NCBI GenBank assembly: GCA_937141995.1
Contig: CAKZQX010000743.1
Span: 1-11,364, forward strand
DNA: 11,364 bases
Direction of reading: 5' to 3'
Origin: an uncultured Chloroflexaceae bacterium
GTDB taxonomy: Bacteria > Chloroflexota > Chloroflexia > Chloroflexales > Chloroflexaceae
In this document: one piece after another, positions 1-11,364 of the stretch
How positions within the stretch are numbered: position 1 is the first letter of the stretch
How the letters are laid out: each line of letters begins with the position of its first letter
Made by a program: the position numbers and the translations under genes
The notes under the pieces: generated by a model
The model's input: the letters and a program-made list of their open reading frames with translations, nothing else
Database searches by the model: none
Told to the model about the DNA's origin: nothing

Positions 1-617
1 AAGCAGTAGACCTTGCGGAAACTCAGCATGCCCGCCTCGACATAGAGTTGTCCGGTCTGGGCCAGGTATGCGTCTCCCAGATCAAAATACTGGGTGGCAA
101 AGAGATTAGTCGTACCCTCGGCCGTGGTTGCCGTCAGGATTGGCGTGTCAAAGCGGACAAATCCCTGCGCGTTGAGCCACTCCTGAGCGGCAGCGATGAC
201 CTCGGCGCGCACCCGTAGCAGCGCATGCTGCCGGGCCGAACGTACCCAGAGGTGCCGGTGCTCCATCAAGAACTCGACGCCATGTTCTTTCGGACTGATC
301 GGGTAGTCCTGAGTCAGATGAATGATTTCGATGTCCTGAACATCAATTTCATAGCCACCCGGGGCGCGTTCGTCGGCGCGGACAGAGCCGGTGATCCGGC
401 AGGAGGCTTCTTGCGTCAACTGCTGGGCAGCGGCAAACACATCTTCGCTTACATTCTTCTTGAAAACGACGCACTGGATGGTACCACTGCCGTCACGCAG
501 TTGAATAAAAACAAGTTTGCCTTTGCCGGTTTTATGGTAGACCCAACCGGCCAGTGTGACGGTCTGGTCTGCGTGGTGCGCAATGGTCGCAATTGTAGCA
601 GTCGGTAGTAATGACAT
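1..617 (-). CDS. asnS: Asparaginyl-tRNA synthetase, N-terminal part (cut by window edge)
   Basis: This class IIb aminoacyl-tRNA synthetase charges tRNA-Asn with asparagine in the cytoplasm. About 205 N-terminal residues are visible. An OB-fold anticodon-binding domain comes first (around residues 20-105), with the typical stretches [20 protein letters not shown] and [12 protein letters not shown]. The start of the class II catalytic domain follows, with MEHRHLWVR, then [21 protein letters not shown], and near the edge [18 protein letters not shown], the AsnRS signature before motif 2. Asparaginyl rather than aspartyl specificity rests on this general pattern and is known family behaviour, not tested here. 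The start at 617 is preceded on the minus strand by AGGAGA with a short spacer. The gene is divergent from the M20 peptidase. The C-terminal half, with motifs 2 and 3, lies outside the window. Confidence 0.92.
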
Positions 618-644
618 GGATGTCTCCTGGAATTCTTGCAGCTT

Positions 645-681
645 TTTATGCCAGTATGCCATGATTTGATCAACAGAGCAA
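645..681 (-). promoter_or_regulatory. Possible asnS promoter
   Basis: Two overlapping weak sigma-70-like pairs read on the minus strand. One is TTGCTC (676..681) with CATACT (653..658); the other is TTGATC (668..673) with CATAAA (645..650). Both have 17-base spacers. Neither is a strong match, so only the general location, 30-60 bases upstream of the asnS start, is supported. Confidence 0.3.
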
Positions 682-682
682 A

Positions 683-711
683 TTGACAGCCGGCGTTTGC
701 TGCGTCATAAT
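683..711 (+). promoter_or_regulatory. Sigma-70-type promoter for the M20 peptidase gene
   Basis: A perfect -35 hexamer TTGACA (683..688) and a -10 hexamer CATAAT (706..711, five of six matches) are separated by exactly 17 bases. Transcription would start near 718, giving a leader of about 50 bases before the ATG at 768. Seen directly in the sequence; activity is inferred. Confidence 0.75.
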
Positions 712-767
712 CGAGAGTGTCAACTCATCGTCCAATGTCGGGTGATGCATCAAAGAGGTAGGTTCTT

Positions 768-1919
768 ATGGATATCCGTCGCTGGCAAGCTGACCCGTCA
801 GTGCAGGCTGCCTTGCAGCATCTGGCTGACGTCAAAACAATCGGTAATACTGCTATTGCGATACAACAGGTTCCCGCGCCAACATTTGATGAAGACCGGC
901 GCGGCGCGCTGGTCGAGGAACGCCTCGCGCGTCTGGGCCTGTCTGATGTGGAACGTGATACCGTGGGGAATGTCTACGGACGGCGGCCTGGTCGCGCGGA
1001 CGGTGCGGCGCTGATGCTTGCGGCCCACATTGATACGGTCTTCCCGCTTGAGACCGATCTGGCAGTGCGCTATGAAGGGGATCGGATCTACGGGCCGGGG
1101 CTGGGCGATAATAGCCTGGGTGTGGCCGGTTTGCTGCATCTGGCTCAGGTCTTTCAAGAATATGACCTGCCCAACCGCGGCGATATCTGGTTTGTGGGTG
1201 ATGTGGGTGAGGAGGGTTTGGGCGACCTTCAGGGGATGCGGGCGGCGGTGGCGCGGCTGCGTCCGCATCTGGGGGCGGTGATTGCGCTGGAAGGTTGCGA
1301 TTTCGGCAAGTTGCATCACCAGGCGATCGGTGTCCGCCGCTACCGGATTGATGTCACTGCGCCGGGGGGGCACTCCTGGGGCGATTTTGGCAGCCCCAGT
1401 GCGATTCATGTGCTGGTACGGATTGCTGCGCAACTGACGGAGTTGTCACCCTCAATTGATCCGCGTACGACGTTCAATATCGGGGTCATCAGCGGTGGTA
1501 CTTCGGTGAACACAATTGCGGAGGAAGCCAGTCTGCTGCTGGATATGCGTTCGGTCGAAATGAATGCGCTCAATGCCCTGGTGCGGCGTGTGGATGTGAT
1601 TATCGCGGCGGAGGCGGCCCGGCACTCGCGGGTGCGCGTCAGCGTGAAGACCGTCGGCAACCGGCCGGCGGGTGCTATTCCACGCAACCATCCCCTGGTG
1701 CAGGCGGCGACTGCGGCGTACCGAACGTCGGGAGCACTCGTCAGTTATGTGCAGAGCAGCACTGATGCCAATATCCCGTTGAGCGAGGGTATCCCGGCGG
1801 TATGTGTCGGCCTGACCGATGGGCGCAATGCCCACCGCCAGGATGAGTATATCCTGCCTGCGAACCTGGGGCGCGGTATGCAGGCGCTGCTGCTGCTGGT
1901 GCTGGCCGCGAGCGAGTAG
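768..1919 (+). CDS. M20 family zinc metallopeptidase (deacylase/aminopeptidase-like)
   Basis: The 383-residue protein belongs to the ArgE/DapE/CPG2/PepT group of cytoplasmic di-zinc hydrolases that cleave amide bonds in small peptides or N-acyl amino acids. The metal-site order is complete. H87 and D89 lie in AAHIDTVFP, D114 in GPGLGDNS, the catalytic base pair E148-E149 in VGDVGEEGLGD, and E175 in VIALEG. The late histidine H356 lies in NAHRQDEYI. The central dimerisation insert is present and includes APGGHSWGDFG, in which the conserved histidine sits. Length is normal for the family. The start at 768 follows AGAGGT by about 8 bases. The gene has its own promoter and appears monocistronic. 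The substrate cannot be told from the sequence; a tripeptidase-like or generic M20 role is most likely. Confidence 0.9.
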   Translation: MDIRRWQADPSVQAALQHLADVKTIGNTAIAIQQVPAPTFDEDRRGALVEERLARLGLSDVERDTVGNVYGRRPGRADGAALMLAAHIDTVFPLETDLAVRYEGDRIYGPGLGDNSLGVAGLLHLAQVFQEYDLPNRGDIWFVGDVGEEGLGDLQGMRAAVARLRPHLGAVIALEGCDFGKLHHQAIGVRRYRIDVTAPGGHSWGDFGSPSAIHVLVRIAAQLTELSPSIDPRTTFNIGVISGGTSVNTIAEEASLLLDMRSVEMNALNALVRRVDVIIAAEAARHSRVRVSVKTVGNRPAGAIPRNHPLVQAATAAYRTSGALVSYVQSSTDANIPLSEGIPAVCVGLTDGRNAHRQDEYILPANLGRGMQALLLLVLAASE

Positions 1920-2547
1920 GCGCGAGAATCGCTGGTGCCTGATGAAGCCGCTTGGCTTATCAGATGATGAATGGACAGCAGAACCTGGTGCAGTCTGCTG
2001 CCCTGTCGCGCAGGCGCAGCGCTGCTCGGTTCACAGCCTGGCCCACCGGAATACCTTTCCGGCAACGCAGATCTTCGGGATGCCACACACCTTGACAAGG
2101 TACAACCCGGTGCTGAAGAACAGTCTCCACGCTGCCGGTCCTGCAACACATCGGCAGTTGTGTCACGCTGATACACAGGTGGATGCCCTCGAAGATCAGG
2201 TGCAAACCACGCTGCTCACGCTGGCCCGGACGGAACTCCAGGCACATGAAGCGGTACGTGATATGCTGCATGTCCCCACATGTTGGAGCGAACGGCGGAT
2301 CGGGCTACCAACATCGGTGAGCGAGTGATCTACCTGGTTACGGGTACGCTGGTGCCGTTGAATCCATAGCAATCGTCTGATGAACGTTGAATGTTTAATC
2401 CGGACAGCACTGGGCGGCCCCGGCAAGCATCCACCGCCGAAAGCCGGGGCTCCTGGTTGGCATATCTGAACTTTTTTTAACCATCATAAGTCGGGACGCC
2501 AGTTTACCCCATCACCTCTTCACTCCATTACCTTCGCGCTTCCCCGG
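1920..2547. other. Gene-free interval of about 630 bases
   Basis: No reading frame here has both a convincing start with a ribosome-binding site and a recognisable protein. The open frames on both strands give arginine-, cysteine- and serine-rich translations without familiar motifs. The only clear structure is an 8-bp inverted repeat at 2417..2450. The GC content and codon-like texture resemble coding DNA, so a decayed gene is possible, but I could not identify a parent family. Confidence 0.5.
2417..2478 (+). terminator. Weak terminator-like hairpin
   Basis: GCCCCGGC (2417..2424) pairs perfectly with GCCGGGGC (2443..2450) across an 18-base loop. A run of seven T lies at 2472..2478. The run starts 21 bases past the stem, which is too far for a standard intrinsic terminator, so the call is tentative. 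It would insulate the following ParA operon from upstream transcription. Confidence 0.25.
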
Positions 2548-2576
2548 TTGACAGTGCCGATGAAACCATCTATACT
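2548..2576 (+). promoter_or_regulatory. Near-consensus sigma-70 promoter of the ParA operon
   Basis: A perfect -35 TTGACA (2548..2553), a 17-base spacer and a -10 TATACT (2571..2576, five of six) are seen. Transcription would start near 2583, leaving an untranslated leader of about 130 bases before the ParA start at 2712. The strength of the match suggests high constitutive expression unless it is repressed. Confidence 0.8.
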
Positions 2577-2606
2577 ACCCTTGAAGCCCTTGCTACAGGC
2601 AACCCC

Positions 2607-2621
2607 GCGTAATGTTTACGC
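2607..2621. repeat. Short perfect inverted repeat in the ParA leader
   Basis: GCGTAA (2607..2612) and TTACGC (2616..2621) form a perfect 6-bp inverted repeat around TGT. It lies about 25 bases downstream of the predicted transcription start, where a repressor or the operon's own ParA/ParB-like protein could bind. It does not match the canonical parS 16-mer. Function is inferred from position only. Confidence 0.35.
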
Positions 2622-2711
2622 CCCTATCTTTTCCTGTTCCTGATGCGGAAAAACCGGCACAGGCAGGTCGTCTCAATGTGTCTTGTGAGTTATTAAGAAG
2701 GAATAACCTGG

Positions 2712-3494
2712 ATGCATGTCTATGCGTTAGCGCTTGAAAAGGGTGGTGTCGGTAAGACCTGTCTCTCGGTCAATCTCGCTGCCGCCTTTAGCCGTCTCAA
2801 CCTGCGTGTACTGTTGATTGATCTGGATGCGCAGGGTCATGCCAGCCAGTGGGTCGGTTGTACCACCGAAGATTTGCGCCCGGAAGATAGTATCATAGGA
2901 GTTTTGAATGGGCGTTCCCTGGCCGATTGTGCCCGCGAAACCGATGAAGGCGTGGCGCTGGTTCCCGCGCACTCGGCAATGGCAGGCCTGCCCGTACAAC
3001 TGGCAGGCCTGCCCAATAGCGGCATCTTTGCCTTGCATGATGTGATTGAGCAGATCCGCCGGCCGGTACCTCACTATGATATTATCGTTCTGGATCTGGC
3101 CCCGGCGCGCGGTCCCGTGCTGGCAACGGCGCTGGCGGCGGCGACCCGCTGTATTGCGCCCGTCCAGTCGGAAGATCTGGTTCTGCGAGCACTCAAGGCG
3201 CTCTTCGACTCGGTGGCCCAGGCAAAACGCATTAACCCGAAACTGCGCGGCGTAAGCATCATCCGCAACCGCTATGCGCCGCGTAGCGCGGGTGATATGG
3301 TCTATGATCAGACCCTGCGTGCTTTCTATGGCGCATATCTGATGCAGACGACTATTCCGATCCGGGCGTCGCTACGGGACTCGGCGGGATTGCAACAGAG
3401 CGTCTTTCGCTACAGCGGGTCTGATGCGGTCGAGGTACGTAATATGTTCCTGGATCTGGTGGAAGAACTGATCAGTCGTGATGGAGTAGTATAA
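2712..3494 (+). CDS. ParA/MinD-family (Soj-like) ATPase
   Basis: The 260-residue cytoplasmic P-loop ATPase belongs to the group that forms nucleotide-dependent dimers and positions DNA or protein cargo on the nucleoid or membrane. The deviant Walker A motif KGGVGKT lies at residues 10-16 with the signature lysine K10. LLIDLDAQGHAS (34-45) is the Walker A' region with D37 and D39. The Walker B strand is IIVLDLAP (124-131), ending in D128. Family members usually have DxPP here, and this one has DLAP. The start at 2712 follows AAGGA with a 9-base spacer. The stop overlaps the start of the ParB-like gene by one base (TAATG), which indicates translational coupling. Pairing with that gene supports a partition or positioning role, but the cargo is unknown and a chromosomal Soj function is not shown. 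Confidence 0.9.
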   Translation: MHVYALALEKGGVGKTCLSVNLAAAFSRLNLRVLLIDLDAQGHASQWVGCTTEDLRPEDSIIGVLNGRSLADCARETDEGVALVPAHSAMAGLPVQLAGLPNSGIFALHDVIEQIRRPVPHYDIIVLDLAPARGPVLATALAAATRCIAPVQSEDLVLRALKALFDSVAQAKRINPKLRGVSIIRNRYAPRSAGDMVYDQTLRAFYGAYLMQTTIPIRASLRDSAGLQQSVFRYSGSDAVEVRNMFLDLVEELISRDGVV

Positions 3495-4648
3495 TGGCCT
3501 CAAAAACGTCAGAACGGCTTAGAGCATTGCAGGAACGCGCTGCGACTCTCGTATCGCACCCGGATGAGACTACCGGGCATGTGCCATCCACCGTTGACGT
3601 AGATGCGGCGCTCAACGCCGCGAGTGCGCACTTTGGAGGCACGCTTGAGCAGCTTGTGCGCGACCGGACAATCCAGCGTATCCCCACCGGGCAGATTGCC
3701 CCCGATACCCGCCCTGACATGCGCCAGCCGCGCTTTCTGCCGCTGCCGGAGCAGTTGCTCCTGGATGGGCAGCCGGTGTTGGAATACCAGGAGCTTATCG
3801 CCGAGTTGCTCATGCTGGGCGCATCGCTGCGGGAGCGCCAGATCCAGCCGATTGTGGTCTTTGCGGGCAGCAGCAGTGACTACCCGGCGGCGAACTACCT
3901 GATCCTGGTGGGGCAACGCCGCTGGACCGCCGCCTGTCTGGTAAACCTGGAGAGCCTCGATGCCGTTGTTGTCGGGCCGCCCACTCCCTCTGAGCGCGTC
4001 TTGATCCAGTATGCCGAAAATGAAGCGCGCGAGGAATTTAGCGATATGGAGCGGGCCTGGTCGTTGCAGCAGATGAAGCAGGCGCTGCAAGATGCGCCCT
4101 GGGAGGAAGTCGAAACCCGCCTGCAAATGAGCCGCGCGCGGCGGCAGCAGTTGCTCCGGTTGATGGCGTTTACCCCCGAACAGCAGCGCCAGGTTGCCCT
4201 GCTGCGCCTGCAGGAGACCCAGTCCCGCACCCTGCATAGTGCCCTCCGATCGGGGGAGTTGACACCTACCCAGGTGGATGGCATACTAGAGCGCCTGGCA
4301 AAGATAGCAACTGAGCGTGCCCTGGCAATGGTGCAGACGCCACCGGCAGAGTCGGCTACGGGTAGTGCATCCTCCCGCCGTCTGGGAATTGATGGGCCGA
4401 CCGTTGCGCGCCTGGTTGCGCGCGCGCGGCGGGCAGCCGCAACTGCCGGGCTACCATCTACCGCACCACGCTGGTTAGCGCCGCTGCGTGAGCAGATTCA
4501 ACGGACAAGTCAGGGAATGCAGCGCTCACTGGATCGCGCGGAGACACTGGATCAGACGCATGCCGATACGCTGCGCGCCGATCTGTCACATCTGCAAACT
4601 CAGATGCAGCAATTACTTGATCGTCTTGCCCCCGAAGAACAACTTTGA
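3494..4648 (+). CDS. Diverged ParB/Spo0J-like protein
   Basis: The 384-residue protein has the ParB N-terminal (sulfiredoxin-like, CTP-binding) layout. Box I spans about residues 60-122, with QIAPD, QPRF and SLRERQIQPIVV. Box II is YLILVGQRRWTAA (135-147), where the usual GERR has become GQRR. Box III is ENEAREEFSDMERA (175-188) and retains the ENxxR residues of the CTPase centre. A ParB-type helix-turn-helix follows at about 200-225 (PWEEVETRLQMSRARRQQLLRLM). The C-terminus is rich in Q, L and R and looks like a coiled-coil or dimerisation segment. An N-terminal extension of about 60 residues and a spacer of about 20 residues inside box I are unusual. The gene overlaps the ATPase gene by one base. 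It probably binds DNA and stimulates the ATPase; whether it still hydrolyses CTP is open. Confidence 0.82.
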   Translation: MASKTSERLRALQERAATLVSHPDETTGHVPSTVDVDAALNAASAHFGGTLEQLVRDRTIQRIPTGQIAPDTRPDMRQPRFLPLPEQLLLDGQPVLEYQELIAELLMLGASLRERQIQPIVVFAGSSSDYPAANYLILVGQRRWTAACLVNLESLDAVVVGPPTPSERVLIQYAENEAREEFSDMERAWSLQQMKQALQDAPWEEVETRLQMSRARRQQLLRLMAFTPEQQRQVALLRLQETQSRTLHSALRSGELTPTQVDGILERLAKIATERALAMVQTPPAESATGSASSRRLGIDGPTVARLVARARRAAATAGLPSTAPRWLAPLREQIQRTSQGMQRSLDRAETLDQTHADTLRADLSHLQTQMQQLLDRLAPEEQL

Positions 4649-4668
4649 GTTCAAGCTAGGAAGATGCC

Positions 4669-5418
4669 ATGTTCAACCGATTGAAGCAACTGGCTCCTGA
4701 CCTGGTGATGATACCGGCTGGTCCATTCCTGATGGGTTCAACACTGGTGCAGGCTGAGGCCGTAGCGGCACAGTTTTCTGTGGCGCTGGAGTGGTGTCTC
4801 TGGGAAGTCCCGCAACACACCGTTGAATTACCCACGTTTCAGATCAGCCGGGGGCCAGTTTCGTGTGCCGAGTATCATGCCTTCGTGCAGGCGACCACCT
4901 ATCCCACGCCGGCCTATTGGAAGGGATCGGCGCCGCCCTCTGCTCTTGCCGATCATCCGGTGGTGGGCATCTGTTTTGCGGATGCCCAGGCCTACTGTGA
5001 GTGGCTAAGCGTAACCAGTGGGCGCGCATTCCGTCTGCCCTCCGAGGCCGAGTGGGAGAAAGCCGCGCGGGGTGATGATGGGCGGCTGTTTCCCTGGGGT
5101 GATGAGTGGGACTCAACCCTGTGCAATACGGCTGAGGGTGGCCCGGGCGAAACCACGCCGGTCGGCTACTATCTCGCGGGCGCGAGTCCCTACGGCTGTG
5201 TCGATATGGCCGGGAATGTCGAGGAGTGGACAAACAGCCCTTATAACGCCTACGCTGGAAGTACCCTTTCCCTGTCCCAGACGGACAGCATTGTGCTGCG
5301 TGGTGGCTGCTGGAATGATAGTGGAGAACTGGCGCGGTGCGCCGGTCGGCGGGGCGTATTGCCGAACCTGTACGGCCCCGCTCTGGGGTTTCGGGTCGTC
5401 TGTGGTGATAGTATGTGA
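4669..5418 (+). CDS. SUMF1/FGE-fold protein, probably not a formylglycine enzyme
   Basis: The 249-residue single-domain protein has the formylglycine-generating-enzyme sulfatase-modifying fold. Family landmarks appear in order: MIPAGPFLMGS (14-24), HPVVGICFADAQAYCEWL (96-113), RLPSEAEWEKAARG (122-135), FPWGDEW (141-147), MAGNVEEWT (180-188), LRGGCW (210-215) and the terminal GFRVV (240-244). In true FGEs two cysteines follow the GGS segment a few residues apart. Here that stretch is GGCWNDSGELARCAGR, so only C214 and C224 are near, at positions that do not match the catalytic pair. The domain therefore probably acts as a binding or scaffolding module, as in many bacterial relatives. There is no signal peptide. 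AGGAAG lies 5 bases before the start. It sits 20 bases after the ParB-like gene, in the same operon. Confidence 0.85.
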   Translation: MFNRLKQLAPDLVMIPAGPFLMGSTLVQAEAVAAQFSVALEWCLWEVPQHTVELPTFQISRGPVSCAEYHAFVQATTYPTPAYWKGSAPPSALADHPVVGICFADAQAYCEWLSVTSGRAFRLPSEAEWEKAARGDDGRLFPWGDEWDSTLCNTAEGGPGETTPVGYYLAGASPYGCVDMAGNVEEWTNSPYNAYAGSTLSLSQTDSIVLRGGCWNDSGELARCAGRRGVLPNLYGPALGFRVVCGDSM

Positions 5419-5454
5419 TGCCCTGCGGAAAACTCAGCGTGATGAGGAGGATGC

Positions 5455-5973
5455 ATGGAAGCGCAACTGCGTATCATTGCTCATAGCCGGAGTGAGGCCG
5501 ACGCAGCCCTCGCCGAATTGAAGATGCAGTTTGCCGGACGACTGACGGTTATGCAGGCTGTGATGCGTGGTCGTGATGGAGTATGGAGCGCAGTTGCGCG
5601 CCTGGATGGAGACGCGCAGTGGCATATCTCCGGACAGGATGCTGTGTCACAGGCGTCAGATATCGAACGCGTGCTGAAAACATTCGATGCCACATTGGGT
5701 CAGGAGATGGACACAAACGATTATCTTGATATTTACGGGTTTGATCTGGTGGGCATGCTGATGCGTGAAGCCAGGACCGGCTACAATGCCCAGGCCGCAC
5801 GTCCGGAGCTTTACCTGCAAACCCTGGTGGGAGATGTCGCTGTCTGGTATGACGATAATGCGTGGACAATTCAGTATCCTCCGTCCGGACCAGGAGCGGT
5901 AGTCACTGCCGCAAAGGGTCACCTGATTGCAACCCTTTACACAGTGATGCAGGTATTGCTGGAGGGGTCATAA
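5455..5973 (+). CDS. Hypothetical protein, last gene of the ParA operon
   Basis: I do not recognise this 172-residue protein. It is acidic, without signal peptide, membrane segment or cysteines. The N-terminal part (about 1-70) alternates predicted strands and helices (RIIAHSRSEADAALAELKMQ), as in a small alpha/beta sensor-like domain. The C-terminal part contains LYLQTLVGDVAVWYDDNAW, suggesting a beta-hairpin. A strong ribosome-binding site (GAGGAGG, 4-base spacer) fixes the start, and the gap to the SUMF1-fold gene is 36 bases, so it is almost certainly expressed as part of the operon. Any function is inferred from context only: an accessory of the ParA/ParB-like system. Confidence 0.8.
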   Translation: MEAQLRIIAHSRSEADAALAELKMQFAGRLTVMQAVMRGRDGVWSAVARLDGDAQWHISGQDAVSQASDIERVLKTFDATLGQEMDTNDYLDIYGFDLVGMLMREARTGYNAQAARPELYLQTLVGDVAVWYDDNAWTIQYPPSGPGAVVTAAKGHLIATLYTVMQVLLEGS

Positions 5974-5982
5974 AAAGGAGAA

Positions 5983-6008
5983 CCGCGCAACCTCAATGGA
6001 TTGCGCGG
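5983..6008. terminator. Hairpin between convergent genes, best as terminator of the SpoVS gene
   Basis: CCGCGCAA (5983..5990) and TTGCGCGG (6001..6008) form a perfect 8-bp stem with a 10-base loop. Read on the minus strand it is followed by TTCTCCTTTTTA, a U-rich tail a few bases past the stem, as expected for an intrinsic terminator of the minus-strand gene ending at 6046. On the plus strand there is no T run, so it would terminate the ParA operon less efficiently. Confidence 0.6.
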
Positions 6009-6045
6009 GGGGAACTACAATCTTTAGTTGTTATAACAGCACGAT

Positions 6046-6381
6046 TTAGCGTTTTTGGATTAGCAGACGGATAGCAGTGCGCTCCTCCTGATCGATGGCG
6101 ACATCGATGAAGGATGGAACACACACGATATCAATTCCATCTTCGCTAAGGTAGCTACGCGCAATCGCGATGGCTTTGATGGCCTGATTAACGGCCCCCG
6201 CACCAATAGACTGAACCTCCGCAACACCGGTTTCCCGGATAACACCGGCAATAGCACCGGCAACTGCGCTTGGTCGCGAGCGGGTCGAAACCCGTAGCAA
6301 ATCCTCCTTATTACCTTCGACAAGCTGGATTGCATCATCACCAACAGTGCGAGCGAGATTTGATGATCGGACGGTTTGCAT
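6046..6381 (-). CDS. spoVS: SpoVS family protein
   Basis: The protein has 111 residues from the chosen start. Its core matches stage V sporulation protein S: LLRVSTRSRPSAVAGAIAGV, then IQSIGAGAVNQAIKAIAIAR-like text (here VQSIGAGAVNQAIKAIAIAR), and IDIVCVPSFIDVAIDQEERTAI near the end. SpoVS is a small Alba-fold-like protein that in Bacillus affects septation and spore coat formation. It also occurs in non-sporulating bacteria with unknown or nucleic-acid-related roles. The start at 6381 follows AGGAGG with a 5-base spacer. An earlier in-frame start would add 23 residues (beginning MGLARQ) but lacks a ribosome-binding site. About 24 residues before the core are longer than in typical SpoVS. 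The gene is convergent with the ParA operon. Confidence 0.92.
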   Translation of the reverse strand: MQTVRSSNLARTVGDDAIQLVEGNKEDLLRVSTRSRPSAVAGAIAGVIRETGVAEVQSIGAGAVNQAIKAIAIARSYLSEDGIDIVCVPSFIDVAIDQEERTAIRLLIQKR

Positions 6382-6450
6382 ACGTTCCTCCTCTTTCTTT
6401 AGGAACACCGTGTACACCATTGATACTCGGCATTGACGGGCCAAACCCAT

Positions 6451-6660
6451 ACTAACAATGTTATACTGCGAAGATCATCTGCTACCTGGTGTGTTGCTAC
6501 TACTCCACGTACCTGGATGACCTGGATTCTATAGAGCAAGAACCGTGCCACTGTTGTAAGGATATACCCTCGCTGCCAAATGAACCCTTGTATAGTTGAA
6601 ACTTCAGTGACACTGGTACTTACCCGGGCAACACGGCACTCCCTACCCACCAAAGTGGTT
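6451..6660. other. Intergenic region upstream of spoVS, no gene seen
   Basis: This AT-richer, low-coding stretch should hold the minus-strand spoVS promoter, but no hexamer pair is convincing (only an isolated TATAAC read on the minus strand at about 6461). ACCTGG occurs three times (6484, 6511 and 6520), the last two as a 9-base tandem repeat ACCTGGATG/ACCTGGATT. The open frame running through it on the minus strand lacks a ribosome-binding site and any family resemblance. Confidence 0.4.
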
Positions 6661-6666
6661 TTCAGG

Positions 6667-6672
6667 TATAAT
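6667..6672 (+). promoter_or_regulatory. Candidate -10 box (TATAAT) of the pterin operon
   Basis: A perfect TATAAT is present, but the region 17 bases upstream has no good -35; it contains a small palindrome CCACCAAAGTGG instead. This suggests an activator-dependent or alternative promoter. A start near 6679 would leave a leader of about 185 bases before the PTPS start codon. Confidence 0.45.
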
Positions 6673-6679
6673 GATTCGT

Positions 6680-6704
6680 GGGTTTGGTAATTTTTGCCAA
6701 ACCC
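6680..6704 (+). repeat. Perfect 8-bp inverted repeat at the presumed transcription start
   Basis: GGGTTTGG (6680..6687) and CCAAACCC (6697..6704) flank TAATTTTTG. The repeat begins at the predicted first transcribed base, so it could be an operator overlapping the start site or a 5'-terminal RNA hairpin that stabilises the message. The structure is seen; the function is inferred. Confidence 0.5.
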
Positions 6705-6800
6705 TGGTTGGATCGTAAAGAATACCATAGCACAACAGCGCTGAATATGCAATGAGCAATATCATAACATTTAGCTGAAACTGTTCACAAAAATTTAATC

Positions 6801-6863
6801 AGGAAGGAGCAGAGGGCGACTGACCACGTCGCTTGCGACGGTGGCATGTAAGGCCCGTTTTTT
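6801..6863 (+). promoter_or_regulatory. Structured leader directly before the PTPS start codon (attenuator-like)
   Basis: A purine-rich AGGAAGGAG (6801..6809) is followed by an outer 4-bp stem GGGC (6814..6817) with GCCC (6853..6856). This encloses a strong hairpin, CCACGTCG (6824..6831), loop CTTG, CGACGGTGG (6836..6844), paired along 8 bp with one bulged G. Six T (6858..6863) follow at once and abut the ATG at 6864. This has the shape of an intrinsic terminator placed immediately upstream of the first codon. The Shine-Dalgarno-like AGGAAGGAG would come near the start codon only when the stem is folded. Confidence 0.5.
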
Positions 6864-7673
6864 ATGGTGTACGCAACCCGCCGCTTCGAATTTTCTGCGT
6901 CACATCGTTATTGGCGCGATGACTGGAGTACGGAGCAGAACGAGCGTGTCTTTGGGAAATGTACCAGTCGCTATGGGCATGGGCACAACTACACGCTGGA
7001 TGTGACCATTACCGGGCAGGTTGACCCGATCACAGGCATGATTATGAACATGGCCGACCTGAAGGCACTCGTCAATGAGGTGCTGGAGGCATTTGATCAT
7101 AAACATCTAAATGAAGATACGCCCTACTTCAAGGAGCAGATCCCGACAACCGAAAATATTGTGCGGGTTCTGTGGCAACTGATCGCTCCCCGATTGCCGG
7201 AAGGCGTGGTGCCGGCGCGGCTGCGGCTTTATGAAATGGCTGATCTCTGGGCCGAGTATGACGGTACAGCGGAGACGCGCTTTTCCCGCTCGTATGGTTT
7301 CTCGGCGGCTCATCGGTTGCATGCGCCGGCGCTCTCTCCGGATGAGAATGTGGCGATCTATGGCAAGTGTAACAATCCCAATGGTCACGGACACAACTAC
7401 ACGCTTGAGGTGACGGTTTCCGGTCCGGTGGATGCGACAACCGGCATGGTTGTTGATCTGCTGGCCCTGGATCGGAACGTGCGCAGTCTCCTTGATCAAC
7501 TCGATCATACCCATCTTGATCAGGAGGTCAGCGCGTTTCAGTCCCGGCCCTCGACTGCCGAAAATATTGTTGTCTACCTCTGGGATGCGTTAGCGCCGCG
7601 CCTGATGGGTCGTCTGGTTCATCTCCGGCTCTGGGAGACAAAAAAGAACATTTTTGAATATGCAGGTGTGTAA
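6864..7673 (+). CDS. Tandem 6-pyruvoyl-tetrahydropterin synthase (two fused PTPS domains)
   Basis: The 269-residue protein consists of two PTPS/QueD-fold domains (about 1-133 and 137-269), whereas the usual enzyme has one of about 120-145 residues. PTPS converts dihydroneopterin triphosphate to 6-pyruvoyl-tetrahydropterin. Both active sites look complete. Domain 1 has zinc ligands H14, H39 and H41, catalytic C33, the D78-H79 pair and E124. Domain 2 has H150, H175 and H177, C169, D214-H215 and E258. In each domain the spacing is C-x5-HGH (CTSRYGHGH, CNNPNGHGH), the pattern of animal PTPS making biopterin, rather than the C-x3-HGH of queuosine QueD. Domain 2 (YGKCNNPNGHGHNY) is strikingly animal-like. 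The start has only a poor Shine-Dalgarno (AAGG, 10-base spacer). It heads an operon with folE. Confidence 0.9.
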   Translation: MVYATRRFEFSASHRYWRDDWSTEQNERVFGKCTSRYGHGHNYTLDVTITGQVDPITGMIMNMADLKALVNEVLEAFDHKHLNEDTPYFKEQIPTTENIVRVLWQLIAPRLPEGVVPARLRLYEMADLWAEYDGTAETRFSRSYGFSAAHRLHAPALSPDENVAIYGKCNNPNGHGHNYTLEVTVSGPVDATTGMVVDLLALDRNVRSLLDQLDHTHLDQEVSAFQSRPSTAENIVVYLWDALAPRLMGRLVHLRLWETKKNIFEYAGV

Positions 7674-7731
7674 TATCCCTGCCCGGTTATTTTGTGCGTT
7701 ATGTTCGTGTGGCTCTGTTTGAAACTGGAGA

Positions 7732-8436
7732 ATGGATAGACGAATGAAAACGAATGGTACAACACAACAGTTACATCCTGATCAGCGCGATCTGGATTTT
7801 GATCTCGCCGCGTATCCCGACCTGGTTATGCCCGGACGGGGGAAGCTGGAAGGGTTGACCTTTGAGACGAACCAGCAGATCGAAGACGCGGTGCGCAATA
7901 TCCTGGAGGCGGTCCACGAGAACCCGGAGCGCGAAGGGTTGCTCAAAACTCCCGGCCGGGTGGCCCGAATGTATGCGGAGTTGACCGCCGGCTACCAGAT
8001 TGATCCTGAGGCGTTGATTAATGATGCGGTCTTTCGTGTCGATTATGATGAAATGGTTCTGGTTCGGGAGATTGACTTCTACAGCCTGTGCGAGCATCAT
8101 ATGCTGCCCTTCATGGGGCGCGTGCATGTGGCCTATATTCCCAACGGCAAGGTGCTGGGGTTGAGCAAGATCCCGCGTATTGTTGAAACCTATGCCCGGC
8201 GGCTCCAGGTGCAGGAACGTATGACCGTTCAGATCGCGGACTTTATCAACAACGCGCTGCATCCGCAGGGTGTGGCCGTCGTCGCCGAAGGCGTGCATAT
8301 GTGCGCGGTGATGCGGGGCGTGAAGAAGGCCAACGCCCGAATGACCACTTCGGCGATGCGCGGGGTTTTTCGCAGCGACTCGAAAACCCGCGCCGAGTTT
8401 ATGAGCCATCTCCAGCGATCCTACGATTTTGAGTAG
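7732..8436 (+). CDS. folE: GTP cyclohydrolase I
   Basis: FolE opens the imidazole ring of GTP and makes 7,8-dihydroneopterin triphosphate, the substrate of the preceding PTPS. The 234-residue product has a variable N-terminal stretch of about 45 residues and then the catalytic core. Landmarks are [17 protein letters not shown] (65-81), [10 protein letters not shown] (118-127) with zinc ligands C120 and H123, [20 protein letters not shown] (143-162), and HMCAVMRGV (189-197) with zinc ligand C191. This is the canonical zinc-dependent type IA enzyme. The ATG at 7732 has GGAG only one base upstream, which is too close. The in-frame ATG at 7744 has the same GGAG 13 bases away. The start is therefore uncertain by four residues. 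It lies 58 bases after PTPS and overlaps possible upstream starts of the reductase gene. Confidence 0.95.
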
Positions 8437-8458
8437 TTTGAATACCCTGGGGGATGCT

Positions 8459-9175
8459 GTGGAGAATCTATCAAATCCGCGCGTAAGCGTGGTCGCCGGC
8501 GCATCGCGTGGCATTGGTCGGGCAACCGCGTTGGCGCTGTCCGGGGCAGGACAGCATCTGGTCCTGGCGGCGCGGTCGGTGCCGGCGCTTGAGGCGCTGG
8601 CGGCTGAGACACGCGCGGCCGGGGCGGCTGTCACCGTTGTTCCCGGTGATGTCACCGACGAACACTATGTGCAGCAACTGATGCAGACCGCCGCGCAGGT
8701 GACGGGCCGGATTGATCTGCTGGTCAACAGTGTGGGTGGGGCAATTGTTGCGCCGTTTGATGAGCTTGCGTCGGCTGACTGGGAGGCGACCCTGCGCACC
8801 GTGCTGACCAGTACCTTCCTGACCTGCAAGTATGCCGTGGCGCATATGTCGGCGGGTGCGCTGATTGTCAATGTGGCCTCGGTCGCCGCGCGCCAGCCGT
8901 TTCCCACCTGGTCGGCCTATGTTGCGGCCAAGTATGGCGTGCTCGGTTTCTCCAATACTATCCGCGAGGAGTTGCGCCCGCGCGGAGTGCGCGTGACTAC
9001 CGTCCTGCCCGCCGCCACCGATACGGTGCTGTGGGACGCAATTCCCGGCACCTGGAACCGCGCCAATATGCTTCAGCCGGAGGATGTGGCCCGGGCAATT
9101 GCCCAGCTTGCCGCGCAACCGCCGCATGTGACGACGGAGGAGATCGCGTTGGGACATGTGATTGGACGGTTATAA
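8459..9175 (+). CDS. Short-chain dehydrogenase/reductase, sepiapterin-reductase-like by context
   Basis: This 238-residue classical SDR uses a Rossmann fold to bind NADPH. Numbered from a TTG at 8429 (used for the residue positions here), the nucleotide loop is GASRGIG (24-30). An arginine after the second strand (AARS, 47-50) suggests NADPH. NSVGG (100-104) replaces the usual NNAG. The catalytic residues are S151, Y164 and K168 (WSAYVAAK). The helix-4 asparagine of the SDR tetrad appears to be valine (TVLTSTF). I prefer the GTG start at 8459, which has GGGGGA four bases upstream; the TTG at 8429 lies inside folE without a ribosome-binding site. In the biopterin pathway the reductase after PTPS is an SDR, so position suggests pterin side-chain reduction. 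The substrate is not proven. Confidence 0.88.
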   Translation: MENLSNPRVSVVAGASRGIGRATALALSGAGQHLVLAARSVPALEALAAETRAAGAAVTVVPGDVTDEHYVQQLMQTAAQVTGRIDLLVNSVGGAIVAPFDELASADWEATLRTVLTSTFLTCKYAVAHMSAGALIVNVASVAARQPFPTWSAYVAAKYGVLGFSNTIREELRPRGVRVTTVLPAATDTVLWDAIPGTWNRANMLQPEDVARAIAQLAAQPPHVTTEEIALGHVIGRL

Positions 9176-9177
9176 CC

Positions 9178-10038
9178 ATGAGCAACCTGACGCAACGTAT
9201 CCGGCTGCACTATAACCTGCTTGCGCCGTTTTACTACGGTCTGTGGGGGCAGCATGTGCATCATGGCTTCTGGGAGGACGCCGGAGACGGGGCATCCCAG
9301 GCCGAGGCGCAGGAGCGCCTGATCCGCGAACTCTACCGCTTCGGGGGCAGTCCACCGCACCCGGCCCTGCTGGATGTGGGCTGCGGCTATGGCGGCTCGC
9401 TGCTCTGGCTGGCGCGCAACGTTGGGGCGCAGGGATTGGGCATTACACTCAGCCCGTTGCAGCGGTGGATTGGTCAGGTGAAGATCCGGCGGGCCCGGTT
9501 CCAGCCGCGTGTGCGGATCGCCGTTGCCGATGCCCAGCAGCGCTGGCCGCTGCCCGACGCAAGCGTCGATCTGGTCTGGTGCGTGGAGTGCAGTGAACAT
9601 CTGGTGGATCGGTCCCACTTTGCGCGGGAGGCGCACCGGGTGCTGCGTCCGGGCGGTCGCTTATGCCTGGCGGCCTGGCTGGCGGGTCCGGCCACGACCC
9701 CGGAGGCACTGGCGCTGCGACAGACGGTTGAGCAGGGGATGCTCTGCTACCCCTTCAGCTCGGCAGAGGAGTATGCCCGCTGGTTTACGGAAGCCGGGCT
9801 GGAGGCCGTCCAGAGCCGGATTATCACGCCGCATGTGGTTCGCACCTGGGATATCTGCATTGGCTTTCGTAATCGACCGCTGTTACGCCGGGCGGCGGCG
9901 CTGATCGGTGGGGATGTCCAGGCTTTCACCGCGTCATTTACGGCGCTACGACAGGCTTACGCCGAGGGCGCAATGGAGTATGGCCTCTTCACGGCTCGTC
10001 GCGCTGTTGGTGCAGTGGAAGAGGCTCCGTCTTCTTAA
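9178..10038 (+). CDS. SAM-dependent methyltransferase, gamma-tocopherol methyltransferase-like
   Basis: The 286-residue class I methyltransferase has motif I LLDVGCGYGG (64-73), GLGITLSPLQ after the second strand, and a later VLRPGGRLCLAAW. The N-terminal LHYNLLAPFYYGLWGQHVHHGFW (10-32) resembles the conserved entry of the tocopherol/MPBQ and sterol methyltransferase group (family knowledge). The ATG at 9178 lies 2 bases after the SDR stop, which indicates coupling. An in-frame ATG at 9031 would overlap the SDR by 145 bases and is rejected. The methyl acceptor is unknown. Genomic context suggests a pterin product, while sequence resemblance suggests a chromanol or quinone. The stop codon lies inside a 16-base repeat that also occurs at 10250..10265. 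Confidence 0.85.
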   Translation: MSNLTQRIRLHYNLLAPFYYGLWGQHVHHGFWEDAGDGASQAEAQERLIRELYRFGGSPPHPALLDVGCGYGGSLLWLARNVGAQGLGITLSPLQRWIGQVKIRRARFQPRVRIAVADAQQRWPLPDASVDLVWCVECSEHLVDRSHFAREAHRVLRPGGRLCLAAWLAGPATTPEALALRQTVEQGMLCYPFSSAEEYARWFTEAGLEAVQSRIITPHVVRTWDICIGFRNRPLLRRAAALIGGDVQAFTASFTALRQAYAEGAMEYGLFTARRAVGAVEEAPSS

Positions 10039-10246
10039 CAGGAGTTACGCGATCGGTTCCCAACCGGGTTGTTGCCGGGATGAATGGCCCGATGCGCCTC
10101 CGGCAGGGCGGAAGATCCCATGCTTTTCCACAAAACATGTGCATATGTTTTGTGGAAAAGAACAAATACGTACCATGCTGCCGCCGGCGAATCCGGCTTC
10201 CATCGGGTGAAACGTCCGGTTTGGATCTCCACCGCGTAATTCCTGT
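10038..10246. mobile_element. MITE-like palindromic element
   Basis: The 209-base element has 14-base terminal inverted repeats: ACAGGAGTTACGCG at 10038..10051 and its complement with one mismatch at 10233..10246. Its centre is a 16-bp perfect inverted repeat (10123..10138 and 10145..10160) around GTGCAT. The two arms are almost equal in length (101 and 102 bases). The middle parts of the arms match only patchily. It encodes no protein I can support, which fits a non-autonomous element or an insertion-sequence remnant. It lies between convergent genes. Confidence 0.5.
10123..10160. repeat. 16-bp perfect inverted repeat with 6-base loop
   Basis: CTTTTCCACAAAACAT (10123..10138) and ATGTTTTGTGGAAAAG (10145..10160) are exact complements. 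The stem is AT-rich, and neither strand has a clean T run after it. It might act as a bidirectional terminator between the methyltransferase gene and the DNA methylase gene, or it is the core of the surrounding element. Confidence 0.9.
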
Positions 10247-10271
10247 GAATAACAGGAGTTACGCGGTGGAG
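10227..10271. repeat. 20-bp hairpin (one G-T mismatch) with 5-base loop
   Basis: The arms 10227..10246 and 10252..10271 pair over 20 positions with a single G-T mismatch (T10240 against G10258) around the loop GAATA. The left arm contains the right terminus of the adjacent element, and the right arm repeats its terminus again (ACAGGAGTTACGCG, 10252..10265). It may serve as a terminator for either convergent gene, but no T run follows. Confidence 0.85.
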
Positions 10272-10377
10272 GGTTGGACTACGAACAATGCGAAATGAGC
10301 GAACACCGCGAAACGCCGGTGTGGCCCTGTATTCCGCGCTCGCGCGTTTGATAGAGGTAGTCTCCGGCAGGTATAGT
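10272..10377. other. Remaining convergent intergenic stretch
   Basis: No gene is seen. A 6-bp stem (ACACCG with CGGTGT) reads at about 10304..10323 and a CGCG-type stem at about 10336..10347. Both lie just past the DNA methylase stop in its direction of transcription, but no T run follows them. Confidence 0.35.
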
Positions 10378-11364
10378 CTATGCCGCTTTGTGCATCACCA
10401 GAATGCGTTCAACCTTGGTGGTGCGGGTGCGGCGACGGGTGCGGCGCTCGTCGGGGATATTGTCGTCGCAGATAAAATCGAAGACCAGCCGGCCATCCGT
10501 TGCGGTAATGGCGGTATCACGTAGAATCTCGGCAGTGCGGTCCAGCCGTCCGTCGCGCTCCACGTCACCCAGAACGAGGACACAGTAGCCATCGGGACGT
10601 AACAGGCGCTCCATCTCACGCAAACAGCGCGTTATCTGTGGAATATACACTTTGCGGTTGGCCGTCAGCGATTGATCGAGTTGCTTCCAGTCGGTGCATC
10701 CCAAAAACCAGAGCCTGAGGCGGTTATCCCGCGCATAATCCAACGCCCCGAAGTAGGGCGGAGAAGAGATAATCGTATCCACCGACGCGTCGTCTACCGG
10801 AAACTCCATCGCATTTGTCCGCCAGAGATGATACTGCCGTTGCGACCAGTCCGCCGGCAATGCCGGTCGCTTGTAGGCCCGGTGTACCTTGGCAATTAAC
10901 CGCGAGCGCAGATCCCGGTAGGTGTACAGTTCGGGATACTTCTCCGGCGGAAACATGTTCACGCGAACATAGGGTACCAGGTGACTCGAGGGAAACGAGA
11001 GAAAACCCGGGCGCTGATGATGCAGAATGCCCAGCAGACATCCCATGAGAAAGTAGTTTTCGCGGGCGTGCAGCAACGCGAAAGCCGCCAGGATCTCGCG
11101 CAGGGTGTTCGGATGGAAGAAGCTGCGCACCCATTCGGGTACGGCATCGATGTCAACGTCGGGGGCAGCCAGTTCGACCGCGTCGAGGAGGTCAAGCGCA
11201 TGTTCCAGCGCCGTGGAAAGATCGGTGGGCGCAGCCAGTTTGGCCCGGGTCAGGACATAGGCATAGGGGCTGAGATCATTGGCCCAGGCAACCCGGCCGG
11301 CAAGCGCGGCCTCTAACGGAACCACCCCCGAACCGCAGAATGGATCAAGCACAACCTGGCCGGG
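10378..11364 (-). CDS. DNA methylase (N6-adenine/N4-cytosine type), C-terminal part
   Basis: Reading enters from the right edge with PGQVVLDPFCGSGVVPLEAA, the SAM-binding motif I (DPFCGSG), followed by WANDLSPYAYVL, motif II. Motif IV, IISSPPYFGALDY, comes about 190 residues later, and a RLLRPDGYCVLVLGDV strand follows. The order is SAM-binding then catalytic. SPPY is typical of N4-cytosine enzymes but also occurs in N6-adenine ones. The long spacer includes a probable target-recognition or helical segment (FFHPNTLREILAAFALLHAREN). The arginine-rich stretch RRTRRRTRTTK lies near the C-terminus. About 328 residues are visible; the N-terminus lies outside. No restriction enzyme is visible on this side. 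A Trm11-like RNA methylase is a less likely alternative. Confidence 0.85.
   Translation of the reverse strand, partial: PGQVVLDPFCGSGVVPLEAALAGRVAWANDLSPYAYVLTRAKLAAPTDLSTALEHALDLLDAVELAAPDVDIDAVPEWVRSFFHPNTLREILAAFALLHARENYFLMGCLLGILHHQRPGFLSFPSSHLVPYVRVNMFPPEKYPELYTYRDLRSRLIAKVHRAYKRPALPADWSQRQYHLWRTNAMEFPVDDASVDTIISSPPYFGALDYARDNRLRLWFLGCTDWKQLDQSLTANRKVYIPQITRCLREMERLLRPDGYCVLVLGDVERDGRLDRTAEILRDTAITATDGRLVFDFICDDNIPDERRTRRRTRTTKVERILVMHKAA

Follow-up and report, generated by a model that had tools for sequence, protein, structure and literature searches.

Does a compact set of pterin genes that ends in a methyltransferase encode a route to a methylated pterin, or does the last gene share a position with the others without sharing their pathway? 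The question is raised by a stretch of 11,364 nucleotides (the window), positions 1 to 11,364 of contig CAKZQX010000743.1 of an uncultured Chloroflexaceae bacterium. A preliminary description had proposed that FolE, a PTPS and an SDR stand there in one tight operon followed by a SAM methyltransferase, and its coordinates, strand, gene order and two-base spacing between SDR and methyltransferase all proved correct. The features concerned are the following:

6864-7673, plus strand: tandem two-domain PTPS, 6-pyruvoyl-tetrahydropterin synthase (Pfam PTPS, 4.4e-67, in two stretches)
6876-7265, plus strand: PTPS domain 1 (Pfam PTPS stretch)
7284-7664, plus strand: PTPS domain 2 (Pfam PTPS stretch)
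7732-8436, plus strand: FolE, GTP cyclohydrolase I (Pfam GTP_cyclohydroI, 1.1e-77; NCBIfam folE equivalog)
8429-9175, plus strand: SDR, short-chain reductase, a sepiapterin-reductase-like candidate (Pfam adh_short, 1.7e-48)
9178-10038, plus strand: SAM-dependent methyltransferase of class I, encoded fourth in the operon (Pfam Methyltransf_11, 6.3e-21)

The genes are closely packed. PTPS and FolE are separated by 58 nt, the TTG start listed for the SDR overlaps the FolE stop (TTG at 8438 and GTG at 8459 being alternative starts), and the methyltransferase begins with an ATG at 9178, two bases past the SDR stop. The identity of FolE is clear, as it scores 255.3 bits with the NCBIfam folE model TIGR00063 (cut-off 181.6); the host assembly has no FolE match besides 7732-8436. 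The SDR is a candidate for the sepiapterin reductase of the final step. Its catalytic Ser-Tyr-Lys residues (S151, Y164 and K168) reach 95% conservation or more among 32 orthologues, a feature common to SDRs generally, and sepiapterin reductase 2bd0 is its fourth best solved match (2.2e-28), behind three other SDRs. Phe99 and Trp196 of the Chlorobium sepiapterin reductase presumably sandwich the pterin. The position aligned with Trp196 of 2bd0 is Trp in 32 of 32 orthologues, as it is in 4weo, which is named acetoin reductase; at the Phe99 position 28 of the orthologues carry Val and four carry Ile.

The PTPS had been assigned to the biopterin spacing class, and this holds for both of its domains, each of which carries the CX5HGH spacing, the catalytic Cys, the Asp-His pair and the three zinc His. 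QueD (6-carboxytetrahydropterin synthase) has a CX3HGH spacing. The best solved matches of the window protein are PTPS chains: domain 2 matches 1b66 at 1.9e-35, and the matches of domain 1 are weaker (2oba, 2.0e-14; the QueD chain 4ntm, 7.6e-11). With the animal enzymes 1b66 and 3i2b, which we take to be rat and human PTPS, it shares CX5HGH, the zinc histidines, the Cys, the Asp-His pair and the Glu residues, but it differs from them in that two copies are fused into a single chain. These two full domains in tandem are a feature absent from the preliminary description. Of the two composite active sites of the fused protein, one is intact in all 34 relatives aligned and the other is lost in many; a literature search on the intersubunit triad found nothing relevant.

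The same arrangement extends well beyond the window. Our sample of the order comprised 82 genomes, 44 with a tandem PTPS and 38 without. In the order regions, where a first clustering had chosen antisense shadow frames at many loci, core genes were called again by tblastn. folE lies just downstream of the tandem PTPS in all 44 genomes and is followed by the SDR in 39 of them, including the window's host. Since PTPS-folE-SDR recurs in 39 genomes, the arrangement is not due to chance; it is an old operon of the order, of which the window holds a local copy. Conservation of the four-gene order, which the preliminary description had named as a check, is found for the three core genes and not for the methyltransferase, which is fourth in two genomes of one genus. 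Phenylalanine hydroxylase (PAH) is detected in half of the operon genomes (22/44) and in 2 of the 38 others (Fisher 6e-6, treating related genomes as independent), whereas HPPK (23/44 vs 15/38) and FolB (11/44 vs 14/38) show no comparable tie. NO synthase was not found in any of the 82 genomes, and 11 of the 44 operon genomes, a set that includes the window's genus, gave no match for PAH, HPPK or FolB. Near the operon, four f3 loci share a cluster of small proteins, whose member in G055 matches pterin-4a-carbinolamine dehydratase at 2.1e-27. The PAH of Chloroflexus aurantiacus is characterised in the part of the report available (PMC3458870), and a literature search on biopterin in Chloroflexus found none. 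What appears to be a dedicated tetrahydrobiopterin-type operon is, all in all, kept by more than half of the order genomes sampled (44/82).

Could the PTPS instead be a QueD for queuosine, or stand in for FolB in folate synthesis, with no dedicated pterin product? The QueD equivalog model TIGR03367 does score it above cut-off (126.4 vs 89.25 bits), and FolB was not found in 33 of the 44 tandem-PTPS genomes, of which 23 have HPPK. The cysteine spacing and the similarity of domain 2 are, however, of the PTPS type, and the gene content speaks against both roles. The Pfam scan of the window covered ten proteins, and no folB, folK, folP, queC or queE product was among them. Whole-assembly searches gave no match for FolB, HPPK or QueC in the host (G000, 86% complete) or its congener (G004), the two genomes that represent the genus here, each with one FolE and one PTPS gene. 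Across the order, QueC is near full-length in just 4 of 82 genomes, the remaining matches being partial, and in the eight g3 genomes taken the operon occurs together with PAH in seven and with FolB in all eight. On these FolB, QueC and HPPK searches and the order-wide co-occurrence, the queuosine and folate-bypass readings were put aside as very improbable. The earlier view that a dedicated pterin product, of the tetrahydrobiopterin type, is more likely than folate or queuosine is supported in both host and congener.

A tetrahydrobiopterin-type product of the core operon is likely, given the resemblance of its PTPS to the animal enzyme and of its SDR to the Chlorobium sepiapterin reductase, and the co-occurrence with PAH. 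FolE would convert GTP to dihydroneopterin triphosphate, the fused PTPS would then form 6-pyruvoyl-tetrahydropterin, and the SDR would reduce the side chain of the latter, yielding tetrahydrobiopterin in its erythro or threo form. A comparable pathway is described for Chlorobium tepidum and cyanobacteria in the available parts of two reports (PMC5683033, PMC3546692), where it consists of GTPCH I, PTPS, sepiapterin reductase and a pteridine glycosyltransferase. FolE, PTPS and a sepiapterin-reductase-like SDR are common to these organisms and the window, and their pterin can be capped. The window differs in its single operon, in its fused two-domain PTPS and in having a methyltransferase instead of a glycosyltransferase at the end, and its product is predicted from the genes. 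With searches for PAH and NO synthase, the two consumers sought, negative in both G000 and G004, there is room for a modified pterin as end product in this genus.

The methyltransferase is closest to natural-product enzymes and not to quinone enzymes. Its closest solved relatives are 6uv6, named D-glucose O-methyltransferase (6.8e-27, aligned over residues 11-229 of 286), 3bus (6.4e-24), which we take to be RebM, and MitM (2.5e-17). Similarity to solved members of the RebM-like natural-product methyltransferases is present in the catalytic domain and spans the N-terminal WGxxxHxGYW motif to the His of the xHxxDR motif; unlike these three, the window enzyme stands behind a pterin operon. The preliminary description had also considered a tocopherol-type enzyme. 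A tocopherol or quinone methyltransferase that lies near pterin genes by chance would agree with the WGxHVHHGYW motif, presumably typical of gamma-tocopherol methyltransferases, and many of the relatives listed are automatically named 'tocopherol O-methyltransferase' by one source. The quinone families match poorly, though: the UbiE/COQ5 Pfam match is weak (4.2e-05), UbiG-type structures reach 0.004, and the NCBIfam UbiE/MenG models fall far below cut-off (TIGR01934, 27.9 vs 158.35 bits). Moreover, no tocopherol or quinone genes were recognised by eye beside the methyltransferase in four loci (L034, L035, L036 and L040) where it is unlinked to folE/PTPS, so this reading gains no support from them. 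Its backing comes down to the automatic name, and we regard it as highly improbable.

As for its distribution, the methyltransferase was found in five of 158 genomes of the class and is linked to folE/PTPS in two, G000 and G004. G092 and G093 have it without a PTPS, and in G050 it is unlinked. Metagenomic relatives (P0002 to P0006) share 68-75% identity with it. The four unlinked loci above belong to the five named loci of its clade; three of the four appear to be G092, G093 and G050 themselves, and L034 spans just 5.2 kb. Neighbour clustering of 79 methyltransferase loci was dominated by high-GC shadow frames, and no counts were taken from it. In the congener the gene occupies the same place at a gap of 25 nt, compared with 2 nt in the window, and the gene that follows differs between the two genomes. 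Since the methyltransferases of G000 and G004 are about as similar (69% identity) as their SDRs (71%), the link is not brand new. At the sequence level, the methyltransferase is a genus-level addition to the operon.

Does it act on the pterin? As a fourth pathway enzyme, it would O-methylate a side-chain hydroxyl of tetrahydrobiopterin or an attached sugar, much like a possible sugar capping elsewhere. Its place next to the operon in both genomes of the genus and the sugar-related name of its top solved match fit such a role. In the parts of the reports available, the cyanopterin of Synechocystis is a natural pterin conjugate bearing an O-methyl group, namely a glycoside with a 4-O-methyl sugar (PMC3546692), and Chlorobium is known to glycosylate threo-tetrahydrobiopterin (PMC5683033). 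Cyanopterin, however, is built on 6-hydroxymethylpterin and not on biopterin, its methyl sits on the sugar, and it has no gene link here. A search for literature on methylated pterins returned just an archaeal review, which in the part available concerns corrinoid:pterin methyltransferases of C1 metabolism. In G049 the SDR stop overlaps with the gene of a GT4 glycosyltransferase, relatives of which are found close to the operon at five f3 loci; but the latter are on the opposite strand, and the best solved match of the G049 protein is PimA, the tetrahydrobiopterin glucosyltransferase 5zer reaching just 7.1e-12.

Other genes fill the fourth slot elsewhere: besides GT4, these are a PF13561 enoyl reductase, RibD_C and a Rieske protein. 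Genes without an evident pterin role lie equally close to the core, PF13561 at 13 nt in G024 and the Rieske gene at 10 nt in G070. With unrelated genes in this slot, adjacency is weak evidence, and since the methyltransferase family occurs elsewhere without pterin genes, its position reflects co-expression more probably than pterin methylation. Against the refuting condition set in the preliminary description, a methyltransferase found elsewhere with tocopherol or quinone genes and not linked to folE/PTPS, the proposed methylated pterin fares unevenly: the link exists in both genomes of the genus but not in three others, where the gene is unlinked or PTPS is missing, and the four unlinked loci inspected by eye showed no recognisable tocopherol or quinone genes.

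We therefore consider the pterin the less probable choice of substrate, and a fourth pathway enzyme unlikely, if worth keeping in view. A pterin of this genus capped by methylation, at a side-chain hydroxyl or a sugar, and serving something other than amino acid hydroxylation is possible but slightly more doubtful still. The explanation that we prefer, and judge reasonably probable from the genes at hand, is a tetrahydrobiopterin-type core operon, itself supported, at the end of which a methyltransferase was added within the genus, probably co-transcribed and with a substrate likely not set by the operon. If the methyltransferase did act on the pterin, bacteria would have a new way to cap tetrahydrobiopterin; if it does not, the locus is a warning against reading gene distance alone as pathway membership.

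The window gave no Rfam match. A terminator scan of 6400-10420 found none 3' of the methyltransferase and returned one site, at 8156-8175 inside folE, with 3.3 expected by chance. Two hairpins lie at 10123-10160 and 10227-10271.

The host assembly comprises 5.42 Mb in 1122 contigs, and the window spans the entire contig CAKZQX010000743.1. The four-gene arrangement of the preliminary description is borne out by the gene positions and by Pfam and NCBIfam, whose classes concur:

6864-7673, plus strand: PTPS, a single chain that carries two complete PTPS domains
7732-8436, plus strand: FolE
8429-9175, plus strand: SDR, with a TTG start listed
9178-10038, plus strand: methyltransferase, its ATG two bases behind the SDR stop

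The core PTPS-folE-SDR operon is old and conserved in the order. When PTPS, FolE and SDR were each searched separately in 82 genomes of the order, a tandem PTPS was recovered in 44 (the copy of genome G020 is in two pieces in different frames), and folE lies directly downstream on the same strand in 44/44, followed by the SDR in 39/44 (gaps < 1000 nt in both cases). The SDR is on a separate contig from the operon in G068, G062, G033 and G020, and G050 has no SDR match at 1e-30.

Variants were seen among the fetched loci. In L176 (from G050), a member of a RibD_C reductase cluster stands directly after folE and possibly replaces the last step. In L177 and L178 (G013 and G014), only about the first 40 PTPS residues match upstream of folE, and the tandem PTPS seems to have decayed. 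In L179 (G034), folE is followed by HPPK and SDR genes without a tandem PTPS, a folate-type cluster whose SDR, read by eye, looks like a pteridine reductase.

The double-domain architecture of the PTPS is a point absent from the preliminary description. Ploom and colleagues are reported to have found in 1999 that rat PTPS works across subunits, a Cys from one acting together with the Asp-His of its neighbour. In an alignment of 34 tandem PTPS (those of the fetched regions, loci L142-L182, and that of the window), the composite site of Cys169 in domain 2 and Asp78-His79 in domain 1 is intact in 34/34, versus 13/34 for that of Cys33 and Asp214-His215; both are intact in the window, and in 7/34 neither domain holds the full set alone. 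Given this difference, it looks from the alignment as if the fused PTPS retains one predicted site while the second is free to decay.

As for the product, the CX5HGH spacing is present in both PTPS domains. Domain 2 matches the PTPS chain 1b66 at 1.9e-35. For domain 1 the picture is less sharp, with 2.0e-14 for 2oba (a probable PTPS by name) and 7.6e-11 for the QueD chain 4ntm, and the window PTPS exceeds the cut-off of the NCBIfam QueD model. Among the solved matches of the SDR, the sepiapterin reductase 2bd0, presumably the Chlorobium tepidum enzyme, ranks fourth behind 4weo, 2ehd and 2jah. A Trp occupies the position aligned with 2bd0 Trp196 in 32/32 SDR orthologues, and likewise in 4weo, named an acetoin reductase, while the position aligned with 2bd0 Phe99 is Val or Ile in the orthologues. 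Judged by sequence, the SDR would likely perform a sepiapterin-reductase-like step, erythro or threo.

A dedicated pterin product, rather than folate or queuosine, had been proposed, and this is supported by the absence of matches for FolB, HPPK and QueC in the host assembly and its congener and by a tie to phenylalanine hydroxylase (PAH) in the order. In the search of 82 genomes, the folate enzymes FolB and HPPK occur in 25 and 38, respectively, and the queuosine enzyme QueC is near full-length in only 4 (51/82 at 1e-3, the remainder being partial matches), and none of the three was found in either the host assembly or the congener, which hold one FolE and one PTPS gene apiece. Since these assemblies are incomplete (86% and 93%, respectively), a single missing gene could be a gap, but a gap is the less likely reason for genes missing jointly from the two assemblies. 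PAH, a tetrahydropterin user, is present in 24/82 genomes, that is 22/44 with the operon versus 2/38 without (Fisher 6e-6, a p value that overstates independence as the genomes are related). No such tie is seen for HPPK (23/44 with, 15/38 without) or FolB (11/44 and 14/38). PAH had no match in the host assembly or congener, and NO synthase none in any of the 82 genomes. A PAH has been characterised from Chloroflexus aurantiacus (PMC3458870). The order-wide evidence, the operon neighbours in families f2 and f3 described below included, fits a tetrahydrobiopterin-type product.

The preliminary description had further raised the possibility that the four genes make a methylated or unusual tetrahydrobiopterin. 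The dedicated pterin is supported, while it is rather unlikely that the window's genus caps its pterin by methylation. The methyltransferase is of class I, and its closest solved relatives are D-glucose O-methyltransferase 6uv6 (6.8e-27), 3bus (6.4e-24), which we take to be RebM, and MitM (2.5e-17). The rival reading, a tocopherol-type enzyme, draws on the automatic name of many of its listed relatives and on a motif that we take to be tocopherol-type; it is otherwise unsupported, and quinone-type enzymes are weak matches. That the best solved match is, by name, a sugar O-methyltransferase favours a methylated pterin, and such capping has known parallels in Chlorobium, with N-acetylglucosamine on threo-tetrahydrobiopterin (PMC5683033), and in cyanopterin, with a 4-O-methyl sugar (PMC3546692). 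For methylated pterins themselves, a search of openly licensed papers yielded only an archaeal review, on corrinoid:pterin methyltransferases, which are of a different kind.

Close relatives of the methyltransferase occur in 3/82 genomes of the order and, at 1e-35, in 5/158 genomes of the class, namely the host assembly, its congener (G004), G050, G092 and G093. The gene lies behind the SDR in the first two (gaps of 2 and 25 nt, respectively); in G050 it is on a contig other than that of folE and PTPS, and PTPS has no match in G092 (91% complete) or G093 (89%). Among 79 loci from named records, several of them short, folE or PTPS occurs within the DNA retrieved only in L033, which is the congener. 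A quick tree of 140 rows places the window methyltransferase in a 42-row clade (SH-aLRT 100) with the unlinked loci L034, L035, L036 and L040; L034, L036 and L040 apparently derive from the genomes already counted as G092, G093 and G050 and thus add no cases. The neighbours in these four loci, read by eye, include ion antiporters, sensor genes, one nitroreductase-like and one RecF-like gene, with no tocopherol or pterin genes recognised.

Between the host assembly and the congener, the methyltransferase is 69% and the SDR 71% identical. The genes downstream of the methyltransferase differ, and two upstream gene families are common to both, so that synteny is partly general. Elsewhere, the place behind the SDR is taken by a PF13561 enoyl-reductase-like gene (13 nt in G024, 4 nt with the longest start in G027, 86 nt in G026; Pfam on G027), by a Rieske protein gene (10 nt, G070), closely by an HTH regulator together with a SufC-like ABC ATPase (in g32), by further close RibD_C and GT4 genes, and in G028, at least 172 nt away, by PF04672, an unrelated methyltransferase family. 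A pterin role is not evident for the enoyl reductase and SufC-like genes. Since unrelated genes lie closely behind the SDR elsewhere, tight position alone is weak evidence of a shared pathway.

The gene after the SDR in family f3 encodes a RibD_C reductase (by Pfam in G053 and G051, by cluster in G052, G054 and G055). Two further clusters lie near the f3 operon on the opposite strand: one is GT4-type, with members in G050, G051, G052, G053 and G055, and the other consists of small proteins, with members in G050, G052, G053 and G055. The small protein of G055 is a pterin-4a-carbinolamine dehydratase (2.1e-27). G049, which belongs to family f2, has its GT4 gene on the operon strand, with a four-base overlap at the SDR stop. 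The GT4-type genes of these loci (L171 from G049 and the five f3 loci L157, L158, L172, L173 and L176) are candidate pteridine glycosyltransferases.

Upstream of the window's operon, a SpoVS-like gene lies on the minus strand (6046-6450), and the same family is found upstream in the congener. A DNA methylase-like protein (UPF0020 and N6_N4_Mtase matches) is encoded at the contig end (10378-11352, minus strand), convergent with the operon. Behind the operon, the stretch 10036-10271 holds two strong hairpins, at 10123-10160 and 10227-10271, together with a 16-base repeat whose copies lie at 10036 and 10250; it is possibly a terminator or a small repeat element.
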